64,000 nucleotides of DNA from Burkholderia sp. L27(2015) (GTDB lineage Bacteria; Pseudomonadota; Gammaproteobacteria; Burkholderiales; Burkholderiaceae). The notes under the pieces were generated by a model, which was not told where the DNA came from, did no database searches, and saw nothing but the letters and a program-made list of their open reading frames with translations. The translations under genes and the position numbers were made by a program. Below, piece by piece: positions 1 through 64,000 of the stretch; position 1 is the stretch's first letter, and each line of letters begins with the position of its first letter. The stretch is from positions 286,937 through 350,936 of the forward strand of contig NZ_LMUX01000017.1 of assembly GCF_009765705.1 (NCBI RefSeq), read 5' to 3'.

Positions 1-773
1 AATCCATCGACCAGGATCGTCATGCGCTCCGATGCCGCCGCGAGGAATGCGCCGGTGATCATTGCGATTTCGAAGCCACCGAAGGTTGCTAACGTATCGA
101 CGGGATCGTCGTATTGCGGATAACGGCCAAGCGCGGCGCCCAGCACGTCGCGCTTGTGCGCGAGACCGCCGTCATCGAGTCCGGTGCCGCGCCCCACGCA
201 TTCATCAATAGGCAAATTGCACAATCGGCTCATCAAGCATGAGGCCGCCGATGTATTAGCGATCCCCATTTCGCCGAAGCCAATCACGTTGGTCCCGAGC
301 GCCGCGTGATGCCTGACGCGCTCGGCGCCGCGCTGCATGGCGAGCACGGTTTCATCGCGGGTCATGGCCGGTTCGCGTGCAAAGTTGCGCGTGCCGCCAC
401 GTCGAAGTGCGATGTCCACGAGACCAGCAGCCGATGGCAACGCGCTCGCGACACCCGCATCAACCACTTCCATTTCCATTCCGGCGGCTCGCGACAGCGC
501 ATTAATCGCGGCACCTCCGCCGATAAAATTCGCGACCATCTGCACGGTCACTTCCTGCGGATATGGACTAACGCCTTCGGCTGCAATACCGTGATCGCCA
601 GCAAAAACGATCACTGCCGGCCGTCCAATGCGCGGTCGCAGCGAGCGCTGGATCAGCCCAATTTGCAGCGCGAGTCCTTCGAGACGGCCGAGGCTTCCGG
701 GTGGCTTTGTCTTGGTATCGATGACATGTTGAAGCTCGGCTGTCATTGATCTATCGAGCGGTTTTGGCGTCAT
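1..773 (-). CDS. cobT: Nicotinate-nucleotide--dimethylbenzimidazole phosphoribosyltransferase, N-terminal part
   Basis: The minus-strand frame is open from 773 to the left edge, so only about the first 257 residues are seen. CobT makes alpha-ribazole phosphate for the lower ligand of cobalamin, in the cytoplasm. Typical family stretches are visible: KPPGSLGRLE near residue 24, VFAGDHGIAAEGVSPYPQEV near 55, GFGEMGIANTSAAS near 160 and GRGTGLDDGG near 190. The catalytic glutamate of the family lies beyond the window. I start at the ATG at 771-773 (MTPKPLDRSMTAEL); an inner ATG at 744-746 would leave little sequence before the conserved KPPGSLGRLE. No frame damage is visible. Other cob genes may follow to the left, which cannot be checked here. 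Confidence 0.93.
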   Translation of the reverse strand, partial: MTPKPLDRSMTAELQHVIDTKTKPPGSLGRLEGLALQIGLIQRSLRPRIGRPAVIVFAGDHGIAAEGVSPYPQEVTVQMVANFIGGGAAINALSRAAGMEMEVVDAGVASALPSAAGLVDIALRRGGTRNFAREPAMTRDETVLAMQRGAERVRHHAALGTNVIGFGEMGIANTSAASCLMSRLCNLPIDECVGRGTGLDDGGLAHKRDVLGAALGRYPQYDDPVDTLATFGGFEIAMITGAFLAAASERMTILVDG

Positions 774-1395
774 GTTGGCATCTTAGGAGTAGTCAAGCGA
801 ATTACGGGCACGAGCGCTTCATGGCGCTTTTTGCTGAATTCGACGTTAAGGGGTTCTATTGCATAGATCGGAGAAGCAAGGGACAGGAATTGAAGGTCTT
901 CACGGCCCGTGTAAAGATTTTTCGGACCAGACGGCGGACTTAGGTCATTGAAACGCAAGAACCACGCCATGCAGTCCTAGCGACGCTTGTCCGAGGGAAA
1001 GCGAACATTTGCACGGTCGGCGAGAGGGAACCTACACCACCAACCTAATGATGGCGGTTGAAATGTTAACAACACGCACAATTTGTTAACAACCAACAGC
1101 CTGGCCACAACATCCATATCGCCTGATTTCGCCAAGATGCGCCGTGCGATCGCAGAAGCCATCACTGTGTCTTTGCTGTCCATGTGTCCTTTAAAACATC
1201 TATGTCGATCGACATTCGCTTTCTCTCTCTAGCCCGGCGGCCGGCCGGTAAGCGGGGCGCAGCGCGCCTGGTCCTATTCCTTGGCAAGTGCCACGTGCTG
1301 CCTGCCGGCTACATGCACCTTATCGACAACAAAAGGGACATCTCTGGCGAGACTAGGAAAGGAGGGACTCGCGATCCTAACGGCGACGAAAACTG
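774..1395. other. Intergenic stretch with two TGTTAACAAC repeats
   Basis: I see no convincing gene here. A minus frame of 68 codons at 977-1183 has no recognisable domain or ribosome site. The one structured element is a pair of identical TGTTAACAAC decamers at 1064-1073 and 1084-1093, whose starts are exactly 20 bp apart, about two helical turns. Confidence 0.5.
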
Positions 1396-2068
1396 GTGCT
1401 TGACAATCCGTCTCAATTGCTCGAAATTGCGCACCAGCATTTTGACGTTTGTGCACTGCCAATCCATCAGCAGCTCCTGACGTGGTGCGACCGCATGATC
1501 GGCGTTGTCAACCTCTTGACGAAACGGGAGGGTCACGGGCAACCGTTTTTCGGCTGGCTCGACCGCTACGCCGTGGGTGAATCCTGTTCGCCGACTGCTA
1601 CACCGATCTCGACCAGCCCGTGCAGTTCAGGCGCGCGCCCTGCCGGCATGCCACGATTTTTCTGCCCGGTGCGTTACTGCACGACGTGTTTCCTGACCCC
1701 TCGGCCCTGCATGGACGTATGCTCTCGCCACGCCTGCCTGAGGTCCGTTCGACCTTTCACCCGAGCGCGTCGTGGCGTCGCTGGACATCTCGCGATCCAC
1801 GGTCTATCGCCTCTTTCAGCATGACGGGGGGCTAGATGCCTATATCCGGCATGCGCGCCTGCGCGGCGCCGCTGCCGAACTCGTCGCGTGGCCCGGCATC
1901 CCGGTGCAGGACATCGCCCATGCTCATGGCTTCAGGAGCGCGTCGGATTTCACGAGGACGTTTCGCCGTGTGTACGGCCTCGCGCCGCAGGAAATCCGGC
2001 AGTATCGCGACGACCTGCGCGTACCTCATCCGGGCACGACCGAGTTATTGCACACCAGAGCTGAGTAA
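1396..2068 (+). pseudogene. Decayed AraC-family transcriptional regulator
   Basis: Two plus-strand frames carry the two ends of an AraC-type activator. The N-terminal piece (1396 to about 1590) reads LEIAHQHFDVCALPIHQQLL and then a stretch ending WLDRYAVGE, as in the sensor domain of AraC_binding-type regulators. The frame then shifts, and the middle (about 1590-1770) reads in other frames and is shorter than expected. The C-terminal piece (1772-2068) is a good AraC HTH: DISRSTVYRLFQHDGGLDAY, then IAHAHGFRSASDFTRTFRRV and APQEIRQYR. An intact regulator would need about 950 bases; 673 remain, with at least two frame changes. Loss of function is inferred from the broken frame. Confidence 0.75.
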
Positions 2069-2131
2069 GGGATTCTCTGACGTTTGTGCTGGGGGATGAA
2101 CGGCATCATCGCCCAGCCGTGACTCGTATCC

Positions 2132-4336
2132 CTAACTGGCTGTAGCCGCCACATTGGCCCGCGCCTTATGCAATTTTTTGTAGCTGTCGATCAGGCGATG
2201 GTGCCTATCGAGACCCTCCAGTTTCATACTCGTTGGCGTTAGCCCGAAGAAGCGCACGCTGCCGTCCACTGCCCCCATTACCGCGTCCATCCGGGCGTTG
2301 CCAAACATCCGGCGGAAGTTGACCGCGTAGTCGTCCAGTTCCAGGTCGTCATCGAGCAGCACCTCCAGCACCACATTCAAGGCCTGGTAAAACAATCTGC
2401 GCTCGACCGTGTTGTCGTTGTATTGCAGGAAGGCTCCCACCAGCTCTTGCGCCTCCTCGAATTGCTGCAAAGCGAGATGAATCAGCAGCTTCAACTCGAG
2501 AACGGTTAGCTGTCCCCAGTCCGTATTCTCGTCAAATTCGATGCCGATCAAAGTGGCAATATCGGAGTAATCATCCAGCTCACTGTTATCCAACCGGTCA
2601 AGTAGTGCTGCCAGGCCGGCATCGTCCAGGCGATGCAAATTCAAAATATCGGCGCGGAACAACAGCGCCTTGTTTGTGTTATCCCAGATCAAATCCTCTA
2701 CCGGGTAAATTTCCGAATAATCGGGCACCAAAATGCGGCAAGCTACGGCGCCCAGTTGGTCATACACCGCCATGTACACCTCTTTGCCCAGGTCTTCGAG
2801 AATGCCGAACAACGTTGCTGCTTCCTCGGCATTGGAGTTTTCACCCTGGCCAGAAAAATCCCACTCAACAAACTCGAAATTCGCTTTGGCGCTGAAAAAG
2901 CGCCACGACACCACACCGCTGGAATCAATGAAGTGCTCAACAAAGTTATTTGATTCAGTCACGGCGTTACTGACAAAGGTGGGCTGAGGTAAATCGTTCA
3001 GGCCTTCAAAACTGCGCCCCTGTAGCAATTCCGTCAGACTGCGTTCCAGCGCCACCTCGAAGCTTGGGTGCGCGCCGAACGAGGCAAAGACACCGCCTGT
3101 GCGCGGGTTCATCAAGGTGACGCACATCACCGGGTAAGTCCCACCCAGCGACGCATCCTTTACCAGCACCGGAAAGCCCTGCGCTTCCAACCCCTGAATC
3201 CCGGCCAGAATGCCAGGGTATTTGGCCAGCACTTCGTGCGGCACATCAGGCAATGCGATTTCACCTTCCAGAATTTCGCGCTTTACCGCCCGTTCGAAAA
3301 TTTCGGACAGACATTGCACCTGCGCTTCGGCCAGCGTATTACCGGCACTCATGCCATTGCTGACGAATAGGTTTTCGATCAGGTTGGACGGAAAATACAC
3401 CACATCGCCGTCCGACTGCCGCACATACGGCAGCGAACAGATCCCGCGTTGCACATTGCCGGAGTTGGTGTCGTACAGATGCGAGCCATACAACTCGCCA
3501 TCGGGATTATAAATTTCCAGGCAGTACGCATCCAGAATTTCGGCCGGCAGCGCATCCTTAGGGCCAGGCTTGAACCAGCGCTCGTTCGGGTAATGTACAA
3601 ACGCCGCATTGGCGATGTCTTCGCCCCAAAATGTACCGCCATAGAAATGGTTGCAATTCAGGCGCTCGATAAATTCCCCCAACGCCGACGCCAACGCGCT
3701 TTCTTTAGTCGCCCCCTTGCCATTGGTAAAACACATCGGCGAGTGCGCATCGCGGATGTGCAGCGACCACACATTGGGAACGAGATTGCGCCACGAAGCA
3801 ATTTCAATCTTCATGCCCAAGCTCGCCAAGATGCCCGACATATTGGCGATGGTTTGCTCCAACGGCAGATCCTTGCCCGCAATATAGGTGCTGGCGTCAG
3901 AAGCCGGCTTCAACGTCAGCAACGACTGAGCATCGGCATCCAAGTTCTCTACCTCTTCAATAACAAACTCGGGTCCGGCTTGCACCACTTTTTTCACCGT
4001 ACAACGCTCAATAGAACGCAAGATACCTCTGCGGTCTGCTTCCGAGATATCCGACGGCAACTCAACCTGAATCTTGAAAATCTGTTGATACCGGTTTTCC
4101 GGGTCAACAATATTATTCTGCGACAGGCGGATATTTTCGGTAGGAATGTTGCGAGTGACGCAGTACAACTTCACAAAGTAAGCTGCACACAAGGCCGATG
4201 AGGCCAAAAAATAATCGAAGGGACCAGGCGCCGAGCCATCGCCCTTATAACGGATAGGCTGGTCGGACACGACCGTGAAGTCATCGAACTTGGCTTCAAG
4301 ACGTAGCTTATCGAGGAAGTTGACTTTAATTTCCAT
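2132..4336 (-). CDS. OsmC domain/YcaO domain fusion protein
   Basis: This is a 734-residue cytoplasmic protein. Residues 1-130 form an OsmC-like domain ([20 protein letters not shown], with the conserved cysteine region). Residues about 170-600 form a YcaO domain, with [40 protein letters not shown] and [18 protein letters not shown] matching the ATP-binding segments. The acidic C-terminal 140 residues resemble the helical tail of E. coli YcaO. The tail lacks PxPxP, so it does not look like an azoline cyclodehydratase; YcaO of this type has been linked to RimO-dependent S12 methylthiolation, though its exact reaction is unsettled. GGAATTCCCCC precedes the ATG. It stands alone among pseudogenes, and its DNA is plainly AT-richer than its neighbours, which suggests transfer. 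Confidence 0.9.
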
Positions 4337-4470
4337 GGGGGAATTCCAAAGATGGTGCTAAAAATGATGTACCCGCTATTATCCGTCGCCAAGTGCAGTT
4401 GCACCAAACTGAAACGCCACGAATTCCTCCCACATTCCCCCAGAATGCGAGAACTACTAGGCGACAATTC
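4337..4470 (-). promoter_or_regulatory. Candidate promoter of the OsmC-YcaO gene with a GTGCA/TGCAC dyad
   Basis: Upstream of the fusion gene, GTGCAGTTGCAC (4393-4404) has inverted arms GTGCA and TGCAC. Read on the minus strand it is followed after about 16 bases by TAATAG, a plausible -10. The dyad therefore overlaps the expected -35 zone. This is a pattern reading only. Confidence 0.35.
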
Positions 4471-4476
4471 AAACCT

Positions 4477-5052
<576 letters not shown>

Positions 5053-5196
5053 ACGCCAGGACGTTGATTCCTGGGTGCGCGAAGACCCGTGATCAATCGG
5101 TATTCGCCCCCGAGGCCATTCGGCCGCAGGATTAGCGTCAGGATTAATGCCATGCCGATGATGACCAGACGCAAAGCCGCCGCTCGCAGCAACTTC
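5053..5196 (-). pseudogene. Fragment of an ABC transporter permease (LivM/LivH-like C-terminus)
   Basis: The minus strand reads LKLLRAAALRLVIIGMALIL then TLILRPNGLGGEYR and stops at 5053-5055. A hydrophobic helix followed by RPNGL is the usual end of branched-chain amino acid or urea ABC permeases (LivH, LivM, UrtC type). Only about 45 codons remain and no start or body is present. The family call rests on this short match. Confidence 0.5.
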
Positions 5197-5311
5197 AATG
5201 CTCGTATAATCGAGCATTATGGCGTTTATGCTCGATTTAAAGTACATATTTTTGGCTATGCAATTTGACGTCAGATGATCAATTGGTTAATATGCTCGAT
5301 ATATCGAGCAT
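5197..5311 (+). promoter_or_regulatory. hipBA promoter and HipB operator array
   Basis: Two palindromes flank the promoter. Site 1 (5197-5218) has arms AATGCTCG and CGAGCATT around TATAAT. Site 2 (5292-5311) is the perfect palindrome ATGCTCGATATATCGAGCAT. A lone half-site ATGCTCGA lies at 5229-5236. A promoter TTGACG (5265-5270), 17-base spacer, TAATAT (5288-5293) runs into site 2, so a repressor bound there would block transcription. Site spacing matches HipB-type autoregulation, in which HipB dimers bind several operators. Binding by this HipB is inferred. Confidence 0.75.
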
Positions 5312-5339
5312 TAAGCTCGCAATGAGCGTTTTAACGAAC

Positions 5340-5681
5340 ATGAAGATCGTCCAAGCTTCCGTCCTTGCGCCGCCCCTCCTCAAGCAGAGCAAGCACCTCG
5401 GGGAACTGCTGGCACGCTTGCGCATCGCGCGCGGCATCAAACAGACCGATGCTGCTTTGCGTGCGGGTCTGTCGCGCAACACCGTATACCGCCTCGAACA
5501 CGGGGACCCAGGCCTCGCCATCGGTCAGGTGCTGCGGTATCTGGACGCCATCGCACCCGGCACATCACTCGAAATCCTGTATTCGGAAAAAGACCCGGCG
5601 CTGGCGGTGCTAGCGGCGAGCGAGCGCAAGTCACGGGTTCGCGAGATGAGCGCAATCGAGCGCGACGAACTGAACTTCTAA
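5340..5681 (+). CDS. hipB: HipB-like antitoxin and transcriptional repressor
   Basis: A 113-residue XRE-family DNA-binding protein. The HTH is at about residues 20-65: LGELLARLRIARGIKQTDAA then GLSRNTVYRLEHGDPGLAIG. HipB binds HipA, neutralises it and represses the operon. I start at ATG 5340, which lies beyond the predicted transcription start near 5300; ATG 5322 is an alternative, and a still earlier ATG at 5265 falls inside the promoter. Neither start has a strong ribosome site. hipA begins 37 bases downstream on the same strand, in the usual antitoxin-first order. Confidence 0.85.
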   Translation: MKIVQASVLAPPLLKQSKHLGELLARLRIARGIKQTDAALRAGLSRNTVYRLEHGDPGLAIGQVLRYLDAIAPGTSLEILYSEKDPALAVLAASERKSRVREMSAIERDELNF

Positions 5682-5718
5682 CTATTCGCTTCGCCCTGCC
5701 CTGCTGAAAAGGACCCCG

Positions 5719-7065
5719 ATGGCAACTCGTGAATCAAGACTGATCGCTTTCGCCAACATTGGCGCGCAATGGGCGCCGTGCGGACAACTCGCCTTGACCG
5801 AGGAGAACTCAAACCTTATCGCATCGAGCTTTGCTTATGGTCTGAATTACCTCAAGCGTAACGACGCGCTGGAGGTGGATCCCGTCAGCCTGAGCATTGC
5901 GGACCGGACGTCCATTTCAGGCAAGTACCTGCTGCCGGTTAATGCCCTTCATTTCTTTGGCGGCATCCGCGATGCAGCGCCTGACTCATGGGGACGGCGC
6001 GTTATCGAAGCCAAGCTCAAGGCACCACCGAACAGCCTCCCTGAATCGGAGTATCTCCTGCACGCGGGAAGTGAACGCGTGGGAGCGCTCGACTTCCGTT
6101 CCAGCCGGACGGATTTGCCAACGGTAAGCGTGAACAGCTGGCACACCCTGAGCCACCTGATGGAGGCTGCGGAACGCATCGAGGATGGCCTGCCCATTCC
6201 CGCCCATCTGGAAGCTATTTTCGTGGAGGGCACCGCTCTGGGCGGCGCGCGGCCAAAGGCCTCCGTTCGCGATGAGCTAGGAGTGCTGTGGCTCGCAAAG
6301 TTCGCAAGTCGCCAAGACCGGTTTGATATTCCCGGCATCGAGTGCGCCGCGCTCAGGATGGCAGAGAAAGCCGGGTTGACGGTGCCGCTAGTGAAAACGC
6401 TGTTGCTTGGCGAGCGTCGCATCATGCTCATCCGTCGATTCGACCGCTACTGGATGGTGCCGGGCGATGCACCGGCGAGCAACGCCGGCCTCCTCAAGCT
6501 TGGGTGTGGCGATGGGCGAGTTGAACATCGCTCGGGGTTTCTCAGCGGCCTTACGCTTGTGGCATGCGATGAGGCCGAGTCGCGCGACAAGTCGTATGCC
6601 GATCTGGCGGACGCCATTCGGAAATATTGCCACCCGAGCGTGATTCGCGACGACAACGCAGAGCTCTTCAAGCGCATGGTCTTTAATATCTTCGTTAGCA
6701 ACGACGATGACCACCTGCGCAACCACGGCTTTATCTGGGATGCGGCGTTGCCGGGTTGGCGGCTGAGCCCGCTTTACGATGTGCTGCCTCGCGCCAGCAA
6801 TGCCACCGAGCGCTATCTCCACCTAAGCATAGGCCGCGACGGAAGACTGGCCACTCTGGACAATGCCCTCAGTTGGCACGACAAGTTCACGCTATCCCGG
6901 CGCACCGCCAGCCAGTTGATTGCAGACATCTGGCGCGTAGTACGGGAGTGGCGGGTCTACTTCGATGAGTTCGGTGTCGACGCTGCAGAGATGGATAAAG
7001 CCGCGCCAGCGTTTCGCCACATCGATGACATCTCGACGCCGGAGCTGCGCAAACTGTTGCCGTGA
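5719..7065 (+). CDS. hipA: HipA-family serine/threonine kinase toxin
   Basis: A 448-residue protein, the usual HipA length. HipA proteins phosphorylate targets such as glutamyl-tRNA synthetase and stall growth, giving persistence; the target here is unknown. The N-terminal HipA subdomain (about 10-110, with FFGGIRDAAPDSWGRRVIEA) is followed by the kinase: the Gly-rich GGARPKAS loop (175-182), WLAKF with the ATP lysine (about 191-195), NIFVSNDDDHLRNHGF (about 323-338) holding the catalytic Asp/Asn, and SPLYDVLP (about 351). All key motifs are intact. AAAGGA stands five bases before the ATG. It forms an operon with hipB. The inserted position among gene fragments suggests acquisition. Confidence 0.93.
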   Translation: MATRESRLIAFANIGAQWAPCGQLALTEENSNLIASSFAYGLNYLKRNDALEVDPVSLSIADRTSISGKYLLPVNALHFFGGIRDAAPDSWGRRVIEAKLKAPPNSLPESEYLLHAGSERVGALDFRSSRTDLPTVSVNSWHTLSHLMEAAERIEDGLPIPAHLEAIFVEGTALGGARPKASVRDELGVLWLAKFASRQDRFDIPGIECAALRMAEKAGLTVPLVKTLLLGERRIMLIRRFDRYWMVPGDAPASNAGLLKLGCGDGRVEHRSGFLSGLTLVACDEAESRDKSYADLADAIRKYCHPSVIRDDNAELFKRMVFNIFVSNDDDHLRNHGFIWDAALPGWRLSPLYDVLPRASNATERYLHLSIGRDGRLATLDNALSWHDKFTLSRRTASQLIADIWRVVREWRVYFDEFGVDAAEMDKAAPAFRHIDDISTPELRKLLP

Positions 7066-7090
7066 TCGCGTGCACGATATTGCGCGCTGC

Positions 7091-10000
7091 TCACACCGGC
7101 ATCGCCTCAACATAATGCGCGACATCAACCTCGTCGATCTGCTCAGGTGCCATGTACATCTCCGCATAGCGCAGGTACACCCCCGAGGTCAGGAACAGGT
7201 CGAACAGATCCGCGTCGATATGTCCGTCCTTTTTGAAGAACGACAGGATCCGTACGGCCTCCGTCAGCGACTTCGCTTTCTTATACGGCCGGTCAGCGGC
7301 AGTCAGAGCCTCGAAAATATCCGCGATGGCCATGATCCGCGCCGGCACGGACAGTGCCTTGGCGTCTAGCCTGCGCGGATAACCGGTGCCCGCCAGTGTC
7401 TCGTGGTGCGTGCACGCATACTCGGGCACCCGCGAAAGATTGGACGGCAGCGGCAACTGATCGAGCATCACGACGGTCTGCACGATGTGCTCGTTGATCT
7501 TATAGCGTTCTTCGGCCGTCAGCGTGCCGCGCTCGATGCACAGGTTATGCACTTCTCCGAAGTTGTACAGGTGCTCGGGCACGTCCATACGAAAACCGTA
7601 GCGCGCGTCGTAGTGCTGCCGTTCGGTACGCGGCACGATGTGCTCGGGCTTGTCCGCGAGCAGCCCTTCCTGCACCGGTAGCGGCGACGCCGGCTGAGCG
7701 GCGTAGCGGTCTTCTTCGCCATGCGACAGGCCGAGCCGGTCGTCGAAATGGCGCAGCCAGGTTTGCTGCGCGATTGTGCGCAGGCGTTCCTGATCATCGC
7801 GGGCCATGAACTCGCCGCCGATATTGCACTTCGCGACGAACGTAAAATCGTCGGCCAGTTGCGTGCGCCGGGCCTCGAGCGCGAACAGTTGCGTCGCGAC
7901 ATCGCCGCCGGCCAGTATGCTTTTCAGATGTTCGATCTCGGCGTCGCGCAGCAGCACTTCGAAGCGCATCCGGATCTCGTGGATCCGGTTGTAGATGGTT
8001 TCAAGCTTGGTGGCTTTGTCGACCACGAACTCGGGCGTCGTGACCTTGCCGCAATCGTGCAACCAGGTACCGATGCGGAACTCGTGCCATTCCTCTTCGG
8101 TCTTGAAACGGAACTCACTGAGCGGCCCGTCGTTGACTTCGCACGCGGCCTCCGCCAGCATGCGCGCAAGTTCAGGGACGCGTGCGCAATGACCGCCGGT
8201 GTACGCGCTTTTGGCATCGATCGCGCTTGCAATCAATTGCAGCAGCGATTCCATCAAAACCTTTTGCGCATCGAGCAGCGCGATGTTTTCCAGTGCGATG
8301 CCGGACTGTGCGGCCAGTGTTTCGACGTAGCGTATCGAGGCGTGATCGAATGCGCAGGGTTCGGCGGCAGCATCGGCTGCGCCCGCGTCCGCGTGCGCTC
8401 CGGAAATGCCAGCGCCCGTCAGCACCAGCACGCCCATTAGTTTCTCACCGTGTGTTGTCACGGGCACCGCGAGCAGCGTAGCGGGCATATGTCCGAGTAA
8501 TGACTGCTGGCTGGCGAGGTCGAAGCCGGTACTGTGCGCATCGAGCAGCAACGGCTCGCGTCGCGCGGCAGCCCACGCACACGGATCGTCGTGGCGTGCA
8601 CTCGCAAGGGCGATCTCTAGCTTTGGCAAAGGTGCGCCGTCGTCGTTGCCCGATGAGTACGCAACGAGCCGCAACGTCTCGTCGTCATCGGTGCAGATCC
8701 AGAACTGTCCAGCCTGTGCATTGGCAATGCGTCGCGCGCTGGTCAGCGTCTGGTGCATAACGGTGTCGCGATCGCGTCGTGACGAGAGCTGCACACCACT
8801 TTCCAGCAGGTTTTCGAGCGTTGCACGCGCTGCATCGAGCGCTTCGGTGCGCTCGCGGATCGCGGCTTTCATGGTCTGTTGCGCATGCCCCAAGGTCTCG
8901 ATTTCGGAGACCATCGAGTGCACGGCCGTCTCGCCGCTGAAGTCCAGCTGTTCGATGCGCTCCGACTCGCGGGTCAAGGTGCCGAGCGCACCGCTCAAGC
9001 GGCGCGAGCCCCAGTAGATCAGCGGCAGCGACACCAGCAGCATCAGCGCCGCGAGCAGGATCATGTTATTGCGAGTCTGCTCGACCGGGCCGGTGTAGAG
9101 GCTCATCGGCGCAAACGCGACCACGTGCAATGCTTCCGAAGGCGTGATCGCCACCGAGCGGCTCGCATAGGCGAACGCTTCCGATCCGACAAGCACAATG
9201 CGGCTGCCATCCTCATGCAGCAACTGGCTCGCACTGGCGAAAAACGGATTAGCGGAGCGCGCCACCGACTGCAAGCGCGTCACGGGCTGCCCGGCGAATT
9301 GCGATGCCGCGTGCGCGGCCGGCACGCGTTCGTGGCCGTCGGTGACCACGATCCCGCCGTCTCGCCCTTCGAGCGAAGCGGCCGCGTAGCCGTCCAAACC
9401 GTCGAGCGCAAGGTCGATGCCGACGGCGCCTTGCTGATCCGCGAGCGCTTCGGACAGCGTAAGTCCCATGTCCTGCAGCGATTCGAAGCGGTACGGTTCC
9501 GTGACGAACAGGCCTGGTTTAGAAAGCGCTCCTGTGAACCACGGGCGCAAGCGCGGCACATATTGGGCGTCGCGCGTGACCTGTCCGAGCGGCTCTTCAT
9601 TTTCCGAGAGGTACTGCCAGTGCTCCCGGTGCGCGGCCGCGCCGGGACGGTCGGGTTCGATGAAGCGTGCCGCGAACCAAGTGCCGGCCGGCGCATGCAA
9701 TGCGGCAAGAATGGTCGCACGGTCGCGTACACCTATCACCTGAAGAAACTCGCCGTTGCGAAATCCGAAGTAGAGGCTATAAGCGTGGGGGTTCGCGCGT
9801 AGCGTGGTGATCAACGTTGGCACCAACTCGGCCCGATTCAGATGACCTTGCGGCAATATGCGCGTCAGCTCCAAGCTGGACAGATCCTGCACCGCGGCGG
9901 TAGCGCCCGCGATCATGGTTTGCAACTGGTCCGCGTTGCGCTGCGCAATGAGCGAAAACAACGTGCGCGTGTTCTCTTCCGCCAGGCTCTTGAACCTTGC

Positions 10001-10099
10001 TTGAGACGCGATGATAGTCACCGCGGTTAAGGTAATGACGAAGAGCGCGACGAATGCCGTGAACAGGAAATGAAACCGGACTTTCAACTTGGTGCGCAT
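7091..10099 (-). CDS. Membrane sensor with GAF and HD-GYP domains, probable cyclic-di-GMP phosphodiesterase
   Basis: About 1002 residues. A first membrane helix (about 12-33, FTAFVALFVITLTAV) and a second (about 340-362, NNMILLAALMLLVSLPLIYW) bracket a periplasmic sensory region. HAMP-like, coiled-coil and GAF regions (about 365-650) follow, then an HD-GYP-type domain with WLHDCGK (about 676-682) and HHETLAGTGYP (about 895). HD-GYP enzymes hydrolyse cyclic-di-GMP. The gap between these two motifs is about 215 residues, far longer than the 60 or so in RpfG-type proteins, so it has a large insert and its substrate is less certain. I chose ATG 10099 because GAGGTCGATCC precedes it and the TM helix follows. 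Confidence 0.85.
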   Translation of the reverse strand: MRTKLKVRFHFLFTAFVALFVITLTAVTIIASQARFKSLAEENTRTLFSLIAQRNADQLQTMIAGATAAVQDLSSLELTRILPQGHLNRAELVPTLITTLRANPHAYSLYFGFRNGEFLQVIGVRDRATILAALHAPAGTWFAARFIEPDRPGAAAHREHWQYLSENEEPLGQVTRDAQYVPRLRPWFTGALSKPGLFVTEPYRFESLQDMGLTLSEALADQQGAVGIDLALDGLDGYAAASLEGRDGGIVVTDGHERVPAAHAASQFAGQPVTRLQSVARSANPFFASASQLLHEDGSRIVLVGSEAFAYASRSVAITPSEALHVVAFAPMSLYTGPVEQTRNNMILLAALMLLVSLPLIYWGSRRLSGALGTLTRESERIEQLDFSGETAVHSMVSEIETLGHAQQTMKAAIRERTEALDAARATLENLLESGVQLSSRRDRDTVMHQTLTSARRIANAQAGQFWICTDDDETLRLVAYSSGNDDGAPLPKLEIALASARHDDPCAWAAARREPLLLDAHSTGFDLASQQSLLGHMPATLLAVPVTTHGEKLMGVLVLTGAGISGAHADAGAADAAAEPCAFDHASIRYVETLAAQSGIALENIALLDAQKVLMESLLQLIASAIDAKSAYTGGHCARVPELARMLAEAACEVNDGPLSEFRFKTEEEWHEFRIGTWLHDCGKVTTPEFVVDKATKLETIYNRIHEIRMRFEVLLRDAEIEHLKSILAGGDVATQLFALEARRTQLADDFTFVAKCNIGGEFMARDDQERLRTIAQQTWLRHFDDRLGLSHGEEDRYAAQPASPLPVQEGLLADKPEHIVPRTERQHYDARYGFRMDVPEHLYNFGEVHNLCIERGTLTAEERYKINEHIVQTVVMLDQLPLPSNLSRVPEYACTHHETLAGTGYPRRLDAKALSVPARIMAIADIFEALTAADRPYKKAKSLTEAVRILSFFKKDGHIDADLFDLFLTSGVYLRYAEMYMAPEQIDEVDVAHYVEAMPV

Positions 10100-10182
10100 G
10101 GATCGACCTCGTTTTGTCTTTTTCAGTTTTCTGATTTGGTCTAGTGAGAGTAACCCGATCTGTCTACTGTACCAAAACAAGC

Positions 10183-10480
10183 TCAGCCACTCTCTGTACT
10201 CGGTGGACTGAGTCGTTCGCCGTCGTCAAGCAAAAGCACGTATGCCTGTGGCTTTACTTGCGCAAACCAATAATTTGCAACGGCATTTGCGAGTGATTGT
10301 GGCCGTCCATTGCATAGGTGGCGCCCAGCAAAGAGGGCATCGTGGTGGTTTTCAGCGCTTGTTCGATTCCGGATTTTTCGTAAGCCTGAAAAAACTTTGC
10401 GAGTTCGCGTTGTTGAAGTACGCATCGTCGCTCACGATAGCAATACGCTTTGCGCCCTGCCCTTTCAACCAAGCTATCAT
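10183..10480 (-). pseudogene. Remnants of an ABC transporter periplasmic substrate-binding protein
   Basis: Broken minus-strand frames read AWLKGQGAKRIAIVSDDAYF, then in a second frame ELAKFFQAYEKSGIEQ joined to GATYAMDGHNHSQMPLQIIG, with a third frame continuing to 10183. These resemble the middle and C-terminal parts of branched-chain amino acid/amide/urea binding proteins, with a large internal deletion. The pieces lie between the HD-GYP gene and the efflux lipoprotein. Family assignment is from motif resemblance. Confidence 0.5.
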
Positions 10481-11955
10481 GAGTCGCCTCCAAAGCGTGG
10501 TACGTCCGATCCCGCGGGACCCCATCCCCCGCCGAGCGCCCGGAAAACACCCACAGCCGCCCTAGCCGCGCCGGCTCGATTGGAATCGAGTTCATCTCGC
10601 GCAGTGAGCAACTGACTGTCCGCATCAAGCACATCCGTGAGCGTGATGGATCCCGCGCGATACGCCTGTTCCGACAGGTCACGTGCTTTGACTAGCGCTT
10701 GTACCTGATCTTGAATCTCATCCACGCGGATTTGAGTTTGAGCGAGGGCCATCATCGAATTTTCGACATCTTCAGCGGCATGCAGAACTGCCAGGCGGTA
10801 TATCGCCAGACTCTCTGCGTTGGCGCCCTTGGCTTGAGCCACCTCCGCATCGATTTTGCCGAAGTCGAATATCCGCCAGCGCAACGCACCACCCCCTACC
10901 GCCTGGAATGCACCGGAAGTGAGTAAATGGCCACTCAAGCTGTCGAACCCCAGCGCGCCAGACAGCGAGACCTTGGGATAGTAGTCGGAGATCGCCGCAC
11001 CGATGCGTTCGTTCGAACCGGCGAGGCGCCGTTCAGCGGCGATGATGTCGGGGCGTCGCCGAAGCATGTCAACGGGCTGATCGTTGCCTGGAATCGCTGG
11101 CACCGACGGAATCGCGCTCACTACACCAAGCTCGCGAGCATAGGTTCCGGGCTGCGCGCCCATGAGAACATCGAGGCGGTTCAACTGCTGCTCCAGTCCG
11201 ATGCGCAGCGGCGGAATGCTCGTGCGCGCCTGCTTCAACAACGCGTCCGCCTGGGCGATTTCGCGCCCGGTCGCAGCGCCAGCGTTGTACCGGTCGCGTA
11301 CCAAATGCAGCAGATGGTCGTCGGTGTCGATCTGGTCTTGGGCGACGGCAAGCCGTGCCTGATACCCTCGGATCTGAAGATACGCGTCTGCCGCGTCCGC
11401 CGCGACAGTCACCCGCGTGCCGGCATGGTCGGCTTCTGCCGCTTGCGCTTCATCGCGTGTAGCACTGGCGCCGCGTCGCAAACCACCGAAGAGATCGATC
11501 TCCCAGCTCGCTGCCGGACCCACGGTGTAGTCGCGTACATTACGCGTAAAGCCTGGACTGCCCTGAGCAATAGACCCTAAGGGACTGCGCAAGCTCTGAT
11601 GTTCGTCTGCGGCTGAAGCGCCGAGATCCAGTGTGGGCAACAATTGCGCCCCGGAACCGGAAGCCACTGCACGTGCTTCGCGCACTCGGGCGAGCGCGGC
11701 GGCAAGATCCAGATTTTGAGCCAAAGCGCGCTGCACGACAGCCACCAGCACTGGATCGTCGAAACCCGTCCACCATTGGTCAAGCGATGGCGTGGCCGTA
11801 CCCTCCTTCGCCGAGACCGCAGCGAGATTGTGAAACGGCACGAGTTCTGTCTTCGGTGTCTTGTAGTCCGGGCCGACAGCGCAGCCAGCCAGTGCGATGC
11901 TGAGTAGCAGACCGCTGCGCATCGTCGTCGACATTTTGGGTGCAAAGTGCTTCAT
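10477..11955 (-). CDS. RND efflux outer-membrane lipoprotein (NodT/OprM family)
   Basis: 492 residues. The signal peptide ends in a lipobox LAGC (about residues 23-26), followed by AVGPDYKTP, the typical start of mature OprM-type channels. Two TolC-like repeats are visible (residues about 70-260 and 290-470), with NLDLAAALARVREARA and RRRPDIIAAERRLAGSNERI as signatures. It is the outer-membrane exit duct of the tripartite pump. The ATG overlaps the stop of the pump gene (ATGA). The protein should end near RALGGGW; the last 14 residues ([14 protein letters not shown]) are read from a fragment of another gene (see the repeat at 10486-10514), so the original 3' end has been replaced. Confidence 0.93.
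   Translation of the reverse strand: MKHFAPKMSTTMRSGLLLSIALAGCAVGPDYKTPKTELVPFHNLAAVSAKEGTATPSLDQWWTGFDDPVLVAVVQRALAQNLDLAAALARVREARAVASGSGAQLLPTLDLGASAADEHQSLRSPLGSIAQGSPGFTRNVRDYTVGPAASWEIDLFGGLRRGASATRDEAQAAEADHAGTRVTVAADAADAYLQIRGYQARLAVAQDQIDTDDHLLHLVRDRYNAGAATGREIAQADALLKQARTSIPPLRIGLEQQLNRLDVLMGAQPGTYARELGVVSAIPSVPAIPGNDQPVDMLRRRPDIIAAERRLAGSNERIGAAISDYYPKVSLSGALGFDSLSGHLLTSGAFQAVGGGALRWRIFDFGKIDAEVAQAKGANAESLAIYRLAVLHAAEDVENSMMALAQTQIRVDEIQDQVQALVKARDLSEQAYRAGSITLTDVLDADSQLLTARDELDSNRAGAARAAVGVFRALGGGWGPAGSDVPRFGGDS
10486..10514 (-). repeat. 29-bp sequence identical to the 3' end of the PrpR-like gene
   Basis: These 29 bases are identical to 17561-17589 in the same orientation. There they encode the recognition helix [10 protein letters not shown] of a sigma54 activator; here that frame reads [13 protein letters not shown] but is not attached to any activator gene. 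It is best explained as a leftover of a second NtrC-family regulator or a recombination product. The efflux gene now uses it, in another frame, for its last codons. Confidence 0.75.
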
Positions 11956-14900
11956 TTTGATTCTCCACTACCAAGCTTGGCGGGCAAGGAGAAAGACAAA
12001 TCCTTGCTGCCGAGCTTGCGCACAAAGGTGTAAAACGCAGGTGTGAACAAGAGGCCGAAAGCGGTCACTCCGAGCATGCCGAAAAACACTGTGGTGCCCA
12101 GCGATTGACGCATCTCCGCGCCGGCGCCACTTGCGATTGCGAGCGGCGCCACGCCGGCAATGAAAGCGAATGACGTCATCAGAATCGGGCGCAGTCGTGT
12201 TTGTGCGGAGTGCACTGCCGCATCTCCCGCTTCGACGCCGTCTTCGTCCTGCCGCTGTTTTGCGAATTCCACGATCAAGATTGCGTTCTTGGCCGCCAGT
12301 CCAACGAGCACGACGAACCCAATCTGCGCGAGTATGTCGATCGGCATGCCACGAATGTCGAGGCCGACCGCAGACGCAAGCAAGCACATCGGCACGATCA
12401 GCACGATTGCCAGTGGCGTCTTCCAGCTCTCATACTGAGCGGCGAGCACAAGGAAAACAAACAGCGCGGAGGCCGCAAAAATCGCCAGTGGATTGACGCC
12501 CTGCTCCTCCTGCTGATGGGCCAAGTCAGTCCACTCGTAGGTAATGCCGGTGGGAAGCACTTGTGCCGCGAGTTCCTCCATGCGCTTGAGGGCCGTACCG
12601 GAAGAAACGCCGGGCCCAGCGGCACCCATGACTTCGGCGGCGGGATAAAGGTTGTAGCGCGGTACGCGATAAGGCGCAGTCTGGTCCTTGAACGTGGCTA
12701 CAGAGCCAATGGGCACCATGTCGCCGTTGGCGTTGCGCACCTTGAGTCGCGCGATGTCTTCCGGCGTCCGGCGGAACGCCTCATCGCCCTGGGCAACCAC
12801 TTGATAGGTGCGGCCCAGATAGTTGAAGTCATTCACATATTGCGAACCGAGATAAAGCTGGAGAGTCGAGAACACGTCGGTTGGCGTCAGACCGACCTTT
12901 TCGGCCTTCAGGCGGTCGATGTCGGCATAGACGGAGGGTGCGCCCGCGTTATAGAGCGTGAAGACCCCTGCAAACGACCCATCCTTGTTCGCGGCCGCCA
13001 CCAGTGCATTGGCCGCGTCAGCAAGGGCGTGAGGTCCGAGACCACCGCGATCCTCGAGCATCATTTTGAAACCGCCTGCGGCGCCCAGACCTTGGACGGC
13101 TGGCGGGTTGATCACAATGACATAGGCATCCTTGATCCCGGAAAACCGTAGCCGCAGTCTTTGCACCATCACTGCCGCGTTGACGCCCGGGACATGCTTG
13201 CCATACAGCGAAGGCAAGGAGGTGAAGATCGTTCCTACATTGGGTGCGACGGTTCCGGTGGTCACGTCGTACCCACTCGCTGGCGAAGTGTGCTCGACGC
13301 CAGGTGTCGTCAGAGCGAGCTCATTGATTTCTCGCACGACCGCGTCAGTGCGCTCCAGACTGGAACCCGGCGGCAGCATGACGACGGTCGCGAGATAGCC
13401 AACGTCTTGATCCGGAATGAAGCCCGTGCTCATGCGCGACATTTGCACGCCTGTCAGTGCGATCAGTCCCACATACACCACCAAGATAAGGGTGGTCGCT
13501 CTGACAAAGCGGCTGGTCATCTTGCCGTAGTGCGACGACAACCACTCGAAAGAGGTATTGAAGCGACCAAACACTGCCTGGCGGATTCTCGCGGCACCGT
13601 GAGCTTGTGCGTGGGCATCTGCCGCGTGGTGCGGCTTAAGCAGCACTGCGCAGAGTGCCGGACTCAGCGTAAGAGAAACAAAACACGAGATCACCGTGGA
13701 GGCCGCGATGGTGATGGCAAACTGCTTGAAGAACAGCCCCGATATACCGGACATGAAGGCCGCAGGAATGAACACCGCACACAACGTCAGAGCGATGGCG
13801 ATGAGCGCCTTGGACACTTCGTTCATCGTTTGATGCGCTGCTTGGTACGGCGTCATGCCGAGCGCCATATTCCGCTCAACATTCTCGACAACCACGATAG
13901 CGTCGTCCACCACAATCCCCACGGCGAGCACAAGACCGAACAGCGATAGATTGTTGATGGACGCACCGAACGCTGACAGGATGGAGAAAGTGCCGACGAG
14001 CGAAACCGGTATGGCGACTACCGGGATCAGCGTCGCTCTCCAATTCTGCAAGAACACGTAGACCACGCAAACCACCAGCAGCACCGCGATAAAAATCGTC
14101 TTGATCACTTCGTTGATGGACTGGCTGACGAAAGTGGTCGGGTCGTAGATGTTGATGTAGTCCATTCCTGGCGGAAAACTCTTCTTGAGCTCGGCCATCT
14201 TGTCCCACACCGCATGCTCTACCTGCACCACGTTCGCGCCAGGCGTAGCGATGACCCACCAGGGAGCCGACACATAGCGATCCGCATAGGCTTTCGAGCC
14301 GTAGTCGACCGAGCCCAGCTCAACGCGGCCGATATCGCGGATCCGCGTGACGCGCCCTTGCGTGTCCGATTTCACGATGATGTCGCCGAACTGCTCAGGC
14401 GTTGAGAGGCGACCCAGCGCTTCAACGTTGACCTCGTAGGCTGCACCGCTTGAGACTGGCGGTTGGTTCAACACACCGGCGGAAACTTGGCTGTTCTGGG
14501 CACGCAGTGCGCTCAGGATTTCGCTTGCGCTGATATTGTACGCAGCAGCTTTGTCGGGATCGATCCAGATTCGCATCGCGTATTGCCGCTCGCCCAAAGC
14601 CCAAAAGTCCGCCACGCCGGGAAGTCGCGCGATCTCATCCCTGACGTGCAGCATGTAGTTCGACATGTATTCGGCGCTGCGAGACCCATCCGGAGAATAG
14701 ACGTGCACACCCAGAAGCAGCGCCGGGATGGTCTTCTTGACCTGCACGCCCTGCAACTGAACTTCCTGCGGCAGCCGGGACAACGTATCCTGCACACGGT
14801 TGCGCGTCAGCATCAGGGCGACGTTCGGATCGGTGCCGACCTTGAAAATCACCGTAATGGTCAATGCGCCGTTGCCCGTCGATTGACTGCTGATGTAATC

Positions 14901-15131
14901 CATGTTTTCGACGCCATTTACCGCTTGTTCGAGTGGCGTTGCGACGGTGCGAGCAATTGTCTGCGCTGAGGCACCGGGGTAAGTGGTCGTGATCTGCACC
15001 GTGGTGGGCACAATGTTCGGATATTGCGCGACCGGTAACGACACCATGGTCACCAGGCCGACTAAAACGACGAAGATATTGATCACCGCCGCAAAGCGCG
15101 GATGATCGATAAAGAAGTGAGTCAGTTTCAT
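11952..15131 (-). CDS. RND multidrug efflux transporter, inner-membrane pump (AcrB/HAE1 family)
   Basis: 1059 residues, the usual size. The N-terminus MKLTHFFIDHPRFAAVINIF, the pore and porter segments, and the TM4 motif GLVLAVGIVVDDAIVVVENV (about residue 390-410, holding the proton-relay aspartates) are all present. TM10-12 read PLAIASGAGAEMRQSLGTTV. It exchanges protons for drugs or solvents across the inner membrane and works as a trimer with the fusion protein and outer-membrane channel on either side. Start and stop codons overlap those of both neighbours by four bases (ATGA), so the three are translationally coupled. No truncation is seen. Confidence 0.96.
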   Translation of the reverse strand: MKLTHFFIDHPRFAAVINIFVVLVGLVTMVSLPVAQYPNIVPTTVQITTTYPGASAQTIARTVATPLEQAVNGVENMDYISSQSTGNGALTITVIFKVGTDPNVALMLTRNRVQDTLSRLPQEVQLQGVQVKKTIPALLLGVHVYSPDGSRSAEYMSNYMLHVRDEIARLPGVADFWALGERQYAMRIWIDPDKAAAYNISASEILSALRAQNSQVSAGVLNQPPVSSGAAYEVNVEALGRLSTPEQFGDIIVKSDTQGRVTRIRDIGRVELGSVDYGSKAYADRYVSAPWWVIATPGANVVQVEHAVWDKMAELKKSFPPGMDYINIYDPTTFVSQSINEVIKTIFIAVLLVVCVVYVFLQNWRATLIPVVAIPVSLVGTFSILSAFGASINNLSLFGLVLAVGIVVDDAIVVVENVERNMALGMTPYQAAHQTMNEVSKALIAIALTLCAVFIPAAFMSGISGLFFKQFAITIAASTVISCFVSLTLSPALCAVLLKPHHAADAHAQAHGAARIRQAVFGRFNTSFEWLSSHYGKMTSRFVRATTLILVVYVGLIALTGVQMSRMSTGFIPDQDVGYLATVVMLPPGSSLERTDAVVREINELALTTPGVEHTSPASGYDVTTGTVAPNVGTIFTSLPSLYGKHVPGVNAAVMVQRLRLRFSGIKDAYVIVINPPAVQGLGAAGGFKMMLEDRGGLGPHALADAANALVAAANKDGSFAGVFTLYNAGAPSVYADIDRLKAEKVGLTPTDVFSTLQLYLGSQYVNDFNYLGRTYQVVAQGDEAFRRTPEDIARLKVRNANGDMVPIGSVATFKDQTAPYRVPRYNLYPAAEVMGAAGPGVSSGTALKRMEELAAQVLPTGITYEWTDLAHQQEEQGVNPLAIFAASALFVFLVLAAQYESWKTPLAIVLIVPMCLLASAVGLDIRGMPIDILAQIGFVVLVGLAAKNAILIVEFAKQRQDEDGVEAGDAAVHSAQTRLRPILMTSFAFIAGVAPLAIASGAGAEMRQSLGTTVFFGMLGVTAFGLLFTPAFYTFVRKLGSKDLSFSLPAKLGSGESK

Positions 15132-16387
15132 GATTTGGCTCCGTCGTCCTCTTGTTGCGACGAAAACTGGATCGAGCCGGCATGCGGTGCAACCTTTGAA
15201 CCAGGTCTGACGATGGCGATGCCGTCGATGATTACCCTGTCGGTCGGTGCGAGGCCCGAACGGATGACGCGCAAACCGCCGCGAAGCTCGCCGACTTCCA
15301 CATGCTTCGGCGTTGCGACGTCGTCCGGCCCCACGGTCAATACCATGTGCTCAGCCTGATCCGCGAGTACTGCGGCGTCCGGCACGAGCAAGGTCGACTG
15401 AGGTGCCGACGTGGCCAAGCGCACGCGGGCAAATCCGCCTGGTGTCAGGAACAGGTCACTGTTGGGAACGGTAGCGCGCGCATGAATTGTTCCGCTCGAA
15501 CGATCGAGCGCGTTGTCGATGAAATTAAGTGTGCCCCGATGGGAGGACTTCGCTTCATCGCTCAGTGCGATGTCCACTCGGTCTGCGAGCTGACCTTTCT
15601 GCTTTTCACGTTCACGCGAAAAAGTCATATAGTCCGCTTCGCTCATATCGAAATTGAGGTAGATCGGGTCGAGCGAGACAATTGTCGCAAGCAGTGTTGT
15701 AGGGCTACTGCCGCCCCGGCTTCCCGCGACCAGATTTCCGATCGAGACCAAATGAGTCCCGATGCGGCCCGTGAACGGCGCGGTAATCCGACAGTGATCC
15801 AGATCGAATCGCGCGTCGCGAACCAGCGCCTTTGCGGCATCCACAGCGGCCTGCCCGGCCTGCTTCTCGGCCGCGCGCTGTTCGACATTTTCTGCGGTAC
15901 CCGCGTCTGTGCTCTTTAGCGTCTGGGCACGCGCCAACTCGCGCGTGGCAAGCTCTAACCGCGCATTGGCACTCTCGAGCTGAGCCGTCGCCTGGCTCAT
16001 CTTGATTTCATAAGGCTCCGGATCGATGACGAACAGCAGATCACCCTTATGAACGATGTCGCCGTCCTTGAATTGAATCTCAGTCAGCGTTCCACCCACT
16101 TGAGCGCGCAGTTCAACGTTTTGCACCGCCGAAAACTGCCCAAGAAATCCGAGTTTGGATGTGAGATCGCGCTGAAGCGGCACACTGACTGCGACGGACG
16201 GGGCGGCCGGCGCCGTCGCAACCGCTGCGGATGATTCGGTTAAATGCAGCGCTACTGCACCTGCAGTTGCAAGAGCGATCAATGCAACAGCAGAACCCAC
16301 CCAAACTTTGGTGCCACGTCTGTGCGAGTCGTTGATGCCAGTGCCGCCGATCGATCCGGTCTGTGACCGGTTGAAGTCGTTATCCAT
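15128..16387 (-). CDS. RND efflux periplasmic adaptor (membrane fusion protein)
   Basis: About 419 residues. An N-terminal anchor helix (VWVGSAVALIALATAGAVAL, about 28-47) is followed by the barrel-sandwich hybrid (LRAQVGGTLTEIQFKDGDIV), an alpha-helical hairpin (LESANARLELATRELARAQT) and a beta-barrel with ITAPFTGRIG. It bridges pump and outer-membrane channel. I chose the ATG at 16385-16387 because TGAGGA lies six bases upstream; longer versions lack a ribosome site. It is the first gene of the pump operon, about 140 bases after a well-formed minus-strand promoter. Confidence 0.93.
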   Translation of the reverse strand: MDNDFNRSQTGSIGGTGINDSHRRGTKVWVGSAVALIALATAGAVALHLTESSAAVATAPAAPSVAVSVPLQRDLTSKLGFLGQFSAVQNVELRAQVGGTLTEIQFKDGDIVHKGDLLFVIDPEPYEIKMSQATAQLESANARLELATRELARAQTLKSTDAGTAENVEQRAAEKQAGQAAVDAAKALVRDARFDLDHCRITAPFTGRIGTHLVSIGNLVAGSRGGSSPTTLLATIVSLDPIYLNFDMSEADYMTFSREREKQKGQLADRVDIALSDEAKSSHRGTLNFIDNALDRSSGTIHARATVPNSDLFLTPGGFARVRLATSAPQSTLLVPDAAVLADQAEHMVLTVGPDDVATPKHVEVGELRGGLRVIRSGLAPTDRVIIDGIAIVRPGSKVAPHAGSIQFSSQQEDDGAKS

Positions 16388-16504
16388 CGTATTCCTCATT
16401 CGGTTTGAAGATGCCTGCACCGCTGAATATCGGATGCGGCGGTGCGCTCGATGCGTCGACACTCTCTCTAGACCTTCTCTGGCCGGGTTGTCGCCACAGC
16501 CGCC

Positions 16505-16745
16505 AATTAGATGATTGATTGACACTATCTGTGCGTAAGATAAAAGCCATCATCTAAATTGTCAATAAATTAGATGATTTGTTTGCACTAATTATCCTCT
16601 AAGCTGATAGCCATCATCTAAATTGCCGCGCGCTGGACCTCGGTGCCCCCCACGCGTAACGTTCTCCAGGCTGGTTTCGATCGAGTGCAAACATAGATGA
16701 TCGGTTGACGCTATACTGTTTTTAGACAATACTGGGCATCTAATG
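16505..16745. promoter_or_regulatory. Divergent efflux/TetR control region with three repeated operator modules
   Basis: Three modules of about 55-58 bases each begin with TAGATGAT and end with CATCTAA: 16505-16561, 16568-16625 and 16692-16743. The first two end in the same sequence, CCATCATCTAAATTG. The facing arms of modules 1 and 2 (TCATCTAA at 16550 and TTAGATGA at 16571) form a dyad. A minus-strand promoter for the pump operon fits here: TTGACA (complement of 16560-16565), 17 bases, TATCTT (complement of 16537-16542), with an operator arm inside the spacer. A plus-strand promoter for the TetR gene is TTGACG (16705-16710), 17 bases, AATACT, inside module 3. TetR binding is inferred. Confidence 0.7.
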
Positions 16746-16819
16746 GGGCAAAGTGCGGTGATCTCCGGGTGGTGGCCGCCGTGAGCATCTACAAATGCCA
16801 GGCCAGAAGGAGTCGTCGA

Positions 16820-17428
16820 ATGAGAAAGTCAAAAGCAGAAACCGCAGAAACACGCAAACGGATCATTGAGGTCGCTGTTCAAGCATTTAGAAGCAACGGG
16901 ATCCATGCGACAGGAGTGTCAGAAATCATGGCGGCCGCGGGCCTGACCCATGGCGGTTTTTACCGTCACTTCGCGTCCAAAGAGGAACTGGTCGCCGAAG
17001 CATGCGCCGCGAGCTTGGACGACCTTGTTGAGGCAGCGGAGATTGCGGCCGGAGGTGGCCCGGAATCTTTCCTGAAACATATCGAGGGCTTTCTCTCGGA
17101 GGAGTTCCGCGATGATCGCTTGGGCGGCTGCCCTCTCGTTGCGATGGGCAGCGAGTTGGCACGAGCCGACATAGAGACTCGCCGAGTGGCGTCGCACGGC
17201 TTTAGAGGGATGATCGACGCGATGGCTAAGCGCAGCAGTTTCAAGGACGCGCCATCGGCTAGAGCGGACGCGATGTTCGCGCTGTCGTCCATGATTGGAG
17301 CGGTCACGATGTCGAGAATCGTCGATGACCCGGAGCTGTCTCTTCAGATTCTTGAGGTGACGAGACAACGCGTGGCGAATCGGCCCGCCAAGACTCAAAG
17401 AAAACGCTTAAAAGCGAGCGGCGTGTAA
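16820..17428 (+). CDS. TetR-family repressor of the RND efflux operon
   Basis: 202 residues. The N-terminal HTH is clear: TRKRIIEVAVQAFRSNGIHA then GVSEIMAAAGLTHGGFYRHF (about 10-56). The rest is a ligand-binding helical domain with GGCPLVAMGSELARAD, as in TetR proteins of the AcrR/NemR type that sense small hydrophobic or reactive compounds. ATG 16820 has AAGGAG seven bases upstream; a longer reading from 16769 has none. It is divergent from the pump operon and lies beside repeated dyads, so it most likely represses the pump and itself. Confidence 0.9.
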   Translation: MRKSKAETAETRKRIIEVAVQAFRSNGIHATGVSEIMAAAGLTHGGFYRHFASKEELVAEACAASLDDLVEAAEIAAGGGPESFLKHIEGFLSEEFRDDRLGGCPLVAMGSELARADIETRRVASHGFRGMIDAMAKRSSFKDAPSARADAMFALSSMIGAVTMSRIVDDPELSLQILEVTRQRVANRPAKTQRKRLKASGV

Positions 17429-17546
17429 TACACCCGGCTCGCTCGTCCTCACAAAGGTGTCACACTTCTTACGTCCGCGGCAGGTTCGGCGACCAGCCAC
17501 CGTGGGCGCCTGTCCGCTTTGCCCAGCGTAACCTGCCCCGTTACCT

Positions 17547-19484
17547 TCACTTCTTCAGCAGCCTCCAAAGCGTGGTACGTCCGATCCCGAGCGCACGGCT
17601 TGCCGCGGCGCGATTGTCGCCGTTCTGTTCCAGCGCGCGTAGTACGTCGTCGCGGGTCAAGGCCGCGGGCGGCGGACCGACGACCCGGCCATTGGCCACC
17701 GGAACGGGCGGCGCCTGCATGCGCCCGAACTCCGGAAAGACGTCGCGTAGATCTTGCCACCCACCGCTCGTCACATCGCCCAGATAAATCGCCGCGCGCG
17801 CGATCAGGTTCTCGAGCTCCCGCACGTTGCCGGGCCACGCATAGTGTTCGAACAGCGGAGTCAGGAATTCCAGCACGCGTTGCGCATCCGCGGCGGACAA
17901 CCGGTATTTCGTTGCGCTGCGCTCGAGCAGATGCCGCGCAAGTTCCGGTATGTCCTCACGCCGCTTGCGCAATGGCGGCAACTCGATTTGCAACAAATTG
18001 AGCCGGAAATACAGATCGGCACGAAACACGCCCTGCTCGACAAGCGCATGCAGGTCGCGATGCGTCGCGGCGATCACGCGGACATCGATCGGGGTCGCGC
18101 GCCCCGAGCCGAGTTTCATCACTTCGCGCTCCTGCAGCACGCGCAGCAACCGGCTTTGCGACGCCGCCGGCATTTCGCCGACTTCATCGAGAAAGATCGT
18201 TCCCGTATGCGCGATTTCGAAAAGCCCCGGGTTGCCGCCGCGCCGCGCGCCGGTGAACGCGCCCTCCTCGTGGCCGAACAATTCACTTTCGATCAACCCT
18301 TCCGGCAACGCCGCGCAATTGAACGCGACGAAGGGGTTGCCGCGCCGGTGGCTCGCATTATGTATGCCCTGCGCGACCAGTTCCTTGCCGGTGCCGCTTT
18401 CGCCGGTGAGCAGCACGGTCGCGTCGTGTGCAGCACCCGCGCGTGCGAGCCGCCGTACCCGTTCGAGCGCCGCTGAAGCGCCGATCAGATCGTACAGACC
18501 ATGCCGCGGGACCAGATGCTTCGGTCGCTGGTTGGTGCGCAGCGATCGGTCAATACGTTGCGCAACCAGTGCGTCTTGCACCGTGAGCACGGAGCCCGAG
18601 CGCACGCCCTGTTCGATGATGGGCACGCAGTTAACGATCAGCGCGCGGCCTCCGATCTGCTCGATGCGCTCCTCGATCAGCGCATCGCGTTCGAGCATTT
18701 CGCGCAGCAGCGGGCCGATCGCGCGCGCCAGTTGCGCGGACACGTCGCGCTCGCGGTCGAGTCCGAGCAGATCGAGCATCGCCGGATTGATCGCTTCGAG
18801 CTGACCGGCGTCATCGAATGCGGCCACGCCGTCGCGCAAATGCGCGACGATGGTATTGAGTCGCGCACGCTTCGACTCCTTCTGACGGCTCATGCGCGCC
18901 AGTTCGATCGAGCGCTCGAACGCTTCCTCGACGGCGCCGAGCGAATAGAGGAACACGCTATGCAAGCCGGCCTGCTGCGCGAGATCGCACGCCAGGCCCG
19001 GGCCGATGATGACCTTGCAGCCGTCGGCGGCGAGCGTGTCGACCGCCACGCGGACTTCGTCAATCGAGCGGTAGGCGCGCTGTTTCAATGCGACCTTCAA
19101 CGACGCACTGAGGTCAGTCAATTCCTTCGACACCGTTTCGTGTAGAACCAGGCCGATCGGTGCGCCCGGCCACATCGTGATTGCCTGGGTGATGGCGCTC
19201 AGCACGTCGAAGCCGTTCACCTTGACCATCACGACCGGCACGCTCAGGTTTTCGCGCAGATACAAGCCGTTCGATCCGGCGGCGAGCACGACATCGACCG
19301 TGCCTGCATCGACATACGCCTGCAGCGCAGTCACCGCAGCACCATAGCCCTCGCGCACTGAAAAGAACTTCGCGCGCTCCGTATAGCGGGGCGCGACGGT
19401 TTCGCACAGCTTTCCCAGCCGGCTGATGCTGACCAGCGCGATGCCCGGGCGGGTCTGGTTCGGGATCGGGCCTAGCGTTGACAT
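17547..19484 (-). CDS. PrpR-like sigma54-dependent activator
   Basis: 645 residues. A PrpR_N sensory domain (about 5-190) is followed by a PAS-like segment (about 205-320), an AAA+ sigma54-interaction domain with Walker A GESGTGKE (about 358), GAFTGA (about 407), and a Fis-type HTH at the end ([15 protein letters not shown]). PrpR senses 2-methylcitrate in propionate catabolism; here the adjacent genes are not the full prp operon, so the inducer may differ. ATG 19484 has GGAG eight bases upstream. It is divergent from the lyase/MFS genes, which have a -24/-12 promoter. Its 3' end shares 29 identical bases with 10486-10514. Confidence 0.9.
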
Positions 19485-19505
19485 GAGGAAATCTCCGGAA
19501 ACAAA

Positions 19506-19640
19506 TGGAACGCTTTTTGAAACGTTCCACGGAACAATGGAACATTCTCGCACAAATGCCTCCAGGCACGCCGCTTACGATAAGCCTATGTTTTTACGCA
19601 CAAAATAGGAAGAGGCTCACGATCGGCACGCTTCCTGCAT
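19506..19640 (+). promoter_or_regulatory. Sigma54 promoter and candidate activator sites before the lyase gene
   Basis: TCGGCACGCTTCCTGCAT (19623-19640) keeps GG and GC ten bases apart, as in -24/-12 promoters. About 90-115 bases upstream are inverted GGAAC/GTTCC elements: TGGAACG (19506-19512) facing CGTTCCA (19523-19529), and GTTCCACGGAAC (19524-19535) followed by another GGAAC. These are good candidates for activator-binding sites of the PrpR-like protein. Confidence 0.7.
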
Positions 19641-19698
19641 AAATAGCGCGTTCGCTTTCGCTTCAAGTCACTCATCACTCATCTCGGAGAGATACGCT

Positions 19699-20586
19699 AT
19701 GACTACCTTATCCACCGCCCGCCGCGCGGCATTCCGCGCCAAGGTCGAGGAACGCCAAGGCCTGCTCGTGCCCGGCGCATTCAACGCAATGAGCGCGCGC
19801 ATCATCGAGGACGCCGGCTTCGAAGCGCTTTATCTGACGGGCGCCGGCGTGACGAATATGTCGCTGGGCCTGCCCGATCTCGGTTTCGTCGGCTTGCACG
19901 AAATCGCGGAGCACACCGCACGCGTGCGCGACGCCGTCAACCTGCCGTTGATCGTCGATGCCGACACCGGCTTCGGCAACGCGCTCAATGTGTACCGCAC
20001 GGTGCGCACGCTTGAACGCAGCGGCGCCGATGCGATCCAGTTCGAAGACCAGGTGATGCCGAAAAAATGTGGCCATTTCGCCGGCAAGGAAGTGATCGCG
20101 ACCAGCGAAATGCTCGGCAAGATCCGCGCAGCCGTCGATGCGCGCGAAGACCCCAACCTGCTGATCATCGCCCGCACCGATGCTGCGGCCATCCATGGGA
20201 TCGAAGACGCGATCGAGCGTGGCCATCAGTTCGTCGAGGCCGGCGCCGACATCCTATTTATCGAAGCGACCGAATCACTCGCCGACATCGAGCGTTTGCC
20301 CAAACTCATAGCCGCGCCGCAGTTGATCAACATCGTGATCGGCGGCAAGACGCCAACGCAGTCGCGTGAAGCACTCGGCAAGCTCGGCTACGCGATCGTG
20401 CTGTATGCCAACGCGGCACTGCAAGGCGCAGTGCTCGGCATGCAGCGGGCCCTGGGCACGCTGCGCGAGAATGGCCGCCTCGACGAGGACGCGTCGCTGG
20501 TCGCACCGTTCAGCGAGCGGCAACGGCTTGTCAACAAGCCTTTTTACGACCAGCTCGATCGCGAATACGCGGCAAAAGACAAGTAA
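19699..20586 (+). CDS. Isocitrate lyase/PEP mutase family enzyme (2-methylisocitrate lyase-like)
   Basis: 295 residues, a single TIM-barrel enzyme. LIVDADTGFGNALNVYRTV, IQFEDQVMPKKCGHF (catalytic loop KKCGH, about 121-125) and IIARTDAAAIHGIEDAIERG are the standard Mg-binding and active-site segments of PrpB, dimethylmalate lyase and related C-C lyases. It would cleave a 2-methylmalate- or isocitrate-like acid to pyruvate plus another acid. Identity with PrpB is uncertain because prpC and prpD are absent and an organic-acid carrier follows instead. The gene lies downstream of a sigma54 promoter divergent from a PrpR-like activator. CTCGGAGAGATACGCT precedes the ATG. Confidence 0.85.
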   Translation: MTTLSTARRAAFRAKVEERQGLLVPGAFNAMSARIIEDAGFEALYLTGAGVTNMSLGLPDLGFVGLHEIAEHTARVRDAVNLPLIVDADTGFGNALNVYRTVRTLERSGADAIQFEDQVMPKKCGHFAGKEVIATSEMLGKIRAAVDAREDPNLLIIARTDAAAIHGIEDAIERGHQFVEAGADILFIEATESLADIERLPKLIAAPQLINIVIGGKTPTQSREALGKLGYAIVLYANAALQGAVLGMQRALGTLRENGRLDEDASLVAPFSERQRLVNKPFYDQLDREYAAKDK

Positions 20587-20647
20587 GCGGCAACGCGATG
20601 GCTTTTCGCCGCCTGCGCTATTTACATAACAACCTTGGAGGAGACAT

Positions 20648-21862
20648 ATGAATTCAAGAAATAAGCTGTTGCTGACAATCTGGATTGTCCAGTTGGTCAA
20701 TTACATGGACCGCGTCAACATCTCGATCGCCGCGCCCACGATGATGAAAGATCTGTCCATCGATCCCGCATCGTTCGGTTTCGTGTTGAGCGCATTTGCG
20801 CTCGGCTACGCGTGCATGCAAATACCGGGCGGCTTTCTCGCGGATCGATTCGGTGCGAAGCGTCTACTGATCGCAGCGCCTATCGTCTGGTCTATCTTTA
20901 CCGGTTTAACCGGGTTCGCGACTACGCTGACATCGTTGATTGTGCTTCGCATCTGCTTCGGTCTCGCGGAAGGGTCGTCGAATGCGTCTTACTACAAGAT
21001 CGTCGGGGACAACTTCACCGCGAAGGAGCGCGCCGGCGCCAACGCTGTCTGGCTGACCGCGCTCGCGCTCGGGCCGGCATTCGTGGCGCCCATCGCGTCG
21101 CTCCTATTGCGTGTGCAGGGGTGGCAGCACCTGTTCTTCTGGTTCACCATTCCCGGTCTTATCGTTGCATTGCTCGTCTACCTGACGATTCCCGACCAGA
21201 GCACGGTCGCAGTCGTCAAAGACGCGCCCGACAACGGCCATAGCGTAAGCTGGCGGGTACTGCTGGGGCGGTCCAGCAGTTGGCTTCTTTTTTTCGGGTA
21301 CCTGACGTTCAACGTGGGTTTCTGGGGTTATCTCGGCTGGATGCCCAGCTATCTGTCGATCGAACGGCACATCGACGTCAAAACGCTCGGCTACGCGGCG
21401 TCGATTCCCTATTTGGCGGGCTTCGTCGGGCTCGTCGTGTTCGGCTGGCTGGGTAGCAACAGCCTCTATAAATATCGTGCGCAAATGGTCGCGATTGGCT
21501 ATCTGCTGGGTGCGTTCTCCCTGTTCTGCACATTTTCGGCCCACACGGCGGCACTGAGCGTGGTTGGACTATCGTTCACTGCGATGTTCCTCTATGGCGG
21601 CTTCGCTCCCTGGGCGTCGCTGGTGCTCGACTGCGCGCCGATTCAGGCCCGTGCCGCGTTTGCCGGCTTCATTAGCACGGGCGGCCAGATTGGCGGACTG
21701 TTTGCGCCCATCATAGTCGGCTACGTGGTGCGCAATACGCATTCGTTCACGGGCGGCTTTGTGTGCATGATGATCGCGCTGTGTGTATCAGCGGCCTGCT
21801 TCTTGATACTAGGTCGACAACTCGGCGTCCGCCTTCGCGATGCCAAACTCGCACCCGCATAA
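20648..21862 (+). CDS. MFS transporter, anion:cation symporter type
   Basis: 404 residues with twelve predicted membrane helices. NYMDRVNISIAAPTMMKDLS and GFLADRFGAKRLLIAAP are typical of the ACS family, which carries sugar acids, tartrate, phthalate and similar organic anions with protons. GGAGGAGAC stands just before the ATG and the gene starts 61 bases after the lyase gene, so the two are probably cotranscribed from the -24/-12 promoter. It most likely imports the acid that the lyase cleaves, or a precursor of it. The substrate cannot be named from sequence alone. Confidence 0.88.
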   Translation: MNSRNKLLLTIWIVQLVNYMDRVNISIAAPTMMKDLSIDPASFGFVLSAFALGYACMQIPGGFLADRFGAKRLLIAAPIVWSIFTGLTGFATTLTSLIVLRICFGLAEGSSNASYYKIVGDNFTAKERAGANAVWLTALALGPAFVAPIASLLLRVQGWQHLFFWFTIPGLIVALLVYLTIPDQSTVAVVKDAPDNGHSVSWRVLLGRSSSWLLFFGYLTFNVGFWGYLGWMPSYLSIERHIDVKTLGYAASIPYLAGFVGLVVFGWLGSNSLYKYRAQMVAIGYLLGAFSLFCTFSAHTAALSVVGLSFTAMFLYGGFAPWASLVLDCAPIQARAAFAGFISTGGQIGGLFAPIIVGYVVRNTHSFTGGFVCMMIALCVSAACFLILGRQLGVRLRDAKLAPA

Positions 21863-21948
21863 ACCCGCGCACATGAACCCGGCGAGTCCCGGCGCATAAT
21901 AGGAGCATCGAACGCGCCTGAACCTCTACCGCTCGCCGGGAGAACGCC

Positions 21949-24900
21949 ATGCAAGCCAAGAACGAAGAACTGGTTGCTCACCTGTTCAACGATGTTGTCG
22001 ATTTTGCGCGGGGACGGCTACCGGAGCCCGCGTTCAACGTCATCGAACCGTTCCTGCGTCACTACTACGAACTCACCGATCCCGAGGACATCCAAAGCCG
22101 CGATCTCGCCGATCTGTACGGTGGCGCCATGGCGCACTGGCAGACAGCGCAGAAGTTCGTGACAGGTCGGGAGTGCCTGCGGGTGTACAACCCCAATCTG
22201 GAGCAGCATGGCTGGCATTCCGATCACACGGTGGTCGAAATCGTCAACGACGACATGCCCTTTCTTGTCGATTCGGTGATGATGGCTGTCAACCGTCTGG
22301 GGCTCGCCATGCATTCCGCCATCCATCCGGTATTCAGCGTTTCCCGCGATGCGACGGACGCGATCAAGCGCATCGCTTTGGGTCACGTCGACGCCGAGGA
22401 CACTCAATCACGCCTGGAATCGTTTATTCATTTTGAAGTGGACCGCTGTGGCGAGGCCGCGAAGCTCGACGAGTTGCGCGCCGATATCGCACGGGTGCTG
22501 GGAGACGTGCGCGCGTCAGTGGAAGACTGGCCGAAGATCCTTGATGTCGCGCGCGCCACTATCAGTGAAATGAAAACGCGGGATACGAGCCCGGACGGTG
22601 TCGAGGCACGCGCGTTTCTGGAATGGATGGTCGCAGACCATTTCACATTTCTCGGGCACCGCGACTATGAACTCGTCACGCAGGATGGCGCGTTCGCGCT
22701 GCGCGGCGTGTCGGGCTCCGGCGCGGGATTGCTGCGCGACAGCCTGCGGCCACCCACGGCCGACGACGTTACGCGGCTGCCGCCAGGGGCCGCCGCCATC
22801 ATCGAAGGCTCGACGCCGATTTTCCTCACCAAGGCCAATTCGCGAGCGACAGTGCATCGCCCGGGCTATCTCGACTACGTTGGCGTGAAGCGCGTCGGCC
22901 CGGACGGTAAGGTGATCGGAGAACGGCGGTTCATTGGCTTGTACACGTCCACGGCCTACCTGGCTCCCACCTCCGAAATCCCGATCGTGCGGCGCAAATG
23001 CGCAAACATTGTCAAGCACGCCGGCTTTCTGGCGAAGGGGCATCTGCATAAATCGCTACTCACCGTGCTTGAACAATACCCGCGCGAAGAACTCTTCGAG
23101 GCGGACGAGGATGTGCTGTTCGAGATTGCACTCGGCGTGCTGCGCTTGCAGGAGCATCAGCGCACGCGCCTGTTCGTGCGTCGTGACCGTTTCGACCGCT
23201 TCGTGTCATGCATGGTCTTCGTGTCGCGCGACAAGTTCAACACGGACTTGCGCAAACGAATCGCCAAGGTTCTCATGGAGGCCTTCAATGGCAAGAGCAT
23301 AGAGTTCACGCCGCTACTTTCGGAGTCTCCACTTGCACGCATCTACATCACGGTGCGTGCAGGTACCGGCCCGATGCCGAAGGTCGATACACGGGAGCTC
23401 GAGCAACGCGTGGTGCAGGTCGCGCGCCGCTGGCAGGACGATCTGGCCGACGCGTTGACCGATAGTTTCGGCGAAGAACAGGGCAACCGGCTTTTGGCTC
23501 GGTATGCCGATTCGTTCCCGGCAGGCTACCGTGAGGACTACCCCGCGCGTACCGCAGTGCGGGATATCGAATTGCTCGAACAAACGCATGTGAGCACGGG
23601 TGGCATCGCGATGAGTCTCTACCGCCCGATCGAAGCTGGGCGGCGAACACTACGCTTCAAGGTGTATCGCGTGGGCGAGCCGATTGCGCTGTCCCTCAGC
23701 CTGCCGATGCTGGAACACCTCGGTGTGCGCGTCGACGAAGAGCGTCCGTATCGCATCGAGCCGCTTCTTGCGCCACAAGCATGGATACACGACTTCGGTC
23801 TGGAGCTGGCCGACGACGTGGAATTCGACATCGATCGCGTCAAGGAGCTGTTCGAGAACGCGTTCGCCAGCGTTTGGACCGGCGAAGTCGAAAACGACGG
23901 CTTTAACCGCCTGGTCCTGCGCGCACAACTCGGCGCCCGCGAGGTTACGATCCTGCGTGCCTACGCGAAATATTTGCGGCAGATCGGATCGACGTTCAGC
24001 GACGTGTATATCGAACGCGCGCTGACCTGCAATCCGGCGATCGCGCGCAAGTTGCTTGAACTGTTCCTGGTGCGCTTCAACCCCACTCCTCCCCCCAACG
24101 CCGGACACGGCTTGGCGAGCGACAGCGGCAAGATTCGTGACGCGCTCACCCAACACGTGCTCGACGAGATCGAAGCTGCGCTCGATAAGGTGCCCAACCT
24201 CGACGAAGACCGCATCCTGCGCCAGTTCCTGGGTGTCATCAACGCGACGGTGCGGACCAACTATTTCCGCAAGGACAGCGATGAGGCGCCCAAACCCTAC
24301 CTGTCGCTGAAGTTCGATCCGGCTATGGTGCCGGGTCTGCCGGAACCCAAGCCGATGTTCGAGATCTGGGTGTATGCACCGCGCGTCGAAGGCGTGCACC
24401 TGCGTGGCGGCAAGGTCGCGCGCGGCGGCTTGCGTTGGTCGGATCGGCGTGAGGATTTTCGCACCGAGGTGCTGGGCCTCATGAAGGCGCAAATGGTGAA
24501 GAACACGGTGATCGTGCCGGTCGGCTCTAAAGGCGGCTTTGTCGTCAAGAATCCGCCACCGGTGACCGATCGCGAAGCCTATGCTCGGGAGGGGGTCGCG
24601 TGCTACCAGATGTTCCTGCGCGGCTTGTTGGACGTAACGGACAACCTCGTGGCTGGCGTCATTGCGCCGCCGCCCGACACGGTGCGTCACGATGGCGACG
24701 ACCCGTACCTCGTCGTCGCCGCCGACAAGGGCACAGCCACGTTCTCCGACTATGCGAACGCTATCGCGCGCGAGTATGGTTTCTGGCTCGACGACGCATT
24801 TGCTTCCGGCGGCTCCGTCGGCTACGACCACAAGAAAATGGCGATTACCGCGCGAGGCGCATGGGAATCGGTCAAGCGGCATTCGCGCGAAATCGGCGTC

Positions 24901-26823
24901 GATACACAGGCAACCGATTTCACGGCGGTCGGTGTCGGCGACATGTCGGGTGACGTGTTCGGCAACGGCATGCTGCTCTCGCGCCATATCCGGCTGATCG
25001 CGGCGTTCGATCATCGCCACATCTTCCTCGATCCTGAGCCCGACACCGTCGCAAGTTTCAAGGAACGTGAACGGCTCTTCGCGCTGCCGCGTTCGAGCTG
25101 GGCCGACTACGATGCCGCCGCAATCTCGGCCGGGGGCGGCGTATTTCCGCGCACCGCAAAAACCATCACCATTTCGCCGCAAGTCCAGGCGCAGCTCGGC
25201 CTAACCGTGGCGGCGCTCGCCCCGAACGAACTGATCCGCGCGATCTTGCTCGCGAACGTTCATCTGCTATATAACGGCGGCGTCGGCACGTACGTGAAGT
25301 CGACACGCGAGACGCACGCTCAGGTCGGCGACCGCACCAACGACGCCGTGCGTGTCAACGGCGCGGAACTGCGCTGCAAAGTGCTGGCTGAGGGTGGCAA
25401 TCTGGGCGTGACGCAGCTTGGCCGGATCGAGTACGCGCAACAGGGTGGGCGCATCAATACCGACGCCATCGACAATTCCGCGGGGGTGGACTGTTCGGAC
25501 CATGAAGTGAACATCAAGGTTCTGCTGGGCCTCGTGGTTGCCGACGGTGAGATGACCGAAAAGCAGCGCAACAAGTTGCTTGCCGAGATGACAGACGAAG
25601 TGGGTCTGCTCGTGCTAAAGGACAATTACGCGCAGACGCAGGCGCTGTCGGTTGCGAATCGGTTTGTCACCGAGATGTTCGAACCTGAGGCGCGGCTGAT
25701 GCGGTGGCTTGAACGCGCGGGGAGGCTAAAACGCAGGATCGAATTCCTGCCCTCCGATGAGGAGCTCACCGAGCGTCAGGCGGCCCAACAGGGGTTCACG
25801 TCGCCCGAGCGAGCCGTGTTGTTCGCCTACAGCAAAATGTGGCTGTACGACGAACTGCTGGCTTCGGACGTGCCGGAGGACCCGCTCGTCGCCCGGATGC
25901 TGCCAGACTATTTCCCGCTGCCGCTGCAGGCCCGTTACAGCGAGCCGATGCGGCGGCACCCGCTGCGGCGCGAGATTCTCGCCACGCACCTGACAAACGT
26001 ACTCATCAACCGGGTTGGCTGCACGTTTGTGTACCGGCTAATGGAAGAAACGGATGCGCATCCAAGCGACATTGTGCGCGCGTGCATCATGGCGCGCGAT
26101 GTGTTCGATCTGGACGATGTCTGGAGCAGGATCGACGCGCTCGACAATTGCGTCGCCGACGAGGTGCAGGCCTCGATGTTTGTCAGCGTCGTGCGCTTGC
26201 TGGAGGAAGCAACGCTCTGGTTCCTGCGTCATCTGACGCCGTCGGCTGCGGGCTCGGCCGCGGAGTGGGTCGCGCGTTGTCACGACGCAGTACAAAGGCT
26301 CGCGCCTCAGTTGCCGACGTTGCTGCCCGCCAACGAACTCGACATGTTGTCCGAACGACGGCGTTCGCTGGAGGAGGCGGGCGTCGAAGACAGCCTTGCG
26401 GCGCAGGTGGCGAGTGCAGAGGTATCGACTGCCGTGCTCGACAGCGCGGAAGTGGCGGAAATTTGCGAGCGCAGCCTCGAAGTCGCCGCGAGCGTGTACT
26501 TCGCGATCGGCACGTTGCTGAACTACGGCTGGATCTCCGAGCGTGCCATGGCGCTACCGGCTGCCACCCACTGGGATGTGCTCGCGCGTGCTGCTGCGTT
26601 GGAAGAGCTCGCTCGGCTCAAGCGGGCACTGACGGTCAGCGCGCTTGAACAAACGCGAGATATCGATACGACCGATACGATCGTCGAAAACTGGCGATCC
26701 AGGCATCAGGCCGCAGTCGAGCGTTATGCGCGCCTTCTGCCGGAATTCCGTGCAACGGGCGGGGCGAGCCTTTCGATGCTGCTCGTGGTGGTCCGTGAGA
26801 TAGCCATGCTGGAACGCTCGTAG
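21949..26823 (+). CDS. NAD-specific glutamate dehydrogenase, large (about 180 kDa) type
   Basis: 1624 residues, the normal length for this class (L-GDH, as in Pseudomonas GdhB). It oxidises glutamate to 2-oxoglutarate and ammonia in the cytoplasm. The N-terminal third holds ACT-like regulatory regions (DDMPFLVDSVMMAVNRLGLA). The catalytic core begins near residue 820 with GGLRWSDRREDFRTEVLGLM, KNTVIVPVGSKGGFVVKN and later GVGDMSGDVFGNGMLLS, and KVLAEGGNLGVTQLGRIEY in the NAD-binding part. CGGGAGAACGCC precedes the ATG. It is followed by a hairpin terminator and seems to be a single-gene unit. Confidence 0.97.
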   Translation: MQAKNEELVAHLFNDVVDFARGRLPEPAFNVIEPFLRHYYELTDPEDIQSRDLADLYGGAMAHWQTAQKFVTGRECLRVYNPNLEQHGWHSDHTVVEIVNDDMPFLVDSVMMAVNRLGLAMHSAIHPVFSVSRDATDAIKRIALGHVDAEDTQSRLESFIHFEVDRCGEAAKLDELRADIARVLGDVRASVEDWPKILDVARATISEMKTRDTSPDGVEARAFLEWMVADHFTFLGHRDYELVTQDGAFALRGVSGSGAGLLRDSLRPPTADDVTRLPPGAAAIIEGSTPIFLTKANSRATVHRPGYLDYVGVKRVGPDGKVIGERRFIGLYTSTAYLAPTSEIPIVRRKCANIVKHAGFLAKGHLHKSLLTVLEQYPREELFEADEDVLFEIALGVLRLQEHQRTRLFVRRDRFDRFVSCMVFVSRDKFNTDLRKRIAKVLMEAFNGKSIEFTPLLSESPLARIYITVRAGTGPMPKVDTRELEQRVVQVARRWQDDLADALTDSFGEEQGNRLLARYADSFPAGYREDYPARTAVRDIELLEQTHVSTGGIAMSLYRPIEAGRRTLRFKVYRVGEPIALSLSLPMLEHLGVRVDEERPYRIEPLLAPQAWIHDFGLELADDVEFDIDRVKELFENAFASVWTGEVENDGFNRLVLRAQLGAREVTILRAYAKYLRQIGSTFSDVYIERALTCNPAIARKLLELFLVRFNPTPPPNAGHGLASDSGKIRDALTQHVLDEIEAALDKVPNLDEDRILRQFLGVINATVRTNYFRKDSDEAPKPYLSLKFDPAMVPGLPEPKPMFEIWVYAPRVEGVHLRGGKVARGGLRWSDRREDFRTEVLGLMKAQMVKNTVIVPVGSKGGFVVKNPPPVTDREAYAREGVACYQMFLRGLLDVTDNLVAGVIAPPPDTVRHDGDDPYLVVAADKGTATFSDYANAIAREYGFWLDDAFASGGSVGYDHKKMAITARGAWESVKRHSREIGVDTQATDFTAVGVGDMSGDVFGNGMLLSRHIRLIAAFDHRHIFLDPEPDTVASFKERERLFALPRSSWADYDAAAISAGGGVFPRTAKTITISPQVQAQLGLTVAALAPNELIRAILLANVHLLYNGGVGTYVKSTRETHAQVGDRTNDAVRVNGAELRCKVLAEGGNLGVTQLGRIEYAQQGGRINTDAIDNSAGVDCSDHEVNIKVLLGLVVADGEMTEKQRNKLLAEMTDEVGLLVLKDNYAQTQALSVANRFVTEMFEPEARLMRWLERAGRLKRRIEFLPSDEELTERQAAQQGFTSPERAVLFAYSKMWLYDELLASDVPEDPLVARMLPDYFPLPLQARYSEPMRRHPLRREILATHLTNVLINRVGCTFVYRLMEETDAHPSDIVRACIMARDVFDLDDVWSRIDALDNCVADEVQASMFVSVVRLLEEATLWFLRHLTPSAAGSAAEWVARCHDAVQRLAPQLPTLLPANELDMLSERRRSLEEAGVEDSLAAQVASAEVSTAVLDSAEVAEICERSLEVAASVYFAIGTLLNYGWISERAMALPAATHWDVLARAAALEELARLKRALTVSALEQTRDIDTTDTIVENWRSRHQAAVERYARLLPEFRATGGASLSMLLVVVREIAMLERS

Positions 26824-26909
26824 TTCGTGTGACCGGCCACAACGGCTTCCCTCCCCTTATTGCAATCCCGTTGCTGCGCCGACGTCGTCGACCACGACAG
26901 TGAATGGAA

Positions 26910-26942
26910 AACGCCCCTCGGATTTTCGTCGCGAGGGGCGTT
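26910..26942. terminator. Hairpin terminator between the glutamate dehydrogenase and HU-like genes
   Basis: Arms AACGCCCCTCG (26910-26920) and CGAGGGGCGTT (26932-26942) pair perfectly over 11 bp with an 11-base loop. It lies between two converging genes, so it can serve both directions. The T-tract is short on either strand. Confidence 0.75.
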
Positions 26943-26963
26943 CTCACTTCAGAGCACTTTCGT

Positions 26964-27464
26964 TTATAGTGCGGCGTCCTTCAACTTCTTCAGCGGGCGC
27001 ACCTTGAGTCGGACCGATGCTGGCTTCGCCGCAAACCATTTGTCTTCACCCGTGAACGGGTCCTTGCCGAAACGCTTCTTCTTGGCCGGCACATCTTGCG
27101 CGACAACTTTCAGCAAGCCTGGCAGCGTGAACTCCTTCGCGCCCTTTTTGTGTATCGATGCAAGCACCGTTTCTTCGAGCGCCGTCAACAACGCCTTGGC
27201 CGCCTTCGGCTCGACGCCTGAGCGCTCAGCCAGATGAACGATCAGCGATGCCTTGGTGAACGTATCCTTGATAGGTTTCAGGGGCGCTGCCGCAACGGTG
27301 TTTTTTGCAGCGGGTGCGGATGCTTTCTTCGCCACTGGTGCAGCAGCTTTCTTGCTGGCCGGCGCCGCTTTCTTTGCAGCGGGTGCTGCCGCTTTCTTTG
27401 CAGCAGGTGCCGCCGCTTTCTTCGTGACGGGAGCCCCAGCTTTCTTGCTAGCAGTTGTTGCCAT
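26964..27464 (-). CDS. HU-family DNA-binding protein with histone H1-like N-terminal tail
   Basis: 166 residues. Residues about 1-65 are almost only Ala, Lys and Pro in PAAKKAA-type repeats, like eukaryotic H1 tails and the betaproteobacterial HU variants. Residues about 70-166 form an HU-like fold (KASLIVHLAERSGVEPKAAK then VPAKKKRFGKDPFTGEDKWF). It should bind and compact DNA in the nucleoid. ATG 27464 has GAGGAATTT directly upstream; a reading seven codons longer lacks a ribosome site. It converges with the glutamate dehydrogenase gene. The tail length is set by near-identical DNA repeats and is likely to vary between strains. Confidence 0.9.
   Translation of the reverse strand: MATTASKKAGAPVTKKAAAPAAKKAAAPAAKKAAPASKKAAAPVAKKASAPAAKNTVAAAPLKPIKDTFTKASLIVHLAERSGVEPKAAKALLTALEETVLASIHKKGAKEFTLPGLLKVVAQDVPAKKKRFGKDPFTGEDKWFAAKPASVRLKVRPLKKLKDAAL
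27300..27445 (-). repeat. Imperfect tandem repeats encoding the Lys/Ala/Pro tail
   Basis: Units of roughly 24-27 bases built on GCAGCGGGTGC and GCTTTCTT recur through this stretch. They encode the PAAKKAA-like tail of the HU-like protein and are not an independent element. Confidence 0.7.
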
Positions 27465-27784
27465 AAATTCCTCGCTTCTAGTCAAAGTTTGTCCAAGACT
27501 TTTGCCTCTGCGCCGTCACCGACTAACGCAAAGGTACAAATCCTCGGGTTGGGCGCCAGCGTACCAATACCGGCATGAAGGCGCAACGTCTGAGTCCATG
27601 AATTAGCCCGCGAGACTTACCCTTGCCGCAGGAAAACATCTCCTCTTTCATTGCCCTCCCATACCCAATCAGCATAGGTTCCGATTCCCCAAAGGTTTTT
27701 TACAAACCCTGGGTAATGCCGCAAAGTGCTGAAAATCCAAAGCAACATGCACTACATAATAGGACTCAAAATGGAGACACCTCA
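27465..27784. other. Divergent intergenic region carrying a LysR-type box
   Basis: This separates the HU-like gene from the catabolic MFS gene. The notable element is ATACCCAATCAGCATAGGTT (27661-27680), which matches 17 of 20 bases of the box upstream of the LysR gene at 34131-34150. With the preceding bases it fits T-N11-A (CCAT, 11 bases, ATAG). It lies about 105-125 bases before the MFS start. No gene of its own was found here. Confidence 0.65.
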
Positions 27785-29080
27785 ATGAAAGCAGGCCGGA
27801 TTGTCATTTATCTGCTGCTATTTTCCGGATGCTCGATCAACTACATCGACCGTGTCGTACTTTCGGTGGCGGCGACCCCAATCGCCCACGAGTTTGGGCT
27901 CTCAACGATCCAGCTAGGCTATCTCTTCTCTGCGTTTCTCTGGACCTACCTGGTCTTTGTCCTTCCCTGGGGCATGCTCGTCGATCGCATTGGCACCAAA
28001 CGCGCGACCGCCTCCGGCATGGCGCTCTGGTCATTTGCCACGGTGCTTACCGGGTTTTCCGGCGGCTTTTCGACGGCTATTTTGTCCAGACTGTTGATGG
28101 GCTTCGGTGAAGCATCAACCTATCCAGCCGGTGCCAGAACCATACGCGAATGGATGCCCGCCCGTGAACGCGGATTCGCCACGACCGTATTCAACTGCGG
28201 CGGCTATGCCGGCCCCGCGATCGGCTCCGTCCTCATGGGTGCGCTGATCAGCGCGATCGGATGGCGCGGTGGGTTCTACGTTTCCGCCATCATCGGTTTC
28301 ACATGGGTCGTCGTTTGGCTGCTCGTCTACAGGTCTCCAGAAAAAGCGCCCTACATCAGCAACACCGAACGCGCGATGATTCTGTCGCAACGCGGCGGCA
28401 GCGCCGACCCCAGCACCGCAGCGTCATTGCCCGCGCTACTTCGTTGCACCAGCCTCTGGGGATTGTTCATCGTTCAAGGATGCGCGGTCTACACCGTCTA
28501 TTTGTTTCTCAGTTGGCTGCCCAGTTATCTGCAGGCGGTTCACGGCCTCACGGTACTGAAGACGGGCTTTTATACAGCCGTACCGTATGCTGTCGCCGTT
28601 CCCGGCACCATCTGCATGGGCTGGCTGAGCGATCGTCTGTTACGTAACGCACCGATCGACTCCGGTCGTCGTCGAAACATGGTGGCGGTCTTATTGCTCT
28701 GTTCGGCCTGCATTCTGGTCACGCCGCTGGTAACCAATACCGCCCTCGTGCTCGCACTGTTTTCTTTCTCGCTCACCAGTATCGGCAGCACGGTTGGACT
28801 CAACATCGCCTTACTCAGCGACCTACTCCCCAATCCGGCCAATACGGGTCGCGCCCACGGTTTTCTCGTCACGGGCGGAAACCTCTTTGGGGTGATCGCC
28901 CCGATTGCAACGGGTTACGTCGTATCCATCACGGGCAGTTACAACGCCGCATTTGTCATCGCGGGATTGCTTCTGGTATTGGGCGCAACGATCTGCCTCA
29001 CCATGACGCGCAAGCCGATCGCCCCTGCATCACCCGCCGATGCCGCGCTGCTTAAATCGACTTCTGGAGCCAAAGCGTGA
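27785..29080 (+). CDS. MFS transporter of the catabolic island (ACS family)
   Basis: 431 residues, twelve predicted helices. INYIDRVVLSVAATPIAHEF and WGMLVDRIGTKRATASGMAL are ACS-type signatures. ATG 27785 has GGAG eight bases upstream; an upstream-extended reading has neither ribosome site nor family sequence. The stop overlaps the GTG of the following SnoaL-like gene by four bases. A LysR-type box in front suggests control by the LysR protein encoded at 34168. The substrate is probably an organic anion feeding the enzymes of the island; this is inference from neighbours. Confidence 0.87.
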   Translation: MKAGRIVIYLLLFSGCSINYIDRVVLSVAATPIAHEFGLSTIQLGYLFSAFLWTYLVFVLPWGMLVDRIGTKRATASGMALWSFATVLTGFSGGFSTAILSRLLMGFGEASTYPAGARTIREWMPARERGFATTVFNCGGYAGPAIGSVLMGALISAIGWRGGFYVSAIIGFTWVVVWLLVYRSPEKAPYISNTERAMILSQRGGSADPSTAASLPALLRCTSLWGLFIVQGCAVYTVYLFLSWLPSYLQAVHGLTVLKTGFYTAVPYAVAVPGTICMGWLSDRLLRNAPIDSGRRRNMVAVLLLCSACILVTPLVTNTALVLALFSFSLTSIGSTVGLNIALLSDLLPNPANTGRAHGFLVTGGNLFGVIAPIATGYVVSITGSYNAAFVIAGLLLVLGATICLTMTRKPIAPASPADAALLKSTSGAKA

Positions 29081-29508
29081 GTACCTCAGACGACAAAGAC
29101 GATATCCGGGAACTGCTGGCGCAGTACTGCTTTCTGCTCGACGACTATCAATTGACGGAGTTTGCCGCCCTCTTCGCAGAAGACGGTACGTGGAGTTCGC
29201 GCAATGGCGAAGCCACGGGTCGCGCCGCCATCGAGCAGTTGTTGAGGGAACTTGTACCTGTGCCGGGCCCCGGTACACGACGCCGTCATCTGACAACGAA
29301 CATCTTGATTACGCTCCATGGAGACAAAGCGATGGTTCGCTCATATTTCATGGTGGTACGTGACAGTCGCGGCGGGCCGGCGATCGCAGTTGCCGGTCGC
29401 TATGAAGATGAAGTCATTCGCCACGACGGTCGCTGGCTATTCAAATCGAGAAGGCTATCCCACGATATCGCGGGCGAAAGCGGGCTGCTCTCTACTAAGA
29501 GTAGCTGA
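29077..29508 (+). CDS. SnoaL-like (NTF2-fold) protein
   Basis: 143 residues. DDIRELLAQYCFLLDDYQLT and EFAALFAEDGTWSSRNGEATG fit the SnoaL_4/NTF2 fold, seen in small isomerases, cyclases, hydroxylase beta-subunit-like proteins and lactone enzymes; RYEDEVIRHDGRWLFKSRRL is the usual C-terminal strand pair. The start is GTG at 29077, overlapping the MFS stop as GTGA, with GGAG nine bases upstream. It is cotranscribed and coupled with the MFS gene. The reaction is unknown. Confidence 0.82.
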   Translation: MSTSDDKDDIRELLAQYCFLLDDYQLTEFAALFAEDGTWSSRNGEATGRAAIEQLLRELVPVPGPGTRRRHLTTNILITLHGDKAMVRSYFMVVRDSRGGPAIAVAGRYEDEVIRHDGRWLFKSRRLSHDIAGESGLLSTKSS

Positions 29509-29708
29509 AGCACACGGTGTCGCCCCTCAGACGGTAATGCATACCTACACCGCCTGAATTACCGATTCAACAACGTGAAGCGCATGCGCAGCCGTGACCG
29601 GCTGGGTCCGCGCTTGCCCCAACTCGCCCCGACTCGCCGCATATGACCGCTCTCGTGATATCCGAGACGCAAGATAAAAATAACCTAACGACACAGGAGA
29701 CATAGTCC

Positions 29709-30956
29709 GTGCAATCCAATCACTTTATCCGCGCTGCATGCCTGATGCTGGTGAGTACATCGAGCATCCTTGCCCTTCCCGATGTGGCCCAGGCGCAAAG
29801 CTCAGTCACGCTGTATGGAATACTCGACGACGGCATCACTTACACCAACAGTGCGGCAGGGCATTCGTCGATTGTCCAACAGGATGGCAACAATACGGGG
29901 GCAACCGGAAGCCGCCTCGGCTTTCGCGGCATCGAGCAACTAGGCGACGGCCTGAGCGCCATATTCGTTCTCGAGAACGGCTATACGCTACCCAATGGCG
30001 GTCTCCAGCAGGGAGGCCTGATGTTCGGGCGCCAAGCCTATGTCGGCCTGAACAGCGGCCTCGGCACACTGACCTTCGGGCGGCAGTACGACTCGCTCGC
30101 CGACTATCTTCAACCGCTGTCGGCCGCGGCGCAGTGGGGCGGCTATATGATGGGACACGCCGACGAGGTCGATAACATCGTCGATACGAACCGGCTTAAC
30201 AACTCGATCAAGTTCAACACTCAGCGATATGGCGGTTTCCGGGTCGGCGGGATATACAGCCTCGGTGGTGTAGCCGGCGACGTCACCCGCAACCAGGTCC
30301 TGGCATTCGGTGCAGATTATGCGAGTGGTCCCATCGTGATTGCCGCCGCCTATTTGGACGCGAAGGATCCTAACTATGGCTTTTTCGGCGGCAACGGTAA
30401 CGCCCTGACGTCGACCTCTGTCACAAGTACCGGGGCACCGAATACCAACAATATTGGCAGCACCCGCCCGGCCTTTTCCGGATTCGCTTCAGCAGGCAAT
30501 GAACAGATTGCCGCCGTTGGCGCAGCCTATGCGTTTGGTGCCGCACGAGCAGGCATCATCTATTCCAACGTACGGTTTCAGAATCTTGGGGTATTGGCGG
30601 TTTCGGGTACGCCGACGTTCTCGCCAGGAAGTGCCGCTGGATTCAATAGCATCGAACTCAACTTTAAATATCAACTGACGCCTGCCCTGCTACTCGGCGC
30701 TGCCTATAATTTGGTCAAGGGGACTTCCGTCAGGACCGCCGATGGCACAGACATAGGCGCGACCTACAACCAACTTGAAGGTGGGGTGGATTACGCCTTC
30801 AGCAGACGCACCGATGTCTACTTCGTGGGAGTCTTTCAGCATGCAAGTGGAACGGACTCAACAGGGGCTGTCGCACACGCATCGATTGATGGACTGACGC
30901 CCTCCTCTACCGACAAACAGGTTGGCCTACGCGTTGCTCTGCGTACACGCTTCTGA
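29709..30956 (+). CDS. Outer-membrane porin, betaproteobacterial general type
   Basis: 415 residues. A signal peptide (cleavage near AQA-QSS, about residue 30) leads to SSVTLYGILDDGITYTNSAA, the standard first strand of Gram_neg_porins. Further strands such as GSRLGFRGIEQLGDGLSAIF and RQAYVGLNSGLGTLTFGRQY follow, ending with a C-terminal Phe (RVALRTRF) as needed for BAM recognition. The start is GTG 29709 with AGGAGACA upstream. It lies downstream of the MFS/SnoaL pair and would admit the substrate through the outer membrane. A strong hairpin follows. Confidence 0.93.
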   Translation: MQSNHFIRAACLMLVSTSSILALPDVAQAQSSVTLYGILDDGITYTNSAAGHSSIVQQDGNNTGATGSRLGFRGIEQLGDGLSAIFVLENGYTLPNGGLQQGGLMFGRQAYVGLNSGLGTLTFGRQYDSLADYLQPLSAAAQWGGYMMGHADEVDNIVDTNRLNNSIKFNTQRYGGFRVGGIYSLGGVAGDVTRNQVLAFGADYASGPIVIAAAYLDAKDPNYGFFGGNGNALTSTSVTSTGAPNTNNIGSTRPAFSGFASAGNEQIAAVGAAYAFGAARAGIIYSNVRFQNLGVLAVSGTPTFSPGSAAGFNSIELNFKYQLTPALLLGAAYNLVKGTSVRTADGTDIGATYNQLEGGVDYAFSRRTDVYFVGVFQHASGTDSTGAVAHASIDGLTPSSTDKQVGLRVALRTRF

Positions 30957-30996
30957 TATCTCAGGTGATGCTTAAGGGGATGTTTAAGGTGGTACC

Positions 30997-31027
30997 TAAG
31001 CGGGTGAGCCACATGCTCACCCGCTTA
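30997..31027. terminator. Bidirectional hairpin terminator
   Basis: TAAGCGGGTGAGC (30997-31009) and GCTCACCCGCTTA (31015-31027) pair perfectly over 13 bp with loop CACAT. It separates the porin gene from the converging amidohydrolase gene. Confidence 0.85.
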
Positions 31028-31064
31028 ACGTACGACATTCCGTTTGCCACCGTACCCGATTCCG

Positions 31065-31913
31065 TCAGCGATATAAGGCTAGCGGATTCTCCGTGAGCAC
31101 TCGCACAAAGTGATCCCGTCCTTCACAGATAGCTTCGAGCAACAACAACAGCGCTGCCTCGTCGGGCCAAGGGGTCGTAATGTTTGGGTGAGGCCAGTCA
31201 CTCCCCCAAAGCGTGCGGGTCGGGGCAACCTGAAGTAAGCGCCGGATAATTGGGGCAGCGTCGTCGAAGGGCGGTACTCCACGCGAAATGCGATCTGCGC
31301 CGGACACCTTGATCCACCGATCGGGACGTGCCAGACTCTCTTCAAGTTCAGCAAACTCCGAATAATCGACCCCGAGTTCTGCCTCAACCCGCGCCATGTG
31401 ATCGATGACAACGGGAATATCGCTATTCTCCAGGGCGCGAAGCGCCAGCAAGACTTCATTGAGCTTGCCGTGTACGAGCAGGTGCCATCCATGCGTGCGG
31501 ATACGCGCTGCGATCGCCTTCATTCTCCCTGGATCCGTGCCACCCGGCAGGTGTGGCACGACGTTTAGCCTAGCCCCCCGGACACCCGCCTCGTGAAGCT
31601 GACCCAGCGTTATTTGGTCGACATCTGGCTCAATCAGGGCAATACCCCGATACCTTCCCGCACTCGCGCGTAGTGCCGCAACCAGTGCCGTATGATCCGA
31701 GCCATAAGCCGCAGCCTGTACCAGCACACCGTTCGTAATGCCGAGTCGACCATGAAGCGCCTTTAGCGACTCGAAGGGGGCTTCGGCCGGTCGATATGCC
31801 GCCTCAGCCGGTAATGGGAATTGCACCCATGGGCCAAATACGTGCGTGTGGCAGTCCCATGCCCCATTGGGGATCTGGGGAAATTGGCCTGGTTTTAATG
31901 GATCTTGTATCAC
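31065..31913 (-). CDS. Amidohydrolase-superfamily lactonase (2-pyrone-4,6-dicarboxylate hydrolase-like)
   Basis: 282 residues, a TIM-barrel metal hydrolase. WDCHTHVFGPWVQFPL near residue 19 carries the HxH metal pair, VIDHMARVEAELGVDYSEF lies mid-protein, and LWGSDWPHPNITTPWPDE carries the last-strand Asp. This pattern is that of LigI (2-pyrone-4,6-dicarboxylate lactonase) and of the related 4-sulfomuconolactone and galactarolactone enzymes. It starts five bases after the preceding gene's stop, so it is the last gene of a four-gene minus-strand operon. It would open a lactone intermediate in the island's pathway. Confidence 0.85.
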   Translation of the reverse strand: MIQDPLKPGQFPQIPNGAWDCHTHVFGPWVQFPLPAEAAYRPAEAPFESLKALHGRLGITNGVLVQAAAYGSDHTALVAALRASAGRYRGIALIEPDVDQITLGQLHEAGVRGARLNVVPHLPGGTDPGRMKAIAARIRTHGWHLLVHGKLNEVLLALRALENSDIPVVIDHMARVEAELGVDYSEFAELEESLARPDRWIKVSGADRISRGVPPFDDAAPIIRRLLQVAPTRTLWGSDWPHPNITTPWPDEAALLLLLEAICEGRDHFVRVLTENPLALYR

Positions 31914-31918
31914 ACACC

Positions 31919-32470
31919 CTACCCGTTAAGCTCGTGAGCAATGCCGTCGGGCAATCCGACCTGAAATACGTTGATGGTCATCGAAATCAGTGTGTAGTAC
32001 CCGGCCAATCCAACCAGATCGATGACCGCTGTTTCACCCAATTCCTGAACGGCTTGCGCATACAGCGCATCCGGAATTTCACGTGTTTGATGCAGGACAA
32101 CGAGAAACGAATGTACGAGTTCCTCGTCCTTCTGGCCCGAGAACAATTGGCGCGTTCTGATGGCCTCGACGGTATTCGCAGCGACACCCGCTTTGAGTGC
32201 GATGGGCTTGTGTGCATACCACTCGTATTCGGAGTTCCACAACCTCGCCATCGTCAATATCGCCAACTCCGAGAGGCGCGGTGAAAGCGCCGTCTCGTAT
32301 CTGCAGTAGCGTCCCAGCGATTGCGCATACTCGGCTAGACCAGGGTTGTTGAGCCAGACGGCAAGGGGACCACGCACTCCCTTGCGCGGCCCGGAGGCAA
32401 TCTCGTCATAGATGCGACGCTGTGCGTCGCTCATGGCTTCCGGCACTGGACCGGAAATCCGCTGTTTCAT
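31919..32470 (-). CDS. Carboxymuconolactone decarboxylase-like protein
   Basis: 183 residues. LSELAILTMARLWNSEYEWY followed by AHKPIALKAGV is the CMD/AhpD-fold core. The AhpD CxxC is absent, so a thiol peroxidase-type role is unlikely and a decarboxylase, or a structural relative without known activity, is more likely. ATG 32470 has GGAGAGACTC just upstream; a start four codons earlier is less well placed. It sits 91 bases after the ferredoxin-fold-like gene and five bases before the amidohydrolase gene in the minus operon. Confidence 0.83.
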   Translation of the reverse strand: MKQRISGPVPEAMSDAQRRIYDEIASGPRKGVRGPLAVWLNNPGLAEYAQSLGRYCRYETALSPRLSELAILTMARLWNSEYEWYAHKPIALKAGVAANTVEAIRTRQLFSGQKDEELVHSFLVVLHQTREIPDALYAQAVQELGETAVIDLVGLAGYYTLISMTINVFQVGLPDGIAHELNG

Positions 32471-32561
32471 GAGTCTCTCCACAAAAAATCGATGGCTATC
32501 AGTCCGATCGGACGGGCGCCCCCCCGTTTCTCAAGGCGAGGAGGGAAGGGAAAATTGGCCG

Positions 32562-33179
32562 TTACGGATTACGCCAGTACGGCGCATACAGATTGAATGT
32601 CGAAGGTGCCCGTCCCGCCGGTCGGCCGAGAAGCGCGCGCAACTCGACTACGCTCATGGCTGATGCAAACGTTGCGAAAACCCACAATTTTGTGATGTGC
32701 CCAGCATCGTCCTGGGAGACGAAACTACGGAGCTGACTCAAATCGGGATGAGTGCCCCACACATCGCGAATGCCACGGATGATACCTGCCGCTTCATCTT
32801 GGTTTTGGATTGCGAAACCGAGCCACGCCAGGCAGGCTGAATTTTTAGGATCATGCTGCAATGAGTCCTGCGACTCGAATGCCTGTGCAATAACACGAGT
32901 TCGCCCGATGGTTCGGGGCAATATCCGGCGACTCCATGGCGTGGAGCGTGGACCCGATACGCTCAGATACGCATCGCTTTCAAGTGCCGCTGTCGACGTA
33001 AGGTCGTAAAGTGCCAACCAGCGAGGCCAGCCGTCCAGGCACACCCAGCGGGACGCCGATTCAAACCCGGGGATTGCTGAGCGTTGAGGGAAATGCTCAA
33101 GGTCGTACCAGTCGTTGAATTCTTCCTCGAGCGAAGCAGGAGGCTCCATTGTGACGAGCAGCAGCGCGCGCGACGTCAT
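32562..33179 (-). CDS. EthD/NIPSNAP-like dimeric ferredoxin-fold protein
   Basis: 205 residues. FNDWYDLEHFPQRSAIPGFE near residue 20 is the hallmark of two-domain dimeric alpha-beta barrel proteins (EthD/NIPSNAP-like), and ALYDLTSTAALESDAYLSV follows as expected. The second half is a weaker repeat. Such proteins often sit in catabolic clusters as small oxygenases, isomerases or helper proteins; no catalytic residue can be assigned. Its start overlaps the stop of the alpha/beta-hydrolase gene by four bases, so they are coupled. Confidence 0.7.
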   Translation of the reverse strand: MTSRALLLVTMEPPASLEEEFNDWYDLEHFPQRSAIPGFESASRWVCLDGWPRWLALYDLTSTAALESDAYLSVSGPRSTPWSRRILPRTIGRTRVIAQAFESQDSLQHDPKNSACLAWLGFAIQNQDEAAGIIRGIRDVWGTHPDLSQLRSFVSQDDAGHITKLWVFATFASAMSVVELRALLGRPAGRAPSTFNLYAPYWRNP

Positions 33180-34048
33180 ATCTGCGCCCTCCCCGATGCC
33201 AAGGATGAGGCAAGACCATCCACATCGCCATTCTCTTCTTGACGCTGCACGAAGTCGATAATCATTCGAGCCAGCTCGTCAGGCGCCTGCACCGCCACCA
33301 GATGGCCGCAGTCAAGCTCGGCAAATTCGACGCGCTGTGGGTCACCCCACAGCGCGGCCAATTCAGCGACATGCAGGGGTGGACGCAGAGGGTCATGCGT
33401 ACCGGCAACCATTAAGCATGCAACATGAGATCGAGCCAGACCATCGCGCAACTGCGCGCTGCCCAAGGCCCGATTGGCAAGACCGTAAGCCACCGGATCA
33501 TTCCCGAGAAAACGTGCTCGATACGTTTCGAATCTAGCCGCCCCTCCCCGCTGTCGCAACGCCACCGGGTATGAGCGGTCCAGGGTCGCCGCCTCGATTG
33601 CGCGCATGCCATGATTAACGGCTAGATCCGATCGCTGTTCCAGATAGGTACGACGTGCCGCATCGGCTTCGAGCGCCGGCGCGCACAGCACCATACCGGC
33701 CACTCGTTCCGGATATCGTAACGCATGGATTAGCGCGACTGCTGCACCTGCAGCCGCCGCGACCAGCCAATACGGCTGAGGTAGCTTCGACTCAATCAGT
33801 ACCATGTCAAGATCGTCGGCAAGTTGCTCCAGTGTCATCGGCTCACGGACTTTCTCCGAGCCGCCGTGGCCACGTTGATCCAATCGAAGGATGGTGAAAT
33901 CGGCCACAAGCGGCTCGATTGCTTCATCCCAGCTTTCGAGACTCCCCCCCAGTTCATGGAGCATGACCATACTGCGCTTACCGTGTCCGGCGATGGTATA
34001 GCGCAAACTGATGGAATCGTTTCGTGTCCAGCGGAAATTAAAGGTCAT
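33176..34048 (-). CDS. Alpha/beta-hydrolase-fold protein lacking the serine nucleophile
   Basis: 290 residues, resembling 3-oxoadipate enol-lactonase and relatives: LHELGGSLESWDEAIEPLVA, LRLDQRGHGGSEK, and acid and histidine segments GTHDPLRPP and LDCGHLVAVQAPDELARMI. At the nucleophile elbow the sequence is LVAAAAGAAVAL, so the GxSxG serine is alanine (codon GCT at 33752-33754, residue 99). The fold is otherwise complete. It is first in the minus operon and divergent from the LysR gene. ATG 34048 is chosen; a GTG at 34087 is the longer alternative. The protein may have lost activity or use a different chemistry. Confidence 0.85.
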   Translation of the reverse strand: MTFNFRWTRNDSISLRYTIAGHGKRSMVMLHELGGSLESWDEAIEPLVADFTILRLDQRGHGGSEKVREPMTLEQLADDLDMVLIESKLPQPYWLVAAAAGAAVALIHALRYPERVAGMVLCAPALEADAARRTYLEQRSDLAVNHGMRAIEAATLDRSYPVALRQRGGAARFETYRARFLGNDPVAYGLANRALGSAQLRDGLARSHVACLMVAGTHDPLRPPLHVAELAALWGDPQRVEFAELDCGHLVAVQAPDELARMIIDFVQRQEENGDVDGLASSLASGRAQI

Positions 34049-34100
34049 CTTACAAGGGCATAGGGCTAACTTAGCGATACTGTGCACGCAGGCTCTTACA

Positions 34101-34150
34101 TTGACAAAAACCGTTTTGCGATGGCAATCTATACCGGATCAGCATAGCTT
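34101..34150. promoter_or_regulatory. LysR-type operator in the divergent promoter region
   Basis: CTAT (34129-34132) and ATAG (34144-34147) are separated by 11 bases, a perfect T-N11-A dyad. The 20-mer ATACCGGATCAGCATAGCTT (34131-34150) recurs with three differences at 27661-27680. A TTGACA at 34101-34106 can be a -35 for the LysR gene, though the -10 is weak. The site lies between the hydrolase operon and the LysR gene and would control both. Confidence 0.7.
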
Positions 34151-34167
34151 CTTGTCCTTCCGTATTT

Positions 34168-35151
34168 TTGGAGAGTACCATCGACATCCGTGAATTACGC
34201 TATTTCATACAGATCGCCCGTGCAGGTAGTTTCAGCCGCGCCGCAGCCGAGCTCTATATCGCACAACCTGCATTAAGCCGCCAGATTACCAAGCTCGAAC
34301 AAGAGCTCGGCGTACAGTTATTCGTACGACATGGGCGTGGCATCAAGCTGACGAATGCGGGTGCTTTGCTGCTCGACCGGGCGGAAATGATCACACATTA
34401 CGTTCGCCAGGCGGGCGACCAGGTTCGTGCGGCAGGGGACGGTTTGAGTGGCCACATCACGATCGGGATGCCGCCGGCCATAGGCGTCCCACTGCTGCCG
34501 CGCGTCATTGAGTCATTCGCTAGCCGCTGGCCCAGCGTATCCATTCATGTTCGCGAGGGGCTAAGTACCTCGCTGCAAGAATGGCTGATTGACCGCCGTG
34601 TCGACCTCGCCGTCGTTTATAACCAACCGCCGCTCGATGCACTCGATATTGCGTCGATGTTCACCGAGCCCATGGTCGTCGTCTGCCCACCGGAATCGGA
34701 CCGCCCCCCGCTGGCCGCGCCATTCCGGATCCGGGATTTGGCCGACCTGCCCTTGATTCTGCCCGGACTTCCGCACGCTAACCGGCGTGTCATCGAGCGT
34801 GCCGCGGTGCAGCACGACGTGCATTTGCGCATCGTGCTCGAAGTGGACAGTGTGCCATTGACCAAGGCGTTGGTCGCACAAGGTTTCGGCTATTCCCTGC
34901 TTACCTATACGGCCGTACAAGACGATGTCGCTCGCGGTCGCCTACATGCAGTCGCAATTGAGCGCCCCGCGATTCGCTCAACGGTATCGATTGCGACACT
35001 CCGGGACGTTCGCAAATCTCCCGTCATTGATGCCATGTTCAACGTTGTTTCGGACAAGCTTCACGAACTCGTCGTGAGCGACGCTTGGCAGGCGCAGGTT
35101 TCGTGGGTAGCGCTTGAATCGCCCGACGAGGAGATGTCGGTCTTGCCCTGA
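34168..35151 (+). CDS. LysR-family regulator of the catabolic island
   Basis: 327 residues. The HTH is at about 6-65 (ELRYFIQIARAGSFSRAAAE then IAQPALSRQITKLEQELGVQ), then a substrate-binding co-inducer domain with GHITIGMPPAIGVPLLPRVI. It should activate the divergent hydrolase operon and, through a second box, the MFS operon. The start is unusual: the only ordinary codon is TTG at 34168, without a ribosome site, while GGAGAG (34170-34175) sits properly spaced before ATC at 34180. Translation may begin at either. It is cotranscribed at most loosely with the MHS transporter 161 bases downstream. Confidence 0.9.
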   Translation: MESTIDIRELRYFIQIARAGSFSRAAAELYIAQPALSRQITKLEQELGVQLFVRHGRGIKLTNAGALLLDRAEMITHYVRQAGDQVRAAGDGLSGHITIGMPPAIGVPLLPRVIESFASRWPSVSIHVREGLSTSLQEWLIDRRVDLAVVYNQPPLDALDIASMFTEPMVVVCPPESDRPPLAAPFRIRDLADLPLILPGLPHANRRVIERAAVQHDVHLRIVLEVDSVPLTKALVAQGFGYSLLTYTAVQDDVARGRLHAVAIERPAIRSTVSIATLRDVRKSPVIDAMFNVVSDKLHELVVSDAWQAQVSWVALESPDEEMSVLP

Positions 35152-35312
35152 CCGGCCAGCCGCTGCGCGAATAATTTGTTGATGGTAAAGTAATTAGGGC
35201 TGGTATAGCTGCGCGCGAAAGAGCTGTCCGGCTTACGCGAGATACGCAGGCTGCACACCCAATAAGCCTCTCCAACCTTGCCCATGCGCTACTCCCCGAT
35301 TGAGAAATAAAA

Positions 35313-36620
35313 ATGAGCACAATGCCGGGCGTGACGTATTCACCGCCGGCCGCGAAGGAAATGCATCGCGGTGAATTGCTCAGAATGGTTATCGCAGCGT
35401 CGCTCGTCAACGGTCTGGAAATCTTCGATTTCACCGTGTTCGGGTTCTTCGCGGTGCAGATCGGCGACCAGTTTTTCCCGGCCCGAGATCCGATGACATC
35501 GTTACTGTTGGCCGTCGCTACATTCGGCGTCGGCTTTTTCATGCGCCCTCTTGGCGCGATGATAATCGGCAGCTATGCGGACCGCGTCGGACGCCGTGCG
35601 GCAATGACGACGACCAGTTGGATGATGGCCTTGGGCACGGCGGCGATCGGGGCTTGCCCGTCTTTTGCCTCGATCGGTGTGGCGGCGCCGCTGATTGTCA
35701 TTGCTGGTCGAGTGCTGCAAGGTCTCGCCGCCGGCGGTGAGATCGGCGCAACTGCGTCCTTCGTCATGGAAGCGGGGCCGCTGTCGCGGCGGGGCTATCT
35801 GATCGGTTGGCAGCTTGCCGCTCAGGGCGCGGCAGCATTGCTGGGCGCGTCACTGGGTGCGCTACTCACGCGTATTGTGTCGCCATCCCATCTCGCTGAG
35901 TGGGGTTGGCGCATTCCTTTTCTGATCGGTCTTCTGATCGTGCCGATCGGATTATATGTTCGGCGTCAGTTGCGCGAGACCACCATCCGTGACGCAAATG
36001 GGCGCAAGACCAGTGCGGTATTTACCGAGTTGTTTCGTGAACATGGCAGGGCACTGATCCTGGCAACCCTGATGATAATGGGGCGAACGGTACCGACTTA
36101 CGCCATCGTTTTTTACATGCCGAGTTATTTGACTCGGGTAATGCATATGCCAGCCAGCACCGGATTTCTGTCATCCGTGCTATCCGCGCTGCTGCTGGTC
36201 GTTATCTCGCCTTTGTCCGGCCTGCTGGCAGACCGATTGCCTCGCCGTAAGCCACTGGTTCTGCTCACCTCGGGATGCATGGCATTGCTGGTCTACCCGG
36301 CCTTTCTGATGATTACCCGCATGCATAGCGTGTGGTCAGTCCTGTGTAGCGTCGGCGTCATAAGCGCATTATTGGCGCTCGGCGCCAGTGCCGGCACCGT
36401 ATTGATACTTGAGGCGCTTCCTGCCCGGGTGCGGGCCAGCGGCCTTGCACTCTCTTACGCATTAGGCGTCGCGCTGTTTGGCGGCACGGCTCAATTCATC
36501 TGCACGGGGTTAGTCAAATGGACCGGCGATCCCATGTCTGCGGCTTGGTATGTTGTATTTGCATGCCTGCTGAGCTTCTGCGCACTCATGGTGTTTAAAG
36601 AGAAGTTTGCACAAGCCTGA
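35313..36620 (+). CDS. MFS transporter, metabolite:H+ symporter (MHS) type
   Basis: 435 residues with twelve predicted helices. LEIFDFTVFGFFAVQIGDQF, FFMRPLGAMIIGSYADRVGR and GRVLQGLAAGGEIGATASFV are typical of MHS carriers for organic acids such as citrate, 2-oxoglutarate or aromatic acids. It lies downstream of the LysR gene on the same strand and is the second carrier of the island. Which of the two carriers imports the pathway substrate cannot be decided from sequence. A weak GAG-rich ribosome site precedes the ATG. Confidence 0.88.
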   Translation: MSTMPGVTYSPPAAKEMHRGELLRMVIAASLVNGLEIFDFTVFGFFAVQIGDQFFPARDPMTSLLLAVATFGVGFFMRPLGAMIIGSYADRVGRRAAMTTTSWMMALGTAAIGACPSFASIGVAAPLIVIAGRVLQGLAAGGEIGATASFVMEAGPLSRRGYLIGWQLAAQGAAALLGASLGALLTRIVSPSHLAEWGWRIPFLIGLLIVPIGLYVRRQLRETTIRDANGRKTSAVFTELFREHGRALILATLMIMGRTVPTYAIVFYMPSYLTRVMHMPASTGFLSSVLSALLLVVISPLSGLLADRLPRRKPLVLLTSGCMALLVYPAFLMITRMHSVWSVLCSVGVISALLALGASAGTVLILEALPARVRASGLALSYALGVALFGGTAQFICTGLVKWTGDPMSAAWYVVFACLLSFCALMVFKEKFAQA

Positions 36621-36663
36621 ACCAGGGGCGCAATGCAAATGCCTATCTGCCCACGAAGCGAGA

Positions 36664-37416
36664 TCATTGAGATTTTTTGAGCGAGCCCGAACCACCGGTA
36701 TAACCCCACTTTTCCAGTGAGTCGGCCAGGGTAAGGCAGGCTTGTGCAGTTTGTTGCGCCGTCAAGCGGGTGTGCCATTTACCGCTCAAGCCATCGCCAA
36801 AGTGCTTGCGATGCCAGTGACTGATCAAATCATATTCGTCATTGCCGGACTTCCTAATCCGGCCTGGCGGCAGGTATTGGAACCTGCCGATCAGACGTTC
36901 AACGACAGCCTGCGAATGCAAATGCTGCACCATCCCAAGATCAACCGGTACGGTCACACCTAAATAGTCCTTCAGGGCGAGAATCGTTTCGGTAGAGCGG
37001 TAGAAATGGTCCTCATAGCGCAACAGCGGCACGCCCAGCGCCTGGTACATCGTCAGCGACGCGCAGCTTCTTTGCAGAGCAAGCAAAGCATCTTCAAACG
37101 AAACATCGAAGCGCTCCATCAAAGACACCATGCAATCGCGCGGGTCGCGCACCGACAGAACACAGCCAGAGGCATGCGTCGAGAGGAATTCAAAGAGTGT
37201 GGAATCCGCTTTGTGCGACTTCAGTACCACGTAGTCGACTTGGTGCTCGCTTGCCTCCAGCACCGCCTGCAGCTCGGCAAAATTATCGTCGAGGTAAAAC
37301 GCCACCACTGAACGTTGGGTCTGCCCCAGTAAATACCGCACAATGTTGTATACCCAGGTCGAAGCGCTGCCGGGTAAGCCGAGGCACAAAACGACTTTAG
37401 GAAATCGATGACTCAT
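36664..37416 (-). CDS. Sulfotransferase-family protein
   Basis: About 250 residues. The 5'-PSB loop GLPGSASTWVYN (about 13-24) and the 3'-PB segment SVRDPRDCMVSL (about 88-99) are the PAPS-binding signatures of sulfotransferases. No signal peptide is seen. It transfers sulfate from PAPS to an unknown acceptor. Two starts are possible, 37416 (MSHRFPKVV) and 37449 (MMRAVLAW); neither has a clear ribosome site, and I prefer the shorter because the P-loop then lies at the usual distance. It converges with the MHS gene and its base use is less GC-rich than the island genes, so it may be a separate acquisition. Confidence 0.75.
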   Translation of the reverse strand: MSHRFPKVVLCLGLPGSASTWVYNIVRYLLGQTQRSVVAFYLDDNFAELQAVLEASEHQVDYVVLKSHKADSTLFEFLSTHASGCVLSVRDPRDCMVSLMERFDVSFEDALLALQRSCASLTMYQALGVPLLRYEDHFYRSTETILALKDYLGVTVPVDLGMVQHLHSQAVVERLIGRFQYLPPGRIRKSGNDEYDLISHWHRKHFGDGLSGKWHTRLTAQQTAQACLTLADSLEKWGYTGGSGSLKKSQ

Positions 37417-37449
37417 AGAATCACACCATGCAAGTACAGCACGCATCAT

Positions 37450-37776
37450 GCATGAGTCCGGCGCAGAAACCCGTTTTGCAGAAATTTCAAAAAATTAAAA
37501 TCCACCTTCAAGTCACTGCCGGGCGGCCGGCTTGCCTCCCCGGTACACTGCCCCGCTCGTGCGACGAATCCTGTCGACCGACCGGCAGCGCTTGACCCGC
37601 GGCGTTCGCGCCGCACACCGATGCGCGGTCATATAACGCGCATCGGTGTGCGACACACTGTAACCATTTGCCACATAACGATCTTGCCCGCAGCCGTCAC
37701 GTTGATATACAAGGGGTCGTCAGCCTGACGTGCCGCAAACGCACTATACTCAGAGCTCGCGCAAGAGCGAGGCATC
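37450..37776. other. Intergenic region with a perfect 16-bp inverted repeat
   Basis: No gene is seen. CGCACACCGATGCGCG (37612-37627) and its exact complement (37637-37652) flank a nine-base AT-rich loop. There is no T-tract after either arm, so a plain intrinsic terminator is not obvious. It lies about 125 bases before the second LysR gene and may be a transcript end, an mRNA structure or a protein site. Confidence 0.6.
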
Positions 37777-38679
37777 ATGATCGATAACCTTAAAGCCTTA
37801 GCTGCCATCATCGACAGCAAATCGCTGACCAAAGCAGCGTCTCGGCTATGCTTGACGCAGTCCGCCATCTCGCGCCGTATTCAGCAACTCGAAGAAGCAC
37901 TCGGCGGCACATTGCTCGATCGGACCCAGCGTCCGCCAACCGCTACGGCGCTTGGCCAGCGCGTCTATGAGCAAGCGTTGCCGATCCTGCGCGCGCTCGA
38001 TGAACTGATGGCGATTACCCGGCCAGACGCGTCGCCCACCGGCACCTTGCGGTTCGGCATGTCCCAGGCCATCGGCGACGTCATGCTGGCCGACTCGGTC
38101 GAGCAAGTGGCAAGAGAGTTTCCAGGACTCGACGTTCGCGTGCGCGCTGGCCGGGGCGACCAACTGGCCGTCCAGGTCGGCGCGGGTGATCTCGACGCCG
38201 CCATCGTCATACTACCGCTGGACACACGGCCGACGCCGCCGTTGATGGGCCGGATCATAGCCACCGTCGATGTGGCGATCGTGCAGAGCCGTCGGCGCCC
38301 ACTGGTGAGTGACCCGGTCCTCCTTGCCGAGCTAGCAGAGCAAGACTGGATCTTGAACCCGCTGGGCTGCGGGTATCGCGCCGAGTTGGAACGCGCCATG
38401 GGTGAGCAGGACGGCAGCCTGCGTGTCGCGGTTGACACCTACGGCATTGAGATCCAATTGCGCATGGTCGCGTCCGGTCTGGGGCTTGGCCTCGTGCCGC
38501 GCAGTGCGCTCAAGGCCAGCGGCAACCGCGACGGCGTCGCGATCGTAGAAGTCACCGATTTCGGTATGGCGCTGGACATCTGGCTGGTCCATCTCAAGGA
38601 GTTCGGCAACTTGAAACGGGCAATCGAGTCGTTGGCAACGACCGTTGCCGACGGCTTCGCCCTCTACGCCGCTACTTAG
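37777..38679 (+). CDS. LysR-family transcriptional regulator
   Basis: 300 residues. The HTH is at about 1-60 (LKALAAIIDSKSLTKAASRL then LTQSAISRRIQQLEEALGG), then an effector domain with GTLRFGMSQAIGDVMLADSV and VASGLGLGLVPRSALKA. CGAGGCATC precedes the ATG. It stands upstream of and on the same strand as the EthD/isochorismatase-like/DJ-1 genes and is their most likely regulator, though a 320-base gap lies between. Confidence 0.88.
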   Translation: MIDNLKALAAIIDSKSLTKAASRLCLTQSAISRRIQQLEEALGGTLLDRTQRPPTATALGQRVYEQALPILRALDELMAITRPDASPTGTLRFGMSQAIGDVMLADSVEQVAREFPGLDVRVRAGRGDQLAVQVGAGDLDAAIVILPLDTRPTPPLMGRIIATVDVAIVQSRRRPLVSDPVLLAELAEQDWILNPLGCGYRAELERAMGEQDGSLRVAVDTYGIEIQLRMVASGLGLGLVPRSALKASGNRDGVAIVEVTDFGMALDIWLVHLKEFGNLKRAIESLATTVADGFALYAAT

Positions 38680-39006
38680 TCGGCGAACGAGCTTGCGTGC
38701 ATCTCTGCACCAAGCTGCAATACCGTACAGCTCCCCGTTACGATGCTTCTTCAGTGACGACTGCGATGTCCTTAGAGTCATCAAATAGCATGCTCGTCAG
38801 TCATGCAAATCATGCAAATTATTCGTTTGTTGCGACGCCTCGTTCGGCATAGGCTCTATATCAAGCTAATCACTATCACCTGACAACGCCGCTACAGTTC
38901 CATTTGGATAAATGGTCCGCGTAAAGGGCTGCAGGGCTAAATCGTGTTCTCGAAGATTGGTGAGTTGAAGATTTTTTGGTTCTTCCCAATCGATAGGAGA
39001 ATGAAA
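38680..39006. promoter_or_regulatory. Control region before the EthD gene with tandem CATGCAAAT
   Basis: A 9-base unit CATGCAAAT is repeated head to tail at 38802-38810 and 38811-38819, in an AT-richer patch about 190 bases before the EthD gene. No gene fits this stretch. The repeat is a candidate regulator site. Confidence 0.45.
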
Positions 39007-39354
39007 ATGCTCAAGCTCAGTATTCTCATGGTGCGCCGCAGTGACCTCACCTACGAGGCCTACCTCAAATATTGGCGTGAAGTTCATGCACCCCTCTTCG
39101 CCGCCCAGTCAGAGTCGAAAAAATACGTTCGCCGCTACATTCAAGATCATAGAACCGGCGATTCGTTACCGGGGACAACAGCCTCGAACTTCGACGGCAT
39201 CGCGGAAATTTGGTTCGATGACATCGCCGGGGCAAAGGCATTCTTCGAATCGGATGGCTACAGGAAAAACGTGATCCCCGACGAAGAGGCGTTCATGGAC
39301 CGCAAGCGCTGCGAGTTGCTCTACACCCACGAATACAGTGTCATGGCTCAATGA
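39007..39354 (+). CDS. EthD-domain protein
   Basis: 115 residues. MLKLSILMVRRSDLTYEAYL and YWREVHAPLF are the classical EthD opening, followed by EIWFDDIAGAKAFFESDGYR. EthD proteins are small ferredoxin-fold dimers, some with helper or lyase roles in catabolic clusters. ATG 39007 has AGGAG eight bases upstream; ATG 39001 is too close to it. The isochorismatase-like gene follows after 54 bases. Confidence 0.85.
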   Translation: MLKLSILMVRRSDLTYEAYLKYWREVHAPLFAAQSESKKYVRRYIQDHRTGDSLPGTTASNFDGIAEIWFDDIAGAKAFFESDGYRKNVIPDEEAFMDRKRCELLYTHEYSVMAQ

Positions 39355-39408
39355 CGTGACCTCTCCCCCTCCTTGATCAACGTTTCTTCCTAAAACGGAG
39401 ATTTCACG

Positions 39409-40041
39409 ATGAGTACGCCAGTGTTCGAGAAGGATCTGACGGGCCTTCTGGTGGTCGATCCTTATAACGATTTTATCTCGGAGGGCGGCATTCTATGGCC
39501 GCTGATAAAAGAGATAGCAGAAGCGGTTCAATGTGTACCGAACATGCTTGCGGTCCTTCTGGCTGCACGCGCCGCAGGCATACGAGTGTTCTTCGCACCG
39601 CACCACCGAGACCGAGGGCCCGAGGACGAAATCGAGGGCTGGAAGTACATCGCACCTATTCAGAAGTTCGCCCACCAAAAGCGAATCTTTGGCGCTGGAA
39701 CCTGGGGCGGGACCTTTCGCGACGAATTCACCCCACTGCCCGGCGAAGTGGTTGCGCAAGAACACTGGTGCTCCAGTGGTTTTGCCAACACAGACCTGGA
39801 TCTCCAGCTTAAGAAGCACGGTATCCACAAATTGATCGTGATCGGACAAAAGGCGAACACCTGCATCGAGGCGACAGTGCGTTACGCCGCAGAGCTCGGA
39901 TACGACGTCACTCTGGTGAAGGATGCGATCGCCAGCTACCAATGGGAGGAGATGCGCACGACACTTGAAGTCAATCTTCCCAATTACGCCACCGCCATCA
40001 TCAGCGCCGCCGACACCATTGCGGCGATCAAGCACACTTGA
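39409..40041 (+). CDS. Isochorismatase-family cysteine hydrolase
   Basis: 210 residues. LLVVDPYNDFISEGGILWPL gives the catalytic Asp, and IVIGQKANTCIEATVRYAAE the nucleophilic Cys of the family. The lysine expected between them is not seen: the segment reads GEVVAQEHWCSSGFANTDLD, with Gln and Glu where VxKH is usual. This may mark a subfamily with another base. Family members hydrolyse amides or carbamates. CGGAG lies eight bases before the ATG, and the next gene begins 11 bases after the stop, so it is in an operon with the DJ-1 gene. Confidence 0.87.
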   Translation: MSTPVFEKDLTGLLVVDPYNDFISEGGILWPLIKEIAEAVQCVPNMLAVLLAARAAGIRVFFAPHHRDRGPEDEIEGWKYIAPIQKFAHQKRIFGAGTWGGTFRDEFTPLPGEVVAQEHWCSSGFANTDLDLQLKKHGIHKLIVIGQKANTCIEATVRYAAELGYDVTLVKDAIASYQWEEMRTTLEVNLPNYATAIISAADTIAAIKHT

Positions 40042-40051
40042 GGAGAAAAAA

Positions 40052-40765
40052 TTGAGCCAAATCTCGCTTAATGCATTGCTCGCGACCGAAACGTCTGCGG
40101 CCGTTCCCCGTCTCTCGGCTGCGGAGATGCTCCGTGCTCCCGAAAATCGGGAAATCTACGATATCTGGACGCAGCAACCGTCCAACCCGGAAGCGTATTC
40201 AGGAAAACGCCTGGCTGTCGTTGCCACCGACGGAGTGGAAGAAATCGAGTTGATGACGGTACTTCATTTCTTTCGATCAAGGGGCGCGCAAGTCCATCTT
40301 ATAGCGCCCAAAAAGCCGTCATTTCCGCCCATGTTCGGAGTGCAAATTCCGGCCGTCAGGGAGACTCACATTCTGACGATACACTTTATCGAGACGGCCG
40401 GATGGATCGCATTCGATAAGCTTTTGGACGATGTTTCGGCCAGTGACTATGACGCGGTGATCATCCCCGGCGGCGTGTGGAATCCCGATTCGCTTCGGGC
40501 CGATACACACGTTCTCGACTTGGTCCGCGAGATGGCGAAGCAAAACAAAGTGGTCGCCGCGATCTGCCATGGGCCTTGGATTCTGGCGGATGCGGGCCTC
40601 CTGAAAGGCAAGCGCGCAACCGCATGGTGGGCGACCAAGAACGATCTGACGAATGCTGGCGCTACTTATGTCGACGAGCCCGTGGTCGTGGATGGCAAAA
40701 TTATCACGTCGCGCGCACCCACTGATTTGGCTCCATTCGTTACGGCAGTCGGAGCCCAACTCTGA
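40052..40765 (+). CDS. DJ-1/PfpI-family protein
   Basis: 237 residues starting at TTG 40052, which has GAGGAG six bases upstream; the frame extends further up but overlaps the preceding gene without a ribosome site. LAVVATDGVEEIELMTVLHF carries the family glutamate, VVAAICHGPWILADAGLLKG the nucleophile elbow with Cys (about residue 173) and His, and DAVIIPGGVWNPDSLR the preceding strand. This matches the YhbO/PfpI group (deglycase, glyoxalase or peptidase-like). An N-terminal extension of about 50 residues precedes the domain. It is last in the EthD/isochorismatase-like operon. Confidence 0.88.
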   Translation: MSQISLNALLATETSAAVPRLSAAEMLRAPENREIYDIWTQQPSNPEAYSGKRLAVVATDGVEEIELMTVLHFFRSRGAQVHLIAPKKPSFPPMFGVQIPAVRETHILTIHFIETAGWIAFDKLLDDVSASDYDAVIIPGGVWNPDSLRADTHVLDLVREMAKQNKVVAAICHGPWILADAGLLKGKRATAWWATKNDLTNAGATYVDEPVVVDGKIITSRAPTDLAPFVTAVGAQL

Positions 40766-40871
40766 CAGACTGTCATAAGAAAGCGACTTACTCTTTCGCG
40801 GGAGCGTGAGCGTGAGCGACCTAGCTCACCCCGCATCAGGACATGCTTGCTTGATACTTCTCACGCCATCG

Positions 40872-42404
40872 TTACAGCATGCTCTCCGGTACCAGCGGGC
40901 CGAGTAGTTCAACCCCCACGCGCTCCCACTCACTGGTGTTCGGATCATGATTGACCACTTCCACGTACTCTTCCGACGAGCCCACCCATTGGAGATGACC
41001 ATCTTTGGTCAAACGCACGTTATATGCACTGCCTAAATCAAGCAGTGCGTTGACTTCCTCGGTGAGTTCGGGGCTATTGACGATGACCGCAATCTCGGTG
41101 TTCAGATTGGCGGAGCGATTGTCGAGGTTCATCGAACCGATGAACAAGGTCTTGCGGTCGAAGGTGGCCAACTTGGCATGCAGCTGCGCGCGCGAGGCAC
41201 CAAAGTCGCCGAACTTGCCGCGCTTGAACGGCTGGGTTGGGTCGAGCTCATAGAGCTCGACACCCAAATGCAGCAGACGGAATCGATAACGGGCGTAACC
41301 GATATGCGCCAATATGGTGTCGTTGGATGCTAGCGAATTGGTAAACACCAGCACCTTCACACCGCGCTCACGCATCGCGGCAATATGCGCGATGCCTTCC
41401 TTTCCCGGGACGAAGTACGGTGATATTGCCATGAATTCATGTTGCGTCGTGGCCACCAGAGCGGAAAATTCCCGACGCGCCGTATCGCCGTGATCGCGCT
41501 GGCCGGACCCGGCAATTTTATCGGGCATGTCCGCCACGACGCGTCCCGAAGCTTCGATCAGCGACACGGAATCGCCGCGCAACTGATCGACCAGCGCTTC
41601 GTAACGCTCCATGCCGAGATTCATTCCCGGGGGATCCGGTTTCATTATCTCGCCGGTCTGATCCATAAAGTACTGCTCAGATCGTCCGCGCGAGCTTGGC
41701 GATGCGATCTGCGCAATTGGGTAGGCATACTCGCTGTTCCAATACGCATCGAACGATTTGGACAGATCCCGCACTATGGGTCCGGCCGCGAGCAAATCGA
41801 GGTCGAGAAAATTATGATCGGGTTTACGGAAGAAATATTCGCCAGCGATATTGCGCCCACCCATGACGGCGAACGTGTTATCGGCGATAAAGAGTTTGTT
41901 GTGCATCCGATGATTGTCGCGCTGCAGATCGGTCAACGAGCTGGCGAAGCGCAGGGGAATGGAGGAGCGCCCCGCCGGGAAGGGATTGAACAACCGTACC
42001 TCGATGTTCGGAGTCTCCGCGAGCGACGAGAGCAGCGCATCTTCACCCACCGTATGCAGGTCATCGATCAACACACGCACCCGCACGCCGCGCTTGGCCG
42101 CCCGATATAGCGCGCGTAGAAAATACTGACCCGTGGTGTCGGCCGCGATTTCGTAGTATTGGACGTCCAGTGTTTTCTCGGCCCGGTTGGCGAGGATCAC
42201 CCGGGCGGCCATCGAGCCATAGGAAATCGGCAAGATCTGGAATCCGGAATCGCCCGGCGTGTGGAGCGAATTCGCGGCGAGCCGCGCCAATTGTGAGTCG
42301 GCCGGCGGCTCGAGCGCTACCGTGGGCGCTCGCTGCGCAAGCGGTGGCAGCGAGGCACAGCCGGCCAAGCTGATCGCGAACGCGAAAAGAATGCCGAGCT
42401 TCAT
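40872..42404 (-). CDS. Phospholipase D-family lipoprotein (cardiolipin synthase-like)
   Basis: 510 residues. A lipoprotein signal (LAGC, about residues 13-16) is followed by two HKD motifs: HRMHNKLFIADNTFAVMGGR (about 167) and QLHAKLATFDRKTLFIGSMN (about 405). Both are complete, so it should have phosphatidyl-transfer or phospholipase activity, acting at the periplasmic face of a membrane. RVLIDDLHTVGEDALLSSL also fits. It is a monocistronic minus-strand gene. GGAAGCGCTT lies before the ATG. Confidence 0.9.
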   Translation of the reverse strand: MKLGILFAFAISLAGCASLPPLAQRAPTVALEPPADSQLARLAANSLHTPGDSGFQILPISYGSMAARVILANRAEKTLDVQYYEIAADTTGQYFLRALYRAAKRGVRVRVLIDDLHTVGEDALLSSLAETPNIEVRLFNPFPAGRSSIPLRFASSLTDLQRDNHRMHNKLFIADNTFAVMGGRNIAGEYFFRKPDHNFLDLDLLAAGPIVRDLSKSFDAYWNSEYAYPIAQIASPSSRGRSEQYFMDQTGEIMKPDPPGMNLGMERYEALVDQLRGDSVSLIEASGRVVADMPDKIAGSGQRDHGDTARREFSALVATTQHEFMAISPYFVPGKEGIAHIAAMRERGVKVLVFTNSLASNDTILAHIGYARYRFRLLHLGVELYELDPTQPFKRGKFGDFGASRAQLHAKLATFDRKTLFIGSMNLDNRSANLNTEIAVIVNSPELTEEVNALLDLGSAYNVRLTKDGHLQWVGSSEEYVEVVNHDPNTSEWERVGVELLGPLVPESML

Positions 42405-43034
42405 AAGCGCTTCCTATTCGTTGACAGTTCGCGGCTCATAGAGAGGTTCAAGTTGGGGCTTGAGAACGTCTGCGTACGACGAAAGTATGAGGCGAAATGC
42501 CCGTCGCTGCTCGAAAACGCGCAGCGAAACGCATAGGCGAGAGGCCGACCGTGGCATCTCATCCTCTCCATGTGTCGAGTCTGGGATTGGTTGGCCTTGA
42601 AACGAACGCTACTGCACCGCAACGAATCGTGCCGCCGGCGGTGTGTGCTGGCAAAACGTGCGATTCGGCAAGTCAGAAATGCTAAGGCCCGGTGACCAGC
42701 CTCATCTTCGGCCTCGGCGTGCGTTCCCTTGTGAAATTCGTCAACCACGATCTCTTTCATGAATGTTTACCCCTTGGACGTTCCCAGTAGGTTTTCGTTG
42801 ATATACAGTGCGGATACGCTCGAAACCGCTGGTACAAAGGGGCTATGATCTGGCACAGCGAGTCAGGATTAGGCTGGTTCGAGAGCAACAGCAAAGCACG
42901 GCGCAGAAATGGTGTTCGAGGGCCCTCGAGATGCTTTTAGGAGCCCTGACCTCTATCGATGAACGTTTTATCTAGCGGAAAATTCCCCCTGCCTTCAAGG
43001 TATTTCAATAACTTGCCAGGTAATGTTTAATTGA
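42405..43034. other. Intergenic stretch without a supported gene
   Basis: A minus frame of 119 codons (42401-42760) has no recognisable domain and a composition like random reverse reading. GC content falls visibly toward the right end, where an AT-rich gene begins. No terminator or repeat of note was seen. Confidence 0.5.
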
Positions 43035-43046
43035 GGAGAATTTAAA

Positions 43047-44060
43047 ATTACTTTTTTCAGCGCAATTTGGTGCAAAGAAGCCCCGGGATTTTCTTCTGAT
43101 ATAGTTATATTAAACAGATTCGACGATGGAATATTTCATGTCGTAAAAAATATCCTAAATATAAAGAGTGGCGATTCCATATTAATTAACGGTGCGCTCG
43201 GTTTTGGAGAGTTTTTCTTCGATCTTTGGGTTGGTGTGTTCGTCGCCATTTTCAAACGAAATGTTATTCTGCTCATTTCCGATGTGACATGGCATCCTCG
43301 AACAATCGTAGTGGAAAGCCGAGTCGCAAAGCTGTTTCGTTTATATTCGTGGTTTCAAAAACGCTTGCTTTTGATGTGTGAATCCCCCACCACACATTAC
43401 TGCTTTCTGTCTAAAGCAGAAGTAAATTTGTTTGCACAGGAAACTGGAATAGATCCACACCGCGTTCATTTCACTAAATTTTCCTCCCAATTGCCACTCG
43501 AAATTCTAGACGAGCTGTTGTCTATTTCCGATATTAAAGATCGGGAAAAATACGTGTTTTCCGGCGGAAATTCTCTCAGGGATTACGATACACTGCTTGG
43601 CGCTGTTGACGGATTAGACACAGGCACTATGATTGCGAGTTCAAATAATCACGTTTTCGACAATTCCAAAGTCGAATTCAAGTATTTGAATCAAAAAGAT
43701 TACTTCAAGGCCATGGCAGCGAGCGCGGTAGTGGTGGTACCGCTAATTAAAACCGAACGTAGATCGGTTGGTCAGCAGACCTATTTAAACGCCATGGCGC
43801 TGGGAAAATTGACGATCATCAGCGATGTAATCGGTGTACGAGACCATGTGGAAGCGGATTCTCAGGCTCTGTTAGTGCCACCCAACGATGTTAATGCATT
43901 ACGCGATCGCATTACGTGGGCACTTGATCAACGCAATAGCGCGCAGGTCGATGCGATCGCCAGAAATGGGCGTGTAGTGGCAGAGCAAATGACATTTGCC
44001 CATTACTGTCGAAATCTGGAGGATCTGTTACGAAGAATTGGATCACCCCGTCTCGCATAG
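43047..44060 (+). CDS. Glycosyltransferase (GT4-like), probable non-AUG start
   Basis: About 337 residues. YVFSGGNSLRDYDTLLGAVD, the segment VVVVPLIKTERRSVGQQTYL and NAMALGKLTIISDVIGVRDH are typical of GT-B glycosyltransferases (nucleotide-sugar site). The first ordinary start is GTG 43236, but the same frame is open from 43035 and reads like protein (APGFSSDIVILNRFDDGIFH, then SILINGALGFGEFFFDLWVG). No ATG, GTG or TTG lies between, yet GAGGAG (43033-43038) stands eight bases before ATT 43047 (ITFFSAIW). Either AUU is used or the start codon was lost. The DNA is clearly AT-richer than its surroundings, pointing to transfer. Confidence 0.75.
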   Translation: MTFFSAIWCKEAPGFSSDIVILNRFDDGIFHVVKNILNIKSGDSILINGALGFGEFFFDLWVGVFVAIFKRNVILLISDVTWHPRTIVVESRVAKLFRLYSWFQKRLLLMCESPTTHYCFLSKAEVNLFAQETGIDPHRVHFTKFSSQLPLEILDELLSISDIKDREKYVFSGGNSLRDYDTLLGAVDGLDTGTMIASSNNHVFDNSKVEFKYLNQKDYFKAMAASAVVVVPLIKTERRSVGQQTYLNAMALGKLTIISDVIGVRDHVEADSQALLVPPNDVNALRDRITWALDQRNSAQVDAIARNGRVVAEQMTFAHYCRNLEDLLRRIGSPRLA

Positions 44061-44231
44061 ACGGATTTTCCGATATATCAGACGCTTGCAGCAGCATACT
44101 TGGTGACATGCGTCGCTTCTGCGCCAAAAATCAGACAGGCCCATCGCCGCCCACGCCCGGCGCCTGCACCCGATCATTAGACAACCGTTGTGTAACGGCT
44201 CCTCGCCGGAACCTATTGGCAAGTCAACCGA

Positions 44232-44921
44232 CTACTTGCTCTCCCGGCTTTGCGTTGCGCCGGCGCCTGGCTTCATGCTTCCGTCGGCCTGCGGAACTTC
44301 CACCGGCTTCACTTCGACCGGGGCGGTGCCATCTTTTTTCAAGCCGAGGTTATCAGCGGTCTTGGGCGACACGTCGACGATCCGATCCTTAACGTAGGGT
44401 CCTCGATCCCTGATCTCGACCACCTCGCTGTGCCCGTTTTCGAGATTCGTGACCCGGGCCTTGGTGCCAAGCGGCAGAGTCTTGCTCGCTGCGTTACTGG
44501 ATTGCGGGTCCATGTGCGTACCGTCGGCCATCTTTTTTTTGTAAAACGTGCTGCCGTAGTCGCCGTAGTAAGAGGCCTCGCCCTTGCGGGTCTTGCCTGA
44601 GCGGTCGAGATGGGCATGGTGAGCCGACTTCGACTTCGGCTTTGCCTGCCTGGGATGGGTAGACGTGGGATGGGTAGATGTCGGGTCTTGCGACGCGAGC
44701 ACCGTGCTCAGGCAGCACGACAGGAGCAAAAATAGAAGCGTTCGAAGCTTGCGTCCTCGGCCGGGACATAAACGGGTAGGGTCGACGTCGTCGCCAGACT
44801 TGTACATCATCCGTGCCGGCCCCATCTCAACCCGCATCCGTTGCGTTTTCAGACGCACCCATTGCGTTTCGGGGAGAAGGCCGAGCAGCCGATTCTCAGT
44901 GGCATGAAGATCATTTTCCAT
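44232..44921 (-). CDS. RlpA-like protein with a Crp/Fnr-like N-terminal extension
   Basis: 229 residues. The C-terminal part is a double-psi beta-barrel RlpA domain: GEASYYGDYGSTFYKKKMAD, NLENGHSEVVEIRDRGPYVK and IVDVSPKTADNLGL. RlpA proteins act on septal peptidoglycan in the envelope. A hydrophobic signal-like helix (LRTLLFLLLSCCLSTVLAS) lies only at about residues 59-77. The 50 residues before it (ENRLLGLLPETQWVRLKTQR then MGPARMMYKSGDD) look like the start of a Crp/Fnr regulator. GAGGACTGCCAA precedes the ATG at 44921, and no later start lies ahead of the signal helix, so this appears to be a chimera. Confidence 0.78.
   Translation of the reverse strand: MENDLHATENRLLGLLPETQWVRLKTQRMRVEMGPARMMYKSGDDVDPTRLCPGRGRKLRTLLFLLLSCCLSTVLASQDPTSTHPTSTHPRQAKPKSKSAHHAHLDRSGKTRKGEASYYGDYGSTFYKKKMADGTHMDPQSSNAASKTLPLGTKARVTNLENGHSEVVEIRDRGPYVKDRIVDVSPKTADNLGLKKDGTAPVEVKPVEVPQADGSMKPGAGATQSRESK
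44651..44680 (-). repeat. 15-bp tandem duplication in the rlpA-like gene
   Basis: TGGGATGGGTAGACG is followed directly by the same unit with one change. It encodes the doubled HPTST segment after the signal helix. It is in frame and adds five residues. Confidence 0.8.
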
Positions 44922-45127
44922 TTGGCAGTCCTCTTGCGCCTGTGATGCCTGAAGACACCAGTGGGACGCAGGTTCTGCCTTTTTGACAACACGTACAATG
45001 GGTTGGTTTCGGCAGGCCGCGTTGCTTCAGTGCTGCCTCTCCCAGGACTCGAAAGATCATGCGTGCTGGTATAAGATGAAAAGGGATGAAAACCCGGGCG
45101 ACCGGTGCGATCCAGGGAGGACGAGCC

Positions 45128-45463
45128 ATGGGAAACAGATACGAACGCTCGCGTATGTCGCGCTCGTTCACGTACAAAGGTATCCAATACCATCCAGGCG
45201 TACTGGCGGTTCTTGCCACACAACTGCTCTGCCTGTGCGTGTTTGCGTTTGCACCTGAAAGCTTCAACCACAACAAATGGCTGTCCGCGGCAATCGCCTT
45301 TAGTCTGCTCTTCGGACTACTTCTGTCGCTCGGTTTTTTCGGAACATGGAATCAGTTTAGGGACGATGTCGGCCTGTGGAAGTTCCTCAACGTGAACCCG
45401 GTCGAATCGGCCGTTGCGATCGCCACGGCAGGTGAGGCGCTGGCGATTTTATTGGATGGCTAA
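45128..45463 (+). CDS. Small membrane protein of unknown function
   Basis: 111 residues. Two hydrophobic stretches (GVLAVLATQLLCLCVFAFAP, about 25-44, and AAIAFSLLFGLLLSLGFFG, about 54-72) suggest a two-pass inner-membrane protein, possibly with a re-entrant C-terminal segment (VESAVAIATAGEALAILL). ATG 45128 has GGAGGACGAGCC upstream; longer reading from 45086 lacks a site. It is divergent from the RlpA-like gene. I do not recognise a family. Confidence 0.55.
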   Translation: MGNRYERSRMSRSFTYKGIQYHPGVLAVLATQLLCLCVFAFAPESFNHNKWLSAAIAFSLLFGLLLSLGFFGTWNQFRDDVGLWKFLNVNPVESAVAIATAGEALAILLDG

Positions 45464-45487
45464 GCCAAGAGAAGCGCTCGACACACG

Positions 45488-47161
45488 TCACGGGCACCAT
45501 GCAAGATATTGGTGAACCGCCTGAATGGCAGCAGCCCCCTCTCCCACGGCAGTCGCCACTCTCTTGACGGAGCCGCTGCGCACGTCACCGGCAGCAAAGA
45601 TACCGGGCCGGCTTGTCTCGCTATCATGCGGCGGGCGGTCCGCTTTCCACCTGTCGCCTGTATCGGCACCGGTCAGCACAAAACCATCCTTGTCCAAAGC
45701 GACGCAATCGCCAAGCCATCGGGTATTGGGCTCGGCGCCGAGAAAAAGGAAAACGTGCCGGACGGGCTTGTGTTCGATCTGTCCCTGCCGGTCCCACTTT
45801 ATCGCCTCAAGTTTCGACTCGCCGCATAACTCGACGATCTGCGTCCGTGTGTGAAGCGTGATGTTGGCCGCCGCGTTAATCCGCCTGATCAAATAAGTCG
45901 ACATGCTTGCACTGAGTCCGTCGCCGCGAATGGCGACGTGGACATGACGCGCGAACCTCGCAAGAAATACCGCCGCCTGTCCGGCCGAATTCCCACCGCC
46001 GACCACAATCACCTCTTCGTTGTTGCAGAACGCACCCTCCATGAAAGTTGCGCTGTAGTAGATGCCGCGCCCCTCGAAATGCTCAAGACGGGGAAGGTCC
46101 GGCTTTCGATAACGCGCGCCGGTAGCGATGACGACAGCGCGAGCGTGAACGCCTTCGTCGTGATTCAGTCCGATGTGAAACGATAGCGGGTCCGTGCAGT
46201 CGATCTTCAGTGCCTCGATAGGTACGCCGACCTCCGCGCCGAACTTGCGACATTGAGACAGGCCGCGGCCGGCTAGCGCCTGCCCCGATATGCCAGTCGG
46301 AAATCCAAAGTAATTCTCGATCTTCGAACTGGTGCCGGCCTGGCCCCCTGGCGCCTTGGCATCGAGGACCGCCACCTTCAACCCCTCCGATGCGGCATAA
46401 ACCGCGGCCGCGAGCCCCGCGGGTCCCGCGCCGACCACAACGAGGTCGAAGTGCTCGCCATTCAGCCTGTCCGGACTCAGACCGATTGCATCTGCGACGG
46501 CCCTGTGGCTGGGCTGTATGAGCACGGTGCCTTGCAACGTGACCACAATCGGGATGTCGGCTTCCGTTGCGCCATACCGTGCCAGGAGTTCTTTTGTCTC
46601 AACGTGCTCGACAATATCGAAGTAGGCCGAGGGCTGGGCGTTGCGGCTCAGGAAGTGACGCAGGCGCAGCGTAGGGCCGGAGGCTGTACTGCCAATCACG
46701 ATCATGCCCGTGTGCTGGCCCTGGATGAAAGCGACCCGGCGCAGGATATAGGCGCGCATGATGGTTTCGCTTAACTCGGCTTCAGCAATCACGAGCGCGC
46801 GCAGCGACTCCTCGTCTATGACGATGACCTCGCAATCGGAAATGGCGCGGGTCGTGGCCGACGCGGCCCGGCCGGCCAGCGTGCCAACCTCACCGGTGAA
46901 ACTGCCGGGGCCATGTGTACCCAGCAATCTGGGACCTTGAACGGACCCTCTGGTCGACTCTATCGTTCCGGAGAGAATGGCGAACATCGCGATGTGCCGG
47001 TCGCCTTCGGAATAGAGGATGTCGTTGGCTTTGAGCTTGCGGCGCTCGCCGTATCGCTCCAATGTCGCCAGTTGCCTTTCGTCCAGAGTGGGATATACCT
47101 GATGGTAGCGGCTGCCACCTGACGATAGCTCGTGGGGCTTGCCTGAAGAGTCTTTGCTCAT
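45488..47161 (-). CDS. Cyclic-nucleotide-binding domain fused to a thioredoxin-reductase-like flavoprotein
   Basis: About 557 residues. An N-terminal cNMP/Crp-type domain (about 15-140: DILYSEGDRHIAMFAILSGT) is followed by a linker and a two-domain FAD/NAD(P) reductase (about 225-550: VVVGAGPAGLAAAVYAASEG, then IVVGGGNSAGQAAVFLARFA and IFAAGDVRSGSVKRVATAVG). Where thioredoxin reductase has CxxC before the second nucleotide site, this reads GIYYSATFMEGAFCNNEEV with no CxxC, so it is not a normal thioredoxin reductase. It may be a redox switch or use another acceptor. The start at 47161 is chosen over 47173; neither has a strong ribosome site. Confidence 0.88.
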   Translation of the reverse strand: MSKDSSGKPHELSSGGSRYHQVYPTLDERQLATLERYGERRKLKANDILYSEGDRHIAMFAILSGTIESTRGSVQGPRLLGTHGPGSFTGEVGTLAGRAASATTRAISDCEVIVIDEESLRALVIAEAELSETIMRAYILRRVAFIQGQHTGMIVIGSTASGPTLRLRHFLSRNAQPSAYFDIVEHVETKELLARYGATEADIPIVVTLQGTVLIQPSHRAVADAIGLSPDRLNGEHFDLVVVGAGPAGLAAAVYAASEGLKVAVLDAKAPGGQAGTSSKIENYFGFPTGISGQALAGRGLSQCRKFGAEVGVPIEALKIDCTDPLSFHIGLNHDEGVHARAVVIATGARYRKPDLPRLEHFEGRGIYYSATFMEGAFCNNEEVIVVGGGNSAGQAAVFLARFARHVHVAIRGDGLSASMSTYLIRRINAAANITLHTRTQIVELCGESKLEAIKWDRQGQIEHKPVRHVFLFLGAEPNTRWLGDCVALDKDGFVLTGADTGDRWKADRPPHDSETSRPGIFAAGDVRSGSVKRVATAVGEGAAAIQAVHQYLAWCP

Positions 47162-47248
47162 GGTGGGTTCCATCAAGTCAAAACGCGATTCTTGTCGTGG
47201 ACCTGCTGCATCCAGTACGGGAATGATATCTCCCGTCGCGATACGCGA

Positions 47249-48259
47249 TCAAGCCGCTCTGGGCGCAGTCAACCGACAAAACCGTCGACGGTAGTCGGAT
47301 GGCGTCAGGCCCACGACTTTACGGAAAATCCGGCGAAACCCGCCGACATCGGTATAGCCAATCGTCGAGGCAATTTGCTCGACACTTGTCCGCGAGAACT
47401 CAAGCATCTCTCGTGCCCGGGTAATTCGAAGTATCTGCTGGTATTCGCTGGGCTTCATTCCCGTTGCTTTGACGAAGCGGCGCAGGAACGTCCTGGGCTC
47501 CAGACCCGCCCGTTCAGCAATCTGGACAACGCTGACCGGCTGCTCCCGAACGGTCGCAAGCCAACTTTGTGCCTTCAATATTGCCGGGTCGCCATGCTTC
47601 AATCTCGGCTCAAAATCACTATAGAAGCGTTGTTCTCTTCCCGGCGGATCAATCACCATGTAGCGCGCCGTCTCAAGCATGACAGTTAGGCCTAGAAATC
47701 TTTCAACAAGACGTAACCCCAAATCCGCCCATGCAAGCGCGCCCCCGGCGGTCACGACATCGCCGTAATCGATCACCATGTGTGCGCTTTCCATCAGGAC
47801 TTCAGGAAATCGCGCCGCAAAGTTTTCGGCGAGCGCCCAATGCGTCGTTGCTTGCCGACCTGATAGCAAGCCTGTTTTGGCTAAGAGAAAGACGCCACCG
47901 CACACCGCTGCCAGAACCACCCCATCGGCGTGTCTCAGCCGCAACCAGGGCGACAGCAAACTGTCTTTTTCAGCTTCGAACGGGGCGCGCGTGTTCCCTG
48001 GAAGGACCAAAAACGACGGGGCGTGCGGCGTCCCGGGATGAGTGTCGTAAATGCACTCGATCGCACCGCTGCGGTCGTCCAGTAGCCAACGCGTGATGCG
48101 CAAAAGCGAGTTTTCGCCGCTGGTTTGATGCTTGGCTGCAGTCTCGCCCGCGTACTGAAACAAGTCAGTGAGGCCGTAGATACCCGTGTTCGAGGTGCCT
48201 GCGTCGCAAACCAAGCCGACTTCGATCCGCGACTTCGAAGGTAATGCTGTTTTAACCAT
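47249..48259 (-). CDS. GlxA-type transcriptional regulator (DJ-1-like plus AraC HTH)
   Basis: 336 residues. A DJ-1/PfpI-like sensor (about 10-200, with VVLAAVCGGVFLLAKTGLLS and TTHWALAENFAARFP) is joined to an AraC HTH (about 225-330, VVQIAERAGLEPRTFLRRFV and IASTIGYTDVGGFRRIFRKV). Such regulators control amine, arginine or carnitine catabolism in other proteobacteria. It is divergent from the next AraC-type gene. No obvious target operon lies beside it apart from the flavoprotein gene downstream on the same strand. Confidence 0.9.
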   Translation of the reverse strand: MVKTALPSKSRIEVGLVCDAGTSNTGIYGLTDLFQYAGETAAKHQTSGENSLLRITRWLLDDRSGAIECIYDTHPGTPHAPSFLVLPGNTRAPFEAEKDSLLSPWLRLRHADGVVLAAVCGGVFLLAKTGLLSGRQATTHWALAENFAARFPEVLMESAHMVIDYGDVVTAGGALAWADLGLRLVERFLGLTVMLETARYMVIDPPGREQRFYSDFEPRLKHGDPAILKAQSWLATVREQPVSVVQIAERAGLEPRTFLRRFVKATGMKPSEYQQILRITRAREMLEFSRTSVEQIASTIGYTDVGGFRRIFRKVVGLTPSDYRRRFCRLTAPRAA

Positions 48260-48538
48260 GATTTATGTCCGATTTGTCCATTGCGACGGCGCTCGCCGTC
48301 TCCTACACTCGTTCAAATGACTCCTACACTTGGCGAGAAGACGCGCCGAAAACTGTCTTAGCTCCCTGCCGCATCAATAGCCCGCTGACTCGTGTAGAGC
48401 AATCGAATGAATTTTCGGGGCAGCCGTTTTGTGTTCACGAAAATTACCAACATGTATTAGGCACCTGCGTAGCGGTTGCACGCTCAAGTGCGTGGCGCAT
48501 GCTCCCTACTCAACACCGATTTCTGGAGCGAGTCCGCC

Positions 48539-49501
48539 ATGGGCAACCAGATCAGCCTTGATCACCTTCCTGCGCCTCGTCGCTTTGACCATTTCCGCGA
48601 ATTGTCGACGTTGTTGTTTGTTCCCGTCAGCCTTCGATCTGATGACCCGATGACGTTCCGCTTTGCCCGGACCGAAAAGACCTTCGGCAGCTTGTCGTTC
48701 GGGGTAGGGAAAATGAGCAAACTACACGTGGCGCGCACCCCGCGCGATGTCATAAGGTCAGAGTCAGATGCGAAGATTAAAGTCACCATGCCCCTCACGG
48801 GGACGATCCAGGTTCGACAGGACAGGCGCGAGGCGCTGATTCGTCCCGGTGAGTTCTACGTCAATGATCCGGCTCGACCCTACGAGGAGCAGTTCTCGGA
48901 AAACATGACCTACCTCAGCGTCCATGTGCCGAAAAACTCCATTCCGTCCAGGCTCGGCGGATTGGAGCACTCGACGGGATTGAAATTCGGCGCGGATCTA
49001 CCTAGCAGCAAAATAGCGAGAGACTTCCTTGTCAGTTTGTCCACAGTATGGGAAGAAATTAGTGAAGCTTCCGAGTCTCACCTAGGTTCGATCGCGCTAG
49101 ACCTAATCATGGCGGCAATATCGGAACGCAGCAATAGAAACGCTCCCCAAACCGACACATACCAATCCGCACAGTTTCATCGAGCCAAGGGGCTCATAGA
49201 CGGTAGGCTCCAAGACCCGACGTTGTCGCTCAGCCAAATCGCTGCGGAGTTGGGTGTTTCAACTCGCTATATCAGTTATCTGCTGCATCAACGAGGAATG
49301 TCCTACCGCAATTATGTCCTGGCGCAGCGTCTGCTACGCGCCAAGAATGATCTGAGCGATCCGCGCCTGGCGAATCGTGCAATTACAACCATTGCCTATT
49401 CTTGGGGGTTTTCCGATAGCGCTCATTTTAGTCGCACTTTCAAGGCTGCACACGGTATATCGCCACGTGAATATCGAGCCTTTAAGTTATCCGCTTGCTG
49501 A
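48539..49501 (+). CDS. AraC-family transcriptional regulator
   Basis: 320 residues. The N-terminal AraC_binding_2-like sensor (about 15-190: VTMPLTGTIQVRQDRREALI) is followed by an AraC HTH (about 215-315: LSLSQIAAELGVSTRYISYL and ITTIAYSWGFSDSAHFSRTF). GGAG lies ten bases before ATG 48539; a longer reading from 48476 has no ribosome site. It is divergent from the GlxA-type gene and upstream of the large winged-helix regulator. Targets are unknown. Confidence 0.9.
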   Translation: MGNQISLDHLPAPRRFDHFRELSTLLFVPVSLRSDDPMTFRFARTEKTFGSLSFGVGKMSKLHVARTPRDVIRSESDAKIKVTMPLTGTIQVRQDRREALIRPGEFYVNDPARPYEEQFSENMTYLSVHVPKNSIPSRLGGLEHSTGLKFGADLPSSKIARDFLVSLSTVWEEISEASESHLGSIALDLIMAAISERSNRNAPQTDTYQSAQFHRAKGLIDGRLQDPTLSLSQIAAELGVSTRYISYLLHQRGMSYRNYVLAQRLLRAKNDLSDPRLANRAITTIAYSWGFSDSAHFSRTFKAAHGISPREYRAFKLSAC

Positions 49502-49749
49502 ATGGGCCGGCTTGCAGGCCACACACCTCTAGATCGAGCGGCAGGGCGCACCATGCGTGCGGTGATTTCCGATAGGCCTCCTTATTCCCTATCTGCGGAT
49601 TCCGATTTAGACAAGTTTTAAGAACTTCCGATGCTATCTAATCAAAAATCTACTTGATAAGATGTTAACCAAAGCCAACGGGAATGCCGTCGTTTTGCGC
49701 TCTTTCCGCTCGCTGCGTTTTGGTATTCCATGGAAAGGAGACGACGTAC

Positions 49750-52470
49750 ATGACAGCGAACATCGCAACTTCCAGCAATAACCACGCAGGGGTCCACCAA
49801 CGAGCGGAGCGCCCCATGATCAGCATAGGCAATCTGCAGGTTGATTTCATCCGACGAGAAATCCGTCACAACAGACAACTGCTACAGGTAGGCTCGCGCG
49901 CGTTCGATATTCTGGAATTGCTTGCTAATGCCAACGGTGCGCTGGTTTCGAAAGACGAAATTATGCGCGTGGTATGGCCTACAACCATTGTTGAGGAGAA
50001 CAATCTTCAAGTCCATGTTTCCGCGCTCAGAAAAGCGCTGGGCGTAGACAGCGAATTGATTCGGACCGTCGCCGGCCGTGGCTACCGACTGTTGCAAAGT
50101 CCAAATCCGATCAACGTAACCGATCTTGAGGCGCGGCCCTCATACGTCGTGCAGTGCTCCGAGCCACCGCCTAATTCCGATGTAGAAGCCAAAATCGAGT
50201 CGCCGGACCTGTGCCACTCTGCCGAGTTGGTGGGTAGAGACCAGCCGTTAAAGGAACTGCTGGTCGCATTAAGGCGGTGCTCAGTGGTCACGCTGGTAGG
50301 TACAGGCGGGATCGGCAAAACACGGTTGGCAATCGAAGCGGCGCGACACGCTTGCACAGGCTTCGCGAACGGCGTAGCAATAGTGTCACTGGCCGCCGTC
50401 ACTGATGAGCACTTTGCGCTCGAGGCGCTAGCCATGGCGTTAGGCCTGAAAATTACGGGCTGCCCGCTGACAATGGACGCGATCACTAAAGCTTTGGCGG
50501 GTAAGAGGCGATTGATCGTGTTGGATAATTGCGAACACGTGATCGACGCAGCCGCAAATATCGCCTTGGAACTGAGCAACGCCGCCCAGGTTGTCCTCGC
50601 AACAAGCCGTGAGCCCTTGCGCATTCCCACGGAGACTGTTTATCCGGTCCCCTCGTTAGAGGTCCCCGTCGATAAGGCCCGCGGTAATGACGTGCAGATG
50701 GCCGCGGCGGTGCGTCTCTTCCTTGCGCGAGTACGGGCTGCCGAGCCAGGATTTCAGGCGGATGAAAAATGCATGGACCTGATCGGTGCCTTATGCCGTT
50801 CACTCGACGGGATCCCTCTGGCCATTGAACTCGCGGCAGCACGCGCGGCGACCTTGGGTGTCGAGGCGCTGACCTGTCATCTCGGCAACAACTTGCGTAT
50901 CCTCACGGGCGGCTATCGTACGGCTATGCCCCGGCATCAGACAATGCGGGCGACGCTAGACTGGAGCTATCGGCTATTGACCGATTTAGAGCGAGCAATA
51001 TTCCGTCGCCTGGGCCCGTTTATAGGAGGATTCACGCTTGATGCTCTTCGCTTTCTCGCCAAAAGGGAGAGCTGGCCCGAGGAGGACATGTCGGAGGCGT
51101 TCAGTGGCCTTATCTTGAAGTCAATGGTGTGCGCGCCCTCCCAGGGACCTCAGCGGCGCTATCGCTTGCTGGAGACAACTCGACAGTATGCTCTGCAACG
51201 ACTCGACGACAATGGTGAACAAAACTCGGCGGCCACGGTGCACGCGGAGTACCTGATGACGCTGATCAGTAACACGCATGCTCAACGCAACGAGCACTCG
51301 GACGACAGTTTGATGGAGGTGTTTTCGAGCGAACTCGACAACGTGCGCGCGGCGCTCGAGTGGAGCTTGTCTCCTTGTGGGGATGCATCGGTCGGCGTGA
51401 CGTTGGCTTCTGCGGCAGTTCCGTTCTTTTTTGAACTCTCGCTAGTCGGCGAATGTTGTAGCCGCGCTCAGCAAGCGTTAGAGGTCTTTAAGAACGCGGC
51501 TATTTGCAAGGTGCCTCCCGGTGTCGTATTGAGACTTGAATCCGCCGTGGCAGCGGCCTTGGTGTTTACGAGCGGGCCGATCGACGCAACACGACGGGCA
51601 TGGTCCAAAGTCTATTCCGACGCCGTGTTAGCGGGCGACGTTGAACACGAGGCGCGCGCTTTATGGGGACTTTGGAATGCGCATCAGTGCGGAGGTGAGC
51701 CACGCGATGCGCTGATCATGGCACAGCGCTTTCGCGGCTTGGCGGGACGGACGGGAAACAATACGCTGTGCCTGCTCGGCATGCGTATTGAAGGAGCCAC
51801 CTTGCATTATCTGGGGGAGCAAGCTGAGGCCCGGGAAAAATTGGAAGCTATGCTAGGCGCTTATGACCCGTCGATACACCGATGGAAAATGATGGGCTTT
51901 CGAATCGAGCACGGGATCGTGGCGCGCGCAACCCTGGCACGAGTGCTGTGGGCTCAAGGCCATGGATTGCAGGCTATGGAAATGGCACAAGCAACGTTCC
52001 GAGCTGCCACCGCGTACGACAATGAGTTAGTCACATGCCACGTGCTCGTTGAGTCGGTTATACCCATTGCGCTGATGCGCAACGATTTGAAGTTGGCGCG
52101 CGTTGGGATCGCGGCTTTAAGCACTCATGCCGCCCGTATGTCTTTTCATACCTGGATAGCCTGCTGTGAATGCTACGAAATGTGCGCGGCGCTGATATCG
52201 AATCCGACCGTTGAATGCGTTCACGCTCTAGAGTCGAAAATTGCACAACTTCGAAATACCGGGCATCTCGCGCCGCTCGCGTTTCTTCTTTGGAAGAAAT
52301 GTGAGGCGCTTGCAAAACTTAATGAACTCGATGCTGCACTAGCAGCGGCTGATCAGGCTCTTGAGCACTGCGAAGCCACCGGAGAGCGCTGGTTGCATGC
52401 GGAACTATGCCGCATGAAGAGGACCATTTTGATGGTCCTCCGCGACGGAATGCGCGCGGTGAACGGGTAG
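49750..52470 (+). CDS. Winged-helix (OmpR-type) transcriptional regulator with a large ATPase domain
   Basis: 906 residues. An OmpR/PhoB-type DNA-binding domain (about 25-100: LLQVGSRAFDILELLANANG, then ENNLQVHVSALRKALG) precedes a STAND-type P-loop ATPase: Walker A GTGGIGKT (about 184-191), Walker B RLIVLDNCEHV (about 254), sensor LATSREPL (about 282) and GIPLAIELAAARAATLG (about 355). The C-terminal half is an all-helical, TPR-like sensor. This is a SARP/MalT-like signal-integrating switch of uncertain ligand. AAAGGAG lies nine bases before the ATG. It stands just before a row of hydrolase genes that it may control. Confidence 0.9.
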   Translation: MTANIATSSNNHAGVHQRAERPMISIGNLQVDFIRREIRHNRQLLQVGSRAFDILELLANANGALVSKDEIMRVVWPTTIVEENNLQVHVSALRKALGVDSELIRTVAGRGYRLLQSPNPINVTDLEARPSYVVQCSEPPPNSDVEAKIESPDLCHSAELVGRDQPLKELLVALRRCSVVTLVGTGGIGKTRLAIEAARHACTGFANGVAIVSLAAVTDEHFALEALAMALGLKITGCPLTMDAITKALAGKRRLIVLDNCEHVIDAAANIALELSNAAQVVLATSREPLRIPTETVYPVPSLEVPVDKARGNDVQMAAAVRLFLARVRAAEPGFQADEKCMDLIGALCRSLDGIPLAIELAAARAATLGVEALTCHLGNNLRILTGGYRTAMPRHQTMRATLDWSYRLLTDLERAIFRRLGPFIGGFTLDALRFLAKRESWPEEDMSEAFSGLILKSMVCAPSQGPQRRYRLLETTRQYALQRLDDNGEQNSAATVHAEYLMTLISNTHAQRNEHSDDSLMEVFSSELDNVRAALEWSLSPCGDASVGVTLASAAVPFFFELSLVGECCSRAQQALEVFKNAAICKVPPGVVLRLESAVAAALVFTSGPIDATRRAWSKVYSDAVLAGDVEHEARALWGLWNAHQCGGEPRDALIMAQRFRGLAGRTGNNTLCLLGMRIEGATLHYLGEQAEAREKLEAMLGAYDPSIHRWKMMGFRIEHGIVARATLARVLWAQGHGLQAMEMAQATFRAATAYDNELVTCHVLVESVIPIALMRNDLKLARVGIAALSTHAARMSFHTWIACCECYEMCAALISNPTVECVHALESKIAQLRNTGHLAPLAFLLWKKCEALAKLNELDAALAAADQALEHCEATGERWLHAELCRMKRTILMVLRDGMRAVNG

Positions 52471-52544
52471 CGTCGGCGGTGACTATAGTAGCGATGGAAG
52501 CTGGATCATTTGGGGCCCAGCTAACCGAGTGCGTTTGTAACGTA

Positions 52545-53234
52545 CTACGCCAATTGTTTTTTCAGAAAGCTGTAGGTCCGACCATTCGCAAGCTTTGCCG
52601 CAGCCGCATCGTATTTTTCGCCACGATGTCTTGCAAAAGCGTGTGAGCAACCCGGATATGAATACACCTCGATGCCAGGGTGATCTTTCACCGCGGTTTT
52701 TATGGCAGCCTGTGCATCTTTGGAGATGAATTCATCTTCTTCGCCAAAATGCATGATCATCGGCGCGTGAACTCCGTCTACCTCCGACAGGTGCTGCTCA
52801 GTACTCCCCCCATAGTAGACAACGCCCGCGTCGACTTCGCTACGCGCACAGGTCAGATAAGTCATGAGGCCGCCGAGACAAAAACCCATCAACCCAACCC
52901 GTCCGTTAGACCCCGGTATCGTCGCTGCCACTTGAATTGCCGCCACGATGTCGCCCACCCCCTGGTCCTGATCATATTTCTGGTACCGCTGTAGCGCCTG
53001 GTCCCAATCGGTCTTATCCGACAATTCAATATTTGCGCTCTGACGCCAAAAGAGGTCCGGACAGATAGCGATAAAACCCTGGGCCGCCATTTCGTCGGCA
53101 GACTCACGCATATCGGCATTAACGCCAAATATCTCCTGCAAAACGATCACGACCGGTGCCGGCAATGTTTTCGGCCTTGCGATATACGCGGAGTAGGAAC
53201 CGTCAGGCGTATCGATCTTCAAAGTGTTGGACAT
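52545..53234 (-). CDS. Dienelactone hydrolase-family protein
   Basis: 229 residues. VIVLQEIFGVNADMRESADE carries the family glutamate, GLMGFCLGGLMTYLTCARSE the Cys nucleophile (about residue 123), and SYPGCSHAFARHRG the catalytic His. The Cys-Asp-His set is that of carboxymethylenebutenolidase. It hydrolyses dienelactones or similar esters in the cytoplasm. GAGG stands before the ATG. It is convergent with the winged-helix ATPase gene and lies downstream of the Tat-exported hydrolase on the same strand. Confidence 0.92.
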   Translation of the reverse strand: MSNTLKIDTPDGSYSAYIARPKTLPAPVVIVLQEIFGVNADMRESADEMAAQGFIAICPDLFWRQSANIELSDKTDWDQALQRYQKYDQDQGVGDIVAAIQVAATIPGSNGRVGLMGFCLGGLMTYLTCARSEVDAGVVYYGGSTEQHLSEVDGVHAPMIMHFGEEDEFISKDAQAAIKTAVKDHPGIEVYSYPGCSHAFARHRGEKYDAAAAKLANGRTYSFLKKQLA

Positions 53235-53290
53235 TTTCTACCTCAATGTTGGCTACTACACATATCGCGCGCCGGATTCACGCTAATTGA

Positions 53291-53314
53291 AGGTCACGGC
53301 CTCGGCCGTGACCT
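53291..53314 (-). terminator. Hairpin after the exported alpha/beta-hydrolase gene
   Basis: AGGTCACGGC and GCCGTGACCT form a 10-bp stem around a four-base loop, nine bases beyond the minus-strand stop at 53323. On the minus strand it is followed by TTCAATT rather than a full T-tract. Confidence 0.65.
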
Positions 53315-53322
53315 CTTCACAC

Positions 53323-54312
53323 TTAGGCTGACAGGAATGCCAATATATCGGCATTCACTTCGTCCGAATTGACGGTGCACATGCCGTGCGATGCGCCCGG
53401 ATATACCTTCAGTTTCGAATTTTTTATCAACGTCGCTTGCTTGCGTGCCGCATTGTCGATGGGAACGATCTGGTCATCGTCGCCCTGGAGGATGAGGGTC
53501 GGCACATCGATTTTCTTCAAGTCGGCGGTGTAGTCGACCTCGGAAAATTGTTTCACGCAGTCGTATTCACCGAGCACCGAGCCGAGCATACCTTCGCGCC
53601 AGAATTCATCAATCACACCCTGTACGACCTTCGCATTGGTTCGGTTGTAACCGTAGAACGGCAGGGCCAGTTCCCTGAAGAATTGCGAACGGTTATTCGC
53701 TGTGTTCTTACGAATGTCGTCAAAGACTGAAATGGGCACACCGGTCGGATTGCCTTCGGTCTTTACCATCAGCGGCGGAACCGCGCTAATCAGAATCATC
53801 CTGGCTACCCGCTTGGTTCCATGGCGGCCAACATAATGCGAGATCTCGCCACCCCCCGTCGAATGCCCAATTAGCGTTAGCTCTTTGAGGTCCAGCGTTT
53901 CAATCACGGTTGCGAGATCGTCGGCGTAGGTATCCATATCGTTGCCGTGTCCGGCCTGGCCAGAGCGCCCATGTCCTCGACGGTCATGAGCTATGACCCG
54001 ATATCCCTTCTTTACGAGGAACATCATCTGTGCGTCCCATGCATCAGCATCGAGCGGCCAGCCATGCGAAAAGAGGACCGGTTTTCCGCTGCCCCAGTCT
54101 TTGTAGAAAATCTGCGTGCCGTCTTTGACAGTAACCGTGCTCATGGAATGAACTCCTTGTCGACTAGTGGAATTGGCGCTGTGCGCCCCTGAAACTTCAT
54201 TTGATGCCGCGGCAAGCACCGGGGCGCTGACCGCTGCCATTGTCGCGCTCGCGCCCGTCAGTAAAACCTTACGACGAGCCAAAAAGCCCGGCGTGTTCAT
54301 TACGTCGTCCAT
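53323..54312 (-). CDS. Alpha/beta-hydrolase (non-heme chloroperoxidase-like) with Tat-type signal
   Basis: 329 residues. ARRKVLLTGASATMAAVSAP at residues 12-31 is a twin-arginine-like signal, so the enzyme is probably periplasmic. The mature part has VLFSHGWPLDADAWDAQMMF, HDRRGHGRS, nucleophile elbow GHSTGGGE, acid GDDDQIVP and His in GASHGMC. This matches the cofactor-free haloperoxidase/esterase group. AGGAGAGCAC precedes the ATG. A closely similar protein without a signal is encoded divergently at 54750. Confidence 0.92.
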   Translation of the reverse strand: MDDVMNTPGFLARRKVLLTGASATMAAVSAPVLAAASNEVSGAHSANSTSRQGVHSMSTVTVKDGTQIFYKDWGSGKPVLFSHGWPLDADAWDAQMMFLVKKGYRVIAHDRRGHGRSGQAGHGNDMDTYADDLATVIETLDLKELTLIGHSTGGGEISHYVGRHGTKRVARMILISAVPPLMVKTEGNPTGVPISVFDDIRKNTANNRSQFFRELALPFYGYNRTNAKVVQGVIDEFWREGMLGSVLGEYDCVKQFSEVDYTADLKKIDVPTLILQGDDDQIVPIDNAARKQATLIKNSKLKVYPGASHGMCTVNSDEVNADILAFLSA

Positions 54313-54749
54313 GTGCTCTCCTTGGAGGGGCGGGATTTGATTTTGTTTTTGACCGTGCTAAAGAACGCTGCGCACTGAATGGCCCACCTATGCGCCTTCG
54401 CTCGCTACGGCCGTGTCGAAGCTACTCAAAGTGTAAGAACACCGACTGGAAAACTCTTTGGGCGTTGCTTAAGCGTTATTAACCAGGCTGACCGGCGGCC
54501 AGGGCGTTGCAGCAAGCAATGCTCTAGAAAAGTGTCATCGACACGAAATCTGCCGCTTCAGAGAAAAAGCCAGCCCGTCCCGCACACAGCCATTAGGAGT
54601 TCATACCCTGATTGGCAAACGGAGTTCAGAAGATTTAAGCCCTATGTAAAGGAATATCAAGCGTGCGCCAACTAGTATTAACAGTGACGCAAGGTCGACG
54701 TCCTCACCCGTCGAGGCCATCCTCGCATCACTGAATCCAGGAGTCGGAC
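54313..54749. promoter_or_regulatory. Intergenic region between two paralogous hydrolase genes
   Basis: 437 bases with no supported gene. GTTCAGAAGATTTAAG (54625-54640) recurs with one change at 56576-56591, before another alpha/beta-hydrolase gene. It lies about 110 bases before the gene at 54750 and is a candidate regulator-binding site. Confidence 0.55.
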
Positions 54750-55574
54750 ATGATGAATTTCGTTACCGCCGCAGATGGCACCAACCTTTTCTACAAAGAT
54801 TGGGGAAAGGGAAAAGCAATTGTCTTTTCGCACGGGTGGCCGGTGAATGCCGATTGCTGGGACCCACAACTGCTGTTTTTTCTCCAGCACGGTTATCGCG
54901 TCGTGGCTCATGATCGTCGCGGCCATGGACGCTCCAGCCAGCCGAGCGGCGGCCACGATATGAATACCTACGCGGACGATTTGGAGACCTTGCTCGCTAG
55001 TCTTGACATCGAGGATGCCGTGCTCGTTGGTCATTCAACAGGCGGCGGAGAGGTGGCCCGTTACATAGGACGGCATGGAACGAAGCGCGTATCAAAGCTG
55101 GTGCTGATTGGCGCCGTAGTCCCAATCATGATCAAGTCGGACACTAACCCGGACGGCGTTCCAAGAGACGTTTACGACGCTATCCGTAGCGGAATTACGC
55201 GCAACCGCGCCGACTTCTTGCGCCAACTGGCGTCGGCCGTCTACGGCTACAACCGCCCGGGCGCCGAAGTCTCGCAAGGTATAGTCGATTCGCTATGCCA
55301 GGCTGGCATGATGGTTGCCATCAACGCCGAGTATGACTGTATCGCCGCCTTGTCGGAGACCGACTTCACTGACGATTTGATGAAGTTCGACGTTCCAACG
55401 CTATTCATGCAAGGCGACGACGACCAGATCGTCCCGTTGGCACTCTCGTCCATGCGGGCTTCCAAGCTGGTTAAAAACTCAACGTTAAAGGTCTACAAGG
55501 GTGCGCCCCACGGTTTGCCTCAGACTATGGCGGACGTTGTCAACGCCGACATGCTGGCCTTCATCGAATCATGA
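54750..55574 (+). CDS. Alpha/beta-hydrolase (non-heme chloroperoxidase-like), cytoplasmic paralogue
   Basis: 274 residues without a signal peptide. IVFSHGWPVNADCWDPQLLF, HDRRGHGRSSQP, GHSTGGGEVARY (nucleophile Ser), GDDDQIVP (Asp) and KGAPHGL (His) show a complete catalytic set. It is plainly homologous along its length to the Tat-exported protein at 53323 (both share GHSTGGGE and GRHGTKRV). AGGAG lies six bases before the first of two adjacent ATG codons. It likely shares the substrate class with its paralogue but works inside the cell. Confidence 0.92.
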   Translation: MMNFVTAADGTNLFYKDWGKGKAIVFSHGWPVNADCWDPQLLFFLQHGYRVVAHDRRGHGRSSQPSGGHDMNTYADDLETLLASLDIEDAVLVGHSTGGGEVARYIGRHGTKRVSKLVLIGAVVPIMIKSDTNPDGVPRDVYDAIRSGITRNRADFLRQLASAVYGYNRPGAEVSQGIVDSLCQAGMMVAINAEYDCIAALSETDFTDDLMKFDVPTLFMQGDDDQIVPLALSSMRASKLVKNSTLKVYKGAPHGLPQTMADVVNADMLAFIES

Positions 55575-55651
55575 GTTGCCCAGGCGGGCGGCCGTGTTTG
55601 GAACATCAGATGGGGCGGGTGAAGCTTGGGCGTCGTCGGTCTCTGAGCGCC

Positions 55652-56293
55652 TCAGTCGGGCCAGACCGATCCCAGTATCTGCCCGCAAAAATTCTTCCTT
55701 TGGTAATTCGGATCGAAGCGATCTAGAACGTCGGCGTTCACCGTTCCATACGTCGTCTCCGGACGCTTTTGCATCGCCAAGGCAAGCGACTCGATGATGC
55801 GTTCCTTGAAATTGATACCACGCGGATACGCGGCCAGCACCTGATGCTTTTGAATATCCGTAATGTCGTCGAGGTGCGCTCCAATGAGATCGGCTTCTAC
55901 CCCTCGCCTTAGAAGCGTGACCACGGCGGTTTTGTACGCGGCAATACCTGGCGTCGTATGCAGTGCTATCGCATCCCATACCTCCTGTGCAATACGACGG
56001 GATACTCCGAACCGTTCCAGGAAGATTCGGGCCTCGTTGGCGCCATCGATTTCGAAGCGCAAGTGAGACACGCCGCTCACGTCAGTGAGACCCACCTGAT
56101 GAAACATGGCGCTGACGTAAAGAATCTCCGCATTGAATCGAATCTTGTGTCGAGCGCCACTTAATGCACCGAACGCATAGACCCGATTCGAATGATTGAA
56201 TATCAGCTCGGATACCTTGCTTCGTACAAGGTCCGTCGCGGCTCGGCTCATCTCACCGCATGGAACTCGCAACCCGGTTATGGTTTCAGCCAT
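55652..56293 (-). CDS. HD-domain-like protein with the HD aspartate replaced
   Basis: 213 residues. The first His (NHSNRVYAFGAL, about 33) and the segment VWDAIALHTTPGIA follow the HD phosphohydrolase/cyanamide-hydratase pattern. The central HD dyad reads MFHQVGLTD: the metal-binding Asp is Gln (CAG at 56096-56098, residue 66). All other landmarks are kept and the frame is intact. It may be inactive, bind metal otherwise, or act in another way. GGAGGATCA precedes the ATG. Confidence 0.8.
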   Translation of the reverse strand: MAETITGLRVPCGEMSRAATDLVRSKVSELIFNHSNRVYAFGALSGARHKIRFNAEILYVSAMFHQVGLTDVSGVSHLRFEIDGANEARIFLERFGVSRRIAQEVWDAIALHTTPGIAAYKTAVVTLLRRGVEADLIGAHLDDITDIQKHQVLAAYPRGINFKERIIESLALAMQKRPETTYGTVNADVLDRFDPNYQRKNFCGQILGSVWPD

Positions 56294-56682
56294 TGATCCT
56301 CCAAGCGGTGTTCGCCGTAGGACTGGTTATTAGAATGGTCCTCTGTGTCTCGCTTCCAAGAGTAAAACGAATTGGCTGTAACGTCCTTGAAAGCACTCTG
56401 AAAAGATCTGAGGTGTCACCAAATACGTAACCTGGCGCATTACGCTGGTCGGCAACTTGCCGATCCGAGCCAGCTTCCAAACGCAGGGAAAGTCTTTGAC
56501 GAGCGCGCCGGTAGGTTCGCTCTATCATTGACGAGTGGGGTCACCGCCCATTCGCAGTGCTCAATGGCGAGAGGCGTTCAGAAGGTTTAAGGACAATTTC
56601 GCGGCCACCGCATGCGCGGTCGAATAAGCTGGATACGCTGAATAAGGCATTCACTCCCGCGCACTAACCAACGAGGTGGCAC
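56294..56682. promoter_or_regulatory. Divergent control region with the shared 16-base motif
   Basis: 389 bases between the HD-like gene and the epoxide-hydrolase-like gene. GTTCAGAAGGTTTAAG (56576-56591) matches 54625-54640 at 15 of 16 positions and lies about 91 bases before the downstream ATG. No gene was seen in this stretch. Confidence 0.55.
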
Positions 56683-57558
56683 ATGACCTCCGCCAAGCTC
56701 CAAATCGTCAACCATACCCGCCGCGCAAACGGCATTCGCCAACATTATCTAGATTCCGGTACCGGCCCAGTCGTTGTTCTACTGCATGGCTTTCCCGAGA
56801 CCAGCTTCGCATGGCGCTTCCAGATCCCTGTACTCGCTGAAAAATTCCGTGTGATAGCGCCCGATCTTCGTGGATACGGTGAAACAGATAAGCCGGCAAG
56901 CGGATATGACAAGCGCAACATGGCCCTCGATTTGATCGCATTGCTCGACGAACTCAAGATCGGAAAAATTGCGTTGGTAGGTCATGACCGCGGAGCTCGC
57001 GTTGCTACGCGCTTTGCGAAGGACCACCCAGAGCGGCTCGACCGGTTGGTTGTTCTCGACAATGTGCCCACGCGTGTAGTGGCCGAGAACATGAGTGCGC
57101 AAACTGCCCGCGCATATTGGTTCTTTCTTTTCCACCTGGTGCCAGACCTTCCAGAGGCGTTGATCAGCGGTAAAGAAGCCGAGTGGCTCCACCATTTCTT
57201 CGCAGACTGGTGTTACAACCCGCATGCGATCGAAGGAGCCGCATTCGAGACGTATGTAAAAGCCTATAAGCGCCCGGGCGCTGTACGTGGCGCGATGTCC
57301 GATTACAGAGCGAACGCGGAGGACGTGAAGCAGGATCTGGCCGATGCCGACGTCAAAATCGCATGCCCCACCATGGCGATTTGGGGTGAGAACTTTTACG
57401 CCGTCGGTGAGATGTTTGATATGAAAGCCGTGTGGGAGCAAATGGCCATTCACCTACGCGCGGAGCCCATAGCGCAATGCGGGCATTTACCGCAAGAAGA
57501 GCAGCCGGAACGGGTCAACCATCTGCTGCTTGATTTCCTGGCAACGTGGAAGGGTTAG
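56683..57558 (+). CDS. Alpha/beta-hydrolase, epoxide hydrolase/haloacetate dehalogenase type
   Basis: 291 residues. LLHGFPETSFAWRFQIPVLA, APDLRGYGETDKP, nucleophile Asp in LVGHDRGARVATRFAKDHPE and His in AQCGHLPQEEQPERVNHLL fit the Asp-nucleophile branch. The stretch ARAYWFFLFH resembles the cap-domain region of fluoroacetate dehalogenase, but the halide-site residues cannot be confirmed by eye. GAGGTGGCAC precedes the ATG. It is 91 bases from the shared GTTCAGAAG motif and may be co-regulated with the hydrolase at 54750. Confidence 0.9.
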   Translation: MTSAKLQIVNHTRRANGIRQHYLDSGTGPVVVLLHGFPETSFAWRFQIPVLAEKFRVIAPDLRGYGETDKPASGYDKRNMALDLIALLDELKIGKIALVGHDRGARVATRFAKDHPERLDRLVVLDNVPTRVVAENMSAQTARAYWFFLFHLVPDLPEALISGKEAEWLHHFFADWCYNPHAIEGAAFETYVKAYKRPGAVRGAMSDYRANAEDVKQDLADADVKIACPTMAIWGENFYAVGEMFDMKAVWEQMAIHLRAEPIAQCGHLPQEEQPERVNHLLLDFLATWKG

Positions 57559-57652
57559 CGTAACCCCGGCTTATTACTGACTAGACGGCTAGGCCGAGTC
57601 ACTTTCATCTAGAAATCGATGTTTCATTCTTCAAGTGCAGAGGGCCCCCGCT

Positions 57653-58669
57653 ATGAAAGTTGCAACCTTGTTTTGGAAGGCCAGAGAGCCCGTGTTTTTC
57701 ACACTATTTGTTATCGCTTTGAGTTTTGCTTTTAGCGCGAATGCAGCCGCACCGCAGGTTCGGACTCAAGGCCCGGGGTTTTACAGAGTGATGCTGGGCG
57801 ACTACGAGATCACAGCCCTTCTTGACGGGACACACCCCTTCCCGATCGACTCTGTTATGACGTATGTATCCAAAGAGGACGTGCAACGGGACCTGGCGCG
57901 CGACGACCTTACTGTTCCCGTTCAAGGCTCGATAAATGCTTTCCTGATCAATACCGGGACAAAGCTCATCCTCATTGATACCGGGGCGGGTGTTCTCTAC
58001 GGTGATTGCTGTGGCCATCTGTTGGAAAACTTGCGTGCCGCCGGCTATGAACCCGATGAAGTCGATGAGGTGCTGCTCACGCATCTTCATAAGGATCACG
58101 TTGGCGGCATTATCCTGGGTACTAAAATGGCATTTCCTAATGCCGTCCTGAGGACGTCCCAAACGGAAGCCGACTATTGGCTTAACTCCGCCAACAAAGC
58201 GACGGCACCGGCTTTCCTGAGTTCATTCTTTGATAGCGCTATCGCCTGCGTCGCACCGTATCAGGCCGCAGGCCGATTCGTTCCTTTCGCCGCAAATCAG
58301 CGCCTCGAGCCGGGGATAACTGCGATAGCAACACCTGGGCACACACCCGGCCACACCGCTTATTTGATCCAAAGTTCGTCCCAGACGTTGCTCGTGTGGG
58401 GTGACATGATTCATGTTGCTTCGATCCAACTGCAAAACCCTACCGCGTCGGTCGAATACGATACCGACGCCATTGCGGCTCAACGATCACGCAGGACCAT
58501 GCTGGCGCTCGCTGCGAGCAAACACTATATGGTTGCTGCCGCCCACATTGCATTTCCGGGACTGGGGCATGTTCGTGCTAACGGCAATACCTACGATTGG
58601 ATACCTGTGAACTACGACGCCGATCCAGCGAAAAACGAAGCGCCGACTGTAAAAAAATCTAGCCCGTAG
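57653..58669 (+). CDS. Secreted metallo-beta-lactamase-fold hydrolase
   Basis: 338 residues. A signal peptide (FFTLFVIALSFAFSANAAAP, about 15-34) indicates export. THLHKDHVGGIILGTKMAFP is the HxHxDH zinc motif, and TPGHTPGHTAYLIQS and VWGDMIHVASIQLQN supply later metal ligands. This is the quorum-lactonase/glyoxalase II-like MBL group; the substrate is unknown. The start at 57653 is favoured because the signal peptide follows directly; a reading from 57635 is possible. It runs the same way as the hydrolase before it, 94 bases apart. Confidence 0.88.
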   Translation: MKVATLFWKAREPVFFTLFVIALSFAFSANAAAPQVRTQGPGFYRVMLGDYEITALLDGTHPFPIDSVMTYVSKEDVQRDLARDDLTVPVQGSINAFLINTGTKLILIDTGAGVLYGDCCGHLLENLRAAGYEPDEVDEVLLTHLHKDHVGGIILGTKMAFPNAVLRTSQTEADYWLNSANKATAPAFLSSFFDSAIACVAPYQAAGRFVPFAANQRLEPGITAIATPGHTPGHTAYLIQSSSQTLLVWGDMIHVASIQLQNPTASVEYDTDAIAAQRSRRTMLALAASKHYMVAAAHIAFPGLGHVRANGNTYDWIPVNYDADPAKNEAPTVKKSSP

Positions 58670-60043
<1,374 letters not shown>

Positions 60044-60072
60044 GACAGATGGGCGTGCTGAACAGCCGCGCA

Positions 60073-60966
60073 TCAGGGCTGCGAGGCTGGGCTGGGATCC
60101 GCCACCAACCAGCGCGCAACGTTTAGAGCATATCGATGCACGTCTTTTAATGCGCCAGGCTCCGACGCCATCCCGGTGCCCGCAGGCTCGCTGACGAAGC
60201 TCGGGCATCCGTACGCGGGGTCCCAGTTGTAGTCGGCAAAGTGATGGAACGTACTTTGGGCGATAGCCCGTCCCCCGCCCTCCGATGCCTCGAAAGCAAC
60301 CACGAGATTGAAGGGTGCGCCGCTGATCTTGCTGCGACCGGTGGCAATCACGCGCGCAGGCTCATCGGATGGTGCGCTCACGGCGCCCTCGTGCGGATGT
60401 GACGGAAGAAAGCGGATTGCGCCTGTTGGCGATTCACGATCTTCGAGGACGGGGTGTACCGGGCCGATAGGCTCGATTTTCTGAAAATCGCCATTGCTTC
60501 CAGAATGAAAGTTCGGCCACGAAATGTCGGTCGTGTAGGGATCGTCGATCACGCGACGTCGAACGTCCGGATCGAGGTTACGCGTATGGAAATGGTGCGC
60601 TTTGCCTACGCCTGCGAGCAAGCACAGTGACGACCCCAAGTCCATGTGGTCGCGTGTCACCATCAACCCTCTTCCCTTACGCCGAAAACGGGAGATCGCC
60701 TCGCAATCCGCAGCCACTAACCCATTACCCACGTCGACCGCGAACAACCAAAGCGCGTCGAAGTCGCTTTCGTCCAACGTCGACAGCACACTATCAGGCT
60801 TACCCAGCGGTTCTCGGTCGCGTGCCACCACCTCGTACGCAGGGCCGCCATCCGCATCTGTTGCGCTGCGTAACAGATTCACCAACAGACTGAAGCGCGT
60901 GACCGACCAATCGTCGTCCGCTGTCGGAATCGTCGTCTGCACCAGGATTCGAGGACGGCTGCGCAT
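60073..60966 (-). CDS. Uncharacterised protein, possibly GATase-like
   Basis: About 297 residues. FDALWLFAVDVGNGLVAADC then FRRKGRGLMVTRDHMDLG and the segment PHEGAVSAPSDEPARVIATG resemble ThuA/class-I GATase-like sugar-binding proteins, with a late AQSTFHHFADYNWDPAYG. No catalytic Cys is obvious. I did not recognise a firm family. ATG 60966 has GAGGAG eight bases upstream; longer starts have none. It converges with hmp. Confidence 0.6.
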   Translation of the reverse strand: MRSRPRILVQTTIPTADDDWSVTRFSLLVNLLRSATDADGGPAYEVVARDREPLGKPDSVLSTLDESDFDALWLFAVDVGNGLVAADCEAISRFRRKGRGLMVTRDHMDLGSSLCLLAGVGKAHHFHTRNLDPDVRRRVIDDPYTTDISWPNFHSGSNGDFQKIEPIGPVHPVLEDRESPTGAIRFLPSHPHEGAVSAPSDEPARVIATGRSKISGAPFNLVVAFEASEGGGRAIAQSTFHHFADYNWDPAYGCPSFVSEPAGTGMASEPGALKDVHRYALNVARWLVADPSPASQP

Positions 60967-61125
60967 GGATTGACTCCTCATAGGTTTGAAGCCGAAGGCG
61001 GGATAGTCAGCGCGATGTCTGTCGCCATTTTCCAGCCACTGGGCGTTCTCACCTATTGTAGAACCATCCGAAAAGATTTGGGCGCGCCGAGCTAACAACG
61101 CTCATGACATTAAGAGCGCCTATTC

Positions 61126-61344
61126 TTATTTGCAGAGCTTGGCCGCTTCGACGCAACCCAGATGCAGCGCCAGCGCACCGAACTCCGCGAACTTGATTCC
61201 CATTTTTCGGGCGAGACCGAGAGCCCGGTTGTAATCAGCCGGATGCAGCTTCACTAGCACGCTGACTTTCGCCGACTTTCGTCGCAACGCCGAAGGCGTC
61301 TTTGATTTCCTAAAGGCAAAAGCAGCAATAAGATTCGCGGTCAT
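61126..61344 (-). CDS. Small basic protein of unknown function
   Basis: 72 residues from ATG 61344. Basic stretch RKSKTPSALRRKSAKVSVLV is followed by a helix-rich end KMGIKFAEFGALALHLG. It could be a small DNA-binding (ribbon-helix-helix-like) protein but no motif is decisive. A longer reading from 61449 has no ribosome site. Confidence that it is a gene is moderate. Confidence 0.45.
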   Translation of the reverse strand: MTANLIAAFAFRKSKTPSALRRKSAKVSVLVKLHPADYNRALGLARKMGIKFAEFGALALHLGCVEAAKLCK

Positions 61345-61548
61345 GTTAGTTTTTCCAGGTAGCCATCTATCGAGACGTGAACTTCGATCGTTCGTTTTTT
61401 TCCCGTGTGATGCCAGTGTAAAGGGGCCGCAAGAAGCAATTAAGCACACCCGATGAGATTGATTATTTCGTTTTATGACGCAATCGAGGTTATAAGCGAA
61501 GCGGCTCAGGGCGTAGGCCCCTGCGCTTGATCGAACCAGCGACCGAAC

Positions 61549-62064
61549 TCATGGCACAGGAAGAACCGGAGTGCGACTTAGCGTGTTATTGGTTTCGACC
61601 AGCAGCCGTAGATATTTCATGAACTGCTCACGGTCAGCCGGTTCCAATGCGTCTATCGTGCGCGCATGCGCGCGCTCGACACGCTCTTCCAGACGCACTA
61701 GCAGTGTGCGCCCCACCGCAGTCAATTCGGCAACCTTCATGCGTTTGTCGGTCGTGGAGACACGCCGCTGAATAAATCGGCGCTCGATCAGCCGTCCAAT
61801 GACATCAGCTGTGCTGGCTCGATCGATCCCGACCGCCCGCGCAAGCGCAATCTGCTCAGACGGCCCCAACTGCTCTAGGGCCGTCAAGATGCTGTATTGC
61901 ACCGGCGTGATGCCTTCCGGCGCGCACTCTTCAACAAACAAGGCGACATGAATCTGATGCAGCCGTCGAATCAGGAAGCCGGGGCGCGCCTCCAGTGTCG
62001 TGTCGCGCCATCCTGACGCAGAATGAAGTTCTGCCACCGTATCGGATTTGCGTCTCGTTACCAT
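61549..62064 (-). CDS. MarR-family transcriptional regulator
   Basis: 171 residues. The winged HTH is clear: PVQYSILTALEQLGPSEQIA, then RAVGIDRASTADVIGRLIER and RRVSTTDKRMKVAELTAVGR. It is divergent from the amidohydrolase gene at 62507 and is its most likely repressor. ATG 62064 is preceded by AGAGGAAACACATTCA; ATG 62124 (MNTDDSRYK) would add 20 residues but has no ribosome site. Confidence 0.9.
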   Translation of the reverse strand: MVTRRKSDTVAELHSASGWRDTTLEARPGFLIRRLHQIHVALFVEECAPEGITPVQYSILTALEQLGPSEQIALARAVGIDRASTADVIGRLIERRFIQRRVSTTDKRMKVAELTAVGRTLLVRLEERVERAHARTIDALEPADREQFMKYLRLLVETNNTLSRTPVLPVP

Positions 62065-62506
62065 TGAATGTGTTTCCTCTATTCGTGACGACCGCACTTT
62101 ATACCGTGAATCGTCAGTATTCATCGTATTAATTATCGGCGATACTATTTTTCGTTTTTTATAATTAGGATAACGAATAGTAACGCTGTCAATTTGCCGA
62201 CTAAAATTACATTTAGCAAACGAGACGATCCCAATGTGGTGCCACAAAGCACCTTTTTGCATGGCAATCGCGCTTCGGTGGTGCAATATTTGTCTGACAA
62301 ACAGCGTCCTTGTTTTGTTCATCTCTCGCAGTTCGAGACGTGGCCTACCGACGAGCGAGTTGGTACGTAAATTGCGTATCGGTGGTTATTCGTCAGTATG
62401 CATACGATATTTTTTAAGAGCATTCCAACAGTGTTCTTCGCTGGTCGGATGCGCTTATCACTGTACGACCGTCACGCTATTTTTTAACGAACTCGGGAAT
62501 ATTCAG
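62065..62506. promoter_or_regulatory. Divergent MarR/amidohydrolase control region
   Basis: AT-rich region with two related sites: TCGTCAGTATTCATCGTATT (62111-62130) and TCGTCAGTATG-CATACGATAT (62390-62410), the latter containing the palindrome GTATGCATAC (62396-62405). These are plausible MarR operators on either side. A minus-strand TTGACA (complement near 62187-62192) with CCTAAT 17 bases on can serve the marR gene. No gene of its own is seen. Confidence 0.55.
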
Positions 62507-64000
62507 ATGCGAACACGTATCTCTGGCGGATGGGTGCTTGGTCACCTCAACGGCAAACACACGCTCGACGAAAAGCACGAAGTCGTGATCGAGGGAGAGC
62601 GGATCCTCTATGTGGGGCCACGCTTCGATGGCCCTGTCGACAAAGAGATCGATGCCGCAGGCAAGCTGGTTGCTCCCGGGTTCATTGACACGCACGTGCA
62701 TTCGGGGCACAGAGCCTCGCATCGCCTGATCAGCGACTCAGGCCGCGGAGATTACCTGGGTCAGCCGTTTCTCGAGATCAGCGTTCCTCGCGAGGGCACC
62801 CGCGTCCACGGCGACGTGCGCTATCTGAAACCTGGGGAAACGGGTGCCGATGGTGCGCGCGAATTTCACGCGCTATTCACGGTTGCCGAACTTCTGCGCA
62901 ATGGCATCACCTCCTTCGTTGAATACGGCAGCCAGCGATTGATCCAGGACGCACTGATGGAGCAGTGCATGAAACTTGGTGTACGCGGCTTTCTCGGCCC
63001 GGGATATGACTCAGGGCGCTGGGTCGGAGACGAACACGGCCGCCTCAAACGTATCGTGGACGAAGAAAACGGGCAGCGTGAATTCGCCGAAGCGATCCAG
63101 TGGATAGAGCGCAATCACGGTGCCGGCTCCGGATTGATCAACGGCATACTGGTGCCGCGTGAAGTCGAAACCACCAGCCTGGACCTGTTGCGCATGACGC
63201 GCGAGATGGCCGACAAAATGAACATGCCGATGGCGACGCACGCCGCCTACAGCATTATCGAATTCTACGAAGTGGTGCGTGAGCATCGCAAGACCCCGAT
63301 CGAGTTGCTGGCCGAACTCGACATGTTGCGCCCGACCCTGAACATCGGACACGGCAACCTGCCCTCCGACAGTGTCCGGCTCAATTATCCGGGCGCACGA
63401 GACCTCAAGCTGATGGGCGAAGCCAAAGTCTCGATTTCTCATTGCGCTATCAACATCGTGCGCCGCGCGCGCGTGCTCGACAACTGGCGCCGTTACCAAG
63501 AGCTGGGCATCAACATCGCGCTGGGAACGGACACCTACCCACGCGACATGATCTTGAACATGCGCACCGCGTCCTACCACGGTAAGACCATGAGCCACGA
63601 CTACAAGTCGGCGACCGCGGCAGACGTCTTTTCGGCTGCGACCTTGAACGGCGCAACATCCCTGGGGCACGACGACCTCGGCCGGCTCGCGCCCGGCGCG
63701 CTGGCCGACATCATCCTGATCGATCTGACGGCTAAAGGCACGCTGCGCATGGGTGTGGTTCGGGACCCGGTCCAGGCCATCGTGGAATGCGGTGTCGGCG
63801 ACGATGTGGATACCGTCATCGTCAACGGCGTTGTACGCATGGAGGGTGGCGTGATTCCAGGTATCGATCTCGATGACATCCGGCGTCGCGCCCAGGCCCA
63901 GGGCGAGGAGATCTGGGGCGGCTGGAGTGGCTCCGACCCGCTAGGCCGTACTGCCGCCGAAATGTGTCCGCCTTCGTTTTGCCCGACCTGCTTCAGAGAA
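62507..64000 (+). CDS. Amidohydrolase, chlorohydrolase/deaminase type, C-terminus beyond window
   Basis: 498 residues are visible and the frame is open at the right edge. VAPGFIDTHVHSGHRASHRL carries HxH, MATHAAYS and NIGHGNLPSD supply further metal histidines, and ALGTDTYPRDMILNMRTASY the conserved Asp. This matches the AtzA/TrzN/guanine deaminase branch of the amidohydrolase superfamily, which removes chloride or amino groups from heterocycles. ATSLGHDDLGRLAPGALADI is the usual C-terminal strand. The end is rich in Cys and Pro (PPSFCPTC). It is divergent from the MarR gene. The substrate is unknown. Confidence 0.9.
   Translation, partial: MRTRISGGWVLGHLNGKHTLDEKHEVVIEGERILYVGPRFDGPVDKEIDAAGKLVAPGFIDTHVHSGHRASHRLISDSGRGDYLGQPFLEISVPREGTRVHGDVRYLKPGETGADGAREFHALFTVAELLRNGITSFVEYGSQRLIQDALMEQCMKLGVRGFLGPGYDSGRWVGDEHGRLKRIVDEENGQREFAEAIQWIERNHGAGSGLINGILVPREVETTSLDLLRMTREMADKMNMPMATHAAYSIIEFYEVVREHRKTPIELLAELDMLRPTLNIGHGNLPSDSVRLNYPGARDLKLMGEAKVSISHCAINIVRRARVLDNWRRYQELGINIALGTDTYPRDMILNMRTASYHGKTMSHDYKSATAADVFSAATLNGATSLGHDDLGRLAPGALADIILIDLTAKGTLRMGVVRDPVQAIVECGVGDDVDTVIVNGVVRMEGGVIPGIDLDDIRRRAQAQGEEIWGGWSGSDPLGRTAAEMCPPSFCPTCFRE

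Follow-up and report, generated by a model that had tools for sequence, protein, structure and literature searches.

A promoter element predicted to place an enzyme operon, a transporter operon and an unlinked symporter gene under one LysR-type regulator in Burkholderia sp. L27(2015)

LysR-type transcriptional regulators usually recognise a T-N11-A site near position -65 (PMC8407307). The described systems closest to the locus analysed here are the PcaQ, CbnR/CatR and TsaR-type LysR regulators of aromatic-acid catabolism, and the pathways of LigI and 4-sulfomuconolactone hydrolase. The locus lies in a window of 64,000 nucleotides of the Burkholderia sp. L27(2015) genome (contig NZ_LMUX01000017.1, positions 286,937 to 350,936) and, like the former group, has a regulator gene divergent from a catabolic operon and a T-N11-A dyad at about -65. 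The NCBIfam matches of its LysR protein include PcaQ and other LysR models, and TsaR is among its nearest solved structures. Unlike those regulators, however, it does not reach the cut-off of any named regulator among the NCBIfam models listed, has a motif of its own (CTATGC-N7-GCATAG), and is predicted to serve several promoters, one of them unlinked. The amidohydrolase of the locus resembles both LigI (PDB 4d8l, E 1.9e-50) and 4-sulfomuconolactone hydrolase, but its score of 177 bits against the latter's curated model (SlmHylase, NF042924) is far under the cut-off of 500, and its companions here are a carboxymuconolactone-decarboxylase-family protein (CMD), a PcaD-like hydrolase, a 205-aa protein that matches no Pfam family, and a symporter. 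The PcaD-like hydrolase is likewise not PcaD by the curated cut-off (TIGR02427; 131 bits vs 256). A literature search for this gene combination found no match, and we found no description of the pathway of this cluster in the literature searched. We can only guess at the substrate, perhaps a ring-cleavage product or a carboxylated lactone, from the likeness of the enzymes to LigI, CMD and PcaD types and from the presence of a dicarboxylate-type symporter among the transporters. The locus would represent a regulon for uptake and catabolism, so far undescribed, that has a defined promoter element of 70 bases and three targets.

The features of the locus are listed in Table 1. The lysR product has both domains of the LysR family, an N-terminal PF00126 (HTH_1, E 1.7e-25) and a C-terminal PF03466 (LysR_substrate, E 1.1e-44), each exceeding the gathering score. 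For the alpha/beta hydrolase, ATG 34048 is a likelier start than the listed GTG 34087, because the GTG lies upstream of the predicted transcription start. Neither a terminator-like nor a promoter-like site was detected in the 200-base gap before the porin gene, and for this reason we infer that the porin probably forms the end of the MFS-SnoaL transcript.

Table 1. Genes and predicted control sites of the locus, with positions in the window unless another locus is named.
Feature	Position	Strand	Remarks
Predicted LysR box, MFS promoter: CCATAC-CCAATCA-GCATAG	27659..27677	+	model R1 match 27661-27732, 18.3 bits
GGTTT and -35 TTTACA, MFS promoter	27694..27704	+	spacing as in relatives
-10 CAAAGT, MFS promoter, N17 spacer	27722..27727	+	CANAGT form of the closest relatives' loci
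MFS transporter (MFS_1, anion:cation symporter-like)	27785..29080	+	
SnoaL_4-fold protein	29077..29508	+	4-base overlap with the MFS gene
Porin (Porin_4)	29709..30956	+	45% identity to the box-driven porin of Paraburkholderia largidicola
Amidohydrolase (Amidohydro_2)	31065..31913	-	like LigI 2-pyrone-4,6-dicarboxylate hydrolase and 4-sulfomuconolactone hydrolase
Carboxymuconolactone-decarboxylase-family protein (CMD)	31919..32482	-	
205-aa protein	32562..33179	-	conserved in five relatives' clusters (45-55%)
Alpha/beta hydrolase	33176..34048	-	3-oxoadipate enol-lactonase-like, PcaD-like
-10 CACAGT, hydrolase-operon promoter, N17 spacer	34079..34084	-	CANAGT at the corresponding place in L095, L097, L098, L099
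GGTTT and -35 TTGTCA, hydrolase-operon promoter	34102..34112	-	TTGACAAAAACC on the + strand; conserved in relatives
Predicted LysR box, hydrolase operon/lysR gap: CTATGC-TGATCCG-GTATAG	34129..34147	-	model R1, 48.4 bits
LysR-type regulator gene (lysR)	34180..35151	+	probable ATC start codon, aligned with Met1 of relatives
ATC-start loci	window 34168-34185; L095 12001, L097 9734, L098 9952, L099 10152 (-)		
Third element copy and symporter gene	L150 (G000:C9:1177000-1196900): box 9210, symporter from 9362; promoter G000:C9:1186205-1186285		model R1, 33.8 bits

The original prediction was that a single LysR protein drives two arms of one regulon, one for import and one of enzymes, and it rested on two similar 20-base sequences, ATACCCAATCAGCATAGGTT (27661-27680) and ATACCGGATCAGCATAGCTT (34131-34150). 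An exact position check confirmed the coordinates of both and their identity at 17 of 20 bases. Both fit T-N11-A (as CYAT-N11-ATAG), and the gene layout is as described, with one box before the MFS and SnoaL genes and the other between the hydrolase operon and lysR. The merged 20-base pattern, with up to three mismatches, matched the window only at these two places (0.02 matches expected in shuffled sequence), and a scan of the whole genome (6.42 Mb, 73 contigs) at the same tolerance again returned the two window sites alone; the control, with the pattern read backwards, gave one match. The statement that the window holds no third copy is correct for the window, but a third, more diverged copy exists elsewhere in the genome.

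The unit that is conserved among relatives is shifted in register against these 20-mers. It is a 19-bp dyad, CTATGC-N7-GCATAG, whose N7 spacer is not conserved across the relatives' boxes. Read on the same strand, the two window 19-mers are identical at 16 of 19 positions; when each follows its own direction of transcription, they share only 11 of 19. The spacer contributes five identical bases of seven to the 17/20 (P about 0.013 per orientation) and, since it is not conserved among relatives, this part of the agreement is probably luck. A search of 149 relatives with the exact 20-mer at three mismatches returned scattered matches, nearly all with three mismatches and none known in this context; such matches are few because the 20-mer register takes in unconserved spacer bases. 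Stronger evidence lies downstream of each box, where GGTTTTT(N2)CAA and a CANAGT -10 follow at identical spacing. It is the half-site pair together with the downstream block and the spacing that constitutes the real evidence for the proposed shared control.

Orthologs of the LysR protein, with 50-64% identity, were found in 17 other genomes of the family (398 searched), and their first 60 residues are identical to the window's at 42-48 of 60 positions across the family, with AQPALSRQ invariant. These orthologs surfaced only in the family search; degenerate-peptide searches of the genome_contigs set and of 399 genomes of the order yielded only relatives of 26-54% identity. The LysR protein encoded on a Paraburkholderia largidicola replicon is 64% identical, and the genes for the alpha/beta hydrolase, the 205-aa protein, CMD and the amidohydrolase are syntenic there. 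At the relatives' loci the layout toward the operon divergent from lysR is fixed: CTATGC-N7-GCATAG, N16, GGTYT-TTGTCA (-35), N17 and the -10. Sixteen bases past the dyad, the DNA upstream of the relatives' lysR genes reads GGTYTTTGTCAA. The -10 has the form CANAGT in the closest relatives of the window and TATGCT in nearly all others. Both window sites fit this element with identical spacing, although at the MFS-side site 2 of the 12 half-site bases and the -35 differ from the consensus. Relative to transcription starts predicted from this geometry (about 27734 on the + strand for the MFS promoter and about 34072 on the - strand for the hydrolase promoter), the box centre is at about -66 at both window sites and in the relatives, so that each window site combines a T-N11-A dyad with a position near -65. 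A simple consensus promoter scan recognised neither the MFS nor the hydrolase promoter, which is no surprise given their poor -10 elements.

We built a model (R1, from alignment A1) from sequence only, using the promoters of 18 relatives and no window sequence. Its best three places in the genome are the hydrolase promoter (genome E 3.9e-12), a site on contig C9 (E 1.3e-7) and the MFS promoter (genome E 0.009). The score of the MFS promoter is unconvincing genome-wide if taken alone, but the site belongs to the cluster and reaches an E-value of 9.1e-5 within the window. Across the family, strong matches (E below 1e-6) were found in 18 of 18 genomes with a lysR ortholog, the window's included, in each case at the operon divergent from lysR, and in 0 of the 380 others. 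The element is therefore present with the regulator and absent without it, a correspondence that is partly circular in its presence half: most positive promoters trained the model, and the independent parts are the absence elsewhere and the hits in the window's own genome. Weak matches (E 1.6e-4 to 0.009) occurred in four genomes without an ortholog, about the number expected. Matches to CTACGCGAGCTGATCATCG... in five genomes were rejected as look-alikes which the full model does not report.

The C9 site (CCATGC-TTTTTTG-GCATGA...TGGTCA-N17-CAAAGT) stands before the gene of an SDF-family dicarboxylate-type symporter. This symporter is 75-77% identical to the symporter encoded inside the relatives' lysR-divergent operons, and 38-47% identical to its six next best paralogs in its own genome. 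An operon gene of the relatives thus sits elsewhere here with the same element in front of it, which argues strongly that the element ties the enzyme operon and the C9 symporter together, and makes the gene a candidate for a clean natural example of co-regulation surviving operon splitting. Second copies of the element were also found in relatives, before a porin gene (L095), an MFS gene (L098) and alpha/beta hydrolase genes (L097, L099). Extra uptake and enzyme genes predicted to be driven from additional boxes are recurrent among relatives. The window's MFS gene is not an ortholog of the relatives' second-box transporter (about 25% identity).

Comparative footprinting and the window-free model thus support the predicted regulon with its two arms, import and enzymes, and would extend it to a third promoter. 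We consider it highly probable that the LysR protein is a pathway-specific activator of three or more promoters, including those of the enzyme operon, the MFS-SnoaL-(porin) operon and the C9 symporter. From the computed sites and their spacing, conservation and specificity, we infer that LysR would recognise dyads resembling CTATGC-N7-GCATAG, each about 66 bases upstream of its promoter, at the divergent enzyme operon, at the MFS operon 6.5 kb off and at the symporter gene on another contig. Following the usual LysR scheme, the box would anchor a LysR tetramer which, when bound to inducer, may contact the block that is conserved as far as the -35 (GGTYTTTGTCAA) and bring RNA polymerase to a promoter whose -10 is poor (CANAGT). 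As inducer we presume the acid that is taken up, or an intermediate formed as it is broken down. The box beside lysR ends 32 bases ahead of the lysR coding region and probably mediates autoregulation also. Gene control as proposed here is of an ordinary kind, and its support from the comparison of related species is unusually good.

An alternative reading limits the LysR protein to the enzyme operon and the symporter, the MFS-side site being a chance likeness or a decayed relic in front of an operon that is regulated otherwise. The site is indeed the weakest of the three, the four genomes without an ortholog show matches similar to it, and the spacer's share of the 17/20 has no counterpart in relatives. 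However, it is part of the same cluster, with a start codon about 110 bases downstream, and it aligns with the hydrolase promoter in its half-sites, its GGTTTTT block, its 17-base spacer and its CANAGT -10; the relatives' second boxes before uptake genes also speak against chance. We regard this reading as improbable. That the boxes are recognised by some other LysR protein of the genome appears exceedingly unlikely to us, despite the many candidates (177 LysR genes at first look; the window has one at 37777, and another neighbours the C9 symporter gene). The element tracks the orthologs of this LysR protein in 18 of 18 genomes and directly adjoins lysR in each, and the LysR proteins encoded at 37777 and next to the C9 symporter gene have recognition helices that are quite different.

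The sign of control is a separate matter, and the direction is not readable from sequence. Some LysR proteins are repressors, and LysR could shut all three promoters in the absence of inducer without activating them. For a pure repressor one would expect the box to cover the -10 or the transcription start, whereas the layout here is that of an activator, with the box centre near -66, a conserved block between the box and the -35, and a poor -10. We therefore give repression little weight and retain activation as the preferred reading.

The start of lysR is unusual. The codon aligned with Met1 of the LysR protein is ATC, with GGAG six bases upstream, in the window and in four relatives. In the window, TTG 34168 is the sole standard start codon in frame ahead of the HTH, and no ribosome-binding site is evident for it; at two of the relatives' loci (L097 and L098) the stretch from the upstream stop to the aligned ATC contains no ATG, GTG or TTG in frame. 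The lysR gene thus probably starts at the ATC (34180), and the alignment suggests that an AUC start codon is conserved across the window and the four relatives. If true, this would be a rare case of a conserved non-standard start on a regulator gene. A combined scenario, in which the regulon was split in evolution with control kept, the symporter having moved with its own copy of the element, and in which lysR is held low by the clade-conserved AUC start, is conceivable, though as a whole we lean slightly against it.

Most relatives' operons also have an SDR gene in common, about 80-90% identical among them (L095 7607-8410, L097 5340-6149). No ortholog was found in the window's genome or at the L099 locus (genome G016). 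A relocation like that of the symporter was rejected, the best match in the window's genome being 43% identical, and the gene has probably been lost from this genome.

Outside the family, a conjugative plasmid of Agrobacterium sp. T29, an alphaproteobacterium, carries a similar CMD/SDR/amidohydrolase/LysR/symporter cluster (L096). Its LysR protein is 47% identical to the window's, and no recognisable element was found in the cluster. For this reason the element as modelled here is not universal beyond the family, and the cluster suggests horizontal spread, with another operator in use there. Within the set of genomes analysed, contigs C1, C6 and C8 of genome G481 carry three identical copies of the element and one partial copy, which looks like a duplication of the locus or of its flank.
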